Shown here one piece after another: positions 1-64,000 of a stretch of DNA of 64,000 bases. Position 1 is the first letter of the stretch, and every line of letters begins with the position of its first letter. The DNA is from Thermotoga neapolitana DSM 4359 (lineage in GTDB: Bacteria; Thermotogota; Thermotogae; Thermotogales; Thermotogaceae), in NCBI RefSeq assembly GCF_000018945.1, contig NC_011978.1, positions 962,729 through 1,026,728 of the forward strand, given 5' to 3'. A program made the translations under genes and the position numbers. The notes under the pieces are model-generated. The model did not search any database. It saw only the letters and a list, made by a program, of their open reading frames with translations, and was not told the origin of the DNA.

Positions 1-2
1 CA

Positions 3-503
3 GGTCACAAGGGTATCGAAGAACTTCTATCCCAGGAAAGAGGAGAGAATGTTGTCAGAGTGTTTCCAAAGCCAATTCACAGAAATGTCATTCCCCTCAT
101 AGGGGATGTTCAGGACAATCTCTTTACACAGGAAGAGATGAAGATGATAAACGAAACAAGGAAGATCCTCAACGATTACTCGATAAGGGTTTATCCAACA
201 ACCGTGAGGGTTCCTGTTCTTTACGGCCACTCCGAAGCAGTTATGGTGAGATTGAAGAGGCCGTTTGAGTCACTGGAGAAGGTGAAAGAGATCATAGCAT
301 CGGGAGAAGATGTTGTTGTGACGGATGATCTGGTGACAGCCGTTGACGTTGCCGGAAAGAACGAAACGTACGTCTGCAGGCTGAGAAAGGGGGACGAGCG
401 TTCCATCCTGTTCTGGAACGTGGCGGACAACATCCGTGTGGGTGCCGTAACCAATGCGGTGAGAATCTTGCTGAAGCACGCAAAGATGAACGGAAGGATG
501 TGA
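3..503 (+). CDS. asd: Aspartate-semialdehyde dehydrogenase, C-terminal part (5' end outside window)
   Basis: This enzyme reduces aspartyl phosphate to aspartate semialdehyde with NADPH, the step between aspartokinase and DapA. Only the last 166 or so residues are inside the window; the frame is open to the left edge, so the nucleotide-binding domain and the active-site cysteine are missing. What is seen is the C-terminal dimerisation and catalytic part: HKGIEELL near the edge, the conserved RVPVLYGHSEAV segment whose His is the general base in this family, and the terminal DNIRVGAVTNAVRIL helix typical of Asd. The stop is 4 bases before dapF, so it heads the visible lysine operon. An ATG/GTG start at about position 60 would cut the conserved fold and is not the true start. 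Confidence 0.9.
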   Translation, partial: GHKGIEELLSQERGENVVRVFPKPIHRNVIPLIGDVQDNLFTQEEMKMINETRKILNDYSIRVYPTTVRVPVLYGHSEAVMVRLKRPFESLEKVKEIIASGEDVVVTDDLVTAVDVAGKNETYVCRLRKGDERSILFWNVADNIRVGAVTNAVRILLKHAKMNGRM

Positions 504-507
504 AAAA

Positions 508-1205
508 GTGGTCTGCTATTCTGCGAACGGAAACACTTTCCTGATGGTAGACAATACCGAAAAAAAGATCTCCGAGAACGAAAAGCCCGATTTTGTGCGA
601 AATCATGTTGGTGATCTGGATGGTGTGATATTCGTAGAAAAAGTGGGCGAGAAGTTCTTCATGGATTATTACAATCGTGATGGAAGCATGGCAACCTTCT
701 GTGGAAACGGTGCCCGTGCTTTTTCGCAGTATCTGATAGACAGAGGATGGGTGAAACAGAGAAAATTCACCTTTCTTTCAAGAGCGGGGGAAATAAAGGT
801 TTTCCTGGACGATGGAATCTGGGTGAGGATGCCTGCTGTTTCAGAAGTGAAAGAACTCGAAGTGGACGGTTACAGGGGACATTTTGTGGTGGTGGGGGTT
901 CCCCATTTCATTCTTGAAGTGAAGAACGTGGATGAAGTGGATGTGGAGAAACTCGGAAGGCTCTTGAGACACAAAACCAATGCCAACGTCGACTTTTATG
1001 AGGTTGCCCAGGGCTTTCTGAAGGTAAGAACGTACGAACGTGGTGTGGAGAGGGAAACGAAAGCCTGTGGAACTGGTGTAACTGCTGTTTTCTTCGTGCA
1101 CCACAGCAGAACAGGTTCTAAGGAGATGAAAGTTCTGGTACCCGGGGGAACGCTTTTCCTCAGAGAAGAGAATGGGGAAATCTATTTGAAGGGGGATGTG
1201 AGAAG

Positions 1206-1221
<16 letters not shown>
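508..1221 (+). CDS. dapF: Diaminopimelate epimerase
   Basis: DapF converts LL-diaminopimelate to the meso form used for lysine and peptidoglycan. It is a cofactor-independent epimerase with two catalytic cysteines. Both are visible: Cys65 in FCGNGAR and Cys187 in KACGTGVTAV, each at the start of a half-domain. The N-terminal NGNTFLMVD matches the usual GND motif. At 237 residues it is shorter than the roughly 275 of enteric DapF, with compact loops rather than a missing domain. The GTG at 508 is chosen because it keeps the first strand and follows AAGGATGTGA at a sensible distance. It overlaps dapA by 16 bases, so the two are probably translationally coupled. Confidence 0.9.
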
Positions 1222-2737
<1,516 letters not shown>

Positions 2738-2738
2738 A

Positions 2739-3440
2739 GTGGATGCAAGAGAGATCATAGAGATGATAGCAAAGTCAAAAAAGAAAACTCCCATTGTCGC
2801 TTACATAAAGGGAAAACTCGATGGGATAGATTTCTCTAAATTCAAGTTTTTCGGTAACGATCAGTTTGGAGTTCTTTTTGGAGAGTACGAGGACTTCAGA
2901 GAGTTACTCGAAAAGTATGGTGAAAAGATAGAAGACTACCATCTGGAAGTGAAGGCAAGAAACTCCGCCCTTCCTCTTGCAGACATCACCAAGTACAGGG
3001 CTCGAATCGAACCGGGTGCGATCATAAGGGATATGGTGGAAATCGGTGAAGGTGCCGTGATCATGATGGGAGCAGTGATAAACGTTGGAGCGGTGATTGG
3101 TGAGGGAACAATGATAGACATGAACGCTGTCGTGGGTGGAAGGGCCATCATAGGAAAGAAATGTCACATTGGAGCGGGTGCGGTTATCGCCGGTGTTATA
3201 GAACCTCCAAGTGCAAAGCCAGTGGTAATAGAAGATGAGGTGGTTGTCGGAGCAAACGCTGTGATACTGGAGGGTGTCACGGTTGGAAAGGGGTCTGTGG
3301 TGGCTGCCGGAGCCGTTGTAACAAAAGATGTTCCGCCGTACACCGTGGTTGCAGGTGTGCCTGCGCGTGTGATAAAGCAGATAGACGAAAAGACAAAGGA
3401 AAAGACCAGGATCGTTGACGAATTGAGAAATCTCGAATGA
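2739..3440 (+). CDS. dapH: Tetrahydrodipicolinate N-acetyltransferase (acetylase branch)
   Basis: DapH acetylates tetrahydrodipicolinate with acetyl-CoA, committing the pathway to the N-acetyl branch found in Bacilli and Thermotoga. The protein is a left-handed beta-helix acyltransferase: from about residue 85 onward it is built of hexapeptide repeats such as [25 protein letters not shown] and GAGAVIAG. The start is GTG at 2739, six bases after GGAGGTGA (2726-2733), giving 233 residues. Longer readings from 2682 run inside dapB without a ribosome site. The presence of an M20 deacetylase three genes downstream supports the acetyl rather than succinyl assignment. The paired aminotransferase is not in this window. 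Confidence 0.93.
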
Positions 3441-3454
3441 CGGAGGTTGTAGAG

Positions 3455-5868
<2,414 letters not shown>

Positions 5869-6945
5869 ATGGACGAAATAGAACTGAGACATCTTCTCCA
5901 CATGAATCCAGAACCCTCCTTTAAGGAATTCAAGACCCAGGAGATTCTCAAATCGGCGATCCAGAAGATCGGTTACGGAAAGATAATGGAGGTTGCCGGA
6001 ACAGGCCTGGTCGTTGAGAAGAAGGAAACAGAGGGACCCTACGTTGTGTTGAGGGCGGAAATGGACGCACTTCCCATCAAAGAGGAGACAGGATGGGAAT
6101 TTGCCTCAAGAAACGACTACATGCACGCCTGCGGTCACGACTTTCACATGAGTGCCCTCTTCGGTGCCATGAAACGATTGAAGACTGTACGAAAGAATTT
6201 CCTCTTTGTTTTTCAGCCTGCCGAAGAAACCGGTGGTGGCGCAAAGGAGGTTGTTGAGTTTCTAAGAAAAAACTACACCATCAAAGCCGCTGTTGGATTC
6301 CACGTGACGGACGAGTACGATGTGGGGACGGTGGTGTCGAGAGCCGGGGTGTTGTTTGCCTCGGCGACGGAATTCGATGTATACTTTAAAGGTGTCCCTG
6401 CTCACATTGCCTTTGCCGAAAAAGGAAAAGACGCTTTGAAAGTGGCTGTTTCTTTCCTGCACTGGCTTTATGGCAGAAAGTGGGATGCCCTCGTTGGTGT
6501 TGGGAAAATCGTTGGTGGTCGGGTGAGAAACGTGGTTCCTTCAGAGGTGAAGATAGAAGGTACCATAAGAGCAAAATCGTTGAAGATAGCAGAAGAAATA
6601 TTATCAGAGATGAAGAATCAACTTTTGAGTCTCAAAGATAGTTCTGGTGTTGATTTTTCTCTCGAAAAGGGAAGTGTCTATCCGGAGGTGAAGGTCAACG
6701 CAGACCTTCTGGAGATATTGAAGAAAACCTGTGAAAGATTGAACCTCAGGTTCATCGAATGCGAAATGAAGAAGACTGGAGAAGACTTTGGATACTTCAC
6801 GCAGGTGTTTCCATCTCTTTCCTTCTGGTTTGGTGTGGGAGAAGGGGAAAAGAGAGTTGGACTTCATCATCCTTGCTTTCTTCCAAAGGACGAGTACATA
6901 CCTCTGGCATCTGAGCTTCTTGCCTTTCTTGCGGAGGCAATATGA
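5869..6945 (+). CDS. N-acetyl-diaminopimelate deacetylase, M20 family
   Basis: An M20D-type metallo-amidohydrolase of 358 residues. Seen motifs are LRAEMDALPI (residues 62-71), the metal-binding HACGHDFHM (residues 86-94), QPAEETGGGAKEV with the catalytic Glu near 119, and GFHVTDE. The nearest family roles are hippurate/IAA-type hydrolases and N-acetyl-LL-diaminopimelate deacetylase. The operon position between lysA and fur, together with dapH, makes the diaminopimelate role the best inference: it would remove the acetyl group to give LL-diaminopimelate for DapF. The ATG directly follows the lysA stop, and the end overlaps the Fur ATG by 4 bases. Confidence 0.88.
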   Translation: MDEIELRHLLHMNPEPSFKEFKTQEILKSAIQKIGYGKIMEVAGTGLVVEKKETEGPYVVLRAEMDALPIKEETGWEFASRNDYMHACGHDFHMSALFGAMKRLKTVRKNFLFVFQPAEETGGGAKEVVEFLRKNYTIKAAVGFHVTDEYDVGTVVSRAGVLFASATEFDVYFKGVPAHIAFAEKGKDALKVAVSFLHWLYGRKWDALVGVGKIVGGRVRNVVPSEVKIEGTIRAKSLKIAEEILSEMKNQLLSLKDSSGVDFSLEKGSVYPEVKVNADLLEILKKTCERLNLRFIECEMKKTGEDFGYFTQVFPSLSFWFGVGEGEKRVGLHHPCFLPKDEYIPLASELLAFLAEAI

Positions 6946-7370
6946 GGAGTGTGAACGAGATGAATCTGGAAGAGATTGTCGAACAGTTGAAAGCAAAAAA
7001 GATCAAGTTGACGACACAGAGAATGGAAATCATAAAGTTCGTATCGAAGATGGAAAAAGGACACTTCGAAGCAAAGGAACTGTTCTCTGTCCTTTCAAAA
7101 AAGATACCATCCCTTTCCATAGCAACGCTGTACAGCACCCTGTACCTTCTTGTGGATCTCGGTGTGATATACTCTTTCAGCGATGGGCAGAAAACTATCT
7201 TCGACTTCAACCCTGCACCACACGGACACTTCGTATGCAGGATCTGTGGAAAGATAGAAGACATCGAGATAAAAAAACTGGATCTTGAAAAGATCAGGGG
7301 AAAGAGAGAGAAGATAGAAATCGTCATACGTGGTGTGTGTGAAGATTGTCTGAAGAGGGTGAAAGATTGA
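6942..7370 (+). CDS. Fur-family metalloregulator
   Basis: A 142-residue DNA-binding repressor of the Fur/PerR/Zur family. The winged-helix N-terminus contains the typical KLTTQRMEI and IATLYSTLYLL recognition helix. The C-terminal domain has HGHFVCRICGK and CEDC, the two CxxC pairs that hold structural zinc. Whether it senses iron, peroxide or zinc cannot be told without comparing regulatory-site residues. The ATG overlaps the stop of the deacetylase, with GGAGG (6933-6937) four bases ahead, so it is co-transcribed at the tail of the lysine operon. No Fur-box-like palindrome is evident nearby. Confidence 0.9.
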   Translation: MRSVNEMNLEEIVEQLKAKKIKLTTQRMEIIKFVSKMEKGHFEAKELFSVLSKKIPSLSIATLYSTLYLLVDLGVIYSFSDGQKTIFDFNPAPHGHFVCRICGKIEDIEIKKLDLEKIRGKREKIEIVIRGVCEDCLKRVKD

Positions 7371-7759
7371 GGTTTTTCACCCAGTTGTTGTCTATTCTTC
7401 TGATAGTTGTGGGCACAATTGGATTTATAGGATGGGTGGCTTTTTATTTCCTTGAACCCTACATTTCCACTTTTCTGGGGGTTAGCGTTCCGAAGAACTT
7501 TCTTGCGGTGTTGCTTTCTTTGTTTCTTCCGTTTCTCTTTTCGGGAATTTCCTTGAACTATTACACTTCTTCTGGAAAGAAATGGCTTGCGGTACTTGGT
7601 TTTCTTCTTCTTTTTCCTTCCCTGGTAGCCCAGCTCTATGGTCTTTACGTCTTTGGAAATCTTGTTTCCAGACTCATCGGTGTATACGTTCTCTTTTTAC
7701 TCTTCACCGTGGTGTTGCTTGCCTTCTTTTTGACTGTCATCAGGAGGGATGAGTCCTGA
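7367..7759 (+). CDS. Small four-helix membrane protein, function unknown
   Basis: I do not recognise this 130-residue protein. It has four strongly hydrophobic segments (about residues 5-26, 40-60, 70-92 and 97-122) separated by short polar loops, and ends with IRRDES, so it should be an integral inner-membrane protein. The TTG at 7367 overlaps the fur stop (TTGA) and follows GAGGGTGA at 5 bases, so it is chosen over the upstream TTG 7346. The end overlaps the CTG start of tmcAL. Position between fur and tmcAL suggests co-transcription but gives no functional clue. Confidence 0.75.
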   Translation: MRFFTQLLSILLIVVGTIGFIGWVAFYFLEPYISTFLGVSVPKNFLAVLLSLFLPFLFSGISLNYYTSSGKKWLAVLGFLLLFPSLVAQLYGLYVFGNLVSRLIGVYVLFLLFTVVLLAFFLTVIRRDES

Positions 7760-9033
7760 AAGTCCTCGGTGTTGTGGTTGAATACAACCCGTTCCACAAC
7801 GGCCACCTCTATCATCTGACACAGGCTAGAGAGATCGTAAAACCTGAATACACAATTGCTGTGATGAGTGGGAACTTCTGTCAAAGAGGAGAACCTGCGG
7901 TGATAGATAAATTTGCCCGCGCCGAGATTGCCCTGAAAATGGGGATAGACGTTGTCCTGGAACTTCCAACGACTTTTGCCATCCAGGATGCGGGTGGTTT
8001 TGCGTTCGGTGCTGTGAGTCTGCTCGACGCAACTGGTGTTGTCACAGATGTTGTCTTTGGAAGCGAGTCCAACGATATAGATTTCCTGTGGCAGGTGGCG
8101 AAAATCCTTTTTGAACAGCCTGAGGAATACAAATCGTTTCTGCATGAAGAATTGAAGAAGGGCCATTCTTTTCCAAACGCGCGCAAATTTGCTTTGATGA
8201 GGTACTTTTCCCTCAAAGGATGGAACGAAAAGAACGTTCTGAGACTCGAAAAGTCCAACGACATCCTTGGAGTTGAATATCTTCACTCTGCCCTTCGAAT
8301 AGGATCTTCGATCAGGTTTCACACGATAAAGAGAGTGGGAGCAGAAGAAAAGGACGGTTCTTTCAAAGGAAAATTCTCAAGCGCCACAGCGATCAGAAAT
8401 CTTTTGAGAGAGAAGAGATGGGACGAGACCAGGGAATCCCTTCCGGATGCATCCTACGAGATCCTGATGAGAGAGTTCAAAGAGGGAAGAGGCCCTGTGT
8501 TTCTGGAGCACATGGGAGATTTCATGCTGGCGTTTTTCAGGTTGAAAGACAGAGAATACTTTGAAAAAATACACGGGTTTTCCGAGGGGCTGGAAAAAAG
8601 GTTTCAAGAGTGTGCCAGACAGACGGGGTCGTACAGAGATTTCCTGGAGTGCGTCAAGGCGAAAAGATTCACTTTTTCACGAATAAGAAGACTGTCTCTC
8701 TTCTCTGTTCTGGAAATGAGCAAGGAATTCGTTGAAAAAAGCAACGAAAAGGGGCCTCAGTACATCAGAGTGCTTGGTTTCACTGAAAGAGGAAGAAGGA
8801 TCCTGGCGATCATGAGAAAGAAAACAAAACTACCCATCGTAACCAACATGTCTCTTTACAGAAAGGTGCTGGAAAAAACAGACCTGCCTGTGGATAGAAA
8901 CCTCTTCATTGAGCAACTGAAACTCGATGTGAAGGCAACCAATTTTTACTCCACGTTCTTTCCGTCGAGGGAAGAAAGATGCGGAGAAAGGGACTTTGCA
9001 ATTCACCCGGTTTTTTTGAGGGCAGAGACATAG
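7756..9033 (+). CDS. tmcAL: tRNA(Met) cytidine acetate ligase (CTG start)
   Basis: TmcAL uses ATP and acetate to form N4-acetylcytidine at the wobble position of elongator tRNA-Met. The N-terminus has the nucleotidyltransferase-like VVEYNPFHNGH motif, then SGNFCQRGEPA and DKFARAEIALKMG, all hallmarks of the family (formerly UPF0348). The frame has a stop at 7750 and no ATG, GTG or TTG before the VVEYNPFHNGH strand. CTG 7756 is the only start that preserves the first beta strand KVLGVV and it sits 7-8 bases after GGAGGG (7743-7748), overlapping the previous stop as CTGA. GTG 7774 is the fallback. The 425-residue protein overlaps rsmB convergently by 31 bases. Confidence 0.88.
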   Translation: MKVLGVVVEYNPFHNGHLYHLTQAREIVKPEYTIAVMSGNFCQRGEPAVIDKFARAEIALKMGIDVVLELPTTFAIQDAGGFAFGAVSLLDATGVVTDVVFGSESNDIDFLWQVAKILFEQPEEYKSFLHEELKKGHSFPNARKFALMRYFSLKGWNEKNVLRLEKSNDILGVEYLHSALRIGSSIRFHTIKRVGAEEKDGSFKGKFSSATAIRNLLREKRWDETRESLPDASYEILMREFKEGRGPVFLEHMGDFMLAFFRLKDREYFEKIHGFSEGLEKRFQECARQTGSYRDFLECVKAKRFTFSRIRRLSLFSVLEMSKEFVEKSNEKGPQYIRVLGFTERGRRILAIMRKKTKLPIVTNMSLYRKVLEKTDLPVDRNLFIEQLKLDVKATNFYSTFFPSREERCGERDFAIHPVFLRAET

Positions 9034-10298
9034 AACGGTGTAAGGGTCTCGTCTGGTAGCATCAGAAATCCAAAGCCGTCCCACAACCCTTCTACTCCGT
9101 AATCCTCCAATCTTTTTCTCAAATCGATCACTTCAACATCAGGGGTTTGCTCAGCGAAGGCTTTTATGACCTCTGTGTTCTCTTCTTTCGTTATGGTGCA
9201 TGTGCTGTACAGCAAGATGCCTCCTTTCTTCAAGAGTTTCCACGACTGAGAAAGTATTCTAAACTGTTTTTCCGAAAGTTCTTTGAACTCTTCTTTTTTT
9301 GCTCTTCTCAACACCTCTGGATGGTTTCTTGCCGTCCCAAGAGAAGAGCACGGTGCATCCACAAGGATTCGATCGAACTCATCTTGAATGAACTCCGTGA
9401 GGCGCTCCGCATCTGCGAGTTTGATCTTCACAGAGGAAAGTTTCAGGCGTCTCACGTGTTTTTCGACCAGTTGTAACCTTTCCATGCTCACGTCTGTTGC
9501 CAGAATTTCACCTTTATCCTTCATCAGTTCAGCAATGAAGGTTGTCTTTCCACCCGGAGCAGAGCATGTGTCCAGTACTTTCATATTCGGTTCCAGATCC
9601 ATGAGGAGCGGTACGATCTGAGAAGATTCTCCCTGAACCGTGGCAAGGCCTTCCGTTATGACCTTCGAATCGTTCAGAGGTACTCCCAGTTTCTTTATCA
9701 CAACAGAAAATGGAGAATGTTTTCCATAAATAGCTTCTGTTCCCTCTTTTGAGAGGATCTCTATGACTTCCTCTCTGGTCGTAACAAGCGAGTTCACACG
9801 AAGCACGGTTGGAAGCGGTTTCTGATACCACTCCATGATCCTCAGCACAACTTCTTCTGGAAGAAAGGACCTCCAGTAGTCGACTAGCCACTTTGGATGT
9901 GAATAAACAAGATGAAGGTCGCTGGGAGGTGGGACACTCTTCACTCTTCTCAGCACAGCGTTGACAAGTTTTTTGAAGTTTTCGTTTTTGACCAGTTTCA
10001 CCGTTTCACTCACTGCGGCGTAATCCGGCACACCATCCATGAAGAGAAGCTGATAGACTCCCATTCTCAAGGCTACCCTCACGGCTGGTGGAATGTCTGG
10101 ATTTCTGAGAAGTTGGTTTATATACCAGTCCAGGAGTTCTTCCTTCCTCATGACTCCCCACACGAGTTCCTTGAGGAATCTCCTGTCTCTATCGTTCAAA
10201 ACAGAGAGGACGCTGTCCACGTCCTCTCTGTCCAGAAATTTTTCCTTTTCATACTTTCGAAGGAGCCTGTAAGCGAGTAATCTCACGTTTGTTCTCAT
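9003..10298 (-). CDS. rsmB: 16S rRNA cytosine-967 C5-methyltransferase
   Basis: RsmB (Sun/NOL1/NOP2 family) methylates a cytosine in 16S rRNA. The 431-residue protein has an N-terminal NusB-like RNA-binding helical domain (to about residue 140) and a Rossmann methyltransferase domain with VLDTCSAPGGKTTF for S-adenosylmethionine binding, DAPCSSLG (motif IV) and LLYSTCTIT carrying the catalytic cysteine (motif VI). The ATG overlaps the stop of the preceding zinc-peptidase gene (10295-10298). It is the last gene of the phoH-led minus operon and converges on tmcAL, also an RNA-modification gene. Confidence 0.93.
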   Translation of the reverse strand: MRTNVRLLAYRLLRKYEKEKFLDREDVDSVLSVLNDRDRRFLKELVWGVMRKEELLDWYINQLLRNPDIPPAVRVALRMGVYQLLFMDGVPDYAAVSETVKLVKNENFKKLVNAVLRRVKSVPPPSDLHLVYSHPKWLVDYWRSFLPEEVVLRIMEWYQKPLPTVLRVNSLVTTREEVIEILSKEGTEAIYGKHSPFSVVIKKLGVPLNDSKVITEGLATVQGESSQIVPLLMDLEPNMKVLDTCSAPGGKTTFIAELMKDKGEILATDVSMERLQLVEKHVRRLKLSSVKIKLADAERLTEFIQDEFDRILVDAPCSSLGTARNHPEVLRRAKKEEFKELSEKQFRILSQSWKLLKKGGILLYSTCTITKEENTEVIKAFAEQTPDVEVIDLRKRLEDYGVEGLWDGFGFLMLPDETLTPFYVSALKKTG

Positions 10299-10987
10299 CT
10301 TCTATCACCAAAAAGTCCTGCCAGAGCTATCATTCTGAGAAGCTGGAGGAATGCTGTCAAAGACGAAGCAACGTATGTGAGGGCGGCTGCACTCAGAACC
10401 TCTTTGACGCCCTTCAGTTCGTACTCGGGCATCAGCATAGAGGTTTCAAGAAGTTTCACCGCCCGTCTGCTGGCGTTGAACTCCACAGGAAGAGTGATCA
10501 GTGTGAAGAGCACTACCAGTGAAAACAGGATTATACCCAACCTTATCAAAAACGGTGTGTAGAAGATGAGACCGAAGAGGAAGATGAACCACGAGAGGTT
10601 CGATCCCATTGCAACCGCCGGTACCATCATGTTTCTCAAAGCAAGCAGAGGATACTTTTCTGCATCCTGCATGGCATGCCCCACTTCGTGAGCCACAACT
10701 CCAAGAGAGGCAACAGAGGTTCCTTTGAAGTTCTGTGGAGAGAGTCTGAGAACTTTCTTCACAGGGTCATAGTGATCGGAGAGAAATCCAGAAACGACTT
10801 CTATTTTTACATTGTAAATACCTGCATTTTCAAGCAATCTCTTTGCGAGTTCGTACCCTGTGAGTCCCAGAGAGGATCTCACCTGTGAGTACCTGGCGTA
10901 AGCTGTCTGAACCCGTATCTGTGCCCAGAGTGCCAGCAGCAAGCCCGGAATGAGTATGATGAAGGTCGGATCAAAGAAGAAGAACAC
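10295..10987 (-). CDS. Membrane zinc metallopeptidase, YugP-like
   Basis: A 230-residue neutral zinc metallopeptidase of the YugP / Zn_peptidase_2 family. It has an N-terminal hydrophobic segment (residues 4-20), the zinc-binding HEVGHAMQD motif in mid-protein, and two long hydrophobic helices in the C-terminal half, so the active site lies at the membrane. Its substrate is unknown in the family. GTG 10987 follows GGAGGTGATA. It sits between the DUF1015 gene (12 bases upstream) and rsmB (4-base overlap), in an operon otherwise about RNA and signalling; no specific partner can be inferred. Confidence 0.85.
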   Translation of the reverse strand: MFFFFDPTFIILIPGLLLALWAQIRVQTAYARYSQVRSSLGLTGYELAKRLLENAGIYNVKIEVVSGFLSDHYDPVKKVLRLSPQNFKGTSVASLGVVAHEVGHAMQDAEKYPLLALRNMMVPAVAMGSNLSWFIFLFGLIFYTPFLIRLGIILFSLVVLFTLITLPVEFNASRRAVKLLETSMLMPEYELKGVKEVLSAAALTYVASSLTAFLQLLRMIALAGLFGDRR

Positions 10988-10999
10988 ACTATCACCTCC

Positions 11000-12220
11000 T
11001 CAGCCAAAGACGTGGACCACCAGACCGCTCAGAAGTTTTGGTTCAAACCAGGTAGACTTTGGTGGCATGGTTTTTCCTTCATCTGAGACTCTCATCAGCG
11101 TTTCTATGTTCACGGGATACAGAGCAAAGGCCACATCGAATTCTCCTTTGTCAACGATTCTCTCCAGTTCACAGAGCCCTTTTATCCCACCTATGAAGTC
11201 TATTCTATCGTCCTCTCTCGGGTTGGAAATTCCGAAAACTGGTTCAAGAAGTTCGCTCTGGAGTATGTTCACGTCTAGACTTTCGACAACGTCTTCAGGG
11301 ATTTCCCTGGGAATTAACACATACCATTTTCCATTTCCCACGTACATCGTTATCTCGTGCTCTCTTGAAGGTCTTGCGGGAACAACATAGGACCTGTAAA
11401 AGTCGAACTTTTCTGAAACTTGCTCTAGAAGTTCTTCCACAGTGATGTGAGAACGAACAACCCTGTTGTAATCGAATATCCTGAGCTGGTTATGGGGGAA
11501 TACCGTTGCCATGAAATAGTTGTGTGGTCCCTTTCCTATTTCCTTGTCGAGAATATCACTCACCCTTGCGGCTGCGGCTGCTCTGTGGTGTCCATCTGCT
11601 ATGTACAGGTTTTCTATGTTTTTGAAAAGGTTCTTTATTTCTTCGATCTCTTTTTCATCGGAGACAACAAAAAATTCGTGAACCACATCCAGGTCGTCCG
11701 TTAGCCTGTAAATGGGTTCCAGAGAGTCGGCAAGCTCCATCAGTTTCCTGTCCAGCACTTCCATGGATCTGTAGAAGAGGAAGACCTGTCCCGTGTGAGC
11801 CCTTGTTGCCAGGATGTGCTGAACCCTTTCCTCTTCTTTCTTTTTTCTGGTGAGTTCGTGTCTCTTTATGTGACCTTTTTTGTATTCTTCCACGGGAAAC
11901 AACGCCACAAGACCCGTCTGTATGTGATCTCCCATCTTTTGACGGTATATGTACAGGGCTTCTTTTTCTTCCTGGATCAGGATGCCTTTTTCTATGAATT
12001 CCTCAAGGTTTTTTCTGGCTCTCTCCATGTCTTCAGGGGTAGGATCCATTTCTATTTCATGCGTTTCTGCCTCAACCCTCGTCACTCTGAGGAAACTGAG
12101 CGGGTTGCTTTTGATGGTCTCCTTGGCTTCGAGGAAGGACACCACGTCATAGGGTTTTGCCACGAACTTTTCAACTACGTCCCTTCTTGGCCGGTACCCC
12201 CTGAAAGGCTTGATCTCCAT
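11000..12220 (-). CDS. DUF1015 family protein
   Basis: A 406-residue conserved protein of the DUF1015 family (COG4198 type), with no established biochemical role that I can state. Visible family marks are RPRRDVVEKFVAKPYDVV near the N-terminus, the HELTRKKKEEERVQH segment, and the invariant-looking ADGHHRAAAAARV near residue 215, which resembles a catalytic or phosphate-binding loop. Related families include free-serine kinases, so a kinase role is possible but only an inference. ATG 12220 is preferred because GGAGG is 10 bases upstream; ATG 12229 has only 1 base spacing. The start lies about 46 bases inside ybeY, an unusually long overlap. Confidence 0.82.
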   Translation of the reverse strand: MEIKPFRGYRPRRDVVEKFVAKPYDVVSFLEAKETIKSNPLSFLRVTRVEAETHEIEMDPTPEDMERARKNLEEFIEKGILIQEEKEALYIYRQKMGDHIQTGLVALFPVEEYKKGHIKRHELTRKKKEEERVQHILATRAHTGQVFLFYRSMEVLDRKLMELADSLEPIYRLTDDLDVVHEFFVVSDEKEIEEIKNLFKNIENLYIADGHHRAAAAARVSDILDKEIGKGPHNYFMATVFPHNQLRIFDYNRVVRSHITVEELLEQVSEKFDFYRSYVVPARPSREHEITMYVGNGKWYVLIPREIPEDVVESLDVNILQSELLEPVFGISNPREDDRIDFIGGIKGLCELERIVDKGEFDVAFALYPVNIETLMRVSDEGKTMPPKSTWFEPKLLSGLVVHVFG

Positions 12221-12624
12221 TCGTTCCATACCTCCTCTACATAGATATGTTGTTTTTCGAACATCTCTTTTGCGTTTTTATCTTCGAACTCGTGATCGTA
12301 CCCTGCAAGGTGAAGTATCCCGTGTATTACAACTTCTATCAGTTCTTTCTCAAAGGTGTTGTTGTATTCCTTCGCATTCTCTTCAACGACCTCGGGACAG
12401 ATGTAGATTTCTCCGTAAACTTCCTCGAAGAGAGGAAAGGTAAGCACATCTGTTGGGAAGTCTTCACCACGGAATTCTCTGTTCATTTCTTTTATTTGAT
12501 CTTTACTCACGAGTATCACGTTCGTGTTGACGTTTCCTATCTCCTTCTTTACGATTTCGTCTAATTTTTCACTCAAACTTTTTAAGATCTCTTTTCCTTT
12601 TCCTTCACCCAGAATTTTGATCAT
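12175..12624 (-). CDS. ybeY: Endoribonuclease/rRNA maturation factor YbeY
   Basis: YbeY is a zinc-dependent single-strand endoribonuclease involved in 16S rRNA 3'-end maturation and ribosome quality control. The 149-residue protein has the family's three-histidine zinc site in VIHGILHLAGYDHE (HxxxHxxGxDH) and FRGEDFPTDVLTFPL upstream. The ATG lies 20 bases inside the end of the pgpH-like gene, and its 3' end overlaps the DUF1015 gene. The phoH-pgpH-ybeY order is a widely conserved bacterial cluster, which supports all three assignments. Confidence 0.93.
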   Translation of the reverse strand: MIKILGEGKGKEILKSLSEKLDEIVKKEIGNVNTNVILVSKDQIKEMNREFRGEDFPTDVLTFPLFEEVYGEIYICPEVVEENAKEYNNTFEKELIEVVIHGILHLAGYDHEFEDKNAKEMFEKQHIYVEEVWNEWRSSLSGGTGQEGT

Positions 12625-13978
12625 TTATCCTTACCACCTTCTGCAATTTTGCCTCTTCCGGGTATTCTATCCTGGAACTGAATATGTTGACGAGCACCTG
12701 TAGGAAGGCATCTGAAATCTTTTCCAGTTCGCTCAGGGTAATACCGGATTCATCGAGTTGTCTTTCAAAGAAGATGGAGGAAATGACATCCTCTACGCAT
12801 TCTTTTATCTGAGTAACGGAAGGATTCTTCAAACTTCTGGATGCTGCTTCCACAGAATCAGCCAGCATGATGATAGCAGCTTCTTTGAACTGTGGTTTTG
12901 GTCCTGGGTAGCGAAACTCTTCCTCTGGTATGTCTTCAAATTGTTGTTTGGCTTTGTAGTAGAAGTACTTCTGTGATCTTGTTCCATGATGCTGAGGGAT
13001 GATGAACTCCACGAGCAAAGGAAGGCGATGTTTACGAGCAAGTTCTATTCCGTATTTCACATGCTCGTTTAGAACAAGGTGACTCAAAGAAGGTGTTATG
13101 TCTTCGTGAGGGTTCTTGCCGTCCCTTATGTTCTCTGTGAAAAAGTGGGGTCTTTTCATCTTACCTATATCGTGATAATAAGCACCAATTCGAGCCAGGA
13201 CAGGATTTGCACCTATCTTCTCTGCAGCCGCCTCTGCCAGATTTGCCACGATCACACTGTGATAGTATGTCCCCGGTGCTTTCATGGCAAGCATCTTCAG
13301 GAGAGGATGGTTCAGGTTTCCAAATTCTATGAGGCCGAGGTTGGAATAAAGACGACTCGTGTACTCCACGTATGGAAGAATACCCAGTACCATTACACCC
13401 GAGAGAATCGGGTTGAGAAGAGCCGCTAGAAGATCGTATGGGGTGTACTCAATGTTCAGGCCAAATCTCATGAAGAGGTGAGTTCCCGTAAGTGTCAGTG
13501 ATGTCAGAGCGGACGATTTCATAACATCGAGTCTTCTGTCAGCGTTTGAAAGGGTTTTTGTGGCGATCAAAACCGTCAGAAGGAAAGGCATGATCAGATT
13601 TATATCGTAATACCATCTGTATATGGAAATGATGGAGAGAAGAACACCACTTGTGAGGGCAACTTCAAAATTGAACAGCAAACTCATCAGCGCAACCGGT
13701 ATGTAAAGTGGTGTCATGAAGGGGCCGATTTCTGGAAGGGAAAATCCTATGAAAACAGTTCCCAGCAGTATCAAGGATAGATGTGTGTAAGTGTAAACCT
13801 GGCTGAGAGAGTATTTTCTGAAGTGTCTGACACTTGTTTCCACCAGTGAAAACCAGATTGTGAAAGCAACAATGGCTTCGGATATCATGTTCAGAGGACG
13901 AAATCCCGTGCGAATATGTACTATGAACAGGGACAAAAGGATGGTCACCGCTATGACAAGCAGGCGTCTTCGGCTCAT
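12605..13978 (-). CDS. PgpH-like seven-transmembrane HD phosphodiesterase (short form)
   Basis: A 457-residue membrane protein with six to seven hydrophobic helices in the first 210 residues (7TMR-HD type) and a cytoplasmic HD domain behind them. The HD domain shows YHSVIVANLAE, the metal-binding AYYHDIGKMKRP and IPQHHGTR. In Firmicutes the homologue PgpH hydrolyses cyclic di-AMP. Full-length PgpH has a large extracellular domain between the first helix and the rest; here the first helix is followed almost directly by the membrane bundle, so that sensor domain is absent. The ATG overlaps the phoH stop (ATGA). The phoH-pgpH-ybeY context supports the call; c-di-AMP as substrate is inferred. Confidence 0.87.
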   Translation of the reverse strand: MSRRRLLVIAVTILLSLFIVHIRTGFRPLNMISEAIVAFTIWFSLVETSVRHFRKYSLSQVYTYTHLSLILLGTVFIGFSLPEIGPFMTPLYIPVALMSLLFNFEVALTSGVLLSIISIYRWYYDINLIMPFLLTVLIATKTLSNADRRLDVMKSSALTSLTLTGTHLFMRFGLNIEYTPYDLLAALLNPILSGVMVLGILPYVEYTSRLYSNLGLIEFGNLNHPLLKMLAMKAPGTYYHSVIVANLAEAAAEKIGANPVLARIGAYYHDIGKMKRPHFFTENIRDGKNPHEDITPSLSHLVLNEHVKYGIELARKHRLPLLVEFIIPQHHGTRSQKYFYYKAKQQFEDIPEEEFRYPGPKPQFKEAAIIMLADSVEAASRSLKNPSVTQIKECVEDVISSIFFERQLDESGITLSELEKISDAFLQVLVNIFSSRIEYPEEAKLQKVVRINDQNSG

Positions 13979-14943
13979 GACTTTCTCGACCTTTCGTACT
14001 CTTCGTAAGCTTTTATGATCTTTTTCACGAGAGGATGTCTCACAACATCGCTTTCATCAAGGTACACGAATTCTATACCGGGTATACCTTTCAGTATCTT
14101 CTGGCACTCTATTAGACCGGATTTCCCTTCCTCTATATCTACCTGGGTGATGTCACCGGTCACAACCGCCTTTGAATTGAATCCGAGTCTAGTCAGAAAC
14201 ATCTTCATCTGCTGATAAGTGGTATTCTGTGCTTCATCCAGAATAATGAAAGAGTTATTCAATGTACGCCCTCTCATGTAGGCAAGTGGCACGATTTCTA
14301 TGATGCCCCTTTCACGATAACTGTTGAATTTATCTGGAGAAGTGATGTCGATTATGGCATCGTACAGAGGTCTCAGATAGGGTTCCACTTTTTCTGTCAA
14401 ATCTCCCGGTAGAAATCCAAGTTTCTCTCCTGCTTCAACCGCTGGTCTTGTCAGGATGATTCTGTTCACTTTGCCCATTTTCAGGTAATCAAGGGCGATG
14501 GCCACTGCCAGGTACGTCTTTCCTGTACCGGCTGGCCCTATCACGAAAACCACGTCGTTTTTCTCGACAGCTTCCAGGTATCTTTTTTGACCCAGAGTCT
14601 TGGGTTTCACCTTTCTTCCAAGAACAGGTCCTCCGTTGCTTTTAGAATAGACATCCTTCACGCTTTCTGCATTTGAAACCTTTTCCACCAGGTACTCAAA
14701 TTCGGTCCAGTCCAGTAAATGGCCGTCTCTCGTTATGGATATGATCTCGTCCAGGACGCGGTGTGCTGCTTCTACACTCCTTTCGTCTGAACCTCTTATG
14801 AGAATTTCACTGCCTCGAACGGTAAGATCCACGTTGAACGTTTTCCTGAGGTATCTTGCCCTTCTGTCGTACTGGCCGAATATCTCCAGCACACCTACAT
14901 CTTCGGGGATCCTGACTTTCCTTACAGTGATCGTGGTTTCCAC
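13975..14943 (-). CDS. phoH: PhoH-like ATPase
   Basis: A 322-residue P-loop ATPase of the PhoH family, related to the helicase-like PhoH2 proteins and often linked to RNA metabolism. An N-terminal KH-like segment (EILIRGSDERSVEAA, about residues 45-60) precedes the ATPase domain with Walker A GPAGTGKTYLAVA near residue 137, Walker B FIILDEAQN and the sensor VVTGDITQVD. GTG 14943 is the likely start, although GGAG abuts it directly and the better-spaced ribosome site is AGGT. It leads the minus operon phoH-pgpH-ybeY-DUF1015-peptidase-rsmB and is divergent from the DUF1893 gene. Confidence 0.92.
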   Translation of the reverse strand: METTITVRKVRIPEDVGVLEIFGQYDRRARYLRKTFNVDLTVRGSEILIRGSDERSVEAAHRVLDEIISITRDGHLLDWTEFEYLVEKVSNAESVKDVYSKSNGGPVLGRKVKPKTLGQKRYLEAVEKNDVVFVIGPAGTGKTYLAVAIALDYLKMGKVNRIILTRPAVEAGEKLGFLPGDLTEKVEPYLRPLYDAIIDITSPDKFNSYRERGIIEIVPLAYMRGRTLNNSFIILDEAQNTTYQQMKMFLTRLGFNSKAVVTGDITQVDIEEGKSGLIECQKILKGIPGIEFVYLDESDVVRHPLVKKIIKAYEEYERSRKS

Positions 14944-14972
14944 CTCCAGACCTGTTATACTTTTTCAAGGAA

Positions 14973-14980
14973 ATTATACT
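14973..14980. promoter_or_regulatory. Overlapping divergent -10 elements, phoH / DUF1893
   Basis: The roughly 60-base divergent gap holds TATACT (14975-14980) reading right and TATAAT (complement of 14973-14978) reading left. They share bases, so RNA polymerase could serve only one direction at a time. Neither has a good -35 at 16-18 bases, so the assignment rests on the -10 matches and on the absence of other candidates. Confidence 0.4.
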
Positions 14981-15002
14981 ACACATCAGGAGAGTGAAAG
15001 TT

Positions 15003-15422
15003 GTGAAAGATACTGTTGAAAGAGCAAAAAGACTCATTGAGGAAAGAGGTTTGAGTTTGATAGTGATGAGAGACGATCAGGTGATCTTTGAAAGCACAGA
15101 AAGCGGTCTGAAACCCCTTGTTGAGGTTTATACGACCTTAAAAGATCTGTCCGGGTGCGTGGTGGTGGACAGACTCGTTGGAAGAGCAGCAGCCTTCTTT
15201 TTTGTGGAAATGAGGCCTTCTTTCGTTCACGCCTTTATCATCAGTGAAGGTGCCATCGACCTGTTGAAGAAACACGGTGTGAAATTTTCCTGTGAAGAGA
15301 AAGTACCTTTTGTGTTATCAAGGGATGGAAAAAGCATGTGCCCCTTTGAGAAGATCCTCCTGGATGTGAATGATCCGAAAGAAGCCATAGAAAGAATTCT
15401 CTCAAAGTTCACCTTATCTTAA
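15003..15422 (+). CDS. DUF1893 protein, cytidine-deaminase-like fold
   Basis: A 139-residue protein of the DUF1893 family; the T. maritima homologue (TM1506, from memory) has a known structure with a cytidine-deaminase-like fold. It contains LSLIVMRDDQVIFES, DRLVGRAAAFFFVEM and the CPFEKILLD segment near the C-terminus. The paired CxxC and HxE zinc motif of true deaminases is not seen, so catalysis is doubtful and the function is unknown. GTG 15003 follows AGGAG by 10 bases and is preferred over GTG 14994, which is 1 base from it. It is a single gene, divergent from phoH, ending about 50 bases before the str promoter. Confidence 0.85.
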   Translation: MKDTVERAKRLIEERGLSLIVMRDDQVIFESTESGLKPLVEVYTTLKDLSGCVVVDRLVGRAAAFFFVEMRPSFVHAFIISEGAIDLLKKHGVKFSCEEKVPFVLSRDGKSMCPFEKILLDVNDPKEAIERILSKFTLS

Positions 15423-15469
15423 ACAAACCCTCAAGCTACTTGTGGTAAATTGTTCAGAGGTCTCTTGTG

Positions 15470-15498
15470 TTGACAATCTTCCGTTTGAAGAGTAAAAT
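15470..15498 (+). promoter_or_regulatory. Promoter of the ribosomal superoperon
   Basis: A consensus sigma-A promoter: -35 TTGACA at 15470-15475, a spacer of exactly 17 bases, and -10 TAAAAT at 15493-15498. Transcription should begin near 15505, giving a leader of about 36 bases before rpsL. It is the best promoter match in the window and the only convincing one I find before the 35-gene translation cluster. Confidence 0.88.
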
Positions 15499-15540
15499 AA
15501 AACCCTGGCTTGGTCTGAACGAAAGGAAGGGAGGATGAAG

Positions 15541-15924
15541 ATGCCGACCATTAATCAATTGATCAGGCATGGAAGGAAGCCTAAAAAGAAGAAATCTAAG
15601 GCTCCTGCTCTTCAAGGAAATCCTCAAAAACGAGGTGTCTGTATAAAGGTTTCCACCATGACCCCGAAAAAGCCGAACTCTGCTCTCAGAAAGATCGCAA
15701 GGGTAAGGCTTTCTAACGGTATAGAAGTCACAGCATACATACCCGGTATAGGCCACAACCTTCAGGAACACTCGGTGGTCCTCGTAAGAGGCGGAAGGGT
15801 GAAAGACCTTCCTGGTGTCAGGTACAAGATCATAAGAGGTGCCCTGGACGCGGCTGGAGTTGAAGGAAGAAGGCAGTCCAGGAGTAAATACGGTGCCAAG
15901 AGGCCCAAGGACCAGAAAAAGTGA
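15541..15924 (+). CDS. rpsL: Ribosomal protein S12
   Basis: S12 sits at the decoding centre of the 30S subunit. The 127-residue protein begins [12 protein letters not shown] and contains the invariant [11 protein letters not shown] loop, the site of streptomycin-resistance changes elsewhere, and the [12 protein letters not shown] loop. The Lys43-equivalent position is the wild-type lysine. ATG 15541 is chosen because GGGAGG ends six bases upstream; ATG 15535 abuts it. First gene of the superoperon, 11 bases before rpsG. Confidence 0.97.
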
Positions 15925-15935
15925 GGTGACTGTGG

Positions 15936-16403
15936 GTGCGTAGAAGAAGAGCTGAAAGAAGACAAATACCACCTGATCCAGTTTATGGAGATGTTCTGGT
16001 GGCAAAATTGATAAACAAAGTGATGTGGGATGGAAAGAAGACGATCGCCCAGAAGATCGTCTACGGTGCCTTCGATATCATCAAGGAAAAGATGAAGAAA
16101 GATCCCCTTGAAGTCTTCAGACAGGCTGTGGAGAACGTAAAGCCTGTTCTTGAGGTGAGGCCAAGAAGGGTTGGAGGTGCCACGTATCAGGTTCCCATTG
16201 AAGTTCAGGAACCAAGAAGAACCTCTCTTGCTATAAGATGGATCGTTGAAGCTGCAAGAGCTAAGAAAGGACGTCCCATGAAAGAAAAACTGGCTGAGGA
16301 GATCATGGCAGCCTACAACAACACGGGTACGGCCATCAAGAAAAAGGAAGACACCCACAGGATGGCAGAAGCAAACAGGGCCTTCGCACATTACAGGTGG
16401 TGA
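15936..16403 (+). CDS. rpsG: Ribosomal protein S7
   Basis: S7 is a primary 16S rRNA binder that nucleates the 30S head and contacts the E-site tRNA. The 155-residue protein has the family N-terminus [27 protein letters not shown] and the [12 protein letters not shown]-type hairpin ([13 protein letters not shown]). GTG 15936 follows GAGGTGA by 6 bases. It lies between rpsL and fusA as in the classic str operon, and ends 4 bases before the fusA start. Confidence 0.97.
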
Positions 16404-16407
16404 GAGT

Positions 16408-18495
16408 ATGCAGAGTGTAGAAGCAAGGTATGTTGACCTGGATAAGATTAGGAACATCGGTATAATGGCCCATATCGATGCCGGAAAGACAACCACAACA
16501 GAGAGGATCCTCTACTACACGGGAAGGAAACACTTCATCGGAGATGTGGATGAAGGAACAGCAACCACAGACTGGATGCCCCAGGAGAAGGAAAGGGGCA
16601 TTACGATACAGTCCGCCGCTACAACGTGCTTCTGGAAGGGATACAGGATCAACATAATCGATACACCCGGGCACGTTGACTTCACGGCTGAGGTTGAGAG
16701 GGCACTTCGAGTGCTCGACGGAGCGATCGCCGTTTTCGATGCAACGGCAGGTGTTGAACCACAGTCAGAAACCGTCTGGAGACAGGCAGATAAATACAAC
16801 GTTCCCAGAATAGCCTTCATGAACAAGATGGACAAGGTCGGTGCAGACTTCTACATGGCAGTCGAGACTCTCGTTACAAAACTCAGAGCAAATCCCATAC
16901 CCATCCAGATGCCGATTGGAAGCGAAAAGGACTTCCAGGGAGTGATAGACCTCATAAAGATGAAAGCGATCTACTGGACCAGCGAGGATGGATCTGTGTA
17001 CGAAGAAAGAGAAATCCCGGACGAATTGAAAGAAGAAGCAGAACTCAGAAGAGAAGAGATGCTGGAAAAAGTGGCAGAACTGGATGAAACGATACTCGAG
17101 AAATACCTCGAGGGTGAGGAAATCACCGAGGAGGAAATCAAGAAAGTTCTGAGGAAGGCCACCATAGAGAACAGAGCAGTTCCCGTTCTATGTGGAGCGG
17201 CGAAAATGAACAAGGGAATACAGCCATTACTGGATGCCGTAATAGACTATCTCCCATCTCCTCTGGATCTTCCTCCTGTTAAGGGATGGAGACTCTCAGA
17301 CGGCGAGGTCGTCTACAGGAAACCAGACGAGAATGAGCCGTTCACGGCCCTTGTTTTCAAGGTTCAGGTGGATCCGTACATAGGAAAGCTGGTGTACTTC
17401 AGGGTGTACTCTGGAAGACTGGAAAAGGGAAGTTACGTCTACAACTCTACCAAAGGACAGAGAGAGAGAATCTCGAGAATCGTTTTCATGCACGCAGACA
17501 AGCGCGAGGAAGTTGATTACGTAAGACCCGGTGATATAGCCGCAGGAGTTGGATTGAAGGCATCTCAGACGGGAGACACTCTCTGTGATGAGAAAGAGCC
17601 AACCGTCCTGGAAAAGATCGACTTCCCGGAACCGGTCATATCTCTTGCCATTGAACCAGCGACGAAGAGCGACGAAGAAAAGCTGGTGAAAGCACTTCTG
17701 GCACTTTCTGAAGAGGACCCCACCCTTCAGGTGAAGGTGGACAAAGAAACTGGTGAGACGATCATCTCCGGTATGGGTGAACTCCATCTTGAAATAATCG
17801 TCGACAGGTTGAAGAGAGAGTTCGGTGTGAACGTTAGAGTTGGTCAACCTCAGGTTGCCTACAGAGAAACCATTAAGAAAGCCGCTGAAGCAGAAGGTAA
17901 GTACATCAGGCAAACCGGTGGTAGAGGTCAGTACGGTCATGTGATACTCAGGATAGAGCCTATTCCAGAAGAGGAAGGTAAAAACTTTGAATTCATCGAT
18001 AAAACCGTTGGTGGTGTGATACCAAAAGAGTTCATGCCAGCCATAGAAGCGGGAATCAAAGAAGCAATGATGTCTGGTCCTCTTGCTGGCTATCCTGTTG
18101 TGAGAATAAGAGCGATTGTGCTCGACGGATCGTATCACGAAGTAGACTCTTCAGAGATGGCGTTCAAAATTGCAGCCTCTCTGGCGTTCAAAGAGGCAAT
18201 GAAGAAGGCACAGCCAGTTCTTCTTGAGCCGATCATGAAGCTGGAGATCACCACTCCAGAAGAGTACATGGGTAACATCATCGCCGATCTCAATTCCAGA
18301 AGGGCAAAAGTAGAAGCTCTTGAAACAAGAGGCCATCTGAAAGTCATAGTGGCAAAAGTTCCACTCTCTGAAACGTTTGGATATGCTACAACACTGAGAT
18401 CTCTGAGTCAGGGAAGAGCAAGCTACATCATGCAATTCTCTCACTATCAAGAGGTCCCGGAGAAAATCGCCGAGAAGATCATTAAAGTTGTTTAA
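16408..18495 (+). CDS. fusA: Elongation factor G
   Basis: EF-G is the GTPase that drives translocation. At 695 residues it has all five domains. GTP-binding motifs are [12 protein letters not shown] (G1, near residue 20), RGITI (G2), DTPGHVDF (G3) and NKMD (G4); domain IV holds the GGRGQYGHV segment, whose tip reaches the decoding site. The ATG lies 4 bases after the rpsG stop with GGTGGTGAG in front. It is followed 11 bases later by tuf. Confidence 0.98.
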
Positions 18496-18506
18496 GGAGG
18501 GAGAAC

Positions 18507-19709
18507 ATGGCAAAGGAAAAGTTTGTAAGAACAAAACCCCATGTTAATGTTGGAACCATCGGGCATATCGACCACGGAAAATCCACGCTGACAGCCGCTA
18601 TAACAAAGTACCTTTCTCTCAAGGGTCTTGCGCAATACGTTCCCTACGATCAGATCGACAAGGCTCCTGAGGAAAAGGCAAGAGGTATCACTATCAACAT
18701 CACGCACGTTGAATACGAAACCGAGAAAAGGCACTACGCACACATTGACTGTCCCGGACACGCTGACTACATCAAGAACATGATCACCGGTGCTGCCCAG
18801 ATGGATGGAGCCATACTCGTTGTTGCAGCAACGGATGGACCTATGCCACAGACAAGAGAACACGTGCTTCTTGCAAGACAGGTTGAGGTTCCTTACATGA
18901 TTGTTTTCATCAACAAAACAGATATGGTCGACGATCCCGAACTCATCGAACTCGTCGAGATGGAAGTGAGAGATCTTCTGAGTCAGTACGAATACCCCGG
19001 TGACGAAGTGCCTGTTATAAAAGGATCCGCTTTGAAAGCTCTCGAAGCCCCAGACGATCCAAACCACGAGGCTTACAAACCCATTCAGGAACTGCTCGAC
19101 GCCATGGACAACTACATTCCAGATCCTCAGAGAGACGTTGACAAACCGTTCCTCATGCCCATCGAAGACGTTTTCTCCATCACGGGAAGAGGAACGGTTG
19201 TTACAGGAAGAATCGAAAGAGGAAGAATCAGACCCGGTGACGAAGTCGAGATCATAGGACTCAGTTATGAGATCAGAAAGACAGTCGTTACAAGCGTTGA
19301 AATGTTCAGAAAAGAACTCGACGAAGGTATCGCTGGTGACAACGTGGGATGTCTGCTCAGGGGAATCGACAAGGACGAAGTCGAAAGAGGTCAGGTTCTT
19401 GCAGCTCCTGGTAGCATTAAACCCCACAAGAGGTTCAAAGCAGAGGTCTACGTTCTGAAGAAAGAGGAAGGTGGAAGGCACACACCGTTTACAAAAGGTT
19501 ACAAACCTCAGTTCTACATAAGAACAGCTGACGTTACTGGTGAAATAGTGGGACTTCCGGAAGGAGTCGAAATGGTTATGCCTGGAGACCACGTTGAGAT
19601 GGAAATAGAGCTCATCTACCCCGTTGCTATTGAGAAAGGGCAGAGATTCGCTATAAGAGAAGGCGGAAGAACAGTTGGAGCTGGCGTTGTCACAGAAGTT
19701 ATCGAGTGA
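18507..19709 (+). CDS. tuf: Elongation factor Tu
   Basis: EF-Tu delivers aminoacyl-tRNA to the ribosome. The 400-residue protein has GHIDHGKST (G1), RGITI (G2), DCPGHADY (G3) and the NKTD box (G4), then the two beta-barrel domains ending in [13 protein letters not shown]. The HAD(Y) catalytic histidine of the GTPase centre is present. It starts after AAGGAGGGAGAAC, a very strong ribosome site. This is the only tuf copy in the window. A GC-rich hairpin follows directly after the stop. Confidence 0.98.
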
Positions 19710-19730
19710 GGGGGAGTTATTCTCCCCCTC
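19708..19730 (+). terminator. GC-rich hairpin after tuf (partial terminator or attenuator)
   Basis: A perfect 9-bp stem (19708-19716 with 19722-19730) has a 5-base TTATT loop and includes the end of the tuf stop codon. The tail is CTTCTT rather than a run of U, so termination is probably incomplete. It sits at the junction between the str genes and the S10 genes and could lower expression of the latter relative to tuf, or act as a processing site. Confidence 0.55.
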
Positions 19731-19762
19731 CTTCTTGAGAGAAGAGGGAGGGTGCTTAGAAT

Positions 19763-20071
19763 ATGCCTGGACAGAGGATAAGGATAAAACTCAAAGCTTA
19801 TGACCACGAACTGCTAGATGAGTCGGCAAAAAAGATCGTCGAAGTTGCAAAATCAACAAACTCCAAGGTGTCCGGTCCAATTCCTCTCCCAACGGAGCGG
19901 ACGCTTTACTGTGTGTTGAGATCTCCTATGAAGCACAAAGACTCCAGAGAACACTTTGAGAAGAGAGTGCACAAGAGACTCATAGACATTATAGACCCGT
20001 CTCCAAAAACCATTGATGCCCTGATGAGGATAAACCTCCCAGCAGGTGTCGACGTTGAGATCAAACTGTAA
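19763..20071 (+). CDS. rpsJ: Ribosomal protein S10
   Basis: S10 is a 30S head protein and, as NusE, part of the transcription antitermination complex. The 102-residue protein has [15 protein letters not shown], the GPIPLPTER loop and the terminal [13 protein letters not shown]. It begins 53 bases after tuf, following GGAGGGTG about 11 bases upstream, and opens the S10 gene block in the usual order. Confidence 0.97.
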
Positions 20072-20089
20072 TCCCTGGAGGTGTCTTTG

Positions 20090-20713
20090 ATGAAGATGAT
20101 AATAGGAAGAAAAATCGGTATGACAAGGGTTTTTATCGGTAATGAAGCGGTCCCGGTTACCGTCATAAAAGCCGGGCCCTGTGTTGTCGTGCAGAAGAAA
20201 ACAGTTGAAACGGATGGTTACAACGCCGTACAACTTGGATTTGAGAAAGCAAAAAAAGTGAACAAGCCCCTTGCTGGTCACTTCAAAAAATTCGGTGTTG
20301 AACCGATGAGAGTGCTCAGAGAATTTAGGGTGGACAACCCCGACGAGTACGAACCTGGTCAGGTTATAAAGGTCGATATATTCGAAAAAGGCGAATACGT
20401 GGATGTCACCGGCTGGTCCAAGGGAAGAGGATTCGCGGGAGCAATGAAAAGATGGGGGTTTAGTGGAGGTCCAAAAAGCCATGGTTCCAAATTCCATAGA
20501 GAACTCGGTTCTGTAGGTCAGCACACCGAACCTGCGAAGATATGGAAAGGCAAGAAGATGCCGGGAAGATATGGAAACGAAAGGGTAACTGTTAGAAACC
20601 TGCAGGTTGTAGATGTCGATCCAGAAAACGATCTGATAGCGGTCAAAGGTGGTGTCCCTGGAGCGAGGGGCGGGCTCGTTTTGATAAGGAGCGCCAAGGC
20701 CCCGAAAAAGTAA
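20090..20713 (+). CDS. rplC: Ribosomal protein L3
   Basis: L3 nucleates 50S assembly and reaches the peptidyl-transferase centre through its long extension. The 207-residue protein begins [15 protein letters not shown] and contains the extension segment [14 protein letters not shown] and [13 protein letters not shown] with the usual Gln methylation-type loop. ATG 20090 is 8 bases after GGAGG; GTG 20081 overlaps the ribosome site and ATG 20096 is too distant. Gene order follows the S10 operon. Confidence 0.97.
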
Positions 20714-20733
20714 CAGTGGAGGAGGAATAGAAA

Positions 20734-21441
20734 ATGGCTCAGGTGGATCTTCTCAATGTGAAGGGAGAGAAAGTTGGAACTCTTGAAATCAGTGATTTCG
20801 TCTTCAACATCGATCCTAACTACGACGTGATGTGGCGATACGTGGACATGCAGCTCTCCAACAGGAGAGCAGGTACCGCTTCCACAAAGACAAGAGGAGA
20901 GGTTTCCGGAGGCGGTCGAAAACCATGGCCGCAGAAACACACGGGAAGAGCCAGACACGGATCCATAAGATCTCCTATCTGGAGACACGGAGGAGTTGCC
21001 CACGGTCCAAAGCCCAGAGACTGGAGTAAGAAACTCAATAAGAAGATGAAGAGACTCGCTCTCCGTTCTGCGCTGTCTGTCAAGTACAGAGAGAACAAAC
21101 TTCTGGTGCTCGAAGATCTAAAACTTGAAAGGCCAAAAACAAAATCTTTAAAAGAAATCCTTCAGAACCTTGACCTTGCTGACAAGAAGGCGTTGATCGT
21201 TCTACCCTGGAAAGAAGAGGGTTATGTCAATGTGAAACTCTCTGGAAAGAATCTTCCAAACGTAAAAGTGATAATAGCGGACAATCCCAACAACAGTAAA
21301 AACGGTGAAAAAGCCGTAAGGATAGATGGTCTCAACGTTTTTGACATGCTCAAGTATGACTATCTGATTCTCACCAGGGATATGGTTGCTAAGATAGAGG
21401 AGGTGCTCGGAAATGAAGCAAGAAAAGCTCTCACTGCATGA
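20734..21441 (+). CDS. rplD: Ribosomal protein L4
   Basis: L4 lines the nascent peptide exit tunnel. In E. coli it also controls its own operon. The 235-residue protein shows the tunnel loop [21 protein letters not shown], with [16 protein letters not shown] after it, and a C-terminal [13 protein letters not shown] helix. It begins after GGAGGAGG. Its end overlaps rplW by 29 bases. I see no E. coli-like S10 leader before rpsJ, so L4 autoregulation is not evident here. Confidence 0.97.
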
Positions 21442-21715
21442 TGTGCTGGTCAGACCCATAATCACAGAAAAGGCTCTCAGACTTCGCGAGCAGAGGAAAT
21501 ATGTCTTTGAGGTGAACCCTCTTGCGAACAAGAACCAGATAAAAGAGGCCGTGGAGAAGATATTCAACGTCAAGGTGGATAAGGTCAACGTCATCAACAT
21601 GAAGCCCAAACCGAAGAGAAGGGGAATATTCGAAGGAAGGACCCGCAGCTGGAAGAAGGCAGTGGTGACTCTCAAAGAAGGCTATACCATTAAAGAACTG
21701 GAAGGCGAACACTGA
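21413..21715 (+). CDS. rplW: Ribosomal protein L23
   Basis: L23 sits at the tunnel exit and docks trigger factor and SRP. The 100-residue protein has the family core [37 protein letters not shown] and the positively charged loop [18 protein letters not shown]. The ATG lies inside the last 29 bases of rplD with GAGGAGGTG a few bases upstream, so it is translationally coupled. Confidence 0.97.
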
Positions 21716-21728
21716 GAGGGGTGAAGTT

Positions 21729-22559
21729 ATGGGACTCAAAAGATTCAAACCAGTTACCCCGGGCAGGCGTTTCATGGTAATCTCCGATTTTTCTGACATC
21801 ACGAAAACAGAACCGGAAAAATCTTTGCTTGCGCCTCTCAAAAAGACCGGTGGAAGGAACCACCACGGAAGAATTACGGTAAGACACAGAGGTGGCGGAC
21901 ACAAGAGAAGGTACAGGATCATAGATTTCAAAAGGTACGACAAAGCAGGCATTCCAGCAAAAGTTCTGGCCATCGAATACGATCCAAACAGATCCGCAAG
22001 AATTGCCCTTCTCCTCTACGCAGATGGAGAAAAGAGGTACATTCTCGCTCCAAAAGGAATAAAAGTTGGAGATACACTCATGAGTGGTTCTGATGCAGAG
22101 ATAAAGCCCGGGAACGCTTTGCCACTGGAAAAGATCCCTGTTGGAACACTCGTGCACAATGTTGAGTTCACTCCTGGAAAAGGAGGACAGATCGCAAGAG
22201 CAGCCGGGACTTACTGTCAGATCATGGCAAAAGAAGGAGATTACGCTCTTCTTAGAATGCCATCTGGCGAGCTGAGAAAGGTACATATCAAATGTTACGC
22301 AACGGTGGGTGTTGTTGGTAACGAAGATCACAAGAACGAAGTCCACGGAAAAGCAGGAAGGGTAAGGTGGCTTGGCAGAAGGCCTCATGTCAGAGGTGTT
22401 GCCATGAACCCGGTGGATCATCCACACGGTGGTGGTGAAGGAAGAGGTAAAGGACACCATCCAACCAGTCCATGGGGTCTGCCCACCAAGGGTTACAAGA
22501 CAAGACGCGGAAAGAGACCTTCTGACAAATTCATTGTCAGAAGAAGAAACGAGGTATAA
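21729..22559 (+). CDS. rplB: Ribosomal protein L2
   Basis: L2 is a core 50S protein needed for subunit association and peptidyl transfer. The 276-residue protein has [22 protein letters not shown] near the N-terminus, the SH3/OB barrels, and the C-terminal [17 protein letters not shown] containing the conserved histidine loop. It follows rplW by 13 bases with GAGGGGTG in front. Confidence 0.98.
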
Positions 22560-22572
22560 GGGGGTGAACTGA

Positions 22573-22860
22573 ATGGGTCGTTCCAAGAAAAAGGGCCCCT
22601 ATGTAGATAGAAAACTTCTGGAAAAGATAAGAAAACTCAACGAAACTGGAGAAAAGAAGGTCATAAAGACCTGGAGCAGAGCTTCAATGATCATTCCAGA
22701 AATGGTCGGACATACGATAGCCGTTTACAACGGTATGAAGCACATACCTGTTTACATTACGGAAAACATGATAGGACACAGACTGGGAGAGTTCGCTCCA
22801 ACCAGAAGGTTTGGGGGTCATGCCGATAAAAAAGCCAAAAAAGGCGAGTTGAAGAAGTGA
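22573..22860 (+). CDS. rpsS: Ribosomal protein S19
   Basis: S19 pairs with S13 in the 30S head and bridges to the 50S subunit. The 95-residue protein has [35 protein letters not shown] and the conserved [16 protein letters not shown]. The start follows AGGGGGTGAACTGA. The stop overlaps a possible GTG of rplV by 4 bases. Confidence 0.97.
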
Positions 22861-22871
22861 GGAGGGAAACG

Positions 22872-23351
22872 ATGAAACTCCAGATACCAAGGAACGGACT
22901 GAAGCGTTCTCTTTTCCATAAAAAAAGAAAGGAACTTCTGGATTCTCTTCCAAAGATAGAGGCCAGAGCTGTTGCAAAATACATCCGCATTTCTCCAAGA
23001 AAGGCGAGGGCTGTTGCGAACACGATAAGAGGAAAGTCCGTTGAAGAGGCGTTCAGAATACTCGCCTTCTCACCGAAGAAGGCTGCCAGGATCATCGAAA
23101 AAGTCCTGAGATCGGCTGTTGCGAACGCCGAAAACAACTTCGGACTCGATGCTGCCAATCTTTATGTTGCCGAGTGTTATGTGAACGATGGGCCAAGACT
23201 GAAGAGAATCTGGCCCAGGGGACGAGGAAGGGCGGACATAATCAAAAAGAGAATGTCCCATATCACCGTCGTTGTAAGAGACCGCACCAGAGAAGAAGAG
23301 TACAGAAAGGCTTTGGAAGAACTGGAAAAAAGGATATCATCAGAAGAGTGA
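22872..23351 (+). CDS. rplV: Ribosomal protein L22 with N-terminal extension
   Basis: L22 contacts all 23S rRNA domains and lines the exit tunnel. The core [22 protein letters not shown] begins only near residue 35, and the tunnel hairpin [26 protein letters not shown] lies near the end. At 159 residues it is longer than the 110-residue E. coli protein because of about 30 basic residues in front and an acidic tail. ATG 22872 follows AGGAGGGAAACG; the GTG at 22857 overlapping the rpsS stop is less likely. Confidence 0.95.
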
Positions 23352-23360
23352 GGTGATAAA

Positions 23361-23990
23361 GTGGGTCAGAAGGTGCATCCTCGAGGATTCAGGCTCGGGC
23401 TGAGCGCCGATTGGCAGGCAAAATGGTTCAACGAAAAAAATTACAAAGAATGGCTTCTTGAGGATGAAGAGATCAGAAAGATAATAAAGAACAAGTACTA
23501 CCACGCCGGAATCAGTGAAATATACATAGAAAGACCCGACGCTGAAAGGGTCAACATCACGGTGAAAACCGCAAGACCTGGTATCATCATAGGAAGGAAG
23601 GGAGCAGAGATTACAAGCCTGAGAGAAGAACTGGAGAAGAGGTTCAACAGAAGGATGGTCATCAACATCGAAGAAATAAAAACGCCCGAGCTCGATGCAC
23701 AGCTTGTCGCCGAATCCATTGCTTCCCGTATAGAAAAGAGGGCATCGTACAAAGTGGCCATGAAGAGGGCTATCATGAACGCAATGAGGAAGGGTGCCCA
23801 GGGAATAAAGGTGATGGTTGCCGGAAGACTTGGTGGGGCGGAAATAGCAAGGAGAGAGTGGTACCTCAGAGGAAGACTGCCCCTTCAGAAGATAAAGGCA
23901 ATAATAGACTACGGAACGGCTGTTGCCTGGACGAAATACGGAACCATTGGTGTCAAGGTGTGGATTTACAAAGGAGACGCTGATATTTAA
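23361..23990 (+). CDS. rpsC: Ribosomal protein S3
   Basis: S3 lies at the mRNA entry channel and has RNA-unwinding activity with S4 and S5. The 209-residue protein begins [13 protein letters not shown], carries a KH domain with [12 protein letters not shown] (the GxxG loop), and the C-terminal [21 protein letters not shown]. The start is GTG 23361 after GAGGTGATAAA. Standard S10-operon position. Confidence 0.97.
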
Positions 23991-24004
23991 AGGAGGTAAT
24001 CACC

Positions 24005-24433
24005 ATGTTGATGCCAAGAAGGGTCAAATACAGAAAACAACAGAGAGGAAGAATGAAAGGAAAGGCAAAGGGAGGAACGCTCGTTCAGTTTGGTGAGTGG
24101 GGCCTCAAGGCGCTTGAGCCGGCCTGGATAACGGCCCAGCAAATAGAAGCCTGCAGAATAGCGATGATGAGGGTTATGAAAAGAGCCGGAAAGATCTGGA
24201 TAAGAATATTCCCCGACAAACCTTACACGAAGAAACCCGCTGAATCCAGGATGGGTAAAGGAAAGGGTAACGTGGAAGGTTGGGTCGCCGTTGTGAAACC
24301 TGGAAAGATTCTCTTTGAAATAGCCGGGGTCGACGAAGAAACAGCCCATGAAGCCCTCAGATACGCTGCCAGCAAGTTGCCGATAGCCACGAAAGTAGTA
24401 CCCCGTCACCACATTGGGGGTGAGGCAGTATGA
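24005..24433 (+). CDS. rplP: Ribosomal protein L16
   Basis: L16 organises the A-site of the 50S subunit. The 142-residue protein begins [19 protein letters not shown] and contains [21 protein letters not shown] and [22 protein letters not shown] 24005 is 7-8 bases after AGGAGGT; an ATG two codons later would also fit the family N-terminus. It ends with an ATGA overlap into rpmC. Confidence 0.97.
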
Positions 24434-24630
24434 AGGCTTCTGAACTCAGAAATTACACAGACGAAGAACTCAGAAATCTTCTCGAAGAGAAGAAGAGACA
24501 GTTGATGGAGTTGAGGTTCCAGCTGGCCATGGGGCAGTTAAAAAATACATCTCTCATAAAACTGACAAAAAGGGATATCGCACGGATAAAGACCATACTG
24601 AGAGAAAGGGAGCTAGGTATAAGGAGGTGA
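24430..24630 (+). CDS. rpmC: Ribosomal protein L29
   Basis: L29 is a small two-helix protein at the tunnel exit beside L23. The 66 residues include [16 protein letters not shown] and the conserved [12 protein letters not shown] ... [12 protein letters not shown] pattern. It starts in an ATGA overlap with rplP and stops 4 bases before rpsQ. Confidence 0.96.
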
Positions 24631-24634
24631 AATC

Positions 24635-24973
24635 ATGCCCAGGAAACGAATGATAGGTGTAGTTGTGAGCGATAAAATGGATAAAACAGTCGTTGTGGCA
24701 GTAGAAAGACACGTGCAGCATCCCCTCTATAAAAAATACATCAAGAGAACCAAAAAGTACCACGCTCACGATGAGAAGAACGAATGCAGAGTAGGGGACG
24801 TTGTTGAAATAGAAGAAACCAGACCTCTCAGCAAGACCAAAAGATGGAGAGTTGTGAAGATCATAAAGAGGTTTGAACCTGAGAGAATCCTGAAGGAAGA
24901 AGAGGAAGTTCAGGACGAACTTGAAGAAATCGAAGGGGAAGTGGTTGAGGAAAAAGGAGGGGCTGAGTCATGA
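24635..24973 (+). CDS. rpsQ: Ribosomal protein S17 with acidic C-terminal tail
   Basis: S17 is a 30S body assembly protein with an OB fold. The first 80 residues are typical ([20 protein letters not shown] and [27 protein letters not shown]). The remaining 30 or so form a strongly acidic tail rich in Glu ([19 protein letters not shown]), making it 112 residues against 84 in E. coli. The tail is not seen in most homologues outside Thermotogales, as far as I know. Four-base overlap with rplN. Confidence 0.96.
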
Positions 24974-25338
24974 TCCAGCAGGAAACCTATCTCAACGTGG
25001 CTGACAACTCCGGGGCCAAAAAACTCAGAGTGATAAGAGTTCTTGGTGGTTTTCACAAGAAGTACGGAACGGTTGGGGACATCGTTGTATGTTCTGTCAG
25101 GGACGCTATTCCCAACTCCGATGTGAAGAAGGGAGACGTAGTAAGGGCTGTCATCGTGAGAACAAAGAAAGAGATCAGAAGAAGCGATGGTACCTACATC
25201 AGATTCGATGACAACGCTGCTGTTCTGATCGACAAGTTCAATGCCCCAAGGGGAACGAGAATATTCGGACCCGTTGCGAGAGAACTTCGTGAAAAAGGTT
25301 TCATGAAAATCGTATCTCTTGCACCAGAAGTTTGGTGA
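24970..25338 (+). CDS. rplN: Ribosomal protein L14
   Basis: L14 forms an intersubunit bridge. The 122-residue protein begins [27 protein letters not shown] and ends with [19 protein letters not shown], both diagnostic. It is the first gene of the spc block, overlapping rpsQ by 4 bases (ATGA) after AAAGGAGGGGCTGAGTC. Confidence 0.97.
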
Positions 25339-25350
25339 GGTGATATGAGG

Positions 25351-25668
25351 ATGAGGATAAAAAAGGGAGATCTGGTTGAGGTAATCTCCGGGAAAGATAA
25401 AGGTAAGAGAGGAAAGGTGCTCAGGGTTTTGCCGAAGGAGGACAAGGTGATAGTCGAGGGTGTGAACATGGTAAAGAGGCACCAGAGACCCATTCCACAG
25501 CTTCGAGAAGGTGGAATCATAGAGAGAGAAGCACCAATTTATGCCTGCAAAGTTATGGTTGTCTGTCCCGCCTGTGACAAGAGAACAAGGGTGGGATACA
25601 GGTTTACCGAAGATGGAAAAAAGGTGAGATACTGTAAGAAGTGTGGTGAGATCATTGACAAAGACTGA
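25351..25668 (+). CDS. rplX: Ribosomal protein L24 with C-terminal zinc ribbon
   Basis: L24 starts 50S assembly. It begins [23 protein letters not shown], a KOW-type SH3 core. Its last 35 residues carry two CxxC pairs, CPAC and CKKC, separated by about 18 residues, forming a zinc ribbon that many mesophilic L24 proteins lack. ATG 25351 is 8 bases after GAGGTG; ATG 25345 is only 2 bases away from it. The protein is 105 residues. Confidence 0.96.
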
Positions 25669-25681
25669 GGGAGGAATCGGT

Positions 25682-26236
25682 ATGAGATTCGAATACGTTC
25701 CTCTGAAAGAAAAGTATGAAAAGGAAATTGTTCCGGCTTTGATGAAGGAGTTCAACTACAAGAACATTCATCAGGTGCCCAAACTGGTCAAGATCGTTGT
25801 TAACATGGGAATCGGTGAAGGATCCAGAAACTACGATATCATAGAAAGACATGCAAACGAACTTGCAAAGATCACCGGGCAAAAGCCCGTTGTTACCAGG
25901 GCAAGAAAAAGCATATCCAACTTCAAGATAAGAAAGGGAATGCCCATAGGTCTCAAGGTTACTCTCAGAAAAGCCATGATGTACAACTTTCTCTACAAAC
26001 TCATAAACATCGTTCTTCCAAAGGTGAGAGACTTCAGGGGACTGGATCCGAACTCTTTCGATGGAAGAGGAAACTACTCCTTTGGCCTCTCTGAACAGCT
26101 GGTGTTTCCAGAACTAAGCCCCGATGAAGTGAGAAGGATTCAGGGAATGGACATAACCATAGTCACAACTGCCAAGACGGACCAGGAAGCCAGAAGACTG
26201 CTTGAACTCTTTGGAATGCCTTTCAAGAAAGGATAA
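25682..26236 (+). CDS. rplE: Ribosomal protein L5
   Basis: L5 binds 5S rRNA and contacts the P-site tRNA and S13. The 184-residue protein has [22 protein letters not shown], the [28 protein letters not shown] core and [17 protein letters not shown]-like end ([20 protein letters not shown]). ATG 25682 follows GAGGGAGGAATCGGT; longer in-frame readings run into rplX and lack a ribosome site. Confidence 0.97.
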
Positions 26237-26250
26237 TGGAGGTGAGATGA

Positions 26251-26436
26251 ATGGCCAAGAAAGCGATGATAGAAAGATGGAAGAAACCCAAAAAATACAA
26301 GGTTCGTGAATACACCAGATGCCACATCTGTGGACGTCCAAGGGCAGTTTATCGAGAATTCGGCCTGTGCAGGGTTTGCTTTAGAAAACTTGCTCTGGAA
26401 GGAAAGCTCCCTGGTGTTCGGAAGGCAAGCTGGTAA
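26251..26436 (+). CDS. rpsN: Ribosomal protein S14, zinc-binding type Z
   Basis: S14 is a 30S head protein near the A site. This is the short, 61-residue type with four cysteines: CHICGRPR and CRVC, the zinc-binding ancestral form. The ending LPGVRKASW is conserved. It begins after GGAGGTGAGATGA, between rplE and rpsH in the normal spc order. Confidence 0.97.
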
Positions 26437-26451
26437 GGGAGGGATGATGCT

Positions 26452-26856
26452 GTGTGGAGTGACCCAATCGCCGATATGCTAACGAGGATCAGAAATGCAA
26501 ACATGGTTTTCAAAGAATACACCGACATACCCGCTTCTAATCTCAAAAGGAAGATATGTGAAATCTTGAAGAGGGAAGGTTTCATAGCCGATTACAAATA
26601 CATCGAAGATGGCAAACAGGGTATACTGAGAGTTTATCTCAAATACAAAGGCGGCAGGAAAAACAGAGAAAGGGTTATCCATGGGATTGTCAGGGTTTCT
26701 CATGCAGGAAGAAGAGTCTACGTTGACAAAGACCATATACCCAAGGTGAAGAACGGTCTTGGAATAGCCATACTCACAACTTCTAAGGGTGTTCTCACGG
26801 ACAAAGAAGCACGTCAGCTTGGAGTCGGTGGAGAAGTAATCGCTTACGTCTGGTGA
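26452..26856 (+). CDS. rpsH: Ribosomal protein S8
   Basis: S8 binds 16S rRNA helix 21. The 134-residue protein shows [15 protein letters not shown], the central [27 protein letters not shown] and the terminal [22 protein letters not shown]. The start is GTG 26452 after GGGAGGGATGATGCT. In E. coli S8 represses the spc operon; no S8-like target hairpin was identified here. Confidence 0.97.
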
Positions 26857-26869
26857 GGAGGTGTCTTGA

Positions 26870-27424
26870 ATGTCTCGACTCGCAAAAAAGCCTATAAACA
26901 TTCCCCAGGGTGTCACTGTGGAAGTAAACGATGGTACCGTTAAAGTGAGAGGCCCCAAGGGGGAACTGACACAAGACTTTCTTCCTTATGTGAAGATAGA
27001 AATTGAAGATGGAAAGGTATGGATAAGGCCAAACGAAGCTCAAGTCAGGAGAAAGTCCGACTGGAGAAAAGTGAAGATGTTCCAGGGGACTTACTGGTCT
27101 CTCATCAGGAACATGGTGATCGGTGTAACAGAAGGTTACAAAAAAGAGCTCGAAATAGTGGGAATAGGTTACAGGGCCCAACTCCAGGGAAATACCCTTG
27201 TAATGAACCTTGGTTATGCACACCCTGTCGTCTACGAGATTCCGAGCGATGTGAAGGTAGAAGTTCCGGCACCGAACAGAATCGTTGTCTCCGGCATAGA
27301 CAAACAGAGGGTAGGACAGGTGGCGGCCGAGATAAGAGCGTTCAGACCACCGAACGTTTACACCGGCAAGGGTATCAGGTACGTTGGTGAAGTGGTGAGA
27401 CAGAAGGAAGGTAAGAAAGCATAA
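26870..27424 (+). CDS. rplF: Ribosomal protein L6
   Basis: L6 lies near the sarcin-ricin loop and the elongation-factor site. The 184-residue protein has two repeated domains, with VRGPKGEL in the first and the C-terminal [21 protein letters not shown], which is diagnostic. The ATG follows GGAGGTGTCTTGA, 13 bases after rpsH. Confidence 0.97.
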
Positions 27425-27438
27425 AAGGGGGTTGTTGT

Positions 27439-27807
27439 ATGATAAAGAAGGAGTCCAGGAACGAGCGAAGAATCAGAAGACACAGGAGAGTCAGAAAGAA
27501 GGTCTTTGGCACTCCCGAAAGACCCAGACTCTGTGTGTTCAGAAGTAACAAGCACATATACGCTCAGATCATAGACGACACGATAGGGCATACCCTTGTT
27601 TCCGCCTCAACGCTCGACCCTGAACTCAGGGAAAAACTTCAGAAAACATGGAACATCGAGGCAGCAAAAGAGGTTGGGCTTCTCATAGGAAAAAGAGCCA
27701 TCGAGAAGGGAATAAAGAAAGTCGTGTTTGATCGGGGAGGATACAAGTATCACGGTAGGGTCAAGGCCCTGGCGGATGGTGCCAGAGAAGCTGGACTCGA
27801 ATTCTAA
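27439..27807 (+). CDS. rplR: Ribosomal protein L18
   Basis: L18 binds 5S rRNA. The 122-residue protein has an Arg/Lys-rich start ([23 protein letters not shown]), the [14 protein letters not shown] strand and the C-terminal [26 protein letters not shown]. The ATG lies 14 bases after rplF with AAGGGGGTTG in front. Confidence 0.97.
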
Positions 27808-27821
27808 AGGAGGGTGATACT

Positions 27822-28358
27822 GTGGAAACACAGGAAGTCATGAGGGAGATCCAATACGAAGAATTTGAAGAAAAGATAATAGAGATCAGAAGAACTTCCA
27901 AGGTTACAAAAGGTGGAAAAAATCTCAGTTTCAGAGTGGTTGCTATTGTTGGAAACAAAAACGGTAAAGTTGGTCTTGGTATAGGCAAGGCCCGAGAGGT
28001 TCCAGAAGCCATCAGAAAGGCGATTGCCGATGCAAAAAAGAACGTTATAGAAGTTCCCGTTATCAATGGAACGATTCCCCACGAAGTGATCGGAAGACAG
28101 GATGCTTCCAGAGTTCTTCTGAAACCCGCTGCGCCGGGTACGGGTATCATAGCGGGTGGAACAGTTCGAGCGGTCGTTGAACTTGCTGGAATTCAAAACA
28201 TTCTCACGAAGGCACTCGGTTCTACGAATCCGCTGAACCTGGCGATGGCCACGATAAACGGATTGAAAGAACTTCTCGATCCAAGAAAGGTAGCAAAACT
28301 CAGAGACATCACAGTCGAAGAGGTGTACAGAGGTGTAAGGAGGGAGGGCAATGCCTAA
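27822..28358 (+). CDS. rpsE: Ribosomal protein S5
   Basis: S5 acts in decoding fidelity and lines the mRNA entry tunnel. The 178-residue protein has an acidic N-terminal stretch ([13 protein letters not shown]), the dsRBD-like core [19 protein letters not shown]-type segment and the C-terminal [19 protein letters not shown]. The start is GTG 27822 after AAGGAGGGTGATACT. It overlaps rpmD by 8 bases. Confidence 0.97.
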
Positions 28359-28554
28359 GAAGTTGAAAATAAAACTTGTGAAAAGTCCCATTGGCTATCC
28401 CTGGGATCAAAAAGACACGGTGAAGAGGCTGGGGCTCAGAAGGATGAATCAGGTGGTTATCAAAGACGATTGCCCGCAGATTAGGGGAATGATAAGAAAA
28501 GTAAGGCACCTCGTAGAGGTGGAAGAGGTCGAGGAAGGGGGTAACGAAGCATGA
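28351..28554 (+). CDS. rpmD: Ribosomal protein L30
   Basis: L30 is a small 50S protein. The 67 residues contain [25 protein letters not shown] and [26 protein letters not shown], a standard L30 fold, plus a short acidic tail. The ATG overlaps rpsE by 8 bases with AAGGAGGGAGGGCA just ahead; the stop overlaps rplO as ATGA. Confidence 0.96.
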
Positions 28555-28994
28555 GGCTTGAGGATCTGAGGCCAACTCCTGGTTCGATGAAAAAGAGAAA
28601 GAGAGTGGGAAGAGGTCCGGGCTCTGGTCACGGAAAAACCAGTGGAAGAGGACACAAAGGACAGAAAGCAAGGGGAACAGGAAAGGTACATCCCTGGTTT
28701 GAAGGAGGGCAGACTCCTCTCCAGAGAAGGCTTCCAAAAAGAGGTTTCAAGAATATAAACAAGAAAGTTTACGCTGTTGTGAACGTCAAAGTGCTCGAGG
28801 AAAAGTTTGAGGCAAACGAGGAAGTTACTCCCGCAAAACTCCTTGAAAGGAAAATCGTAAAGGATATGAAGGATGGAATAAAGATACTCGGAGACGGAGA
28901 ACTCACCAAACCTCTCATAGTCAAGGCACACGCCTTCAGCAAGAGTGCACTGGAGAAGATAGAAAGCGTCGGTGGTAAGGCTGAGGTGATATAA
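28551..28994 (+). CDS. rplO: Ribosomal protein L15
   Basis: L15 is a late 50S assembly protein. The 147-residue protein begins [22 protein letters not shown] with the [18 protein letters not shown] glycine-rich arm, then [17 protein letters not shown] and the C-terminal [20 protein letters not shown]. Four-base overlap with rpmD; the stop is directly before secY. Confidence 0.97.
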
Positions 28995-30290
28995 ATGTGG
29001 CAAGCCCTTAGAAACGCTTTCAAAATACCGGAATTGCGAAGCAGGATAATCTTCACCTTTCTCGCTTTGATCGTCTTCAGGATGGGGATCTATATCCCCG
29101 TTCCTGGTTTGAATCTGGAAGCGTGGGGGGAAATCTTCAGGAGGATAGCAGAAACAGCTGGTGTTGCCGGGATTCTCAGTTTCTACGATGTGTTCACCGG
29201 AGGTGCTCTCAGTCGGTTTTCTGTTTTCACCATGAGCGTCACACCTTACATCACCGCATCGATCATACTTCAACTCCTTGCATCTGTTATGCCTTCATTG
29301 AAAGAAATGCTCAGAGAGGGTGAAGAGGGAAGGAAAAAGTTCGCAGCCTACACAAGGCGCCTCACACTTTTGATAGGAGGTTTCCAGGCGTTCTTCATAT
29401 CATTTTCCCTTGCCAGATCTAACCCGGATATGGTGGCTCCCGGCGTGAATGCGCTTCAGTTCACCATCCTTTCCACCATGTCCATGCTGGCAGGAACGAT
29501 GTTTTTGCTCTGGCTCGGTGAGAGGATCACTGAAAGAGGAATAGGTAACGGCATATCCATTCTGATCTTCGCTGGGATAGTAGCAAGGTATCCAAGTTAC
29601 ATCAGAAGGGCATATCTTGGTGGTCTCAACATACTGGAATGGATCTTTCTGATAGCGATTGCTCTCATCACCATCTTTGGTATCATCCTTGTTCAGCAGG
29701 CAGAAAGGCGTATCACCATCCAGTATGCAAGAAGGGTCACTGGAAGAAGGGTTTATGGAGGAGCGAGCACTTATCTTCCCATAAAGGTGAACCAGGGTGG
29801 AGTGATACCGATAATCTTTGCCAGTGCCATTGTTTCGATACCATCGGCAATTGCTTCCATAACGAACAGCGAAACCCTTAAGAGTCTTTTTAGAGCAGGA
29901 GGATTCCTTTATCTGCTCATCTACGGTCTGCTCGTTTTCTTCTTCACCTACTTCTACAGTGTTGTGATATTCGATCCCAGAGAAATATCCAGCAACATTC
30001 AAAAATACGGAGGATACGTTCCTGGTCTGAGACCGGGAAGACCAACCGAGCAGTACCTCCACAGGGTTCTGAACAGAGTAACGTTCATTGGAGCCATCTT
30101 TCTTGTCGCTATAGCGCTTCTTCCGTATCTGGTTCAAGGAGCCATAAAAGTGAATGTCTGGATCGGAGGAACGTCTGCTCTGATCGCTGTTGGAGTTGCC
30201 CTGGACATAATTCAGCAGATGGAGACACACATGGTGATGAGACACTACGAAGGTTTCCTCAAAAAAGGTAGAATAAGGGGGAGAAGATGA
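28995..30290 (+). CDS. secY: Preprotein translocase subunit SecY
   Basis: SecY forms the protein-conducting channel of the inner membrane. The 431-residue protein has ten transmembrane helices. Visible marks are the N-terminal [19 protein letters not shown]2 with [16 protein letters not shown], and the cytoplasmic loops [15 protein letters not shown] and [12 protein letters not shown], where SecA and the ribosome bind. It begins immediately after rplO with GAGGTGAT in front and overlaps adk by 4 bases. Confidence 0.97.
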
Positions 30291-30949
30291 TGGCTTATCT
30301 GGTGTTTCTCGGACCTCCAGGGGCCGGAAAAGGTACGTACGCAAAGCGAATCCAAGAAAAGACGGGTATTCCCCATATATCCACCGGCGACATCTTCAGA
30401 GATATTGTGAAGAAAGAAAACGATGAACTTGGAAAGAAAATAAAGGAGATAATGGAAAAGGGAGAACTGGTTCCTGATGAACTGGTGAACGAGGTTGTGA
30501 AAAGAAGACTTTCAGAGAAAGATTGTGAAAAGGGGTTCATTCTGGATGGGTATCCAAGGACCGTAGCCCAGGCGGAGTTTCTCGACTCTTTCCTGGAATC
30601 CCAAAACAAGCAACTCACAGCTGCCGTGCTTTTTGATGTTCCAGAGGACGTGGTTGTCCAGAGGCTCACCTCGAGAAGAATCTGCCCAAAGTGCGGTAGA
30701 ATCTACAACATGATTTCACTTCCACCAAAAGAAGACGAACTGTGCGATGACTGTAAAGTAAAACTCGTTCAGCGAGACGACGACAAAGAGGAAACGGTCA
30801 GACACAGATACAAGGTTTACCTCGAAAAAACTCAACCCGTGATAGACTATTACGGGAAAAAGGGTATCCTCAAAAGAGTGGACGGCACGATAGGGATCGA
30901 CAACGTGGTTGCCGAGGTACTCAAAATAATAGGGTGGAGTGATAAATGA
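30287..30949 (+). CDS. adk: Adenylate kinase with zinc LID
   Basis: Adk interconverts ATP+AMP and 2 ADP. The 220-residue long-form enzyme has the P-loop GPPGAGKGT near residue 9, [20 protein letters not shown] and a LID with CPKC and CDDC (four cysteines) that bind zinc, common in thermophiles and Gram-positives. ATG 30287 overlaps the secY stop; the next ATG at 30290 is equally compatible with GGGGGAG. The secY-adk-map-infA order is conserved in many bacteria. Confidence 0.97.
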
Positions 30950-31698
30950 TAAGGATAAAGACACCCTCAGAGATCGAGAAAATGAAACGTGCCGGAGAAG
31001 CAGTAGCGGTTGCCCTGCGAGAGGCAAAAAGAGTGGTCCTTCCTGGAAAGACAGCGTGGGATGTTGAAAAGGTTGTTCTGGAGGTCTTCAAAAAGTACAG
31101 GGTGAAACCGGCTTTCAAAGGATACAACGGATACGAATATGCAACCTGTGTTTCGGTGAACGAAGAGGTCGTCCATGGTTTACCGTTGAAGGAAAAAGTT
31201 TTCAAAGAAGGAGACATCGTGTCGATCGATGTAGGAGCAGCGTATCAGGGACTTTACGGAGATGCAGCAATCACCTACATAGTCGGCGAGACTGATGAAA
31301 GAGGAAAGGAACTGGTGAGGGTGACAAAAGAAGCCCTCGAAAGAGCCATAAAGATCATAAAACCTGGAATCAGACTGGGAGATGTATCTCACTGTATACA
31401 GGAATTCGTCGAATCAGCAGGCTTCAACGTTATAAGGGACTATGTGGGACATGGAATAGGCAGAGAACTCCACGAAGATCCTCAGGTTCCAAATTACGGC
31501 ACACCGGGAACGGGAATCGCTCTTCGAAAAGGAATGACACTGGCCATAGAACCCATGGTGAGTGAGGGAGACTGGAGGGTTGTAGTGAAAGATGATGGAT
31601 GGACCGCGGTGACTGTGGATGGTTCAAGATGTGCTCATTTTGAACATACCGTGCTGATCACAGAAGATGGGGCAGAGATATTGACCAGGGAGGGATGA
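30946..31698 (+). CDS. map: Methionine aminopeptidase, type I
   Basis: Map removes the initiator methionine from nascent proteins. The 250-residue protein has the pita-bread metal ligands: [14 protein letters not shown] (two Asp), [14 protein letters not shown] (His), AIEPMV (Glu) and FEHTVLIT (Glu), plus the substrate His in EEVVHGLP. The ATG overlaps the adk stop as ATGA. No N-terminal zinc-finger extension is present. Confidence 0.97.
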
Positions 31699-31699
31699 A

Positions 31700-31924
31700 A
31701 TGGGAAAAGAAGATGTCATTCGGATGGAAGGTACGATAATAGAGGCTTTACCAAATGCCATGTTTAGAGTAGAATTAGACAATGGTCATAAGGTTTTGGC
31801 CCACGTGTCCGGCAGGATGAGAAAGCATTTCATAAGGCTGGTACCGGGTGATCGTGTTGTTGTCGAACTCTCTGTGTACGATCTCACCAGAGGGAGAATC
31901 GTTTATAGAAAAAAACCAGAGTAA
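31700..31924 (+). CDS. infA: Translation initiation factor IF-1
   Basis: IF-1 blocks the ribosomal A site during initiation. The 74-residue OB-fold protein has [47 protein letters not shown]-type sequence in order and ends in IVYRKKPE. The ATG is 1 base after the map stop and follows AGGGAGGGATGAA. It is followed by rpmJ and rpsM. Confidence 0.97.
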
Positions 31925-31942
31925 CGAAAGGAGTGGAGTGAT

Positions 31943-32059
31943 ATGAAAGTGAGAGCTTCTGTGAAGAAAAGATGTGAGCACTGCAAGATAATCAGAAGGA
32001 AAAAGAGAGTTTATGTTGTCTGCAAGGTTAATCCAAAACACAATCAAAAGCAGGGTTGA
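31943..32059 (+). CDS. rpmJ: Ribosomal protein L36
   Basis: A 38-residue gene. It reads [18 protein letters not shown] onward and ends [11 protein letters not shown]. The zinc ribbon is the C-plus type: Cys11 and Cys14 (CEHC), Cys27 and His33 (CKVNPKH). The ATG follows GGAGTGGAGTGAT, 18 bases after infA; the stop at 32057-32059 is 15 bases before rpsM. Position between infA and rpsM is universal for L36. Confidence 0.96.
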
Positions 32060-32074
32060 GAAGGAGGGAAATGA

Positions 32075-32452
32075 ATGGCTCGTATCGTTGGTGTCGAGCT
32101 ACCCAACAACAAGAAAGTCTGGGTTGCACTGACCTACATTTACGGAATCGGCAGGAGCAGATCCTTTGAGATATTGAAGAATACCGGTGTGGATCCAGAC
32201 AAAAGAGTTGGTGAACTCACCGATGAAGAAATAAGCAAGATAACCAAGTACATACAGGACCACTTCAAGGTCGAAGGTGAGCTGAGAAGCGAGGTAGAGA
32301 GAAACATCAGAAGGCTCATAGAAATAGGATGCTACAGAGGCATAAGACACAAACTCGGTCTTCCGGTTAGAGGTCAAAAGACCCGTTCCAATGCAAGAAC
32401 CAGAAAGGGCCCAAGGCCCAGCAGGATAAAGACCAAAAAGAAGTCTTCATGA
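32075..32452 (+). CDS. rpsM: Ribosomal protein S13
   Basis: S13 contacts P-site tRNA and forms head bridges. The 125-residue protein begins [26 protein letters not shown] and contains [31 protein letters not shown] in its C-terminal half, both diagnostic, with a basic tail. It begins after GAAGGAGGGAAATGA and opens the alpha-operon block. Confidence 0.97.
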
Positions 32453-32465
32453 GGGAGGGAAATGA

Positions 32466-32861
32466 ATGGCCAGAAAGAAAGGGACATCGACCAGGAAAAA
32501 ACAGAAAAAACTCAGTTTCGATTATGGCGTTGTCCACATAAAGTCCACTTTCAACAACACCATCATCACTCTCACAGACAAGGATGGAAACACTCTGACA
32601 TGGGCCAGTGGAGGCACCGTCGGTTTCGAGGGGACCAGAAAGGGAACACCGTATGCCGCTCAGCTGGCCGCTGATAAGGTGGCAAGAGAAGCCCTCAGAA
32701 TGGGAATAAAGAGGGTGGATGTTCTGGTCAAGGGACCCGGTCCGGGAAGGGAACCTGCCATCAGAACACTTCAAGGAGCGGGCCTTGAAATCAACCAGAT
32801 AAAAGACGTTACCCCTATTCCCTTCAACGGTTGCAGACCCAAAAAGAGGAGAAGAGTGTAA
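32466..32861 (+). CDS. rpsK: Ribosomal protein S11
   Basis: S11 is a 30S platform protein near the mRNA exit. The 131-residue protein has [44 protein letters not shown] and the C-terminal [21 protein letters not shown] 32466 is used; the ATG four bases upstream is in another frame. GAGGGAGGGAAATGA precedes it. Confidence 0.97.
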
Positions 32862-32873
32862 GGAGGGAAGAAA

Positions 32874-33503
32874 ATGGCAAGGTACACAGGACCTGTTTGC
32901 AGGCTTTGCAGAAGGGAAGGCATGAAACTCTACCTCAAAGGTGAAAGATGCTACACGGACAAGTGTGCTTTCGATAGAAGACCCTACGCTCCTGGACAGC
33001 ACGGCCAGAGGAGAAGTAAGCTCACTCAGTATGGAATACAGCTCAGAGCCAAGCAAACGGTCAAGAGAATATACGGCATCCTCGAAAGGCAGTTCGAAAG
33101 GTACGTTGAAAAAGCTATGAAGAGAGCAGGCGACACGCGAGAAAACCTGATTCAACTTCTCGAGGCAAGGCTCGACAACGTCGTGTACAGGATGGGCTTT
33201 GCTATCAACAGAAGACAGGCAAGACAGCTCGTCAACCATGGACACTTCCTCGTAAACGGGAAAAAGGTTGACATTCCAAGCTATCTTCTGAGACCGAACG
33301 ATGTGGTGGAGGTCAGGGAAAAGAGCAGGGACATAGAAGTGATCAAGAAAGCCATAGAGTTCAACAGGGAAAGAAACACGGTGCCATGGATAGAGGTTGA
33401 TTTCGACAACTACAAAGGAACCTTCCTGAGGTATCCACGTCTTGAAGAAGTCACAGATCTTCCGGTCGATCTGCAGACTGTTATCGAATTCTACTCGAGG
33501 TGA
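32874..33503 (+). CDS. rpsD: Ribosomal protein S4, zinc-binding form
   Basis: S4 nucleates 16S rRNA 5'-domain assembly. The 209-residue protein has an N-terminal CRLC (Cys10, Cys13) followed by CYTDKC, the zinc-binding form, then [15 protein letters not shown] and an S4 RNA-binding domain ([31 protein letters not shown]). It begins after GGAGGGAAGAAA. It overlaps the upstream extension of rpoA, which begins 5 bases after the stop. Confidence 0.97.
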
Positions 33504-33508
33504 TGAAA

Positions 33509-34522
33509 ATGGTAGAGTTTGTAATGCCGAAGAAGTTGAAGGTGGAAGAAGAGCGGGAAGAAAAAGATTATTACTACACCAGGTTCTCGCTTTCTCCACT
33601 TGAGAGAGGGTACGCCATTACCATAGGAAACGCATTGAGGAGGGTTCTTCTTTCTTCCATACCCTCCCTTGCAATCGTCGGAGTAAGGTTTATAAAGCCT
33701 GAAAAATATCACGAGTACGATTACATCGAAGGAGTAAAGGAGGATATACTCGATATCATATTGAACCTGAAAAAGGTTCAGTTCCGTGTGAACGTGACCG
33801 TCAAGGACAGAATCAAAATGGAAGTGGAAAAGAAAGGTCCAGGAGAACTCGTGGCCGGTGACATAAAGACACCCGCCGGTATAGAGGTGGCGAATCCAGA
33901 CCTCCACATAGCAACTTTGAATTCGAAGGCAGATCTCTTTTTTGAAATCTACGCTGAGGTCGGAAAAGGCTTCGTTCCGGTCTCAGAAAGGGATGAAAGG
34001 CCTGAAGTGGGATGGATACCGATCGATGGTGTCTTCAGTCCGGTTATGAAAGTGAATTTCTTAACGGAGAATGTGCGTGTGGGAAAGAGGACGGACTACG
34101 ACAAACTCATACTCGAAGTGTGGACGAAAAAGTCGATAAGACCCGAAGAAGCGTTACGGAAAGCAGCCGACATTTTGATAAACCACTTCAGGATCGTTAT
34201 GGAAGGCCTTCCGGAAATGAAGATATCCGAAGAGTACATAATCACGGAAGAGGATGAGGAAGAAGCCTTGACCGCTGTCGAGGGCGAGGATCAGGAAAGC
34301 GTCGAAAACCTCGATGTGTACAGCAAGAAAATAGACGAACTTGAGCTGTCTGTCAGATCTCTGAACTGCCTCAAGAGGGCAAAGATAGAAACAATAGGCG
34401 ATTTGATGAGCAAGACAGAGGATGAACTCTTGAAGATCAAAAACTTCGGTCAGAAGTCTCTTGATGAGGTTAAAAAGAAGTTAAAGGAAAAATTCGGACT
34501 CGAGCTCAGGAAGGGGGAATGA
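33509..34522 (+). CDS. rpoA: RNA polymerase alpha subunit
   Basis: Alpha dimers nucleate RNA polymerase assembly. The 337-residue protein has an N-terminal domain with SPLERGYAITIGNALRRVLLSSIP, an acidic linker (EEDEEEALTAVEGEDQESVE) near residue 250, and a C-terminal domain with ELSVRSLNCLKRA and IKNFGQKSLDEVKKKL for UP-element and activator contact. ATG 33509 is 8 bases after the GAGG of rpsD's end; GTG 33500 and ATG 33503 are too close. It is followed 3 bases later by rplQ. Confidence 0.97.
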   Translation: MVEFVMPKKLKVEEEREEKDYYYTRFSLSPLERGYAITIGNALRRVLLSSIPSLAIVGVRFIKPEKYHEYDYIEGVKEDILDIILNLKKVQFRVNVTVKDRIKMEVEKKGPGELVAGDIKTPAGIEVANPDLHIATLNSKADLFFEIYAEVGKGFVPVSERDERPEVGWIPIDGVFSPVMKVNFLTENVRVGKRTDYDKLILEVWTKKSIRPEEALRKAADILINHFRIVMEGLPEMKISEEYIITEEDEEEALTAVEGEDQESVENLDVYSKKIDELELSVRSLNCLKRAKIETIGDLMSKTEDELLKIKNFGQKSLDEVKKKLKEKFGLELRKGE

Positions 34523-34525
34523 AAG

Positions 34526-34921
34526 ATGAGGCACAGAATGAAGAGACACAAACTGGGAAGGTACGGTAGTCACAGAAGAAGTCTTTTGAGGAATCTTTCA
34601 AGAGAGATTGTTGAGCACGGGTCCATCGTGACCACCACGGCCAAGGCAAAGGCATTGAAGACGTTCATGGACAAACTTGTCAGCAAAGCCATAGAAGCTG
34701 CCACGACTGAAGACAGAGCAAGAAGTGTTCATCTGAGAAGGCAGATCAACGCAGTGCTTGGAGATAGAAGACTCACGAACAAACTGGTGGACGAGATAGC
34801 GAAAAACTACGTTGGAAGGAGAGGCGGCTACGTGAGAGTTCTCCGAATAGGTTTCAGAAGGGGAGACGCCGCCGAGATGTCACTCGTTCAGCTGGTGGAG
34901 GCATCCAGTCAGGAGGGCTGA
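34526..34921 (+). CDS. rplQ: Ribosomal protein L17
   Basis: L17 lies at the tunnel exit region of the 50S. The 131-residue protein begins [20 protein letters not shown], with [35 protein letters not shown] and a C-terminal [17 protein letters not shown]. It closes the superoperon. Its last 25 bases, including the stop, form the left arm and loop of an intrinsic terminator. Confidence 0.97.
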
Positions 34922-34934
34922 TGCCTCCTTTTTT
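34897..34934 (+). terminator. Intrinsic terminator of the ribosomal superoperon
   Basis: A perfect 9-bp stem pairs 34897-34905 with 34920-34928 (GGAGGCATC/GATGCCTCC), with a 14-base loop and TTTTTT at 34929-34934. The left arm lies inside rplQ and the loop contains AGGAGGG. It is the strongest terminator in the window, and it precedes rho with no clear promoter in between. Confidence 0.85.
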
Positions 34935-34960
34935 CTTTCCCGCCTTTTCCTCCTTCCACC
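34924..34960 (+). promoter_or_regulatory. Pyrimidine-rich tract before rho
   Basis: In these 37 bases only two are purines (positions 34942 and 34958). C-rich, G-poor single-stranded RNA is the classic Rho-binding (rut) composition, and rho is autoregulated by attenuation in E. coli. The tract begins within the terminator right arm and ends about 20 bases before the rho start. A role in Rho autoregulation is an inference. Confidence 0.4.
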
Positions 34961-34980
34961 AGTTTCCAGGGGGTGAAAAG

Positions 34981-36264
34981 TTGTCAGAAGAACAGAAAAC
35001 CATCAGTATATCGGAACTGGAGTCGATGAACATAAAGCAGCTTTACGAGATAGCAAAATCACTGGGTATTCCTCGGTACACCTCTCTGAGAAAGAGAGAT
35101 CTCATATTCGCAATTCTGAAAGCCCAGACTGAATCTTCCGGTTACTTCTTCGGTGAGGGTGTTCTGGAGATACATCCAGAGGGTTTTGGTTTTCTCAGAC
35201 GCATCGAAGACAACCTGCTTCCAAGCAACGATGACATATACATCTCTCCCTCTCAGATCAGAAAGTTCAACCTGAACACGGGAGACATCATCTCGGGTGT
35301 CATAAGAAAACCGAAAGAGGGAGAAAAGTATTTTGCCATGATAAAAATCGAAGCCATAAACTACCGTCCAGTTGAAACTGCAAGCGAGAGGGTGAACTTT
35401 GACAATCTCACACCAGACTATCCGAGGGAGAGATTCATTCTTGAAACGAATCCGAAGATATTCTCCACAAGACTCATCGATCTTTTCGCACCCATTGGAA
35501 AAGGCCAGAGGGGGATGATCGTTGCACCACCCAAAGCGGGAAAGACCACCATCCTGAAGGAGATAGCAAATGGCATAGCAGAGAACCATCCAGATACCAT
35601 AAGAATAATTCTCCTTATCGATGAAAGACCCGAGGAAGTGACAGACATAAAGGAATCCACGAATGCCATAGTCATAGCAGCTCCTTTTGATATGCCTCCT
35701 GACAAGCAGGTGAAGGTTGCAGAGCTCACCCTGGAGATGGCAAAGCGCCTGGTTGAGTTCAACTACGATGTGGTTATTCTACTTGACAGTTTGACAAGGC
35801 TTGCAAGGGTTTACAACATAGTCGTTCCCCCGAGCGGAAAGCTTCTGACCGGTGGTGTGGATCCTGCGGCACTCTACAAGCCAAAGAGGTTCTTTGGAGC
35901 AGCAAGAAACACAAGAGAAGGTGGAAGTCTCACGATAATCGCCACTGCCCTGGTGGAGACCGGGTCGAAGATGGACGAGGTTATATTCGAAGAGTTCAAG
36001 GGAACGGGTAATATGGAACTCGTTCTTTCCAGGCAGCTGGCGAACAAGAGAATATTCCCTGCCATCAATCTTCTCCTCTCTGGAACCAGGCGGGAAGAGC
36101 TTCTCCTGGACGAGGAGACATTGAAGAAAGTCTGGCTTCTTCGAAGAATGCTCTCTGCAATGACAGAGGAAGAGGGATTGACATTGATCCTTAACAAACT
36201 TGCTGAGACATCCTCAAACGAGGAATTCTTAAAATTGATAGACAAGGAAAAAGCAAGGTATTGA
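34981..36264 (+). CDS. rho: Transcription termination factor Rho
   Basis: Rho is a hexameric RNA-dependent ATPase that ends transcription. The 427-residue protein has an N-terminal helix-extended Rho_N domain (MNIKQLYEIAKSLGI), an RNA-binding cold-shock-like domain (EGFGFLRRIEDNLLPSNDDIYISPSQI), and the RecA-type motor with GKGQRGMIVAPPKAGKTT (P-loop), DERPEEVTDI, LLDSLTRLARVYN (Walker B) and the arginine finger region. TTG 34981 follows CAGGGGGTGAAAAG and gives the family N-terminus. ATG 34921, overlapping the rplQ stop and with AGGAGGG 3 bases upstream, would add 20 hydrophobic residues in frame. Confidence 0.96.
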   Translation: MSEEQKTISISELESMNIKQLYEIAKSLGIPRYTSLRKRDLIFAILKAQTESSGYFFGEGVLEIHPEGFGFLRRIEDNLLPSNDDIYISPSQIRKFNLNTGDIISGVIRKPKEGEKYFAMIKIEAINYRPVETASERVNFDNLTPDYPRERFILETNPKIFSTRLIDLFAPIGKGQRGMIVAPPKAGKTTILKEIANGIAENHPDTIRIILLIDERPEEVTDIKESTNAIVIAAPFDMPPDKQVKVAELTLEMAKRLVEFNYDVVILLDSLTRLARVYNIVVPPSGKLLTGGVDPAALYKPKRFFGAARNTREGGSLTIIATALVETGSKMDEVIFEEFKGTGNMELVLSRQLANKRIFPAINLLLSGTRREELLLDEETLKKVWLLRRMLSAMTEEEGLTLILNKLAETSSNEEFLKLIDKEKARY

Positions 36265-36285
36265 TCATGCCAGGAGGTGCTGGAG

Positions 36286-37230
36286 TTGAAACTGATAGGT
36301 GTTGATCTCGGTGGAACAACATTCTCTGTGGGTCTGGTCACCGAAGACGGAAAGATCCTGAAGAAAATCACCCGCGATACGCTTGTTGACAACGGAAAAG
36401 ACGATGTGATCAGAAGGATTGCAGAGGCAATTCTTGAGGTATCTGACGGTGAGGATGCTCCTTATGTTGGAATAGGTTCTCCCGGATCGATAGACAGAGA
36501 AAACGGAGTTGTAAGGTTCTCTCCGAACTTTCCAGACTGGCACAACGTTCCCCTAACCCAGGAGATATCAAAACTCACAAAAAAGAAAGCTTTCCTCGAA
36601 AACGACGCAAACGCTTTCGTTCTCGGTGAGAAATGGTTCGGTGCTGGAAAAGGCCATGACCACATAGTTGCCCTGACACTTGGAACGGGAATCGGAGGAG
36701 GCGTCATCACTCACGGCCAGCTTCTTACAGGAAAAGACGGAATAGGAGCAGAACTGGGACACGTTGTTGTGGAACCAAACGGTCCCATGTGCAACTGCGG
36801 AACACGGGGATGTCTTGAAGCGGTAGCCTCTGCAACGGCGATAAGAAGATTCCTCAGGGAAGGCTACAAGAAATACCGCGATTCTCTGGTTTACAAACTG
36901 GCAGGCTCTCCAGAGAAGGCAGACGCCAAGCATCTTTTCGACGCTGCAAGGCAGGGAGATCGTTTTGCCCTCATGATAAGAGACAGGGTGGTGGACGCAC
37001 TGGCGCGAGCTGTGGCTGGATACATTCATATATTCAACCCGGAAATAGTGATCATAGGTGGGGGTATTTCCAGGGCAGGAAGCGTTTTGTTCGATCCTTT
37101 GAAGGAGAAGGTAATAGATTACATCATGCCCTCTTTCGTGGGAACCTATGAAATAGTGGCAAGTCCTTTGGTGGAGGACGCTGGGATCCTCGGTGCAGCC
37201 TCGATAATAAAGGAAAGGACGGGGGGCTAA
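36286..37230 (+). CDS. glk: ROK-family glucokinase
   Basis: A sugar kinase of the ROK family, most likely phosphorylating glucose with ATP. The 314-residue protein has the N-terminal phosphate loop GVDLGGTTFSVGLV, the sugar-binding FLENDANAFVLGE, GTGIGGGV, and the ROK zinc signature ELGHVVVEPNG with CNCGTRGCLEAVAS. TTG 36286 is 8 bases after GGAGG (36273-36277); GTG 36277 overlaps the ribosome site. It lies between rho and degV, not in a sugar-uptake operon. Other hexoses cannot be excluded. Confidence 0.9.
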   Translation: MKLIGVDLGGTTFSVGLVTEDGKILKKITRDTLVDNGKDDVIRRIAEAILEVSDGEDAPYVGIGSPGSIDRENGVVRFSPNFPDWHNVPLTQEISKLTKKKAFLENDANAFVLGEKWFGAGKGHDHIVALTLGTGIGGGVITHGQLLTGKDGIGAELGHVVVEPNGPMCNCGTRGCLEAVASATAIRRFLREGYKKYRDSLVYKLAGSPEKADAKHLFDAARQGDRFALMIRDRVVDALARAVAGYIHIFNPEIVIIGGGISRAGSVLFDPLKEKVIDYIMPSFVGTYEIVASPLVEDAGILGAASIIKERTGG

Positions 37231-37233
37231 ACC

Positions 37234-38100
37234 ATGAAGGTAAAGATTCTCGTTGACAGCACTGCTGACATTCCCTTTTCCTGGATGGAAAAGTACGACA
37301 TGGACAGCATACCTCTCTACGTGGTATGGGAGGATGGAACGTCCGAGCCAGACGAAAGAACCCCTGAAGAAATAGAGAACTTCTACAGGAGGATAAAAGA
37401 AGCAAGCAGTGTTCCAAAGACCTCTCAGCCGAGCGTGGAGGATTTCAAGAAAAAGTACCTTAAATATCAGGAAGAAGGATACGATACTGTACTGGTTTTC
37501 ACCATATCCTCTAAACTTTCTGGAACGTATAACTCCGCTGTTCTTGCAGCCAGAGAAGTTGATATACCTGTACACGTCGTTGACACTCGGCTTGCATCCG
37601 GTGCCATTCCCCTTCCGGCACGGGTGGCAAGGGAAATGCTGGAGAAAGGAGTAACTGTTGAGGAAGTTTTGAAAAGGATCGATGAGAGAATGAAAAGCAG
37701 TGATTTCAAAGCGATCTTTTATGTTTCGGATTTCAACTACCTGGTCAAAGGGGGAAGGGTGAGCAAATTCCAGGGATTTGTTGGGAATCTTCTGAAAATA
37801 AGAGTGTGTCTTCATATCGAAGACGGAGAACTCATACCTTACAGGAAGGTAAGGGGTGACAGGAAGGCCATTGAGGCTCTCATCGAAAAACTCAGAGAAG
37901 ATACACCGGAAGGCTCAAAACTTCGGGTGATAGGTGTTCATGCAGACAACGAAGCAGGGGTCATGGAACTTCTGAACACTCTCAGGAAAAAGTATGAGGT
38001 TGTGGATGAGATAATCTCACCCATGGGAAAAGTCATCACGACCCATGTGGGACCTGGGACGGTTGGTTTTGGAATCGAGGTTTTAGAACGAAGAAAATGA
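37234..38100 (+). CDS. DegV family fatty-acid-binding protein
   Basis: DegV/FakB proteins bind a fatty acid and present it to a fatty acid kinase. The 288-residue protein begins MKVKILVDSTADIPFSWM, the family signature, with TSQPSVEDF, VFTISSKLSGTYNSAVLAA and FYVSDFNYLVKGGRVSK. The T. maritima homologue was crystallised with a fatty acid (from memory). The ATG is 3 bases after the glucokinase stop. Its 3' end overlaps the converging DUF5317 gene by 65 bases. No FakA-like kinase gene is in the window. Confidence 0.92.
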   Translation: MKVKILVDSTADIPFSWMEKYDMDSIPLYVVWEDGTSEPDERTPEEIENFYRRIKEASSVPKTSQPSVEDFKKKYLKYQEEGYDTVLVFTISSKLSGTYNSAVLAAREVDIPVHVVDTRLASGAIPLPARVAREMLEKGVTVEEVLKRIDERMKSSDFKAIFYVSDFNYLVKGGRVSKFQGFVGNLLKIRVCLHIEDGELIPYRKVRGDRKAIEALIEKLREDTPEGSKLRVIGVHADNEAGVMELLNTLRKKYEVVDEIISPMGKVITTHVGPGTVGFGIEVLERRK

Positions 38101-38542
38101 AAACACCGATGAACACCAGGATGTCTCCCAGACTTATCACAAACCTTCTTCCCCACGGAAGATAAACGGGGATGTAATCTGCCAGTATCGTTTTCCAGGA
38201 AAACTCGGTGAACACACTGTGTTTGAAATCCAGGCCGAGATTGAGGAGTCTGAGTGTTGGTTCCCAAACCGGCATCTTTCCACCGTTGACACTCATGGTG
38301 AATCCGTTCAAAACAGCACCTGCTGCCATGAGTTTAAAGCCAGGCAGGTTTCTGTTCCATACAAAGAAAAGAAACAGCATGAAAAAGGAAACAGGAACGG
38401 TGATCTCTTTCCAGGGGAGAAACTGAAGGAAAAACGGAACGGCAAAAAGATAAAGCCCTCTGTAGTTGTACTTCAGGATGTTTTTGATGTTGCCAGTTAT
38501 CAGTGAAAGGATCAATGCAATGATGAACACGTCAACCATCAT
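38036..38542 (-). CDS. DUF5317-type small membrane protein
   Basis: A 168-residue integral membrane protein with about five hydrophobic helices (near residues 2-18, 27-42, 48-64, 70-85 and 140-158). The loop SVNGGKMPVWEP and HSVFTEFSWKTILADYIPV are typical of the DUF5317 family found in Firmicutes and Thermotogae. No function is known. ATG 38542 overlaps the stop of the HD-GYP gene, so the two are co-transcribed, and the 3' end overlaps degV by 65 bases on the opposite strand. Confidence 0.8.
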   Translation of the reverse strand: MMVDVFIIALILSLITGNIKNILKYNYRGLYLFAVPFFLQFLPWKEITVPVSFFMLFLFFVWNRNLPGFKLMAAGAVLNGFTMSVNGGKMPVWEPTLRLLNLGLDFKHSVFTEFSWKTILADYIPVYLPWGRRFVISLGDILVFIGVFIFFVLKPRFQNQPSQVPHGS

Positions 38543-39813
38543 TTTTCTTTTTCCTCCTCTCCTTCCTCGTCGAGTATTTCAAAAAGAAGTTTGACGAGAT
38601 CTGGGTCGAGTACCGTGCCACTCATCTGTTTCATCATGATCTCTCTTGCCTCTTCTTTCGTGAGCGCTTTTCTGTACGGTCTGTCACTTGTGAGGGCCTC
38701 GTACACATCTGCAACTGCTATGATTCTTGAGGGAAGGGGTATCTCTTCTCCTTTCAATCTGTCGGGATATCCTGTGCCATCCCATCTTTCGTGGTGGTGT
38801 CTCACCCACTTGCTTTCTCTGTTGTTGAATATGTCCACCTCCCTCAGTATGTCTTCACCCATGACCGGATGGTTCTTCACTATGTCCATTTCCTCCTTTG
38901 AAAGGATGGTTGGTTTTTTCAGTACGTGATCTGGTATTCCGATCTTTCCTATATCGTGCAGAAATGCTGCGTTGTAGATTCGCTCTACCATTTTGGGAGA
39001 AAATCCGAGTTTTCTTGCCATTTTTCTTGCAAGTTCTGCTACCCGTTCACTGTGTCCACGGGTGTACTTATCCTTTTCTTCCAGGCTTTTTGCAAGAAGT
39101 TTCAGGTGTTCCAGTTTTGCCTCGTAGTATTTGTACCTGTAGTAGTTTCCTATCTGAATGGAAAGAACGGCAGCAAGAGAGACGGGAATGGCGATGAAGC
39201 CCATATATTGATAAAGAATGTAAACGATGATGACCACAGGAATAAATAATGCCATGCTTAAAACAGGTCCTGATATTACCTTTGAAAGAACTTCACGGAG
39301 ATCTTGTTTAGAAAGCGTGTAAACACCAAAAAATATAAACAGGTTATTCAAGATGAAATAGACCATTGTACATATCATTACAGCAAGAATATTCCACACA
39401 AAATTTTGACCAACTATGGAGTGAAATACAATACTAGAGACATATGAAGATACGGCAACTTGTGAAAAATTGAATATATACCGACTCACTGGATATCGTT
39501 CTTTGGGTATTTTGATCAGCTTGTATAGAATACCCGAAGAAGCGTTGATCAAAGAGGCTTCCAGAGGCATAAGAAGAAACACCACTGTGATGTGGACGAC
39601 CATGCTGGCAGAAGTTTCTATTTTTCCTCCTGTAAACTCCAAAGTCTTTATACTTGCGATCTCGAAAATAGAACTGATCAGAAAAAGAAAAAGAACAAAT
39701 TCCGTGTTTTGCATTCTGGAAAAAGTGTTCTTGAAAATGAAAATTAGAGCAACATAGATAACAAGAACAAACAAAGAATAAATCAGAAATGACTTTTCTC
39801 TTTGATTTATCAC
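38539..39813 (-). CDS. Membrane-anchored HD-GYP phosphodiesterase
   Basis: A 424-residue protein with six to seven hydrophobic helices in the first 205 residues and a cytoplasmic HD-GYP domain. Key HD-GYP motifs are YTRGHSERVAELA, FLHDIGKIGIPD, HPVMGEDIL, HHERWDGTGYPDRLKG and DVYEALTSDRPYR, all intact, so cyclic di-GMP hydrolysis is likely. It ends in an acidic EEGEEEKEK tail. GTG 39813 follows AAGGAGTGAGA. The membrane half is markedly AT-rich compared with its neighbours. The membrane part does not match a sensor domain I can name. Confidence 0.9.
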   Translation of the reverse strand: MINQREKSFLIYSLFVLVIYVALIFIFKNTFSRMQNTEFVLFLFLISSIFEIASIKTLEFTGGKIETSASMVVHITVVFLLMPLEASLINASSGILYKLIKIPKERYPVSRYIFNFSQVAVSSYVSSIVFHSIVGQNFVWNILAVMICTMVYFILNNLFIFFGVYTLSKQDLREVLSKVISGPVLSMALFIPVVIIVYILYQYMGFIAIPVSLAAVLSIQIGNYYRYKYYEAKLEHLKLLAKSLEEKDKYTRGHSERVAELARKMARKLGFSPKMVERIYNAAFLHDIGKIGIPDHVLKKPTILSKEEMDIVKNHPVMGEDILREVDIFNNRESKWVRHHHERWDGTGYPDRLKGEEIPLPSRIIAVADVYEALTSDRPYRKALTKEEAREIMMKQMSGTVLDPDLVKLLFEILDEEGEEEKEK

Positions 39814-39886
39814 ACTCTCACTCCTTAAGGGAAGTATAATGAGTTACACACTGGGGCAGGGGAATGCCAGATAAAAGAATACTACA

Positions 39887-39973
39887 TTACCAGAGCCTGT
39901 TGGTCCCAACCACTGCCATCAGAGCTCCAAAGAGGCTTCCAAGAACGAGGATTATTTTCACGAGTTTTCTCAT
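39887..39973 (-). CDS. Putative 28-residue hydrophobic small protein
   Basis: A short ORF: MRKLVKIILVLGSLFG continues to GTNRLW and stop, 28 residues. It has a basic start and one hydrophobic segment long enough to span a membrane. A GGGGGGGAAGCC ribosome site precedes the ATG at proper spacing. It lies in the 279-base gap between engB and the HD-GYP gene, on the same strand, inside an inverted-repeat-bounded segment. No homologue is known to me. It could be a real small membrane protein or a toxin-like peptide, or chance. Confidence 0.4.
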   Translation of the reverse strand: MRKLVKIILVLGSLFGALMAVVGTNRLW

Positions 39974-40020
39974 GGCTTCCCCCCCTTTCATTGCCCAGTC
40001 TCAGTGCTTCGCTTGTTACC

Positions 40021-40072
40021 GGATCTTCGCTGACCACATTTCTTTCTGCGAAACTCCGCTTTTGAAAGATCC
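40021..40072 (-). other. Nested inverted repeats upstream of the small ORF
   Basis: GGATCTT (40021-40027) pairs with AAGATCC (40066-40072), and within it CTTTC (40042-40046) pairs with GAAAG (40064-40068) and GCG with CGC (40048-40050, 40057-40059). On the minus strand this would be a compact stem-loop about 50 bases before the small ORF. No known riboswitch core was recognised in it. Confidence 0.35.
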
Positions 40073-40092
40073 CCTGCCCCCATACTATTTTA

Positions 40093-40680
40093 TCAATTTT
40101 CTTTCAGGAGTGTTGATATCAGATTCAAAAGATCATCTATTCCCTCACCCGTCACAGAAGAAGTTGGTATAATCGTGTACTCCCCATACTTTGAAAATGC
40201 CTTTTTGTGTTCGTCCAGTTTTTTCTTTCTTTCAGACATCTTGACCTTGTCCATCTTGGTGAGGACGATGGTGAAGGGAACGTTCAGGCTTTTCAACCAC
40301 TCCACCATCATGAGGTCTGTTTCCTGAGGTGGTATCCTACCATCAACAAGCAAAAACACCATCTGAAGGGACCATCTGTTCGTGAAGTAGTCTTCCACCA
40401 GTTTTTTCCATTGTACGCGTTCTTTTTTGGAGACTTTTGCGTATCCATATCCCGGAAGGTCCACAAAATAGTACCTGGAATTCACAAGATAGAAGTTTAT
40501 CGATCTTGTTTTCCCCGGCGTTTTACTCACATAGGCGATTTTTCTGTTGAACAGAGCGTTGAGAAGCGACGACTTTCCTACGTTTGACCTTCCAACGAAG
40601 GCGACCTCACCCTTCAAAGGAGGGGGATAATCACCCGGTGTTTTCGCTACCTTGACCAGTTTCACGTCCTTTATGACCAT
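40093..40680 (-). CDS. engB: Ribosome-assembly GTPase EngB (YsxC/YihA)
   Basis: EngB is a TRAFAC-class GTPase needed for 50S assembly. The 195-residue protein has [16 protein letters not shown] (G1), the switch segment [23 protein letters not shown] (G3), LTKMDKV (G4) and [10 protein letters not shown] (G5). The ATG follows GGGTGAGAGAAA. It is divergent from cobO across 43 bases that include a 12-bp palindrome (40699-40710, TATGCTAGCATA). Confidence 0.95.
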
Positions 40681-40723
40681 TTTCTCTCACCCTCTTTCTA
40701 TGCTAGCATACAAAGAAGGAGGG

Positions 40724-41242
40724 ATGAAGTTGAAAGGATACGTGCACGTTTACACAGGAGACGGCAAAGGAAAAACAACCGCCGCCCTTGGACTTTCGGT
40801 GAGAGCAGCCTGTGCTGGTTTGAGAGTGTTCATAGGACAGTTCCTGAAGGGAACATCGGTTTCGGAGTTGAAACTGAAGGAGTTCTTCCGTAACATCGAG
40901 ATCGTCCAATACGGAACTTCCGAATTTGTCGTGGGAAGACCATCTGAAGAACAGATAAAAAAGGCAAAGGAAGGACTTCAAGATGCCAGAGAGAGACTGA
41001 TTTCTGGAAGATACGACGTCGTCGTGCTGGATGAACTCTGTGTGGCGATTTATTTTGGCTTCTTTTCGAGAGAGGAAATAGAAGACCTGCTGAGTGTCAG
41101 ACCCGAAAACGTGGAACTCGTAATAACAGGAAGATACGCACCGGAATGGCTGATAGAGAAGGCTGATCTTGTCACGGAAATGAAAGAAGTAAAACATTAC
41201 TACAGGGAAGGCATCGGAGCGAGAAGGGGCATAGAGTACTAG
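40724..41242 (+). CDS. cobO: Cob(I)yrinic acid a,c-diamide adenosyltransferase
   Basis: The CobA/CobO/BtuR family transfers the adenosyl group of ATP to cobalt(I) in corrinoids, making the coenzyme B12 form. The 172-residue protein has the distinctive P-loop VYTGDGKGKTTAALG, LRVFIGQFLKG, VVLDELCVAIYFG and the VELVITGRYAPEWLIEKADL segment. ATG 40724 abuts AAGGAGG, so TTG 40730 with 7-base spacing is an equal candidate and would drop two residues. No other cobalamin genes are in the window. Confidence 0.92.
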   Translation: MKLKGYVHVYTGDGKGKTTAALGLSVRAACAGLRVFIGQFLKGTSVSELKLKEFFRNIEIVQYGTSEFVVGRPSEEQIKKAKEGLQDARERLISGRYDVVVLDELCVAIYFGFFSREEIEDLLSVRPENVELVITGRYAPEWLIEKADLVTEMKEVKHYYREGIGARRGIEY

Positions 41243-41253
41243 GAGGGATACCC

Positions 41254-42108
41254 ATGGTTGTGGAAAACAGGCTGGAAAAGGAAAAACCCGCAGTGGGAAT
41301 GGAAACCACCGTGTTCGTTCACGGTCTGCCCAGAAAAGAGGCAATTGAACTTTTCAGAAAGGCAAAGAAGATCTCCGAAGAAATGGGATTTCAGCTTGCA
41401 GTGGTGGGTGTCTTGAAAGGAAAGATCATCTTGGGAATGAATGAAGATGAACTCACCATCATGATGAACGAAGGTTCAGAAAAAATAGGAACAAGGGAGA
41501 TTCCGATAGCGCTGGCAAAGGGAATGAACGCCGCAACGACCGTGAGTGCCACCATCTTTCTCTGCAAAAGATTTGGGATAGACGTCGTTGTGACGGGTGG
41601 TACGGGTGGTGTTCATCCCGGTGGAGTGGACATTTCCCAGGATCTCACGGAGATGGCATCTTCAAGGATCATTCTTGTGTCCAGTGGTATAAAGTCCATC
41701 CTCGATGTGGATGCAACGTTCGAGATGCTTGAAACTCTGGAAATACCAGTAGTGGGATTCATGACAGATGAATTTCCCCTCTTTTTCTCAAGAAAAAGTG
41801 GGAAAAAGGTGAAGAGAGTAGAGAATGTAGAAGAGATCCTGAGAATCTACAGGACCATGGAGGAACTGAAACTTGAAAAGACTCTCATGGTGCTGAATCC
41901 TGTTCCAGAAGAACACGAAGTTCCACGAGAGGAGATCGAACATCTTCTGGAAAACATCGAACTGAAAGTGGAAGGGAAAGACGTAACACCCTACCTTCTC
42001 AGAAAGCTTGTTGAGATAACGGGTGGTAGAACTCTGAAGGCAAACCTTTCTCTTCTTGAGGAAAACGTGAAACTTGCCGGAAAGATAGCACTGGCACTTG
42101 GAAGGTAA
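41254..42108 (+). CDS. psuG: Pseudouridine-5'-phosphate glycosidase
   Basis: PsuG splits pseudouridine 5'-phosphate into uracil and ribose 5-phosphate, allowing salvage of the modified nucleoside. The 284-residue protein has METTVFVHGLPR near the start, GMNAATTVSATIFL, VVTGGTGGVHPGG, SQDLTEMASS and MTDEFPLF, all family marks. The T. maritima homologue has a known structure (from memory). It lies 11 bases after cobO. The pseudouridine kinase that makes its substrate is not in the window. Confidence 0.94.
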   Translation: MVVENRLEKEKPAVGMETTVFVHGLPRKEAIELFRKAKKISEEMGFQLAVVGVLKGKIILGMNEDELTIMMNEGSEKIGTREIPIALAKGMNAATTVSATIFLCKRFGIDVVVTGGTGGVHPGGVDISQDLTEMASSRIILVSSGIKSILDVDATFEMLETLEIPVVGFMTDEFPLFFSRKSGKKVKRVENVEEILRIYRTMEELKLEKTLMVLNPVPEEHEVPREEIEHLLENIELKVEGKDVTPYLLRKLVEITGGRTLKANLSLLEENVKLAGKIALALGR

Positions 42109-42112
42109 CAGA

Positions 42113-42123
42113 TATGGTATACT
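42113..42123 (+). promoter_or_regulatory. Candidate extended -10 promoter before rpmH
   Basis: TGG directly before TATACT (42118-42123) forms an extended -10 element just after the psuG stop. No good -35 lies at 16-18 bases; TTGGAA is present at 14. Transcription would start near 42130, about 40 bases before rpmH. Confidence 0.45.
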
Positions 42124-42170
42124 AAAAATCGATGGTACTCCAGACACCGTGAAGAGGGAGGTCAGGCAAG

Positions 42171-42305
42171 ATGAAGAGAACGTACCAGCCTTCAAGAAGA
42201 AAGAGAAAAAGAACACACGGCTTTCTTGCAAGAAAGAGAACCCCAGGAGGAAGAAGAGTTCTCAGGAACAGGAGGAAGAAGGGTCGCTGGAGACTGACTG
42301 TATGA
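42171..42305 (+). CDS. rpmH: Ribosomal protein L34
   Basis: A 44-residue gene. It reads [20 protein letters not shown] onward and ends GRWRLTV, the standard L34 sequence: Arg/Lys-rich with the invariant HGFLAR. The ATG is 9 bases after GGGAGG (42156-42161). The stop overlaps the rnpA start as ATGA. The rpmH-rnpA-yidD-yidC-jag order is the conserved cluster next to the replication origin in many bacteria, though dnaA is not in this window. Confidence 0.96.
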
Positions 42306-42655
42306 ACGAGCGTTTCACCAGAAAGGAACGCCTGAGGCTCAGGAAGGATTTTCTTGAGATATTCAAAGAAGGAAAGAGTCTGCAAAACGAGTATTTTGTG
42401 GTTCTGTTCTTGAAAAACGGTCTTGATCACTCGAGATTGGGAATAGTGGTGAAGAGAAAGTTCGGAAAAGCGACCAGAAGAAACAAATTGAAAAGATGGG
42501 TAAGAGAAACGTTCAGGAAAAACAAGGACAAAATACCGAAAGGTTTCGATATCGTGGTGATCCCCAGGAAGAGATTGTCCGAAGAGTTTGAAAGTATCAA
42601 CTTCCGGGTGGTTCAGAAAAAGTTGCTCAGTCTCTTAGAGAGGATAGAGGAATGA
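42302..42655 (+). CDS. rnpA: Ribonuclease P protein component
   Basis: RnpA assists the catalytic RNA in trimming tRNA 5' ends. From ATG 42302 the protein has 117 residues with [16 protein letters not shown], the family RNR motif region [21 protein letters not shown], and [13 protein letters not shown]. The start overlaps the rpmH stop (ATGA). Unusually, the rnpA frame is open across all of rpmH and back to 42098, with a GTG at 42149 in frame. In Thermus an extended rnpA that contains rpmH in another frame is known. The short form is preferred here. Confidence 0.94.
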
Positions 42656-42891
42656 AAAGATTGCTCATAATGATCGTACGGTTTTATCAGAAATACATCT
42701 CTCCTCTGAAACCTCCAACCTGCAGGTTCGAGCCAACCTGTTCGAATTACTTCATACAGGCTCTGGAAAAGCATGGCCTTCTGAAAGGTCTTTTCCTGGG
42801 CCTCAGGCGTGTTGTTCGCTGCAATCCCCTTTCAAAAGGTGGATACGACCCGGTTCCCGAAGAATTCTCATTCAAACTGAGGAGGCGATGA
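42652..42891 (+). CDS. yidD: Membrane protein insertion efficiency factor YidD
   Basis: YidD is a small membrane-associated protein that helps YidC-dependent insertion. The 79 residues include [40 protein letters not shown] and [15 protein letters not shown], the whole family signature with its conserved cysteines. It starts in an ATGA overlap with rnpA and ends in another with yidC. Confidence 0.96.
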
Positions 42892-44225
42892 TCTTGAAAA
42901 AGATCGTGGCAGTGTTACTTGTCATCTTGCCTTTCATTCTGTTCGGGATCGAACCCATCAAGGTCACACGCTCTGACGAAGAAATCGTTGTTCTGACCAA
43001 GTTCAGGGAGTATCACTTCGATCTTGAAAGAGGCATACTGAAGGATTACTATACGCTCGTTGAAGGCAGAAAACACGTTTTCACATACGGAAACGATGGG
43101 TTCGATGTGCTCGATGAGGGAACACCTCTTACTGTCATCGAAGATCCGATAGTAACCGGAAAAGGAAAGACTTCGGAAGGATTTTCAGAAGAAGTGAGTA
43201 TCGTGTACAACTACGGATACGTGAAGAAGATTTTCACCATAAAAAATGATGAAAATTATCTCTTTTTTGTGGGCATAGAAAGTTCCAGGCCCGTGGAAGT
43301 AACGCTTCCCAGAGTTTCATTGGATCCCTCCACAGACAGATACATGGAGAACTACTTTGCCTCTTTCAACTCGAAATCGAGGACACTGGTTCTTGTCAAA
43401 CATGATGAAGGGCTTCGCTTCGAAGGGACTCTGGAGGTGAACGGTCAAAAAAGGCTCACCGTCTTCATGGGACCGAACAAGAGAACCTTGATCAAGAAGG
43501 CATTTCCTGAAGATTATGAATCCCTTATGAAAGCCCTTGGAAACATCCCTGGATTCAACAGATGGTACGATACTGTGTTCTATGGACTTGTCTGGTTTTT
43601 CTGGTGGCTAAAAGATCTGACAAAGAGTTTTGGATGGGCGATAGTACTGTTCACACTGATAGTCAGGCTGATACTTTACCCGTTGTACCATGCTCAGACA
43701 AAGTCGCTCATAAACATGAGAAAACTCCAGCCGCAGATAGAGGCGATCAAGAAGAAATACAAAGACCCTGCAAAACAGCAGGAAGCTCTCCTGAAACTCT
43801 ACAAAGAAGCGGGTGTGAACCCTGCCAGCGGATGTTTGATGCTCCTCATACAGCTGCCGATCTTCATTCTTCTGTGGTCTGTTATCAGGTATTACGTGGA
43901 GGAGTTTGCCTACAGCGGTGGTTTTCTCATCTGGAAAGATCTTTCAGCTGGTGGTTTTGCCAACAACTGGATTTTCCTTGTGATCACGATAGTGTCAAGT
44001 TACTACACCACCCTTCTCACGAGTCAGGATGTGAGAACGGCCTGGCAGGGTCTCATAATGTCCATCATCTTTCCGTTCTTGTTCGTGGGACTTCCAAGCG
44101 GTCTGTTCCTTTACTACACAACGAACACGCTGATTCAACTCGCTGTTACCTACTACACTTATAGAAGGTACAAGATCAAGGGAATCACAACCAGGGAACT
44201 TCTGGGACTTCCGAAAAAGGCTTGA
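42888..44225 (+). CDS. yidC: Membrane protein insertase YidC
   Basis: YidC inserts membrane proteins, alone or with SecY. The 445-residue protein has an N-terminal hydrophobic helix, a periplasmic domain of about 180 residues (much smaller than that of E. coli), and the five-helix insertase core with [65 protein letters not shown] 42888 overlaps the yidD stop; GGAGG is 2 bases from it and 8 bases from TTG 42894, so the start may be two codons later. Confidence 0.96.
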
Positions 44226-44242
44226 GGAAGAGGGGGGATTAG

Positions 44243-44908
44243 ATGAAAAAGGTCATCGAAAGAGCTCCTTCTGTAAACGAAGCCATTGAGAAGGTGGTCA
44301 AAAGGTACGGACTCGAAGAAAACGAGTACACGGTGAACGTTCTGGAAAAAGGCTTTCAGGGCATATTCGGGCTCTTTTCAAAGGAGGCCGTCGTTGAGGT
44401 TTCAATCAAAAAGTCCTATTTTGAAAGGAGATTGAGAGAGTTTTTGGAAGACATACTGAGTGTGGTGGATAATAACGTCAAAGTTTCTGTGAGATCTTCT
44501 GGAAGGAGTTTCTTTGTTGACGTGGACAGTGAAAACGTGGGAAGGTTGATAGGAAAACATGGAAAAACACTGGGTGCTCTTCAGCACATCACGATGATTT
44601 TTCTGAACAGACTGAGTGATACGAAACTGAACGTGATCCTCGACATGGGAGATTACAGGGAAAAGAGGAGGAAATCGCTTGAAAAGATAGTTGAAGAGGC
44701 GGTGAAGAAGGCCCTTTCGGAGAAGACGAAAGTGATGCTCGATCCCATGTTTGCCTTCGAGAGGAGACAGGTTCACAAACTGGTTAAGAAATACAAGGGA
44801 GTTACGAGTTACTCGGTGGGAGTGGAGCCTTACAGACGGGTTGTTATAGAGTACGTCGGAACAAAGAGGGAGGGAAGAAGAAGACATGATATTAAAGAGA
44901 GCATATGA
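44243..44908 (+). CDS. jag: Jag/KhpB RNA-binding protein
   Basis: Jag (KhpB) is an RNA-binding protein next to yidC in many bacteria, with roles in cell division and small-RNA binding in Gram-positives. The 221-residue protein has an N-terminal Jag_N domain (residues 1-55, APSVNEAIEKVVKRYGL and KGFQGIFGLFSKEA), a KH domain with the GxxG loop in GRLIGKHGKTLGALQ, and a C-terminal R3H domain with ERRQVHKLVKKYKGVTSYSVG. It starts 17 bases after yidC and its end overlaps the cupin gene by 23 bases. Confidence 0.95.
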   Translation: MKKVIERAPSVNEAIEKVVKRYGLEENEYTVNVLEKGFQGIFGLFSKEAVVEVSIKKSYFERRLREFLEDILSVVDNNVKVSVRSSGRSFFVDVDSENVGRLIGKHGKTLGALQHITMIFLNRLSDTKLNVILDMGDYREKRRKSLEKIVEEAVKKALSEKTKVMLDPMFAFERRQVHKLVKKYKGVTSYSVGVEPYRRVVIEYVGTKREGRRRHDIKESI

Positions 44909-45230
44909 TGTCGCTCCCCAGGAGATCTCCACAGACAGTGTAAAAGGTGTTCAAAAGCGAGTTTTGATAGGTCTTAAGGAAGCGAGAAATTTCGTCATGA
45001 GGCTCTTCACAGTGAAGCCATCTGGCGTTATAGAAAGACACACACATCCCTGGGAGCATGAAATATTCGTTCTGAAGGGAAAGTTGACGGTTCTGGATGA
45101 GAAAGGTGAAAAAGTGGTGGAAGAAGGGCACTGCATCTATGTGGAACCCAATGAGGTTCATGGATTCAGAAACGACACGGACAGCGATGTGGAGTTTCTC
45201 TGTTTGATACCCAAAGAAGGCGGAGAGTAA
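44886..45230 (+). CDS. Small cupin, metal-binding (TM1459 type)
   Basis: A 114-residue single-domain cupin. Metal ligands are seen in ERHTHPWEHEIFVLKG (three His and a Glu-containing turn) and the second cupin motif EPNEVHGFRN (fourth His). The T. maritima homologue TM1459 has a structure with a four-histidine metal site and can cleave styrene-like alkenes with manganese in vitro (from memory). Its natural substrate is unknown. It begins 23 bases inside jag and ends the yidC block, before the L21 leader. Confidence 0.9.
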   Translation: MILKRAYDVAPQEISTDSVKGVQKRVLIGLKEARNFVMRLFTVKPSGVIERHTHPWEHEIFVLKGKLTVLDEKGEKVVEEGHCIYVEPNEVHGFRNDTDSDVEFLCLIPKEGGE

Positions 45231-45263
45231 TTCTTTTTTAAAGAACACGAAAAAAAAGAGTAG

Positions 45264-45269
45264 TAAAAT
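45264..45269 (+). promoter_or_regulatory. Candidate -10 element before the L21 leader
   Basis: TAAAAT at 45264-45269 would place transcription start near 45276, two bases before the leader helix begins. No TTGACA-like -35 is present at 16-18 bases; the region upstream is A-rich (eight consecutive A), which may act as an UP-like or curved element. Confidence 0.4.
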
Positions 45270-45277
45270 ACTCCTCT

Positions 45278-45327
45278 GGCGCTTGAAGTGCGTCGAAAAT
45301 CCCTTTTTGGGTACGTACTTCAGCGCC
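45278..45327 (+). ncRNA. L21 leader RNA structure
   Basis: A long helix lies between the cupin gene and rplU. The arm 45278-45293 (GGCGCTTGAAGTGCGT) pairs with 45313-45327 (ACGTACTTCAGCGCC) over 15 base pairs, with one bulged T and one G-U pair, closing a loop that holds a small CCC/GGG hairpin. It ends about 16 bases before the rplU ribosome site. Position and form fit the L21 leader family found upstream of rplU, which L21 itself is thought to bind. It would act as an autoregulatory element for rplU-prp-rpmA. Confidence 0.7.
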
Positions 45328-45356
45328 TGTATACCAGCGGATGGGAGGTGAAGGTT

Positions 45357-45671
45357 TTGTACGCCATCGTGGAGACGGCAGGAAGGCAGTACAAAGTGGA
45401 GGAAGGAAAGATCCTTTACACCGAAAAGCAGACGGAGTACGCACCTGGAGACGAGATCGTTTTTGACAGAGTGGTACTTCTCAGAAAGGACAACGAAGTG
45501 CTCGTGGGAAAACCCTATGTTGAAGGTGCTAGGGTCGTTGGAAAGGTGCTCGAACACGCCAAAGCCAGAAAGGTGAAAACGGTGAAGTACAGACCCAGGA
45601 AAAACAGCAAGGTGGAAAAAGGACACAGGCAGTGGTATACTGCCATCAAGATCGAAAAGATTGAGGTATGA
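45357..45671 (+). CDS. rplU: Ribosomal protein L21
   Basis: L21 is a 50S beta-barrel protein. From TTG 45357 the 104-residue product begins [17 protein letters not shown] and contains [29 protein letters not shown] and the basic C-terminal [22 protein letters not shown] 45357 is 8 bases after GGAGG (45344-45348) and gives the family N-terminus; longer readings go through the leader RNA. Overlaps prp by 4 bases. Confidence 0.95.
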
Positions 45672-45952
45672 TAGAAGTAACCATCACCGATACTTTCTTC
45701 GAAGTGAAAGGCCATGCATCGAACGAAGTTGCCTGTGCGTCCGTGAGTGTCCTCACTCAGCATGTGGCGAACTTCTTGAAGGAAGAAAAGGTTGCCAGAA
45801 TAGAGAAAGGATCGGGTTATCTGAAAGTGGAATTTGAAAAACTGGAACCGTGTGAAGTAAAGGTACTCGCAGCGATGGTGAGATCTTTGAGAGAACTGGA
45901 GAAGAAGTTTCCTTCCCAGATTAAAGTGGAGGTGATTCTGAATGGCGCATAA
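45668..45952 (+). CDS. prp: Prp-type ribosomal cysteine protease
   Basis: Prp (YsxB family) is the protease that removes the N-terminal extension of L27 in Staphylococcus and relatives, and lies between rplU and rpmA. The 94-residue protein has the catalytic pair in [19 protein letters not shown]: His in GHA and Cys in CASVS. Its length and the T. maritima structure of this family (TM1457, from memory) agree. The L27 encoded next door has no extension, so its substrate here is unclear. ATG overlaps the rplU stop. Confidence 0.9.
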
Positions 45953-46193
45953 AAAGAGTGGCGGTGTTGCAAAGAACGGCAGAGACAGTCTTCCAAAGTA
46001 TCTTGGGGTTAAAGTGGGAGACGGGCAATTCGTAAAAGCAGGGAACATACTTGTGAGGCAGAGGGGTACAAGGTTTCACCCAGGAAAGAACGTCGGAATG
46101 GGAAGAGATTTCACGCTCTTTGCTCTGAAGGATGGTAGGGTGAAGTTCGAACAGAAAAACAACAAAAAGTATGTGAGCGTCTATGAGGAGTGA
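45942..46193 (+). CDS. rpmA: Ribosomal protein L27, no N-terminal extension
   Basis: L27 reaches the peptidyl-transferase centre with its N-terminus. The 83-residue protein begins [19 protein letters not shown], then [34 protein letters not shown] lies in frame directly before the ATG, so no longer form with a cleavable leader can exist. It overlaps prp by 11 bases; the last bases overlap the upstream reading of ribU. Confidence 0.96.
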
Positions 46194-46197
46194 AAGG

Positions 46198-46749
46198 GTG
46201 AACAGCATAAAGCGTATCTCCTTTGTTGGGGTGTTTTCTGCCCTTGCAACACTCATGATGTTTCTGGAATTTCCCATATTTCCACAGGCAAGTTTTTTGA
46301 AATACGATCCCAGTGAGATCCCAGCACTCATTGTGAGTTTTCTGCTGGGACCAAAGGTGGGTATGCTTGTAATCTTGATCAAGGATATTCTGTTCTTTCT
46401 GGTGAAATCCGGTGATCCTGTGGGAATAGCGATGAACGCAGTCTTGGGAATGTCCTTTGTTGGACTGGCTGGACTCATTTACCACAGAAATAAAAGCAAG
46501 ATAACGGCCATAAAGGGAATGACCATAGCCACTCTATTCACAACAGGATTTGCGCTTGGTTTGAACGCGTTGATCGTTCCACTGTACTTCAAGGCTCCTT
46601 TCGATTTGTACTTGAAGTTTTTTCCGTTCATTCTGGCTTTCAATCTCGTGAAGTTCGGGGTTGACTCGATGGTTACTTTCTTCGTCTACAAGAAGGTTTC
46701 GAGTATTTTCAAGTTAGAAATAGTAGAAGGGAGGAACAGCAATGGCTAG
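46198..46749 (+). CDS. ribU: Riboflavin ECF transporter S component RibU
   Basis: RibU is the substrate-binding membrane subunit of an energy-coupling-factor riboflavin transporter. The 183-residue protein has six hydrophobic helices, the N-terminal coupling helix [35 protein letters not shown] and [20 protein letters not shown], which are RibU marks. T. maritima TM1455 is a RibU of known structure (from memory). GTG 46198 is 7 bases after GGAG and is preferred over ATG 46183, which lies inside rpmA. The energising module genes are not in the window. Its tail overlaps rplM. Confidence 0.9.
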
Positions 46750-47191
46750 ATACTTTCCCGTTCAAAAAACGACGATGGTGAAACCTGAAGAAGTGGAGAG
46801 AAAATGGTACGTCGTCGACGCTTCCGGAAAGGTTCTTGGAAGGTTGGCGACACGTATAGCAAAGATTTTGATGGGGAAACACAAACCAACTTACACTCCC
46901 CACGTTGACACAGGAGATTATGTGATCGTTGTGAACGCAGACAAAGTGGTGCTCACAGGCAAGAAGTTGGATCAGAAAGTGTACTACTGGCACTCCGGAT
47001 ACCCTGGTGGTCTCAAATCGATGACCGCAAGGCAGATGCTCCAGAAGCATCCAGAAAGACTCATATGGCTTGCGGTCAAGAGGATGCTTCCAAAGAACAA
47101 GATGGGCAGAAGGATGCTCAGAAGGCTCAAAGTGTACGCGTCTTCCGAACATCCTCATCAGGCTCAGAAACCAGAACCCATTGAATTGTGA
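46742..47191 (+). CDS. rplM: Ribosomal protein L13
   Basis: L13 is an early 50S assembly protein. The 149-residue protein has [46 protein letters not shown]-type sequence in order and [30 protein letters not shown]. The ATG overlaps the ribU stop with GGAGGAACAGC in front. Confidence 0.97.
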
Positions 47192-47206
47192 TGAGGAGGG
47201 AATAGA

Positions 47207-47611
47207 ATGGCCAGTGTTATCGGATATTACGGAACGGGAAGAAGAAAGACTGCGGTTGCAAGAGTTTACCTGAGGCCTGGTGATGGAAAGGTCAAAGTGA
47301 ACGGAAAAGAGTACGAAAGTTTGAATGACTATTTCAAAAACATCGCCTGGACGAAGCACGCCATAGAACCTCTTGAGGTGACGAACACCATTGGAAAATT
47401 CGATCTTGTGATCAGAGTAAACGGTGGAGGTCTTTCTGGACAGGCCGGTGCTGTGAGACTGGGTATAGCCCGTGCTCTGCTTCAGTACGATGAAAACCTG
47501 AAACCTGTTCTCAAAAAGTACAAGATGCTCACAAGAGATCCGAGAGAAGTCGAGAGAAAGAAGTACGGTTTGAAGAAAGCAAGAAGGGCACCACAGTTCT
47601 CCAAGAGATGA
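47207..47611 (+). CDS. rpsI: Ribosomal protein S9
   Basis: S9 contacts the P-site tRNA with its C-terminal tail. The 134-residue protein has [21 protein letters not shown] and the terminal [17 protein letters not shown] with the invariant Ser-Lys-Arg end. It pairs with rplM as usual and ends before a terminator hairpin. Confidence 0.97.
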
Positions 47612-47635
47612 TCTCCTGGAAAAGAAAGCAACTCG

Positions 47636-47668
47636 GGGGGTCCGGTTGCCCCGGACCTCTCTTTTTCT
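47636..47668 (+). terminator. Terminator between rpsI and dnaG
   Basis: GGTCCGG (47639-47645) pairs with CCGGACC (47651-47657) around a TTGCC loop, extended outward by G-U and G-C pairs to 47636, then TCTCTTTTTCTC. It sits 34 bases before the dnaG GTG and no promoter is visible between them, so it may work as an attenuator for dnaG-rpoD. Confidence 0.7.
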
Positions 47669-47690
47669 CTGCATTCCAGGGAGTGAGAGT

Positions 47691-49388
47691 GTGATTCCTC
47701 GAGAGGTGATCGAGGAGATAAAGGAAAAGGTTGACATCGTTGAAGTGGTTTCAGAGTACGTGAATCTCACAAGGGTTGGTTCCTCGTATCGGGCACTCTG
47801 TCCCTTTCATGCAGAAACGAATCCTTCCTTTTATGTCCACCCGGGTTTGAAGATATACCATTGTTTTGGATGCGGTGCAAGTGGAGACGTCATCAAGTTC
47901 ATTCAGGAAATGGAGGGAATAACCTTTCAGGAAGCTCTGGAAAGGCTTGCAAGAAGGGCTGGTGTAGATCTTTCCGCGTACAGATCAACTGGAAGTTCTG
48001 ATTACGCCAAATACGTTCATCTGTACGAGAGGGTCTGGAAGAGATATGTTGACGAACTCAAAAGATCACACCAGGCAAAGGAGTATCTGTTGTCCAGAGG
48101 GTTCACCGAGGAAGAAATGGAGAACTACGGATTCGGTTACGTTCCTGAAGGCTCGGAAATAGCTGTTGAAGTCGGAAAAGAGTTGAATCTGAAGGAAGAC
48201 GAAGTGGTGAAGTACGGGCTGGCCTTGAAGAAGGGAAACAGGCTGGTCGATAGATTCGAAGGGAGGTTGATCGTTCCAATAAAAAACGACAGGGGACAGA
48301 TCGTTGCCTTCGGAGGTCGTTTGTTGGGAGACGGTGAACCAAAGTACCTGAACTCTCCAGATACCAGATACTTCTCCAAGAAAAAGACACTGTTTCTCTT
48401 CGATGAGGCAAAAAAGGTGGCGAAAGATGTTGGTTTTTTCGTTGTAACTGAGGGATATTTCGATGCCCTGGCGTTCAGAAGAGACGGTATACCAACCGCG
48501 GTGGCAGTTCTGGGAGCAAGTCTTTCGCGCGAGGCCATACTGAAAATTTCTGCATATTCAAAGAACGTGATCTTGTGTTTCGACAACGACAGGGCAGGTC
48601 TCAGAGCCACTTTGAAATCTCTAGAAGATCTTCTGGAATACGAGTTCAACGTTTTGATAGCAACACCTGATCCCTACAAGGATCCGGATGAGCTCTTTCA
48701 AAAAGAAGGAAGAGGGTCTCTCAAAGATATGCTCAAAAAATCTGTTTCTTTTGAGTATTTCCTGACAAAGGCGGGAGAAGTTTTTTTCGATAAGGGTAGT
48801 CCTGCAGGTATGAGGTCCTATCTTTCCTTCCTGAAAAGATGGGTCCAGAGGATGAGAAGAAAGGGATACCTCAAGAATATAGACAATCTCGTGAAAGAGG
48901 TTTCCAGTTCGACTCAAATACCAGAAAACCAGATCTTGAACTTTTTCGAAAGCGATAGGTCTAATAATGTGCCTGTTCAAGAGGCAAAGGTGCAAAAGGT
49001 CTACGACGAAGGAAAAGGGCTTGCCTATCTGTTCTTGAACTACGAGAACTTCAGAGAAAGGATACTAGAACTCGACCTGGATGTTCTGGAAGATCACAAT
49101 GCAAAAGAGTTCTTCAAGAGAGTATCTTCGATTGAGAACATAAACGAAGCAATAGAGACACTTCCGAAAGAGATGAAGGACTGGATCTTCAGAGTCCTGG
49201 AAGAAGTTCCCCCTCCAAAGGATCCGGAAAAGTTCTTTTGCGATCTCTCCGAGAGATTGAAAACTCGTCAGTTGAAGAAACGCCTGGAGGAGATAGAAAA
49301 GTTGATAAAACAGAGTGTCGATGAGGAGGAAAAGCGCATCCTCTTGAACATGAAGTTGGACCTTTTGAGAAAGATCAAGGGGAGGTGA
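47691..49388 (+). CDS. dnaG: DNA primase
   Basis: DnaG makes RNA primers for replication. The 565-residue protein has an N-terminal CHC2 zinc domain ([13 protein letters not shown] and [12 protein letters not shown]), the core with YLSRGFTEE-type [20 protein letters not shown], a TOPRIM domain with [12 protein letters not shown] and CFDNDRAG, and a C-terminal helical DnaB-binding region of about 180 residues. GTG 47691 follows CAGGGAGTGAGAGT; readings from 47646 begin in the terminator. rpoD follows 4 bases later. Confidence 0.95.
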
Positions 49389-49392
49389 AAGT

Positions 49393-50571
49393 ATGGCGGA
49401 AAAGAAGGAAGCAATCATGAAAGATGAACAGATCACTGAAAATGAACAGGAAAAGAAGTTCCCACCCCAGATAGAAAAGCGGATAAAGAAACTCATAAAC
49501 CAGGGAAAGAAGAAAGGATACATCACCTATGAAGACATAGACAAGGCGTTTCCTCCAAATTACGAGGAGTTCGATACGAACCTGATAGAAAAGATATACG
49601 AAGAACTTGAAAAGCACGGAATAAACATAGTCGAGAGTGATTCAGAAGAGGAAACAGAAACTTCCACAGAAGAACTTGAAGAACTCCTTGAAAAGGAATC
49701 ACCCGAAATACACGACGCCAGCAACGTGAGGGATTCCATAAAGATGTACCTCAAAGAAATTGGCAAGATACCGCTTCTCACACCGGCTCAGGAAAGAGAA
49801 CTTGCAAGACGAGCTCAAATGGGTGACAAGAAGGCCAAGGAAAAGCTCATAACGTCGAATTTGAGGCTAGTTGTCAGCATCGCAAAGCGTTACATGGGTC
49901 GTGGACTTTCTTTCCAGGATCTGATACAGGAAGGAAACATCGGACTTCTCAAAGCGGTGGAAAAATTCGACTGGAGGAAGGGTTACAAGTTCAGCACGTA
50001 CGCTACCTGGTGGATCCGACAGGCTATTACAAGGGCAATAGCAGACCAGGCAAGAACTATCAGAATCCCTGTTCACATGGTTGAAACGATAAACAAGTTG
50101 AACAGGCTGAGAAGAGAATACTACCAGAAATACGGAGAGGAACCATCTGTGGAGGAACTTGCCAAGATGATGGGGAAACCACCAGAAAAGATAAAGGAGA
50201 TACTCGAAGCGGCAAAAGAAACCATTTCGCTCGAGTCTCCGATTGGTGAAGATGAAGACTCCTCTATAGAAGATTTCGTGGCGGACGAATCGGTGCCTTC
50301 TCCAAAGAAAGAGGCCATGAGGATGCTCATGCGCGAAGAACTGGAAAAAGTTCTGAAAACCCTCAGTCCAAGAGAAGCCATGGTTCTCAGGATGAGGTAT
50401 GGTCTGCTCGATGGGAAGCCAAAAACACTGGAAGAAGTGGGACAGTATTTCAACGTCACAAGGGAAAGGATCAGACAGATCGAAGTCAAGGCCCTTCGAA
50501 AGTTGAGACATCCTTCAAGAAGCAAATACTTGAAATCTCTGCTTTCATTGATGGATGAAAACGAAGGGTGA
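49393..50571 (+). CDS. rpoD: Primary sigma factor (sigma-A)
   Basis: The housekeeping sigma factor. The 392-residue protein has a short region 1.1-like N-terminus (to about residue 80), an acidic stretch rich in Glu, region 1.2, region 2 with [37 protein letters not shown] and [17 protein letters not shown], region 3, and region 4 with [18 protein letters not shown] and [22 protein letters not shown], the -35-binding helix. It follows dnaG by 4 bases, as in the E. coli rpsU-dnaG-rpoD operon. The stop lies inside the terminator stem. Confidence 0.97.
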
Positions 50572-50592
50572 GCGAAAGCTCACCCTTCATTT
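50564..50592. terminator. Bidirectional terminator between rpoD and mfd
   Basis: A perfect 10-bp stem (50564-50573 with 50578-50587) with a GAAA tetraloop. Rightward it is followed by CATTTTTC, leftward by CGTTTTC, so it can stop both converging operons. Both stop codons (rpoD 50569-50571, mfd 50580-50582) lie within the stem. Confidence 0.85.
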
Positions 50593-53267
50593 TTCAAAAT
50601 CTTCAGAAGATACTCTATCGGATCACCCCTTTTGTACAGGACGACAGTACCGGATCTTGGATTGTACCCTGGATGTTTCAAAAGTGGAGAATTTTTACCC
50701 GGAAGGAGTTCCACCATGAAGTGGTCGAATCTGATTTTTCTTATACCCAGTTTTGATGCTCTTATTCTTATTCTGAAGTAATCCAGAAGCAGTTTCACCT
50801 CTTCTGGCGGCTCTCCGAATCGATCCCTCATTTCTTCCAGTATCTCTTCTATTTCCCCCTCTTCAGAAGCGGACGCAAGTCTTCTGTACATTCTCAGTCT
50901 TTCCACGGGGTTTGAAATGTAATCCTCAGGTATGAAGAACCTGCCTGGAGGATTTTCTATCTCAATTTGAACGGTGTGCTTTCTCTCTACCCGTTTTTTC
51001 TTCACCTTTGTCACAGTTTCCCTCAGGATTTCGTTGTACAGTTTCAAACCAATGGAGATGATGTTTCCGTGCTGCTCCAGTCCCAGAACATCTCCGATAC
51101 CCCGCATCTCCATGTCTTTCATGGCAATCTGCAGACCACTGCCTGGACCTGTGTGTGCCTTGAGCACCCTGAGTCTTTCCAGAGCACTTTTTGGAACCCC
51201 TTTTGGATACAGAAAGTACGCGAAAGCCCTCCTATCACTCCTTCCCACCCTTCCCCTGAGCTGATAGAGCTGGGCAAGACCGTACCTGTGAGCATCGTCG
51301 ACGATCAGCGTGTTGGCGTTCGGTATATCAACGCCGTTTTCGATGATCGTTGTACACAAAAGAACGTCGATGTTTCCACTGTAGAACTCATGAACGACCT
51401 TTTCCATGACTCTTCTGGACATCTTACCGTGTGCCATTGCTATTCTGAGTTCTGGAAACATCCTCTTCAGGTTTTCGAGCACCTCTGGAAGTTCTTCCAC
51501 CCTGTTGTGGACGTAGATCACCTGTCCTCCTCTGTTCACCTCTCTCACGACGGCCCCTTTCACCAGTTCTTCGTTGTATTCAGCAATGTAAACGTGCACA
51601 GGTTTTCGACCAGGTGGAGGAGCGTTTATCACAGAAAGGTCCTTCATCCCGGAGAGCGCCATGTGGAGCGTTCGCGGAATTGGCGTGGCACTCAGGGAGA
51701 GAACGTTCACAGAAAGTCTCATCTTTTTGAATTTTTCTTTCTGTTCAACACCGAACTTTTGTTCCTCGTCGATGATGACGAGTCCAAGATCTGAAAATTC
51801 CACTCTTTCGTTCAAAAGAGCATGCGTTCCTATTACGACGTCTATTTCACCCTTTTTCAGTCCTTCCAGTATCTCTTTTCTTTCCCGCAGCGTTCTGGAA
51901 CTGTCGAGAAGTTCAACTCTAACACCGAAAGGCTCGAGTCTTTCTTTGAAGTTCTCATAGTGCTGTCTGGCAAGCACAGTGGTGGGAACAAGTACTGCCA
52001 CCTGTTTCCCGGATACCACAGCGCGAAAGGCAGCACGAAGTGCCACTTCCGTTTTGCCCACTCCAGCATCACCACATAACAGTCTGTCCATGGGTTTCTC
52101 CGATGACAGGTCAGTCAGAACTTCTTCTATGCATTTCTGCTGGTCAGGGGTTTCTATGTATGGAAAGGTTTCCGCGAATTTTTCTTCCAGTTCGGGATCA
52201 CCGGGAAGTAGTGTTCCTCTCACTTCTTCTCTCTTCAGGTAAAGTTCAACGAGTTCTCGTACCCTTTTTTCGATGTCTTCCCGTACTTTTTTCAGCGTTC
52301 TCTTCCATCTTCCCCTGTTCAATCTGTCGAGTTTTACCTGAGATGGGTCACCTATGTATCTGTGTACCCTGTCAATTTTTTCAACTGGAACATAAAGAAC
52401 CGCATCTTCGTACTTCAGTTTTAGATAGTCCCGCTCTCCAAGAACACTCTTCAATCTGATCATGCCTTCGAAGATGGCGATTCCGTGTTCTTTGTGAACG
52501 ACGAGTTCTCCCTCTTCTATTTCGTCGATGTCCACCAGGGGAAGCGATCTCTCCTCGATACCAGAAGAGACGGTTGCACCGGCGGATGTCTTCTCCACGT
52601 TTTTCAGAACTCTTTCCAGGACACCTTCATCGAAGAACAGATCGTATTTTTCCTTTAATAGGTCTTTCAACTCTTTTCTTATCTTTCGGTATTCCGTCAG
52701 GGCTTTCTCCAGATTCTCACAGGTGAAACGTACATCCTTTACAAAGTCGAGCAGTGAACTGTCTCCGTATTCATCGAGAAAGGGTAGAATATAAACCTCG
52801 TCGACTTTCTGGAAAGATCTCTGAGTGGAAACATCGAAGAATCTGATGTCTTCCACGACTTCTCCAAAGAGTTCTATCCTCACGGGAAAGTCGTATCCTG
52901 GAGAGAAGATGTCCAGGATTCCACCTCTGATGGAGAACTCCCCCGGCATTTGAACGGTGAAGGTCCTTTCGTATCCCATTTCCACGAACCTTTCGGGGGA
53001 AAGATAGAACGAAGCAGAACGTCTGACTTCGATGGTTCTTTCCTTCAAAGATTCCGGTGAGAAAATCTTTTCGGTAAGGGCTTTCAGGGTGGTGACGATT
53101 TTTAGATTTTCACCTTTGAGAAGCCTCCAGAGGATCTCCATCCTCTTCTTTTTCACTTCAGGTGATAGAGGAACATCTTCGAGAGGCAGGTTGTCTCTCG
53201 AGGGATAGAAGAGATATCCTTCTAGATGTATCTCTCTTTCATTTGGAACCAGAAGTATTTCAACCAT
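50580..53267 (-). CDS. mfd: Transcription-repair coupling factor Mfd (N-terminally short)
   Basis: Mfd removes stalled RNA polymerase from DNA lesions and recruits UvrA. The 895-residue protein has the polymerase-interaction (CarD-like) domain EGELVVHKEHGIAIFEGM, the translocase with GDAGVGKTEVALRAAFRA (Walker A), VIIDEEQKFGVEQKEKF (Walker B), LSATPIPRTLHMALSGM, and the QLRGRVGRSDRRAFAY motif VI, then a TRCF C-terminal domain. Full-length Mfd is about 1150 residues; about 250 residues of the N-terminal UvrB-like part are absent. The ATG overlaps the TPR gene by 8 bases. Confidence 0.95.
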   Translation of the reverse strand: MVEILLVPNEREIHLEGYLFYPSRDNLPLEDVPLSPEVKKKRMEILWRLLKGENLKIVTTLKALTEKIFSPESLKERTIEVRRSASFYLSPERFVEMGYERTFTVQMPGEFSIRGGILDIFSPGYDFPVRIELFGEVVEDIRFFDVSTQRSFQKVDEVYILPFLDEYGDSSLLDFVKDVRFTCENLEKALTEYRKIRKELKDLLKEKYDLFFDEGVLERVLKNVEKTSAGATVSSGIEERSLPLVDIDEIEEGELVVHKEHGIAIFEGMIRLKSVLGERDYLKLKYEDAVLYVPVEKIDRVHRYIGDPSQVKLDRLNRGRWKRTLKKVREDIEKRVRELVELYLKREEVRGTLLPGDPELEEKFAETFPYIETPDQQKCIEEVLTDLSSEKPMDRLLCGDAGVGKTEVALRAAFRAVVSGKQVAVLVPTTVLARQHYENFKERLEPFGVRVELLDSSRTLRERKEILEGLKKGEIDVVIGTHALLNERVEFSDLGLVIIDEEQKFGVEQKEKFKKMRLSVNVLSLSATPIPRTLHMALSGMKDLSVINAPPPGRKPVHVYIAEYNEELVKGAVVREVNRGGQVIYVHNRVEELPEVLENLKRMFPELRIAMAHGKMSRRVMEKVVHEFYSGNIDVLLCTTIIENGVDIPNANTLIVDDAHRYGLAQLYQLRGRVGRSDRRAFAYFLYPKGVPKSALERLRVLKAHTGPGSGLQIAMKDMEMRGIGDVLGLEQHGNIISIGLKLYNEILRETVTKVKKKRVERKHTVQIEIENPPGRFFIPEDYISNPVERLRMYRRLASASEEGEIEEILEEMRDRFGEPPEEVKLLLDYFRIRIRASKLGIRKIRFDHFMVELLPGKNSPLLKHPGYNPRSGTVVLYKRGDPIEYLLKILKNEG

Positions 53268-53682
53268 CTTTCAACAGATCTTTCACGAGTTTCCTTTCAT
53301 CATCACTGAGACCCTCAAAAGGATTGGGAAGGTTGAGTTTTACCCTGCACAGGGCCTTCACGATTTTCAACTTCGGGTCCTTTAAACCGAGATTCTCTGC
53401 TTTTTTCAACAGGTTCAGCGCTTCAAAATACTTTCCCATCTGATAATAGGTACACCCCATGTTGAACAGAGCTTCTGCGCTCTTTGGATTTATCTCCATA
53501 GCCCTTTTATAGCTTTCCATGGCTTTTGCCAGGAGATTCTTTCTCCTGTATATGTTTCCGATGTTGATCCACACTTCAGCAGATGGTTCTTTCTCAACCA
53601 GTTTCAAGAACTTTTCCAGGGCGCTATCCAGTTTTCCGCTCTTCATATCGAGGTACGCTTCTTCGAACTCATTTGAGTTCAA
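53260..53682 (-). CDS. Small TPR-repeat protein
   Basis: A 140-residue protein with about three tetratricopeptide repeats: AYLDMKSGKLDSALEKFLKLVEKEP, VWINIGNIYRRKNLLAKAMESYKRAMEINP and ALFNMGCTYYQMGKYFEALNLLKKA follow the TPR pattern of Gly8, Ala20 and Pro32. No signal peptide, so it is cytoplasmic and probably a protein-interaction adaptor. TTG 53682 follows AAGGTGATAGAAC and overlaps the previous gene by 14 bases. It lies between a secreted repeat protein and mfd; no partner is known. Confidence 0.85.
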   Translation of the reverse strand: MNSNEFEEAYLDMKSGKLDSALEKFLKLVEKEPSAEVWINIGNIYRRKNLLAKAMESYKRAMEINPKSAEALFNMGCTYYQMGKYFEALNLLKKAENLGLKDPKLKIVKALCRVKLNLPNPFEGLSDDERKLVKDLLKDG

Positions 53683-55255
53683 GTTCTATCACCTTCTTTG
53701 TGACATAAACGGTGTCCGAATAGTTCATCTCAGGTGTTCTGAAGGCCGCAGAGATGGGGATGATTTCCTCAGTGATGGGTTTGACGTAGGAAAAGCTGAA
53801 CACCCAGAGGTTGTGATTCAGAAAGTGTGGCGTCCCCACTCCTCCACCCGACCTGTAGCAAAACTCCTTCAGTCCAGGTGGTGCATCGGGCGTGGAGTGG
53901 AGTTTGACGTTTTTCAGTTTCAGAACGGCGAGTTGTTCGTTTGAAAAGTTCGTATCGGGTGGCACCAGCACGCAGTATCCTTTTCTGTCGTTCATCCGGT
54001 ATATCTTTTCTGAAAGAAATTCCTCATCACTTATGTAGAATGTATACTCCCTCGTTTTGTAGGACACCTCAAAAGGAACTCGACCGCGTGCTTCAAGTAA
54101 ATCTGAAAAGAGATGAACAAGGTCTATATCTCTCCCAAAGGCATTTTCCACTCTCGCATAGAGGAGCATCCTGTCAGTTGTGAATTCAAAAGAATCAATG
54201 TGTACGAATATCGGCTCTGAGGATTTCAGGATACTGATCTCTATCCTGTGGTTCTGCCAGTCCATTCCAAAAAGATAGGGATAGTCGTATTCTATGTTCA
54301 CATACTGAGGAACTGATCTGATCTTCAGGAGTTTTCTTCCGTCGAAGTGGTAGATCGTTCCAAACTGGTCGAGTAAAAGGTACGATCCATCGTAGAACAT
54401 CTCAAAAGAACGTGTTGGAACGGGAAGGGAGATCCTTTGCTGTTCTCCACCGTCAACGTTTGTCACTATGAGAGAGTTGCTCCAGGTATCAAGAACTATT
54501 ACCCGATTTCTGTAAACTTCTGCATCCGTGATCAGTGGATTGCCACCGAGTGGTATTTCATCAAAACCGCTGTTTTTCATCAGAACTATCCTGTTTACAT
54601 CAGCCAGCACGAACTCTCCTGAGTCCAGAATCCCTGCTCCAATAGGATGAAGAAACGATCCTATCTTTTCCTCGTTCCGGTAGACATCCCCATTTTCTGA
54701 GATCAGAAAGATGTTTCCTTCTCTGTCCACGAAAGCCTGCTCTGGTCGAAACGAAAGATTCTTCACTCTGTAAGTATATCCATCGGTTTCTATCAAACGG
54801 CTGTTCGGTGGATCGACGACGTAGATGGTTTTTCCCAGAACGGCTACATCTGTTGGGGAAAAGAAATATTCAACTCCATTTTTGAATCCATCCAGAGTAC
54901 GAAGGGTTTTCATATAGAAGGAACCTGTTTTTTTGCCCTGAAGGATGAATTCGAGGTTGTGAACAAGCGAAAGAACTTCCGGCTGATCTGGAACAACAAC
55001 AAGAAGATTCTTCAGATCTTCATAGGCCTCTCTGACACGCCCGGTTTCTATCATCAACTTCGCCCTCAAATACCAGAACTCCGCCAGATCCTCTGCCGGA
55101 ACAGGCTTGTAGAAGATCTCCTCCATCTTCTGCAAGGCGGAGTCCACATTTCCCTTTGCCCATTCCACTATCGTCTCTGAGAACATTTCCCTGACACTCT
55201 GTGGAAAGACAGCAAGAGTTATGAGTAAGAAAAAAAGAACGATGTGTTTTTTCAC
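53669..55255 (-). CDS. Secreted protein with TPR-like start and beta-propeller-like repeats, unknown
   Basis: I do not recognise a named family. The 528-residue protein has a signal peptide (MKKHIVLFFLLITLAVFPQS), a helical TPR-like part (about residues 25-105, with EFWYLRAKLMIETGRVREAYEDL), then a beta-rich part to about residue 340 with repeated segments such as FSPTDVAVLGKTIYVVDPPN, QAFVDREGNIFLISENGD and ILDSGEFVLADVNRIVLM, resembling NHL or six-bladed propeller repeats. The rest is a beta-sandwich-like tail. It should act outside the cytoplasmic membrane. GTG 55255 follows AGGTGAAACC, 4 bases after plsY. Confidence 0.75.
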   Translation of the reverse strand: MKKHIVLFFLLITLAVFPQSVREMFSETIVEWAKGNVDSALQKMEEIFYKPVPAEDLAEFWYLRAKLMIETGRVREAYEDLKNLLVVVPDQPEVLSLVHNLEFILQGKKTGSFYMKTLRTLDGFKNGVEYFFSPTDVAVLGKTIYVVDPPNSRLIETDGYTYRVKNLSFRPEQAFVDREGNIFLISENGDVYRNEEKIGSFLHPIGAGILDSGEFVLADVNRIVLMKNSGFDEIPLGGNPLITDAEVYRNRVIVLDTWSNSLIVTNVDGGEQQRISLPVPTRSFEMFYDGSYLLLDQFGTIYHFDGRKLLKIRSVPQYVNIEYDYPYLFGMDWQNHRIEISILKSSEPIFVHIDSFEFTTDRMLLYARVENAFGRDIDLVHLFSDLLEARGRVPFEVSYKTREYTFYISDEEFLSEKIYRMNDRKGYCVLVPPDTNFSNEQLAVLKLKNVKLHSTPDAPPGLKEFCYRSGGGVGTPHFLNHNLWVFSFSYVKPITEEIIPISAAFRTPEMNYSDTVYVTKKVIELELK

Positions 55256-55259
55256 GGTT

Positions 55260-55850
55260 TCACCTCTTGAAGAGGGTCACCTTTCTTTCTGTTCCAGAGA
55301 GGAGTCTCTGTATGTTCTCCGAGTGACGAAGGGTTGACAGAACGGCGAGTATCAGGATCAACATACCGGCGTCGTAACCCTTCAAGAGATACCCCAGGAG
55401 TGCAGAAGTGTAAAGTCCAATGAGAGATCCAAGGGAAGCGTAACCGGTGATCATCACCACGAAGAACCAAACGAGGGAAAACACAACTCCCGTGGGCCAT
55501 GACAGATAGAAGATGACACCGAGCGTTGAGGCAACGCCCTTTCCTCCCTTAAACTTCATGAAGACAGGAAAGTCGTGACCAAGGACGGTCAAAATCGCCG
55601 TCAGGGAAACAAGTTTTGGATTCCCGGAAATATACCCTGCCAGGAAGGCGGGGAAAAATCCTTTCAAAGCATCAAGCAAAAGGCAGAGTCCACCAACCAC
55701 AGGTCCTGTTGTTCTGATCGCGTTCGTTGCCCCTACGTTCCCACTTCCGACTTTTCTCACGTCCACACCCTTGAGCCACTTTGGAATCAGGTAACTGAAG
55801 GGAATCGATCCTATCAGATATCCAAGCAGGGGAAGAACCCACCATTCCAC
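55260..55850 (-). CDS. plsY: Acyl-phosphate:glycerol-3-phosphate acyltransferase PlsY
   Basis: PlsY makes lysophosphatidic acid from acyl phosphate and glycerol 3-phosphate at the membrane. The 196-residue protein has several hydrophobic helices and the three family motifs: GSIPFSYLI, GSGNVGATNAIRT and FKGGKGVAS. GTG 55850 follows GCAGGTGATAGC. It is 4 bases after der and co-transcribed with it. The partner PlsX is not in the window. Confidence 0.94.
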   Translation of the reverse strand: MEWWVLPLLGYLIGSIPFSYLIPKWLKGVDVRKVGSGNVGATNAIRTTGPVVGGLCLLLDALKGFFPAFLAGYISGNPKLVSLTAILTVLGHDFPVFMKFKGGKGVASTLGVIFYLSWPTGVVFSLVWFFVVMITGYASLGSLIGLYTSALLGYLLKGYDAGMLILILAVLSTLRHSENIQRLLSGTERKVTLFKR

Positions 55851-55854
55851 GCTA

Positions 55855-57174
55855 TCACCTGCTCTTTTTGAATTTCAGGAATATGGGGGATCCCTCAAAC
55901 GGGAACACGTATTCTCTGATCAACCTTCTCAGAAAGACTTTCTGTGGTTCTTTGATCTTTTCTGTGTTGTTCACGAAGAACAGAAAGGTGGGTGGTTTTA
56001 TGTCAACCTGGAGCCCAAAGAAGATCTTAAGACCGCGCGGCAGGTTGGTGAACGCCAGTACCTTCTGAAGAGCAGAGTTCAGGGCACTGGAAGGTACTTT
56101 GGTCGTGTAGGAAGAGTACGCCAGGTTGATGGCATCGATTATCTTTTCCACTCCCCATCCTTTGTCCGCAGAAGTGAATATCAGAGGACTGTAGTCAACA
56201 AAGTAAAGTTTTTCCCTGAAGAGTTTTGTGAATTCATCGTATCTCTTCTCACGATGTTCCACCAGGTCCCATTTGTTGAACACAACAACGCTCGCTTTTC
56301 CCTTTCTTTCAACCAGACCCGCTATTCTCTGATCCTGTCTTGTGATACCCTGTGTGGCATCGAGAACGATGACGGCGACATCTGCTCTCTCTATACTCTC
56401 AACAACTCTGTACGTACTGTACCTTTCCACAGTTTTTGGTTCTATTCTTGACTTCCTTCTGAGCCCTGCCGTGTCCACGAAGATGTATTTTTTTCCATCG
56501 ATGAACACTTCGTCATCCACGGGATCTCTGGTGGTTCCGGGAATTGGTGAAACCAGTGCCCGTTCTTTGTTCAAAATTGCGTTGAAAAGAGTGGATTTTC
56601 CAACGTTCGGACGTCCAACGATGGCGATCTTTATCGCTTCGGTTATCTCTGGTTTCGTTTCTAGATCCAGGCCCTTTTCCTCCAGTTTCTGAATGATCTT
56701 TTCCATCAGTGTATCGAGGTTGATACTGTGTTCGGCCGAGACAGGTATGGGATCCCCGAATCCCAGTCTGTAGAGTTCTGGTTTTATCTCCCTTTCAAAC
56801 CTGCGCTGATTCTCCGTTTTGTTTGCCACCAGAATAACATCCACTCCCGATTTCCTGAGAAAATCGGCAAGGGACTCGTCTTCTTTCGTTATACCGTTTT
56901 TTCCATCGACGACGAACAGAACAAGGTCCGCTTCCCTGATCATGTTCAGGGTCACTTCTTTCATCTTCTTCGAGATCACGTCCTGTGGGTTGTCGAACAC
57001 ACCACACGTGTCAACCAGTCTGAAGGTTTTTCCGTACCATTCCACAGTATCTTGAACGGGGTCACGAGTGACCCCTTCTTCATCCTCAACGATCGCCTTT
57101 CTCTTTCTCACCAGTTTGTTGAAAAGAGTAGACTTTCCAACGTTGGGTTTTCCAACAATCAAAACGGTTGCCAT
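55855..57174 (-). CDS. der: Double-domain GTPase Der (EngA)
   Basis: Der is an essential 50S assembly GTPase with two tandem G domains. The 439-residue protein shows G domain 1 with VGKPNVGKSTLFNKL and VDTCGVFDNP, G domain 2 with VGRPNVGKSTLFNAI and VDTAGLRRKSRIEPKTVERYS, NKWD, and a C-terminal KH-like domain from about residue 350. It begins 3 bases after the rpsA stop. A der-plsY order is common in bacteria. Confidence 0.96.
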   Translation of the reverse strand: MATVLIVGKPNVGKSTLFNKLVRKRKAIVEDEEGVTRDPVQDTVEWYGKTFRLVDTCGVFDNPQDVISKKMKEVTLNMIREADLVLFVVDGKNGITKEDESLADFLRKSGVDVILVANKTENQRRFEREIKPELYRLGFGDPIPVSAEHSINLDTLMEKIIQKLEEKGLDLETKPEITEAIKIAIVGRPNVGKSTLFNAILNKERALVSPIPGTTRDPVDDEVFIDGKKYIFVDTAGLRRKSRIEPKTVERYSTYRVVESIERADVAVIVLDATQGITRQDQRIAGLVERKGKASVVVFNKWDLVEHREKRYDEFTKLFREKLYFVDYSPLIFTSADKGWGVEKIIDAINLAYSSYTTKVPSSALNSALQKVLAFTNLPRGLKIFFGLQVDIKPPTFLFFVNNTEKIKEPQKVFLRRLIREYVFPFEGSPIFLKFKKSR

Positions 57175-57177
57175 ACT

Positions 57178-58806
57178 TCACTCTCCATTCTTCAACAGGT
57201 CACCAAGCGATTTCTGATAACTTTCTTCTTCCACCTTTTTCTTGTACTCCTCTATGTTCATCCTCTCTTCAAATCTTTTTTCGCTCAGGATCATTCTTCC
57301 ACCGAATATCTCATCTGGATCGATCCTGAGAACAACAAGGTTGAGCAACTTTCCTTCCTCAGGTTCACTGACAAGGTGGTTGTTCGGCACAAAACCTTCC
57401 ACGTCGTATTCTTCGACCTGAACGATCACACCCGAGTTCACAACCTTTTTCACGGTTCCCCTGACTATCGAATCTTTTTCCAACTCTTCCAGGGCACGTT
57501 TCCACGGGTTCTCCTGAGTCCTCTTTATACTCAGAGAAAGCCTTCTGTTTTCTTTGTCCAGGTTCATTATCTTCACTTTCACCTTTTCGCCCACTTTAAC
57601 GACCTCTTCCGGACTGTCGACCCTCTTCCAGGAAAGTTCAGAGATGGGGACAAAACCTTCAATTCCTTCCTCAAGTTCGACGAACACACCCTGTCTTATG
57701 ATGGAAATGACCCTTCCTGCCACCGTGTTTCCAACGTGGTATCTGTCTTCGATGTTCTCCCATGGATCTCCCTTTGCCTTTCTGTAGCTGAGGGTGAGCT
57801 TTCTGTTTTCTCTGTCCACGTTGATTACTTCAACTTTTACGAGATCACCAACTTTTACAACATCTTCCAGGTTCTTTCGGCTGTTTCCCCAGAAGACTTC
57901 CGAACGTGGAACAAGCCCTTCCACCCCAGGCTCGAGCCTCACAAAGAAACCGAACGGATGTATGGACGTGACTTCACCGCTCACAACTTTTCCAACGGGG
58001 TATTTTTCCTCCACTTTGTTCCAGGGATCAGGCATGAGTTGTTTCAGGCTGAGAACCACACTTCTTCTGTCTTTGTCCAGTTCGATGATCTTTGCTGTAA
58101 CTTTCTGACCAACCTGCACCACATCTTCAGGGGTGATTCTTGTGTCATAGCTGAGCTCACTTCTTGGAATGAAACCTCTTATTCCGTCTGAAACTTCAAC
58201 TTCAATCCCCGAAGGATTGATTCTTCTCACCGTGCATTCCACCACGTCTCCTGTTTTCTTTTCGGAGAAGAACTCATCTACTTTTCGCTCCTGTATGGCC
58301 TTTCTCGAGACCACGATTCTTGTTCCCCTGCGTGTATGAGCCATGTCCAATATGAGAACCTCTATCTCTTCTCTGGGGAAGGGTTCTTCTCTTTTCAGCA
58401 GAGAGTGCGATCCTGGCAAGAAGGCTGGCACCACTCCCTTTAACACCACGTTGTATCCACCTTTTGCCTGCGAAACGATTCGTGCTTTAACCGGTTTTCC
58501 TTCTTCGTAGAGTTTTCTCAATTCTTCCATTGTTTTTCTGAAGATGGGTCTTTTCTCTGAGAGTGTGGATCTTTCCTCGTAGTTCAGGTTCAATATTTGA
58601 AGGGTGAGTTCCTCCCCTATTTTGTAATCGTCCATCGGTCTTATCAGCTCACCCTCTGGAACGAAGCCTTCACTTTTTCCACCAAAATCCACTACGATAC
58701 CGTCCTCTTCCTTTCCGATGACCGTTCCTTTCACTATCTGACCCCTTCTGAACTCACCGGGTTCATACTGATTGAGAATTTCATCGTTGAATTCCATTGG
58801 TTCCAT
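57178..58806 (-). CDS. rpsA: Ribosomal protein S1
   Basis: S1 helps bind mRNA on the 30S subunit. The 542-residue protein is a string of six S1 (OB) domains; clear repeats are PGEFRRGQIVKGTVIGKEEDGIVVDFGGKSEGFVPEGEL (first), KTGDVVECTVRRINPSGIEVEV (third), YPVGKVVSGEVTSIHPFGFFVRL (fourth), YHVGNTVAGRVISIIRQGVFVEL (fifth) and EKDSIVRGTVKKVVNSGVIVQV (sixth), each at 75-95 residue spacing. ATG 58806 follows GGAGGGGAAGTACT and lies 26 bases inside ispH. Readings from 58842 have no ribosome site. Confidence 0.94.
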   Translation of the reverse strand: MEPMEFNDEILNQYEPGEFRRGQIVKGTVIGKEEDGIVVDFGGKSEGFVPEGELIRPMDDYKIGEELTLQILNLNYEERSTLSEKRPIFRKTMEELRKLYEEGKPVKARIVSQAKGGYNVVLKGVVPAFLPGSHSLLKREEPFPREEIEVLILDMAHTRRGTRIVVSRKAIQERKVDEFFSEKKTGDVVECTVRRINPSGIEVEVSDGIRGFIPRSELSYDTRITPEDVVQVGQKVTAKIIELDKDRRSVVLSLKQLMPDPWNKVEEKYPVGKVVSGEVTSIHPFGFFVRLEPGVEGLVPRSEVFWGNSRKNLEDVVKVGDLVKVEVINVDRENRKLTLSYRKAKGDPWENIEDRYHVGNTVAGRVISIIRQGVFVELEEGIEGFVPISELSWKRVDSPEEVVKVGEKVKVKIMNLDKENRRLSLSIKRTQENPWKRALEELEKDSIVRGTVKKVVNSGVIVQVEEYDVEGFVPNNHLVSEPEEGKLLNLVVLRIDPDEIFGGRMILSEKRFEERMNIEEYKKKVEEESYQKSLGDLLKNGE

Positions 58807-59620
58807 AGTACTTCCCCTCCATCTCTTCCAGTTTTCTAACAACGTTCTCTATCAAGGAAACAGGTGTGGAAGTTCCACTGAACACACACACCGTACCATA
58901 TTTTACTACGTCTTCTGGTATTTCGTCGGGGGACTCCACCCAAATGGCTCTGGAATTTCTGGATGCAAGACGGAACAGTTTTCCTGTGTTAGAACTGTGT
59001 TTTCCCCCGACCACTACGGAAAGATCGCAGATTTTCGAAAGTTCTTTCACTTCCCTTTCCCGTTCTACAGTCACAGGGCATATTGTGTTCAGATAGATGG
59101 CCTTTTCGAAGTTGTTCATTTTGATCATCTCTGAGACGAATTCCCTGTATTCATCCAGAGAGGAGGTGGTTTGGGACAGGAAAACCACGTTCTTTTCTTC
59201 TGTTTTGAAGGGCTTCTTAGTTACGATCGCGGGAGCGTATCCCATCAGAGCCACCATCTCGGGATGATCCCTTTTTCCAAACACTATGAGCTTTCCTCTG
59301 GAAGAATACTCTCTGGCTGTCCTGAAAAGTTGAAAGACAATAGGACAGGTGAGATCCACAACTTCTGGGTAAATCTTTCTCAATTTTTCAAGCTTTTCTT
59401 CCGGGATTCCATGGGCTCTTACAACGAAGACGTCTCCGTCGGTGGGATCGGAGGAGATCTTCAAGCCCTTTTTCAACAGATCTTCCATTACCTGCCTGTT
59501 GTGAACGATCTCACCGTCTGTTACAACCCTTTTTCCTTCATTCAGAAGGTTTTCAACGGTTCTTATAGCCCTTTCCACTCCAAAGCAAAAACCGACGTTC
59601 TTTGCAACGATGATCTTCAA
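58781..59620 (-). CDS. ispH: 4-hydroxy-3-methylbut-2-enyl diphosphate reductase
   Basis: IspH (LytB) makes isopentenyl and dimethylallyl diphosphate in the last step of the MEP isoprenoid pathway. It is an iron-sulfur enzyme. The 279-residue protein has the three cluster cysteines in KNVGFCFGVERA, DLTCPIVF and NTICPVTVERE, plus VVGGKHSSNTGKL. The TTG start at 59620 overlaps the cmk stop (TTGA) after GAGAGGATGAAGG. Its end overlaps rpsA by 26 bases. In some Clostridia the two are a single fused IspH-S1 gene. Confidence 0.94.
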   Translation of the reverse strand: MKIIVAKNVGFCFGVERAIRTVENLLNEGKRVVTDGEIVHNRQVMEDLLKKGLKISSDPTDGDVFVVRAHGIPEEKLEKLRKIYPEVVDLTCPIVFQLFRTAREYSSRGKLIVFGKRDHPEMVALMGYAPAIVTKKPFKTEEKNVVFLSQTTSSLDEYREFVSEMIKMNNFEKAIYLNTICPVTVEREREVKELSKICDLSVVVGGKHSSNTGKLFRLASRNSRAIWVESPDEIPEDVVKYGTVCVFSGTSTPVSLIENVVRKLEEMEGKYYGTNGIQR

Positions 59621-60279
59621 GCCTTCATCCTCTCCTCGACGAGTTTCAGTATTTTCTGAAGAACTTCGTTCACACTCATGCTGGTTGTGTCGATGACCAC
59701 GGCATCTTCCGCTGGTTTGAGTGGAGCAATTTTCCTGCTGGAATCCTGTGTGTCCCTTGAGATCAATTCCCTTTCAACCTCTTCCCTGCTGACGTTCAAA
59801 CCTTTTTTCTGATATTCTCTGAGTTTCCTTTCGATGCGAGCCTCCAGGGAGGCTGTGAGAAAAATCTTGAGCTGAGCATCTGGCAAAACGACGGTTCCGA
59901 TATCCCTTCCTTCAACTACTATGTTTTTGTCATCACAGATCTCTCGCTGTATTCTGACGAGGTGCTCTCTCACAAGATCGAGCTTTGCAAAATCTGAAGC
60001 AAGAATACCCGCTTCTGGACTCTGAATCTTTTCCGTGTAATCTTTTCCGTTGATGAACACCCTTCCATCTCTGTAATCCACTTTCACATCTTTGAGAGCC
60101 TTTTCCAGTTCCTCTCTGGGTGAGGAGGGATTCAGTCCTTTTTCTTTCAGGTAGACAGCAACAGCGCGGTAAGTGGCTCCCGTGTTCAGATGTTCAAAGC
60201 CCAGCCTCTCTGCCAGGAGTTTTGCGATGGTGGACTTTCCCGAGGCTGCTGGTCCGTCTATTGCTATCTGAAACCCCAT
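59617..60279 (-). CDS. cmk: Cytidylate kinase
   Basis: Cmk phosphorylates CMP and dCMP. The 220-residue protein has AIDGPAASGKSTIAKLLAERLG (P-loop), LNTGATYRAVA, VVEGRDIGTVVLPDA and LISRDTQDSSRKIAPL, the family signature in order. The ATG follows GGAGGAGGTGTAGG, 1-2 bases after the STAS gene. The cmk-ispH-rpsA-der order is widely conserved. Confidence 0.96.
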   Translation of the reverse strand: MGFQIAIDGPAASGKSTIAKLLAERLGFEHLNTGATYRAVAVYLKEKGLNPSSPREELEKALKDVKVDYRDGRVFINGKDYTEKIQSPEAGILASDFAKLDLVREHLVRIQREICDDKNIVVEGRDIGTVVLPDAQLKIFLTASLEARIERKLREYQKKGLNVSREEVERELISRDTQDSSRKIAPLKPAEDAVVIDTTSMSVNEVLQKILKLVEERMKA

Positions 60280-60280
60280 C

Positions 60281-60613
60281 CTACACCTCCTCCGTGGTGT
60301 CGACGATCTTGAAAATCTTGTCCAGGTGTGTGAGTTTGAAGATTCTCAGAATGCTCTCCTTCAGAGAACTGAGAATGAATTCCTTTCCATTGATCTTGGC
60401 ATCCTTCAAGATGACGACCAGAGTACCAAGACCTGCACTGTCCATGTAGGAGACGGAAGAAAGGTCCAGAACGATCTTCTTTTTGTCTGTCGATGAGACA
60501 AGGTTTCTCAACTGCTCTTTCAACTCTGAGGAATTGTACGCATCGATTTCTCCATGAACCTTCACGATTATCTTGTCTTCCTGCTCTATCTTTTCCAGTT
60601 TCAGGCCTTCCAC
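60281..60613 (-). CDS. Anti-sigma factor antagonist (STAS domain)
   Basis: A SpoIIAA/RsbV-like STAS protein that would bind an anti-sigma kinase and be controlled by serine phosphorylation. The 110-residue protein has [38 protein letters not shown] with the phosphorylatable Ser of the DSAGLG motif, and [18 protein letters not shown] 60613 follows GGAGGGATA, 1 base after the aspS stop; longer readings run into aspS. T. maritima TM1442 of this type has a structure (from memory). No kinase or phosphatase partner lies in the window. Confidence 0.93.
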
Positions 60614-60614
60614 A

Positions 60615-62354
60615 CTATCCCTCCTCAACACGGATTCTGAGTTCTCTAAGTTGTTTTTCATCGACCGATGAAGGTGCCCCTGTCAGAAGACACACACCGT
60701 TTCCTGTCTTCGGAAACGGAATGACCTCTCTTATGGAGTTTTCTCCAGCGATGATGGCCACCAGCCTGTCCAGTCCAAATGCGATTCCACCGTGTGGAGG
60801 AACACCGTATTTGAACGCTTCGAGGAAAAATCCAAACTTCTCCCGGGCTTCTTCTTCTCTCATTCCAAGTAGTTTGAAGATCTTTTCCTGTATCTCTCTT
60901 TTGTGTATCCTTATGCTTCCTCCTCCTACCTCGTATCCGTTTATAACGATGTCGTAGGCTTTTGCCTTTACCTTCGTATGATCATCACCGAGGGTTTCTT
61001 CAACCGGCATGGTGAATGGATGATGCCTTGCCACGAACCTTTCTTCTTCTTCGCTCCACTCGAAGTATGGAAAATCGACCACCCAGAGGATGTCGAATCC
61101 CTTTGCCAGGTGTGAAAAGTACTCTTTTCCTATTTCCAGTCTGAGTGTTCCAAGGGCTTCATTGAGGAGGTTTCTATCCTTATGGGCAGCTATCAGACAA
61201 ACGTCCCCTTCCTTCAGATTCTCCTTTTCTACTATCGTTTTGAACTCCCTTTCGAGATGCTTCAGGTGTGGTGAAACGATCTTTTCTTCCACTTTGAACC
61301 AGATGAGCCCTCCAAGTCCGAGTTCTTTTGCCCTCTCCATCAACTCGTCACCTTTTTTTCTTGTCATCTCAGAAGCGAACTCTGGAACGACGAATCCCTT
61401 TACACTTCCTCCCTCTTCCAGAACGCTTCTTATCACCCTGAAGGTGGTCCCTTCGAAGGCGTATCCCAGATCTCTCAGTTCCATGCCGTACCTTCTGTCG
61501 GGCTTGTCCGTTCCGTACTTTTCCATCGCCTCGCTGTATGTTATTCTGTCAAACGGTGTTTTCAGATCCATTCCGATGGCTTCTCTGAACACCCGGGCGA
61601 TCATACCTTCGCTCACTGAAAGAACGTCCTCTACATCAACAAAAGACATCTCCACATCGACCTGGGTGAACTCTGGTTGTCTGTCCGCTCTTAAGTCCTC
61701 GTCTCTGAAACACCTGACTATTTGAAAGTACCTGTCGAAACCAGATATCATCAGAAGCTGCTTGAAAAGCTGTGGAGATTGTGGAAGAGCATAGAATTTC
61801 CCTGGTCTGAGGCGGGAGGGAACCAGAAAGTCCCGCGCTCCCTCCGGTGTGCTCTTCGTGAGAAAGGGTGTTTCTATCTCCAGGAAACCCAGTTCATCGA
61901 AATATCTTCTGATCACCCTTGTGATGTTGTATCTCAGAATTATGTTGTCCCTCATTCGTTTCGACCTCAGATCTATGTACCGGTACCTGAGTCTCATCTC
62001 TTCTTTCGGTGTTTCGTTGGGATAGAAGGGAAGAGGTTCCGCTTTGGAGAGGATTTCTATTCTTTCGGCGACAACTTCTATCTCACCGGTTGCTATGTTT
62101 GGATTTTCCGTGCCTTCTGGTCTTCTCCGTACGGTTCCTTCGACCAGAACAACGGACTCCCGTGTGAGTTCGTCCACCGTTTCGTAGGCTTTGCTGTTCA
62201 CATCGCACACGATCTGTGTTTCACCGTATCTATCCCTCAGATCGATGAATCGAACCCCTCCAAGGTCCCTTATTCTGTCCACCCATCCACAGAGTTTCAC
62301 TTTCTTTCCTTCGTCCTCTACTCTGAGTTCGCCACAGGTATGAGTTCTCAACAT
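60615..62354 (-). CDS. aspS: Aspartyl-tRNA synthetase
   Basis: AspS charges tRNA-Asp. The 579-residue bacterial-type enzyme has an N-terminal OB anticodon domain ([26 protein letters not shown]), the class II motifs FLEIETPFL (motif 1), [30 protein letters not shown] (motif 2) and [11 protein letters not shown] (motif 3), and the bacterial GAD insertion domain of about 110 residues. It overlaps the eIF2B-like gene by 7 bases. Whether it is discriminating or not cannot be told here. Confidence 0.97.
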
Positions 62355-63058
62355 GCTGTCCCTCCCTCTGGATCTGTTATTATCGCAGTTATCAACTCAG
62401 ATGGAATCACCTCGAACAGATCTGTCTCTTTCAGGGATCTTGAACCGAACTTGAAAGGATCTGCCACCACCAGAAAGGGCTTTTTCTGCTCTCTGCACAG
62501 AATCGCAAGCGTGGTTGATCCCACTTTGTTCAGAACATTTCCTGCTTCATCGACATAATCGGCTCCGACAAGGCACAGATCCACTTCTTTTAGGGTTCTA
62601 TACGCCATAAGGTCTTCGATGAGTTCGACCTTCAAGCCTTCCCTTCTCAAAGATTCTACCAGTATCCTTCCTTCGCTTCCAGGCCGCGATTCCAGAACGT
62701 GAACACAGACTGGTTTCGCCCTGATGAAGGTTTGTTTTAGAGTCTTGCTGTTGCTCAGTGTTATTATCCTTTTTCCTCTGCAAAAAGAAGACGCGTATTC
62801 GACTGTGCGCTCCAGTGCTTTTTTTAAAAGGCGACGAAACTCCGATAGTTCTTTCTTTGGTGGATTTGCTTTCAGAAAACGCGCCAGTTTTTCCAGAACC
62901 GCCATGGGTTTTTCATCACAGAAAAGGTCTATATCCCTTATCACCTCATCCATGTTCAGAGATTCGAAATTGTTCTCGATGAAGTTGATCAGACGTTCTG
63001 CTACTTCCTGCGATCCTTCTGTTTTCATCTGGCTCAAAAATTCCCGTACCCTGTGCAC
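62348..63058 (-). CDS. eIF2B/MtnA-superfamily protein, short form
   Basis: A 236-residue protein of the eIF2B-alpha / methylthioribose-1-phosphate isomerase superfamily. The first 100 residues are helical ([13 protein letters not shown] and so on), and the C-terminal Rossmann-like half has [30 protein letters not shown] and [25 protein letters not shown], the superfamily core with Asp in GAD and the NKVGS loop. The catalytic GALATAG-type cysteine segment of MtnA is not present, so it may be a binding protein rather than an isomerase. GTG 63058 follows GAGGTGG. First gene of the 11-gene minus operon. Confidence 0.82.
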
Positions 63059-63080
63059 TCCGGTACCACCTCACATAAGT

Positions 63081-63108
63081 ATTGTATCCCAATTTCCTTC
63101 CGTTCCAA
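63081..63108 (-). promoter_or_regulatory. Promoter of the 11-gene minus operon
   Basis: On the minus strand: -35 TTGGAA (complement of 63103-63108), a 16-base spacer, and -10 TACAAT (complement of 63081-63086). Transcription would start near 63074, just before the ribosome site of the eIF2B-like gene, leaving a very short leader. Confidence 0.6.
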
Positions 63109-63139
63109 ATAAGTAGTTGTAATCGGTGTTTTTCTGGTG

Positions 63140-63192
63140 TTTTCGGAAATTTTCAGAAATTATCTGGAAATAAATTGAGAATTCTCCGAAAA
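63140..63192. repeat. Inverted repeat in the divergent control region
   Basis: TTTTCGGA (63140-63147) and TCCGAAAA (63185-63192) are exact inverted repeats 37 bases apart, and GAGAATTCTC (63177-63186) is a palindrome overlapping the second arm. They lie just upstream of the -35 of the rightward promoter in an AT-rich stretch and could be operators or form a looped structure. The region 63059-63263 contains no other gene. Confidence 0.45.
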
Positions 63193-63199
63193 TCTCTCG

Positions 63200-63228
63200 T
63201 TTACAACCGAAATCATTGGTGTTATAAT
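63200..63228 (+). promoter_or_regulatory. Promoter of the DUF4912 gene
   Basis: A near-consensus sigma-A promoter: -35 TTTACA (63200-63205), a 17-base spacer and -10 TATAAT (63223-63228). Transcription should start near 63235, about 30 bases before the ATG. Confidence 0.85.
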
Positions 63229-63263
63229 TTTCTAAAACGAAGATTAACAAGGGGGCGAAGATC

Positions 63264-64000
63264 ATGAAAAGAGAAGAGATAATCAAGTGGCTCGATACGG
63301 ATCCCACCATACAGGAACTCAAGAGATTCGCAAAGAGTCTGGGACTCAGAGTGAGAAAGGCTATGAAGAAAAAAGATGTCATAAAACTCATAAGAGAACA
63401 TGTGGAAAACACCTCAGTGACGAGTGCATCCTCCGGTGCCCCTGCTTTGAAGCAGGAAACACCCGCAGATCTCACGCTTCCCAGAACTTACAACAAGAAC
63501 AAACTCGTTCTCATGCCCGTCAATCCCTACGTGGTGTTCTCCTACTGGGATTTCGATGATGAAACAAGAAATTTGATGAAACAGAAAGCGAGAGAAGGAA
63601 AGGCCGTTATCAGACTTTACGATGTCACCTTCATAATGTTCGATGGAACAAACGCCCACAGGACCTTCGAATACAGACTCGATGAAACCACGCTTGAAGC
63701 GGGAAACTTCTACTTCCAGGTTCCCATGCCCAAGGCGGACTATCTCTCGGAGATGGGCTATCTCGATGACGAGGGAAGGTTCTTTCCTGTGATGAGGTCC
63801 AATGTGGCAAGGACCCCGGCTGCTTCTCCTTCGACTTCTTCCAGAGAAAGATGGTATGATCTGCGTAGCAAAAAGAGGAGTGTGATCCTCTCCGAAGGAA
63901 GTCTGGTGAAACCGATAGAAAAGCTGAGAGGTGTAACCTCTCCTGGTTGGCCTTCTGGACAGGGAATAGGTATAATGTGGGAGATCTTCAGAAGCGGGAG
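63264..64000 (+). CDS. DUF4912 protein with Rho_N-like N-terminus (3' end outside window)
   Basis: The frame is open from ATG 63264 to the right edge, at least 245 residues. The first 45 residues (IQELKRFAKSLGLRVRKAMKKKDVIKLIREH) follow the helix-extended Rho_N/SAP pattern. A Ser/Ala-rich linker leads to a DUF4912-type domain with KNKLVLMPVNPYVVFSYWDF, the family start, and RLYDVTFIMFDGTNAHRTFEY, YFQVPMPKADYLSEMGYLD. DUF4912 proteins have no firm biochemical role. The ATG follows GGGGGCGAAGATC. It has its own promoter, divergent from the minus operon. Confidence 0.85.
   Translation, partial: MKREEIIKWLDTDPTIQELKRFAKSLGLRVRKAMKKKDVIKLIREHVENTSVTSASSGAPALKQETPADLTLPRTYNKNKLVLMPVNPYVVFSYWDFDDETRNLMKQKAREGKAVIRLYDVTFIMFDGTNAHRTFEYRLDETTLEAGNFYFQVPMPKADYLSEMGYLDDEGRFFPVMRSNVARTPAASPSTSSRERWYDLRSKKRSVILSEGSLVKPIEKLRGVTSPGWPSGQGIGIMWEIFRSG

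Follow-up and report, generated by a model that had tools for sequence, protein, structure and literature searches.

A very likely CTG start codon for tmcAL, kept across the genus Thermotoga

A non-AUG start codon is a known trait of infC, the gene for IF3, and E. coli infC autoregulates through start-codon discrimination. TmcAL, the tRNA(Met) cytidine acetate ligase, is the enzyme responsible for ac4C34 in elongator tRNA-Met; it modifies the CAU anticodon of that tRNA. Among start codons, CTG is rare: the excerpted texts of two papers put it at about 0.024% of annotated bacterial starts, or 20 in nearly 85,000 genes (PMC11983097, PMC11497404). An earlier note on the DNA analysed here had also called natural CTG starts rare. 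According to an excerpt of one of them, CUG output in E. coli is 0.86% of that of AUG (PMC11497404). Switches to CUG are also few: the part of a further source consulted lists 2 from 61,358 AUG, 1 from 5,080 GUG and 1 from 2,468 UUG ancestral starts (PMC5622118).

Among the closest described systems is RepFIB rep, a replication gene of E. coli plasmids, known to us from part of its paper (PMC11983097). Like the putative start of tmcAL in Thermotoga neapolitana, that of rep is a CTG behind a good ribosome-binding site. Annotations commonly begin rep at a GTG further downstream, the same error that mechanical calling makes for tmcAL. The distance to that GTG is 14 codons in rep and 6 in tmcAL. 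Unlike the tmcAL start, that of rep was proven, both from the N terminus of the protein and by mutation, in which changing CTG to CTC abolished replication; an overlap with a stop codon, present at tmcAL, goes unmentioned for rep in the excerpt (PMC11983097). At the level of the protein, T. maritima TmcAL (5y0r) and its relative (5y0p, 5y0n) belong to the same family as the tmcAL product. Our literature search for a tmcAL CTG start found no publication naming the CTG. For T. maritima itself, the excerpt of a multi-omic paper states that start differences of <10 residues are unresolved without direct proteomic evidence (PMC3636130).

The window is the whole 64,000-nucleotide stretch of the T. 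neapolitana DSM 4359 chromosome that was analysed (NC_011978.1, positions 962,729 to 1,026,728); its relevant features are collected in Table 1. Direct reading confirmed the layout described in the earlier note. The tmcAL frame is closed by a TGA, so its start cannot lie further upstream; GTC (7753-7755), CTG, AAA GTC CTC GGT GTT and GTG (7774-7776) follow in that order. No ATG, GTG or TTG precedes this GTG in the frame, and ORF calling by mechanical rule places the start there. The CTG stands 7 nt after GGAGGG, or 8 nt counted from GGAGG, the spacing of 7-8 bases given earlier. Its bases are shared with the stop of the upstream gene, forming CTGA. This is the geometry of other adjoining gene pairs in the window, as had also been pointed out: four-base ATGA overlaps occur at 2087, 3437 and 30946 (plus) and at 10298 and 13978 (minus), and one pair overlaps as GTGA, at 33500.

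Table 1. Features of the tmcAL start region and of two survey genes (window coordinates unless marked as outside the window)
Feature	Position	Strand	Basis
Fur-family regulator gene, just 5' of the 137-aa protein gene	6942..7370	+	ORF call, family search
Upstream hydrophobic protein, 137 aa, TTG start; TGA 7757-7759 overlaps CTG	7346..7759	+	ORF call, comparison
Shine-Dalgarno GGAGGG, within last codons of upstream gene	7743..7748	+	direct reading
In-frame TGA stop closing the tmcAL frame	7750..7752	+	direct reading
CTG, inferred tmcAL start codon	7756..7758	+	cross-species alignment
tmcAL, tRNA(Met) cytidine acetate ligase; 425 codons counted from the CTG, plus stop	7756..9033	+	NF010191, PF05636, 5y0r
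GTG, first canonical in-frame codon, probably not the start	7774..7776	+	codon not conserved; strand loss
DegV-family gene	L087:8757-9671, G000:C1 about 851,485, outside window		no ATG/GTG/TTG near N terminus
infC (IF3)	G000:C1:868690-869228 (L194), outside window	minus	no canonical start with Shine-Dalgarno; AAGGAGG (most species) then ATC

The identity of the product is well supported. The NCBIfam model NF010191 matches at 455.2 bits, above its curated cut-off of 360, and over nearly the full length (the query, P0001, has 426 residues and is matched from 3 to 422); Pfam HIGH_NTase1 (PF05636) matches at 430.8 bits. Counted from the CTG, the nucleotidyltransferase HxGH motif is HNGH at residues 14-17, with H14, G16 and H17 invariant in all 14 aligned Thermotogales sequences. 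An AlphaFold model built on this 14-sequence alignment has a mean pLDDT of 91.3 and places the first strand at residues 3-8. The nearest solved structure is 5y0r, whose chain equals the protein of a relative (G005) from codon 2 onward, its Met1 falling on the CTG codon. Through this T. maritima sequence, the start position at the CTG codon is already used in practice. In the crystallised recombinant protein an ATG was presumably supplied, hence the natural start is untouched by the structure. The 137-aa upstream protein is conserved in all seven Thermotoga and in the sister genus and gave no family match in the NCBIfam/Pfam search. In one species (G009), an extra G makes its gene end two codons earlier.

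Aligning the first codons across relatives, a check named in the earlier note, carries the main argument. All seven Thermotoga genomes have CTG at the tmcAL start position and an in-frame TGA two codons before it, and all seven have GGAGGG at 7-8 nt from the CTG; the Shine-Dalgarno segment is AGGAGGGATGA in six of them and AGGAGGGGATGA in the seventh. The residue at codon 0 varies (V, T, R, I), CTG is constant at codon 1, and in codons 2-10 the changes are mostly synonymous, a coding-type pattern directly after the CTG: codon 4 is CTC, CTT or TTG, all Leu, and codon 5 is GGT, GGA or GGC. Between the last stop and codon 7 or 8, five of the seven species have no canonical start; in the other two, codon 4 is a TTG, which lies inside the conserved N-terminal block.

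Outside the genus, the same position is held by ordinary start codons. Across 45 Thermotogales genomes the aligned codon is ATG in 25, TTG in 11, CTG in 7, CCG in 1 and ATA in 1, so that 36 of the 38 genomes other than Thermotoga have ATG or TTG and none has CTG. In the sister genus the codon is TTG and forms part of a TTGA overlap. Both exceptions lie outside Thermotoga; the CCG genome has a GTG one codon upstream, and the ATA genome has an ATG four codons upstream. The latter is the one genome in 45 with the feature that the earlier note had named as counting against CTG, an ATG at another place; within Thermotoga no such case occurs. More widely, among the best 80 of 574 relatives (mostly Firmicutes, some possibly duplicating Thermotogales already counted), none of the 79 loci with a readable motif has a CTG start, L172 being left out. 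A canonical start lies at most 3 codons before or 1 after the expected place in 78 of these 79, and the sole exception, L113, appears frameshifted. Because CTG and TGA are kept in all seven Thermotoga and the aligned position is a start codon elsewhere in the order, tmcAL very likely starts at CTG 7756. By the same comparison the CTGA arrangement is judged to be more than chance, since the CTG is invariant in seven of seven and ATG or TTG occupies its position in 36 of the 38 other Thermotogales.

Other readings of the region were weighed against this one. Translation from GTG 7774, or from a species-specific TTG or GTG, would yield a slightly shorter TmcAL. It would use the first canonical codon of the frame, and a GTG occurs at codon 7 or 8 in six of the seven species and a TTG at codon 4 in two. 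The codon aligned with GTG 7774 is nevertheless not conserved (GTG, GTG, ATA, GTC, GTC, GTT, GTA; GTG in 2/7), and the Shine-Dalgarno would be about 25 nt away. Such a start would also leave out V, L and G at residues 3, 4 and 5, invariant in all 14 aligned Thermotogales proteins, and cost residues 3-6 of the first strand, predicted to span 3-8; the earlier claim that it would delete the first beta strand is thus upheld by the model for most of that strand. We regard a start at GTG 7774 as very unlikely, and weak internal starts (TTG at codon 4, GTG at codon 7 or 8) may exist in some Thermotoga. An out-of-frame ATG at 7749 was rejected: it is just 1-2 nt away from the Shine-Dalgarno, and in T. 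neapolitana the frame that it opens is no longer than 10 codons. Stop read-through was looked for in the start region and found unsupported, as was RNA structure in its neighbourhood (z values of -0.78 and -0.02).

TmcAL might instead be made as a fusion, by a -1 slip just before the upstream TGA after which ribosomes would run on into tmcAL. No more than one base separates the upstream frame from the CTG, and the upstream gene has an internal Shine-Dalgarno about 10 nt ahead of it, but the last upstream codon differs between species (TCC, CCC, CGC, GAC) and a slippery run is absent. Moreover, the stop of the G009 upstream gene comes sooner and lies in the very frame of tmcAL, and the crystallised T. 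maritima protein starts at the CTG position, unfused, which leaves this route exceedingly improbable. Just as hard to credit is a sequencing error concealing an ordinary start codon; the upstream gene and tmcAL lie in different frames, where an indel might mislead, yet the assemblies of six species have the same CTG and frame relation and the seventh has the CTG too, which contradicts an error.

The preferred reading is initiation at CTG 7756; on comparative grounds we hold with high confidence that this codon is the start of tmcAL. The strong Shine-Dalgarno in the final codons of the upstream gene would position the CUG in the P site, where initiator fMet-tRNA would pair with it although the first base of the codon is mismatched. 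The protein would most likely start with Met (MKVLGVVVEYNPFHNGH...) and not with Leu, and initiation at the CTG would give an N-terminal peptide (f)MKVLGVVVEYNPFHNGH or KVLGVVVEYNPFHNGH. In six of the seven Thermotoga, ribosomes terminating at the overlapping UGA could restart on the CUG; this restart and the strong Shine-Dalgarno would probably offset the weakness of CUG. The expected effect would be that this tRNA-modifying enzyme is made at a low, coupled level. A further candidate, an altered initiator tRNA more tolerant of CUG, found no support: the initiator tRNA is ordinary in all seven Thermotoga, with the standard three G-C pairs in the anticodon stem.

Whether the CTG is held by the overlap or by selection was also considered. 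In six species the upstream gene has a final sense codon (TCC, CCC, CGC, GAC, GAC, GAC, encoding S, P, R, D, D, D) whose third base is the C of the CTG, and a C to T change at that base would be silent in the upstream gene and yield a TTG start. In G009 a TGA in the frame of tmcAL closes the upstream gene 6 nt ahead of the CTG, and the codon is still CTG; the overlap thus does not force CTG. As yardsticks, among window ORFs with seven species, 12 of the 235 internal Leu columns with CTG in T. neapolitana have CTG throughout, and a third-base C is kept in all seven in 677 of 3112 columns. Within the upstream gene, third-base C is kept in 9 of 31 columns across six species (the codon at the CTG included) and in 3 of 30 across seven. 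By itself, the invariance of the C is modest evidence. The CTG retained in G009 hints at some pressure to keep this codon at the tmcAL start, though against these yardsticks the hint is weak. The CTG of all seven Thermotoga may come from a single ancestral change, which would account for every one of them; selection for CTG is only suggestive.

A survey of non-canonical starts served as a control. It compared 304 kb of T. neapolitana with 300 kb from each of two relatives and covered 191 conserved ORFs, with infC as a positive control for the recovery of odd starts by species comparison. A canonical start with a Shine-Dalgarno match is common to all three species in 142 of these; 19 of the 49 remaining ORFs, those in which a non-canonical codon is shared and has a Shine-Dalgarno match, were inspected by eye. 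Three of the 19 look like real non-canonical starts: tmcAL (CTG), infC (ATC) and a DegV-family gene (ATT). In our judgement the other inspected ORFs are chance matches inside genes, true starts whose alignment had shifted, or ambiguous cases. The infC and DegV family assignments were confirmed by family search, and their starts are probably two other non-canonical cases. Seven loci were fetched for each gene and one was unmatched by motif; the ATC of infC stands at the aligned place in 6/6 Thermotoga loci read, and the ATT is kept in 6/6. An ATT just past GGGTGA may be the start of the DegV-family gene. An earlier control, which scored conserved columns ahead of the first canonical codon in 80 window ORFs, did not discriminate tmcAL, because neighbour-gene overlaps and antisense ORFs scored as high or higher; at least 15 of the 79 other ORFs equalled or exceeded it.

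Two further loci drew attention during these comparisons. A membrane-protein gene outside the window (L069, about 2330-2995; 304-kb local 266330-266995) has a putative start that aligns as ATG here and TTG in G009, and as CTG, then GTG, in G005. On the plus strand, frame 42089-42655 is open far upstream of a conserved ATG in several species; it resembles rnpA, with rpmH overlapping in another frame.

In having a non-canonical start conserved within the genus, infC resembles tmcAL. Autoregulation is known for infC in E. coli. The CTG at tmcAL might conceivably be kept as a sensor, initiation answering to IF3 level or stringency or to tRNA-Met modification in an infC-like feedback loop; we consider this very unlikely. 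Relevant to the IF3 part of the idea, the IF3 gene itself has ATC at its start place in Thermotoga, and a feedback loop is conceivable in that TmcAL itself acts on the tRNA-Met anticodon CAU.

As read from these alignments, the putative CTG start of tmcAL is a new, genus-wide case in Thermotoga of a known rarity. Gene finders limited to ATG, GTG and TTG would miss it and cut off the N terminus of TmcAL, and species comparison can recover such non-canonical starts, as infC illustrates. A genus-wide CTG in a housekeeping tRNA-modification gene would offer a clean natural test case for non-canonical initiation in a hyperthermophile.
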